Shown one piece after another: positions 1 to 6,039 of a stretch of DNA of 6,039 nt; the stretch's first letter is position 1; each line of letters opens with the position of its first letter. Both the position numbers and the translations under genes were made by a program. Source of the DNA: Acidobacteriaceae bacterium. GTDB taxonomy: Bacteria > Acidobacteriota > Terriglobia > Terriglobales > Acidobacteriaceae. Under the pieces are notes generated by a model that saw only the letters and a list, made by a program, of their open reading frames with translations, did not search any database and was not told the DNA's origin. The stretch spans positions 2,654 to 8,692 of the forward strand of contig PMTP01000007.1 of the NCBI GenBank assembly GCA_003167305.1, written 5' to 3'.

Positions 1-792
1 ATGACCGCCGCCGAAATGCGCAAGATGATGGAGGGCGTGGTGCTCTACGGCACAGGCAAAGCGGCGCAGCTCAACGGCTACTCATCCGGCGGCAAGACCG
101 GCACGGCGCAAAAGATCGATCCGGCCACGCATCTCTACTCGAAGACGATGCACATCGCCTCGTTCGCCGGCTTTGCTCCGGTCAACAACCCAGTGATCGC
201 CGTGGCCGTGGTTCTCGACTCGCCCAAGGGAGCGTACTACGGCGCCGCTGTCTCCGCGCCGGTCTTCGCCGAGGTGGCGCAGCAGGTGCTCGAGTACCTC
301 ACCGTGCCCCACGACATTAATCTGCGCCGCCCCCGCGCCGCCAAGAATATACAGCTGGCCGAGGACGACGCCCATGAGCAGACCGCCGACATCAACGCGC
401 TCTACGCCGCGGCCAACGATCTGCCCAGCGACGATCCTCTGCGCATGGATGCCGGCCAGCCCGCGGTTGCAACTCAGTCCGCGGCCCCGGGCCCATCGCA
501 AACCAGCGCACAGCCAGCGACCACGGCCGCAAACGCAATTGCCTATACCGCTCCCGGCAATGCTCCCAAAACCACGCCGCCACCAACAACCGCGACCGTC
601 CTCATTGCCGGCGCAAAATCCTTGCGTGTTCCCTCGCTGCTCGGCTTGCCGGTGCGCAAGGTCATCGAGCAAGCCGCCGCCGCCGGCCTGGACGTCGAAA
701 TCACCGGCAGCGGCACGGTGCGCGAACAAGCCCCCGCGCCGGGCACCATGGTCGCGCCCGGAACCCGGATCGTCGTCCGCTGCGGGCGCTGA
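1..792 (+). CDS. ftsI: Division-specific transpeptidase (class B PBP, FtsI-like), C-terminal part with PASTA domain; 5' incomplete
   Basis: This is the 3' part of a septal peptidoglycan transpeptidase gene. The window opens in frame, and the ATG at base 1 is most likely an internal Met, because the SxxK and SxN catalytic motifs of a class B PBP must lie upstream. Visible residues 32-37 are KTGTAQ, the third conserved PBP motif (KTG). They are followed by the usual end of the transpeptidase fold (FAGFAPVNNPVIAVAVVLD, then YYGAAVSAPVFAEVAQQVLEYL-like sequence to about residue 100). Residues ~105-206 form a linker rich in Pro, Ala, Thr and Gln that is probably disordered. Residues ~207-262 form one PASTA domain, starting RVPSLLGLPVRKVIEQA and ending near GTRIVV. 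PASTA domains bind peptidoglycan or lie against the catalytic domain. The position just before murE in a dcw cluster supports ftsI over another PBP2-like gene. It stops at TGA 790-792. Confidence 0.9.
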   Translation: MTAAEMRKMMEGVVLYGTGKAAQLNGYSSGGKTGTAQKIDPATHLYSKTMHIASFAGFAPVNNPVIAVAVVLDSPKGAYYGAAVSAPVFAEVAQQVLEYLTVPHDINLRRPRAAKNIQLAEDDAHEQTADINALYAAANDLPSDDPLRMDAGQPAVATQSAAPGPSQTSAQPATTAANAIAYTAPGNAPKTTPPPTTATVLIAGAKSLRVPSLLGLPVRKVIEQAAAAGLDVEITGSGTVREQAPAPGTMVAPGTRIVVRCGR

Positions 793-815
793 ATCGGCTC
801 GTGGAATCTCTGAAT

Positions 816-852
816 AAGACGATGTCTTGAAAGGCGCTGTTTGAGCCGCGCC
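816..852. other. Two small adjacent hairpins in the ftsI/SRPBCC convergent gap
   Basis: AAGAC-gat-GTCTT (816-828) is a perfect 5-bp stem with a 3-nt loop. GGCGC (833-837) pairs with GCGCC (848-852) across a 10-nt loop. They sit 24 nt past the ftsI stop, between two converging genes, where termination would be expected. Neither is followed by a U-tract on either strand, so they do not qualify as intrinsic terminators. They could be weak or factor-assisted 3' end structures. Confidence 0.25.
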
Positions 853-880
853 ATCAATGCAGCCTAATCAACGCAGCCTG
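853..880. repeat. Two-copy 14-bp imperfect tandem repeat
   Basis: ATCAATGCAGCCTA (853-866) is followed immediately by ATCAACGCAGCCTG (867-880), with 12 of 14 positions identical. It lies in the gap between the converging ends of ftsI and the SRPBCC gene. It looks like a local slippage duplication. No function is evident. Confidence 0.6.
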
Positions 881-934
881 TTTAGCCCTTGAGGAATTCA
901 AACCAATTCAGCCGATCCATTGATGAGACACGCC

Positions 935-1396
935 CTACATCCCCTTCGGCGAATGGCGCGTCACCTCCAGCGACTCGCCGGTCTCCAAGAGACTTTTCAG
1001 GCTCGAAAGAATCATCGGCCATCCACTGGAAACCGCCTTAATGAACTTTGAATCCTTCACGTCCATCACATGCGTGAGGATTACCTTGACGGCTTCGCCT
1101 TGTTGTTCGAGTTCGTAGGTCAGGCGCGAGTAGCCCTCGGCGGTCAGCGCGAGAATGATCTGATGCCGCCATGTTTGGACCAGCCGCCGCGGCGGCTCGA
1201 TCTCGACGATTTCGCCCGAGTCGGCTGTGCGCCCGTCGGCAAAGACAATCCGCCACGGAGCGCCCGGCTTCCATTCGGATTCCTGCGTTGTCGCCATCCA
1301 GTATTGACGGGTGAATTCGGGTTCGATCAGCGCCTGCCATAGCTTCTCTGCCGTGGTGCGGATGTAAGTGATGTAAACAAACTGCGATTCAGCCAT
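935..1396 (-). CDS. SRPBCC/AHSA1-domain (START-like) protein
   Basis: This is a 153-residue single-domain protein of the SRPBCC superfamily, AHSA1 (activator of Hsp90 ATPase homologue 1-like) type. Such domains form a helix-grip fold with a deep hydrophobic pocket, and the bacterial ligands are mostly unknown. The N-terminal part (FVYITYIRTTAEKLWQAL at residues ~6-23, then EPEFTRQYW at 26-34) is the typical opening strand and helix. A middle of alternating strands follows (PWRIVFADGR, SGEIVEIEPPRRLVQTW, SRLTYELE, VKVILTH). The C-terminal long helix includes GWPMILSSLKSLLETG. There is no signal peptide, so it is presumably cytoplasmic. The start is well supported by GGAGGG (complement of 1405-1410), 8 nt before the ATG. 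It runs against the dcw genes. Such proteins are often paired with an ArsR-type regulator, but the upstream gene here shows no obvious helix-turn-helix. Confidence 0.87.
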   Translation of the reverse strand: MAESQFVYITYIRTTAEKLWQALIEPEFTRQYWMATTQESEWKPGAPWRIVFADGRTADSGEIVEIEPPRRLVQTWRHQIILALTAEGYSRLTYELEQQGEAVKVILTHVMDVKDSKFIKAVSSGWPMILSSLKSLLETGESLEVTRHSPKGM

Positions 1397-1404
1397 CGTG
1401 TTTT

Positions 1405-1410
1405 CCCTCC
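1405..1410 (-). promoter_or_regulatory. Ribosome binding site of the SRPBCC gene
   Basis: The minus strand reads GGAGGG, then an 8-nt spacer, then ATG at 1396-1394. This is the clearest Shine-Dalgarno on the minus strand. It fixes the start of the SRPBCC protein and lies in the 31-nt gap after the stop of the upstream small gene. Confidence 0.75.
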
Positions 1411-1427
1411 GGGTTATTTTGAATTCG

Positions 1428-1724
1428 CTAAGAGCTCAAGAGATTATCAGGGTCAGGATTGTCTGGTTCCGGAAGGGCAATTGCCCCGGAATTCAAATGT
1501 GGACGAGGCTGAATAGGCGCGCCAATGGGCGCGTCTGGCTCATTGGGCGCCCCGGGATCATTGTGTTCCGAAGCATCGCCGATCAGGAGTCCCTGTAGTT
1601 TCCTAATTGTTTCTACGTCCGCTTCCAGATATGCTTTCGCATAAGCTCGTACGTAATCGCCGACCGGAAACCCACGCAAATCTCGCTCCAGGTCGTCATA
1701 GATGTTCTTTCTTTTCCCATTCAT
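1428..1724 (-). CDS. Hypothetical 98-residue protein with Pro-rich C-terminal tail
   Basis: I do not recognise this family. Residues 1-50 look like a small charged, helical domain (YDDLERDLRGFPVGDYVRAY, then LEADVETIRKLQGLL). Residues 51-98 form a low-complexity acidic tail rich in Pro, Asn and Asp, with a GAP-NEPDAPI-GAP repeat and an ending of PEPDNPDPDN. There is no signal peptide, membrane segment or Cys. It ends 31 nt before the SRPBCC start on the same strand, so the two could be co-transcribed. No Shine-Dalgarno precedes the ATG at 1724, but a TAGAAT box lies 6 nt upstream, which would fit a leaderless message. If the gene is not real, 1397-1782 would be a 386-bp stretch with no other convincing gene. 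The competing plus-strand frame at 1398-1598 looks non-protein-like. Confidence 0.5.
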   Translation of the reverse strand: MNGKRKNIYDDLERDLRGFPVGDYVRAYAKAYLEADVETIRKLQGLLIGDASEHNDPGAPNEPDAPIGAPIQPRPHLNSGAIALPEPDNPDPDNLLSS

Positions 1725-1730
1725 GCAAGC

Positions 1731-1736
1731 ATTCTA
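1731..1736 (-). promoter_or_regulatory. Candidate -10 box, leaderless promoter of the 98-residue gene
   Basis: The minus strand reads TAGAAT (5 of 6 matches to TATAAT), a 6-nt spacer (1730-1725), then ATG at 1724. At normal -10 spacing, transcription would begin at or next to the A of the ATG. No convincing -35 hexamer was found at 16-19 nt. Confidence 0.4.
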
Positions 1737-1769
1737 ACGCTTTTTCCAGTCGATTGAGGCGAAGCAATC

Positions 1770-1775
1770 TACAAT
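1770..1775 (+). promoter_or_regulatory. Candidate -10 box, leaderless promoter of murE
   Basis: TACAAT (5 of 6 matches to TATAAT) ends 7 nt before GTG 1783 and 10 nt before ATG 1786. The expected start of transcription is therefore about 1782-1783. No Shine-Dalgarno is present between the box and the start codon. No good -35 hexamer is seen at 16-19 nt spacing; TTGAGG at 1754-1759 is too close. A separate murE promoter would be needed here, because two opposite-strand genes separate murE from ftsI. Confidence 0.45.
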
Positions 1776-1782
1776 TAAACCC

Positions 1783-3293
1783 GTGATGAACTGGAAAGAA
1801 TTAGCAGCAGAAGTGACGGCGGTGGGCGCGGGCGGCGACTCAGCTGAGCCGGTCACCGGCGTCGAATACGATTCGCGCCGCGTGCGACCCGGCTCGGTCT
1901 TTGTCGCGATAAAGGGCGGATCGACCGACGGCAACCGCTATGTCGAAAAGGCTCGCGCGGTTGGAGCGTTGGGAATCATTACGGATTCCGCGCAGACCTT
2001 TGACCACCTGCTGGTCTTCGCGCCCGGCCTGCCTCTCCTGGAGGTCGAACACGGCCGCCGCGCGCTGGCGCAAGCCTCAGCCGCCTTCTTCTGCCATCCG
2101 GAGCGCTCTCTCGCCGCCACCGGCATCACCGGGACCAATGGCAAAACGACGACCGCCTACCTCATCGAAGCGCTGCTCAACGCCGCCGCGCGAAAGACTG
2201 TGCTGGTCGGCACCATCGAGTACCACGTCGCCGGCGAAGTGCGCCCCTCGGTCCACACCACCCCCGAATCCAGAGACTTGTTTGAGTTGATGGCCGCGGG
2301 CGTGAGTCGCGGCGCAACCGAGCTGGTGACAGAAGTCTCCAGTCACGCGCTCGACCAGGGCCGGGCGATCGGTTTGAATTTTGACGTGGCCGTCTTCACC
2401 AACCTCACCCGCGACCACCTCGACTATCACCAGACGATGGAGAAGTATTTCGCGGCCAAGCGGCTGCTCTTCGACGGCGCGCTCTACCCCGCTCCGCGCG
2501 TCGCGGTTCTCAACGCGCACGACCCGCACACAGCAGCGCTCGCCGCCGCCGGCGCGAAGGCCGGGGCTGAGGTGCGGACTTATGGCATCGGCGCGGGCGA
2601 CTGGCGCGCGGCGCGACACACGTTCACGCCGTCGGGCGCGGTGTTCGAACTCGAAACCCCGGCGGGCGCGGCCAGAATCGTCTCGCATCTCGCCGGCGAG
2701 GTGAACATCCTCAACCTGCTGGCCGCCTTCACTGTCGCCCATGCGCGCGGCGTTCCCTTTGCCGATCTGGTTGAATTCGTTCCCCGTCTCCAGCCTGTGC
2801 CCGGCCGCTTTCAATCCGTCGATGCGGGCCAGCCCTTCACGGTGATTGTGGACTACGCGCACACCGACGACGCGCTGCGCAATCTGACCGCCCTTGCCCG
2901 CCAGATGACGGCGCAGACCGGTGGGCGCGTGATTACGATGTTCGGCTGCGGCGGCGACCGCGACCGCACCAAGCGGCCCCGGATGGGCCAGGCCGCGGGG
3001 CAGGGAAGTGACTTTGTCGTCGCCACCAGCGACAATCCCCGCAGCGAGGAGCCGATGGCGATTCTGGCTGAGATCGAGCCGGGATTGAAGGCCAGTGGCG
3101 TTCATTACACCGTCGAGCCGGACCGCGCCTCCGCCATCCGCCTGGCGCTCCGCGAGGCCAAAGCGGGCGATGTGGTTCTGATCGCCGGCAAAGGCCACGA
3201 GAAGGAGCAGATTCTCGGCTTCACCGCGATTCCCTTCGACGACGTTGCGATTGCCCTTTCCGCGCTCGGCGAAATCGGTTATGGTGGTGAGCA

Positions 3294-3297
<4 letters not shown>
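1783..3297 (+). CDS. murE: UDP-N-acetylmuramoyl-L-alanyl-D-glutamate--2,6-diaminopimelate ligase (MurE)
   Basis: MurE is a cytoplasmic ATP-dependent ligase that adds meso-diaminopimelate to UDP-MurNAc-L-Ala-D-Glu. Numbering from GTG 1783, the N-terminal UDP-binding domain contains VEYDSRRVRPGSVFVAIKG (28-46). The ATP P-loop GTNGKTT is at 117-123 and the HTTPES substrate loop at 158-163. SSHAL is at 186-190, and NLTRDHLDYH (207-216) is followed by KYFAAKRLLF, whose second Lys (226) is the expected carbamylated lysine. The C-terminal domain has DYAHTDDAL (357-365), FGCGGDRDRTKRP (387-399), DNPR (417-420) and GKGHE (469-473). DNPR is the signature of DAP-adding rather than lysine-adding enzymes. 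Its 504 residues are typical of the family. The start is either GTG 1783 or the adjacent ATG 1786, and both give the same protein apart from one residue. Its TGA overlaps the murF ATG by 4 nt. Confidence 0.97.
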
Positions 3298-4702
<1,405 letters not shown>

Positions 4703-4706
<4 letters not shown>

Positions 4707-5578
4707 ATCTTCGCAGATTGATCTGTATCACTTCGTATAGCATAATGCTCGCCTCCGCGGCGAGTCTTGCCGCGCAGAACCCGCCGTCCTGGACCACGCC
4801 CTTTCCACCCCACCACATCGCGGGCAACCTCTACTACGTCGGCAGCGAAGATCTGGCCTCGTATCTCATCGTCACGCCGCAGGGAAACATCCTCATCAAC
4901 AGCAGCTTTGAAGAGAACGTTCCGCTTATCAGAAAAAGTGTCGAGCAGTTGGGCTTCCGCTTCGCCGACATCAAGATACTGCTCATCAGCCACGCGCACA
5001 ACGACCACTGCGCAGGCGCCGCGCTGGTGAAGAAGCTCACCCGGGCGCAGTATATGGTGATGGACGCGGATGTGCCGGTGGTCGAGTCGGGCGGCAAAGA
5101 GGACTTTCAATACGGAGGCAGGCCGGAGATGAGATTTCCACCGGTGAAAGTGGACCGCGTACTGCACGACGGCGATACCGTCAAGCTGGGCGACGCAGTC
5201 CTGACAGCGCATCTGACCGCGGGCCACACCAGAGGAACCACCACGTGGACCTTGGATGAAACCGAAGCCGGCCGCACACTCCACGTGGTCATCGTCGGCA
5301 GCCCGAATGTGAATCCCGGCTACAAACTCGTGAACAACAAAGTCTATCCGCAGATCGCCGCGGACTACCAACATGGCTTTCAGGTGCTGAAGAGCCTGCC
5401 TTGCGACATCTTTCTCGGCGCGCACGGCAGCTACTATGGGCTGAAAGAGAAGTATGAACGCTGGCAGCGAGGAGACCATAATGCCTTCATAGACCCGGAG
5501 GGCTACAAGAGTTACATTGCTGACAGGGAGGGGGCCTTCGAGGCGGAGCTGAAGCGGCAAGAGGCCGGGAAGCAATAG
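4703..5578 (+). CDS. Secreted subclass B3 metallo-beta-lactamase
   Basis: This is a predicted periplasmic zinc hydrolase that opens beta-lactam rings. From GTG 4703 it has 291 residues. Residues 1-24 look like a Sec signal peptide: RR at 4-5, a hydrophobic stretch at 6-22, and likely cleavage in SLAAQ around 23-25. The lactamase fold follows, with GNLYYVGSEDLASYLI (41-56) and LINSSFEENVPLI (64-76). HAHNDH at 97-102 supplies His97, His99, Asp101 and His102; AGHTRGTTTW has His175 and LGAHGSYYGL has His241. Together these give the full B3 ligand set (His-His-His and Asp-His-His) in the right order. GSPNVNPGYKLV (199-210) and the NAFIDPEGYKSYI (260-272) C-terminal region resemble B3 enzymes. A B3-like hydrolase with another substrate is possible, although no metal ligand is missing. 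The gene overlaps murF by 4 nt (GTGA), so it is probably co-transcribed and translationally coupled. Confidence 0.88.
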
Positions 5579-5647
5579 CGTGGCTTCCACAACCCGCGGC
5601 CCCTTCGGCCTAGTAAAATCAAGCTGAATCCGCCCAACACCGGTTCT

Positions 5648-5652
5648 GGAGG
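5648..5652 (+). promoter_or_regulatory. Ribosome binding site deciding the TTG start of mraY
   Basis: GGAGG is followed after 4 nt (CCAC) by TTG 5657. No ATG or GTG in this frame has a comparable site upstream, and the protein from TTG begins exactly like MraY. The spacing is slightly short. Confidence 0.65.
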
Positions 5653-5656
5653 CCAC

Positions 5657-6039
5657 TTGCTTTATTGGCTGCTCTACGAAAAGCTCTTTCCGTTCTTTCA
5701 CCCCTTTCGCGTCTTCCGCTATCTGACCTTCCGCACCGCCTTTGCCACGGGTACGGCGCTGCTGATAGCGCTCTTCATCGGGCCGTGGGTGATTCAGAAG
5801 CTGCGCGAGTTCCAGATCGGCCAGTACATCCGCGACGACGGACCGCAGTCGCACCAGAAGAAGTCCGGCACTCCGACCATGGGGGGCGTGCTCATCGCCA
5901 TCGCCATTTTGCTGCCCACGGTGCTCTGGTCGGTGCCCTCCAATCCCTTTGTCTGGATCGTGGTCTTTTCCACGCTCGCCTTCGGAGCCATCGGCTTTGC
6001 CGACGACTACATCAAAGTGGTCCAAAAGCGCAGCCTGGG
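5657..6039 (+). CDS. mraY: Phospho-N-acetylmuramoyl-pentapeptide-transferase (MraY), N-terminal part; 3' incomplete
   Basis: MraY is an integral membrane enzyme that moves phospho-MurNAc-pentapeptide from UDP to undecaprenyl phosphate, making lipid I. The frame from TTG 5657 encodes 127 residues plus a partial codon and runs off the window. It opens MLYWLLYEKLFPFFHPFRVF, a typical MraY start. A first membrane segment spans about 21-48 (YLTFRTAFATGTALLIALFI). The conserved cytoplasmic loop DDGPQSHQKKSGTPTMGG is at 60-77, a second membrane helix at about 78-93, and a third at about 98-114 ending in GFADDYIKV. Asp116-Asp117 there are the catalytic/Mg-binding aspartate pair of the family. The start is TTG, supported by GGAGG 4 nt upstream. 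The gene follows the lactamase after a 78-bp gap with no convincing terminator, so read-through from the murE-murF-lactamase transcript is likely. Confidence 0.96.
   Translation, partial: MLYWLLYEKLFPFFHPFRVFRYLTFRTAFATGTALLIALFIGPWVIQKLREFQIGQYIRDDGPQSHQKKSGTPTMGGVLIAIAILLPTVLWSVPSNPFVWIVVFSTLAFGAIGFADDYIKVVQKRSL

What the first reader, a model, noticed from the sequence alone, without database searches (positions are those of the whole stretch)
4692..5578. B3 metallo-beta-lactamase embedded in the dcw operon between murF and mraY
A complete secreted B3 metallo-beta-lactamase, with all zinc ligands present (His97, His99, Asp101, His102, His175, His241), sits between murF and mraY. It starts within the murF stop (GTGA overlap) and has a near-perfect Shine-Dalgarno inside murF codons. 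Chromosomal beta-lactamases are normally stand-alone or tied to AmpR/BlaI-type regulators, and murF is normally followed directly by mraY. Here enzyme output would be locked to cell wall precursor synthesis. It may be intrinsic resistance built into the wall operon, or a zinc hydrolase with a wall-related substrate recruited to this job.
Basis: partly seen in the sequence, partly recalled or inferred. Interest (0 to 1): 0.78.

Follow-up and report, generated by a model that had tools for sequence, protein, structure and literature searches.

The report
Beta-lactamase built into wall-gene cluster
In one group of soil Acidobacteria a gene for a predicted antibiotic-destroying zinc enzyme (a B3 metallo-beta-lactamase) sits directly behind the cell-wall gene murF and often overlaps its stop codon, so the enzyme is likely made whenever the cell builds wall, which would make beta-lactam resistance a standing part of growth instead of an induced response.

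Summary
ORF 4703-5578 (291 aa) is a subclass B3 metallo-beta-lactamase by curated model (330 bits, cut-off 240), six zinc ligands and fold (58% identical to FEZ-1). Its GTG start overlaps the murF stop by 4 nt, with AGGAGG inside murF. It is neither a misassembly nor a one-off: of 80 genomes held for this genus (probably Terracidiphilus), 55 carry the gene, and in 52 it lies immediately behind murF. Four genomes of two related genera have it there too; 27 other family copies that I fetched stand elsewhere. An in-frame start sits at the 4-nt overlap in 28 of 41 loci. A conserved promoter-like box precedes murE and another precedes mraY; none of that form lies in the 150 nt before the lactamase (41 of 41 loci). 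Where mraY is gone from downstream (11 of 32 loci) the lactamase stays with murF. Purifying selection is clear (dN/dS 0.08-0.19). The gene is dispensable: 20 of 74 genomes with murF found lack it, and two murF loci keep fragments. Most likely this is an intrinsic beta-lactamase expressed with murE-murF. Co-expression and activity are inferred, not shown. A wall substrate has little support. I found no report of this arrangement in the library searched.

The parts
1770..1775 (+). predicted promoter -10-like box TACAAT upstream of murE (near-leaderless start)
   Evidence: TA[CA]AAT within 30 nt upstream of murE in 46 of 55 loci, 34 at the same offset; about 0.003 expected per window
1783..3297 (+). 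murE (conserved ATG at 1786 is probably the true start)
   Evidence: Pfam Mur ligase domains; start contexts listed
3294..4706 (+). murF, overlapping murE by 4 nt
   Evidence: Pfam; murE-murF offset -4 in 49 of 62 loci
4693..4698 (+). Shine-Dalgarno AGGAGG inside the murF 3' end
   Evidence: sequence; an SD-like motif within 22 nt of the start in 32 of 41 loci
4703..5578 (+). subclass B3 metallo-beta-lactamase gene, GTG start overlapping the murF stop
4703..4774 (+). probable Sec signal peptide (residues 1-24)
   Evidence: read by eye from the sequence; no predictor was run; model helix 3-24
4991..5008 (+). zinc motif HAHNDH (His97, His99, Asp101, His102)
5225..5227 (+). zinc ligand His175 (BBL His196)
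5423..5425 (+). zinc ligand His241 (BBL His263)
5614..5619 (+). predicted promoter -10-like box TAAAAT(C) of mraY
   Evidence: TA[AG]AATC in 25 of 25 loci with lactamase followed by mraY and 7 of 11 empty sites; about 0.003 expected per window
5657..6039 (+). mraY, 5' part (TTG start)
   Evidence: Pfam signature; tblastn

Best explanation
The gene at 4703-5578 encodes a predicted secreted, two-zinc subclass B3 metallo-beta-lactamase that is likely transcribed with murE and murF from a promoter predicted just before murE, and likely translated by ribosomes finishing murF at the 4-nt overlap. It would reach the periplasm and hydrolyse beta-lactams before they reach the penicillin-binding proteins, as a constitutive, growth-linked intrinsic resistance with no dedicated regulator beside it. 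mraY likely starts from its own promoter after the lactamase. The site copies probably descend from one capture between murF and the mraY leader in a common ancestor of this genus and two related genera, passed on mostly by descent and lost many times. Shown: position, overlap, conserved boxes, zinc ligands, predicted fold, selection on the protein, remnants of two lost site copies. Inferred: export, co-transcription, translational coupling, beta-lactam hydrolysis, resistance, single capture, the number of losses.
For: NCBIfam B3 equivalog 330 bits against a 240 cut-off; PDB FEZ-1 E 8e-101, fold match at 58% identity. Ligands in 38 site copies: His116 37 of 38 (one Gln), His118, Asp120, His121, His196 38 of 38, His263 36 of 36 with sequence there. 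52 of 55 MBL-bearing congeners have it behind murF. In-frame start at -4 in 28 of 41, -1 in 2, 2-39 nt after the stop in 11. murE box 46 of 55, mraY box 25 of 25; no TA[ACG]AAT in the 150 nt before the lactamase start in 41 of 41. In 11 of 32 testable loci of the genus mraY is not downstream but murF-lactamase is intact (my count). dN/dS 0.08-0.19 in 10 pairs. T179 in 36 of 38 site copies, Cys in 31 of 31 stand-alone copies. Lactamase fragments behind murF in 2 of 21 loci without the gene there.
Against: No transcript, protein or activity data. Absent from 20 of 74 genomes of the genus with murF found, 9 of them at least 90% complete, so the gene is not essential. 13 of 41 loci lack the -4 overlap and 9 of 41 lack an SD-like motif. 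9 of 55 loci lack the murE box as written. Starts were picked by rule, and for G014 and G043 the true start is doubtful. The box scan used one motif form; another kind of promoter is not excluded, and the chance rate is for the whole fetched DNA, not for intergenic DNA. The quick tree puts the site copies of G198 and G289 among stand-alone copies, although one clade is not rejected (p 0.667). 4-nt overlaps are also the rule for murE-murF (49 of 62), so the overlap may be simple compaction.
Confidence: 0.68

Rival explanations
1. Ordinary soil B3 beta-lactamase that happens to have landed in a permissive gap; it rides on murE-murF transcription but the link to wall synthesis has no selective value.
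For: 20 of 74 congeners with murF found lack it; two genomes hold it away from murF (G042, G030); the same gap holds a toxin-antitoxin-like pair in G010 and other ORFs elsewhere; 4-nt overlaps are common in this cluster.
Against: Linkage to murF is kept in 52 of 55 while mraY is gone from downstream in 11 of 32 testable loci; the overlap start is kept in 28 of 41.
Confidence: 0.22
2. A B3-fold hydrolase recruited to a wall-related substrate (muropeptide or precursor), not a beta-lactamase.
For: Location among wall genes; lineage-specific residues C103 (next to ligand His102; 35 of 38 site copies against 8 of 31) and T179 (36 of 38 against 0 of 31).
Against: Canonical HHH/DHH ligands and a B3 equivalog score above cut-off; absence from 20 of 74 congeners argues against a core wall role; PMC7381538 (section 1, part 1) reports that of twelve B3 genes tested all but the RQK type conferred resistance in E. 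coli.
Confidence: 0.06
3. Assembly artefact or contamination in the window's MAG.
For: The genome is an incomplete MAG (80%, 207 contigs), and its mraY frame is broken near the window end.
Against: The same order in 52 genomes of the genus, including two listed as one contig (G002, G055), and in four genomes of two other genera.
Confidence: 0.01

Closest known systems
[quoted passage not shown]
   Same: Best hit by sequence and fold; 58% identity in the fold alignment.
   Different: 350.6 bits, below the FEZ family cut-off of 600; different phylum. The genomic setting of FEZ-1 was not examined.
Stand-alone B3 enzymes of the same bacterial family
   Same: Up to 70% identical; same ligands, with Gln for His116 in 7 of 35 rows labelled stand-alone.
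   Different: 31 fetched copies (27 of this family, 4 of others) have no mraY match and no murE or murF match at E 1e-40 or better in the fetched stretch; 31 of 31 carry Cys where site copies carry T179.
dcw (division and cell wall) gene cluster, murE-murF-mraY segment
   Same: Same gene order and strand around the insertion.
   Different: An extra, dispensable resistance-type gene sits between murF and mraY.
Regulated chromosomal beta-lactamases (AmpR-ampC, BlaI/BlaR types; recalled, no call)
   Same: Chromosomal, intrinsic.
   Different: No regulator among the window's seven predicted proteins scanned; expression is predicted to follow murE-murF instead.

Membership tests
Subclass B3 metallo-beta-lactamase | Curated B3 model score above cut-off (NF033105, 240 bits) | tested here: met
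   330.1 bits
Subclass B3 metallo-beta-lactamase | Ligand set HHH/DHH | tested here: met
   His97, His99, His175 / Asp101, His102, His241
Subclass B3 metallo-beta-lactamase | Metallo-beta-lactamase fold | tested here: met
   AF2 model pLDDT 77.7; the ten best Foldseek hits are B3 enzymes, FEZ-1 first
Subclass B3 metallo-beta-lactamase | Export to the periplasm | tested here: inconclusive
   N-terminal basic and hydrophobic stretch read by eye; no predictor run
Subclass B3 metallo-beta-lactamase | Beta-lactam hydrolysis | not testable with these tools
   needs purified enzyme
FEZ family (NF000216) | Score at or above 600 bits | tested here: not met
   350.6 bits
HARLDQ MBL-fold proteins outside B3 (NF000405) | Score at or above 350 bits | tested here: not met
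   222.6 bits, and the motif here is HAHNDH
Member of the murE-murF expression unit | Same strand, overlap or short gap, conserved across relatives | tested here: met
   52 of 55 MBL-bearing congeners; 28 of 41 loci with a start at the 4-nt overlap
Member of the murE-murF expression unit | Shared transcript | not testable with these tools
   needs RNA-seq or 5' RACE
Regulator-linked chromosomal beta-lactamase | AmpR- or BlaI-type regulator gene beside it | tested here: not met
   none among seven window proteins scanned with Pfam

The most novel reading that the evidence does not exclude
A hard-wired antibiotic defence: a lineage of soil Acidobacteria has made a carbapenemase-type enzyme the third product of its wall-precursor operon, translated by the ribosomes that have just made MurF, so that the number of lactamase molecules tracks the rate of wall synthesis without any sensor or regulator.
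Probability: 0.42. Interest if true: 0.75.

Novelty: new variant of a known kind. Interest (0 to 1): 0.58.

Why it matters
Chromosomal beta-lactamases are usually thought of as stand-alone or induced by wall damage (recalled). Here the gene would be tied to the making of the wall itself, which offers a natural case of constitutive, growth-matched resistance from soil. The genus gives matched genomes with the gene, with empty sites and with split clusters, so the value of coupling a resistance enzyme to its target pathway can be tested. It also shows how a resistance gene can settle in a conserved core cluster and still be lost.

Tried and rejected
Misassembly: rejected, because the same order occurs in independent genomes.

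Recent plasmid acquisition: no plasmid match at 60% identity or more; 17 records in all, best listed 42%.

A promoter directly before the lactamase: the only sigma-70-like site found in 1650-5760 lies inside the lactamase 5' end (4718-4746) and is at chance level (1 found, 0.6 expected). One search had scanned only the 60 nt before the murF stop; one search rescanned 60 and 150 nt before the start chosen in each of 41 loci, and the 14 longer gaps: nothing.

Independent captures: the quick tree alone suggested a second origin for G198 and G289. The AU test does not reject one clade, and the T179 marker favours one origin; left open.

First count of start overlaps (29 of 41) read past an earlier murF stop in G004; corrected to 28 of 41. 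First murF-tree labels (16 changes) counted G043, G044 and G058 as lacking the gene; corrected to 15 changes with 59 rows, G022 left out.

A third short match in an empty site (G011) I read as the mraY leader, not a lactamase fragment.

Literature: the ten searches gave no paper on a lactamase behind murF, judged from listings. Of the papers, PMC7381538 was seen in passages and section 1 part 1, PMC5184135 as abstract, outline and passages, PMC5147048 and PMC8066302 in passages only; the rest only as search listings.

PADLOC gave nothing for two proteins.

Full report
What is there. The ORF at 4703-5578 (+) encodes 291 residues from a GTG start. The start shares GTGA with the murF stop (TGA 4704-4706) and is preceded by AGGAGG at 4693-4698. 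Pfam finds the transpeptidase and PASTA domains of an FtsI-type protein (1-792), MurE, MurF, the lactamase fold and the MraY signature in order on the + strand; an AHSA1-type gene and a 98-aa ORF without a match lie on the - strand between ftsI and murE.

Identity of the protein. The NCBIfam B3 equivalog model scores 330.1 bits (cut-off 240); FEZ (350.6, cut-off 600) and the HARLDQ non-B3 model (222.6, cut-off 350) are below their cut-offs. PDB sequence search ranks FEZ-1 first (E 8e-101). An AF2 model (mean pLDDT 77.7, pTM 0.77; the other four models score 37.9-59.8) matches FEZ-1 with TM 0.81 normalised by the query and 0.89 by the target, at 58% identity; the ten best hits are B3 enzymes, and HARLDQ-type relatives and other MBL-fold proteins follow. 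Ligands are the canonical HHH/DHH; among 38 site copies only G047 departs (Gln at position 116), and two copies have a gap at His263.

Distribution. The window lies on contig C184 (11,712 bases) of an 80% complete MAG. One search covered 80 genomes of the genus: 55 have the lactamase at E 1e-20 or better, 31 of the 42 that are at least 90% complete and at most 5% contaminated. One search found murF in 74 of 80. Coordinates put the two side by side on one strand in 52 of 55. The three others: G307 (contig edge, no murF found), G042 (a copy on another contig than murF) and G030 (an apparently insertion-sequence-related ORF upstream of the copy, read by eye). In an even draw of 200 genomes of the family, 70 have a lactamase relative. 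By coordinates (read by eye) 9 lie beside murF: five of the genus, three of g72 (G226, G198, G289) and one of g31 (G218); one search confirms the last four. murF places of some of the other 61 were not printed or not found. I fetched 31 stand-alone copies (27 of the family, 4 from other families); none shows mraY, or murE or murF at E 1e-40 or better, in the stretch, though some contigs end close by. g72 and g31 also have empty murF-mraY sites (L140, L142, L151, L152, L153).

Anatomy across relatives. In 64 murF loci: 41 with lactamase next, 11 with mraY next (empty site), 2 with mraY 1.1-1.3 kb away, 8 with other sequence, 2 contig ends. An in-frame start is at -4 in 28 of 41, -1 in 2, and 2-39 nt after the stop in 11; an SD-like motif is present in 32 of 41. 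Upstream of murE, TA[CA]AAT lies within 30 nt in 46 of 55 loci, 34 at one offset. Upstream of mraY, TA[AG]AATC lies within 60 nt in 25 of 25 loci with lactamase and mraY, in 7 of 11 empty sites and 2 of 2 distant ones. Expected at the rate of all fetched DNA: about 0.003 per window for each. No TA[ACG]AAT lies in the 150 nt before the lactamase start in 41 of 41 loci. In six loci (L077, L080, L102, L106, L107, L112) the lactamase stop codon is the first three bases of the mraY box. The predicted unit is therefore murE-murF-lactamase, then a new start for mraY. Overlaps of 4 nt also join murE and murF in 49 of 62 loci.

Natural experiments. Of 37 loci of the genus with the lactamase behind murF, 21 have mraY downstream (two of them after 0.7 and 1.6 kb), 11 do not in the stretch held, and 5 end too soon (my count). 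The lactamase stays with murF when mraY is gone. In several split loci a block on the other strand follows; representatives are DUF167, an alanine-racemase-N (YggS-like) protein and a pyridine nucleotide-disulphide oxidoreductase.

Selection and history. dN/dS in 10 close pairs (G000 and G013 used twice) is 0.078-0.188 for the lactamase, 0.034-0.144 for murF and 0.055-0.174 for murE. On the murF tree the presence label changes 15 times among 59 rows (quick tree with many weak branches), so losses, regains or both are frequent. Loss is shown directly in two places: behind murF, G010 keeps a 48-nt match to a lactamase 3' end and G030 a 58-nt match of which about 44 nt are a lactamase 5' end (21 loci searched). 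G010's gap also holds an Xre-type antitoxin and a RES-domain protein. The quick lactamase tree puts 39 rows together with support 89: the genus's 34 site copies in the tree, three copies of the genus not seen beside murF, G226 and G218. G198 and G289 fall outside, but holding all site copies together is not rejected and scores higher (p 0.667). T179 is in 36 of 38 site copies, G198 and G289 included, and in 0 of 31 stand-alone ones, which have Cys; C103, next to ligand His102, is in 35 of 38 against 8 of 31.

Reading. The protein is under selection as an intact B3 enzyme, is kept with murF, and is dispensable. That fits an intrinsic beta-lactamase better than a wall enzyme. PMC7381538 (section 1 part 1) reports that of twelve B3 genes tested all but the RQK type conferred resistance in E. 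coli; it notes B3 genes in an uncultured acidobacterium, but the part read does not mention this location. Coupling to wall synthesis is the natural consequence of the anatomy but is unproved.

Novelty. The enzyme type is known; its fixed seat in the wall cluster with a murF overlap was not found in print in the searches made, which cover open-licence papers only.

Noticed in passing
window about 6021-6039 and beyond (L075 8674-8693): The mraY reading frame of this MAG is broken near the window end compared with its relative G004 (two tblastn pieces in different frames); an assembly error or a real lesion.
   Followed up: partly
L085 7554-8452 (G010): The murF-mraY gap of a very close relative holds an Xre/ParS-type antitoxin and a RES-domain protein plus a 48-nt lactamase 3' fragment; a similar pair seems to sit in L101 (G027), by eye.
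   Followed up: partly
L081, L088, L111, L113, L119, L124 and others: In part of the genus the dcw cluster is split behind murF or the lactamase, with a DUF167/YggS-like/oxidoreductase block on the opposite strand and no mraY in the stretch held.
   Followed up: partly
window 1770-1786: The conserved TACAAT box ends about 10 nt before the conserved murE ATG, which suggests a near-leaderless murE transcript.
   Followed up: partly
L038, L119, L124 (G029, G046, G051): Site copies in this subclade begin MNRR.FL, which looks like a Tat signal, unlike the Sec-like starts of others (by eye).
   Followed up: no
window 935-1724, - strand: An AHSA1-type gene and an unknown 98-aa ORF sit between ftsI and murE on the opposite strand; matches appear in only some relatives.
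   Followed up: no
L120 (G047): One site copy has Gln at ligand position 116 (B3-Q type).
   Followed up: no
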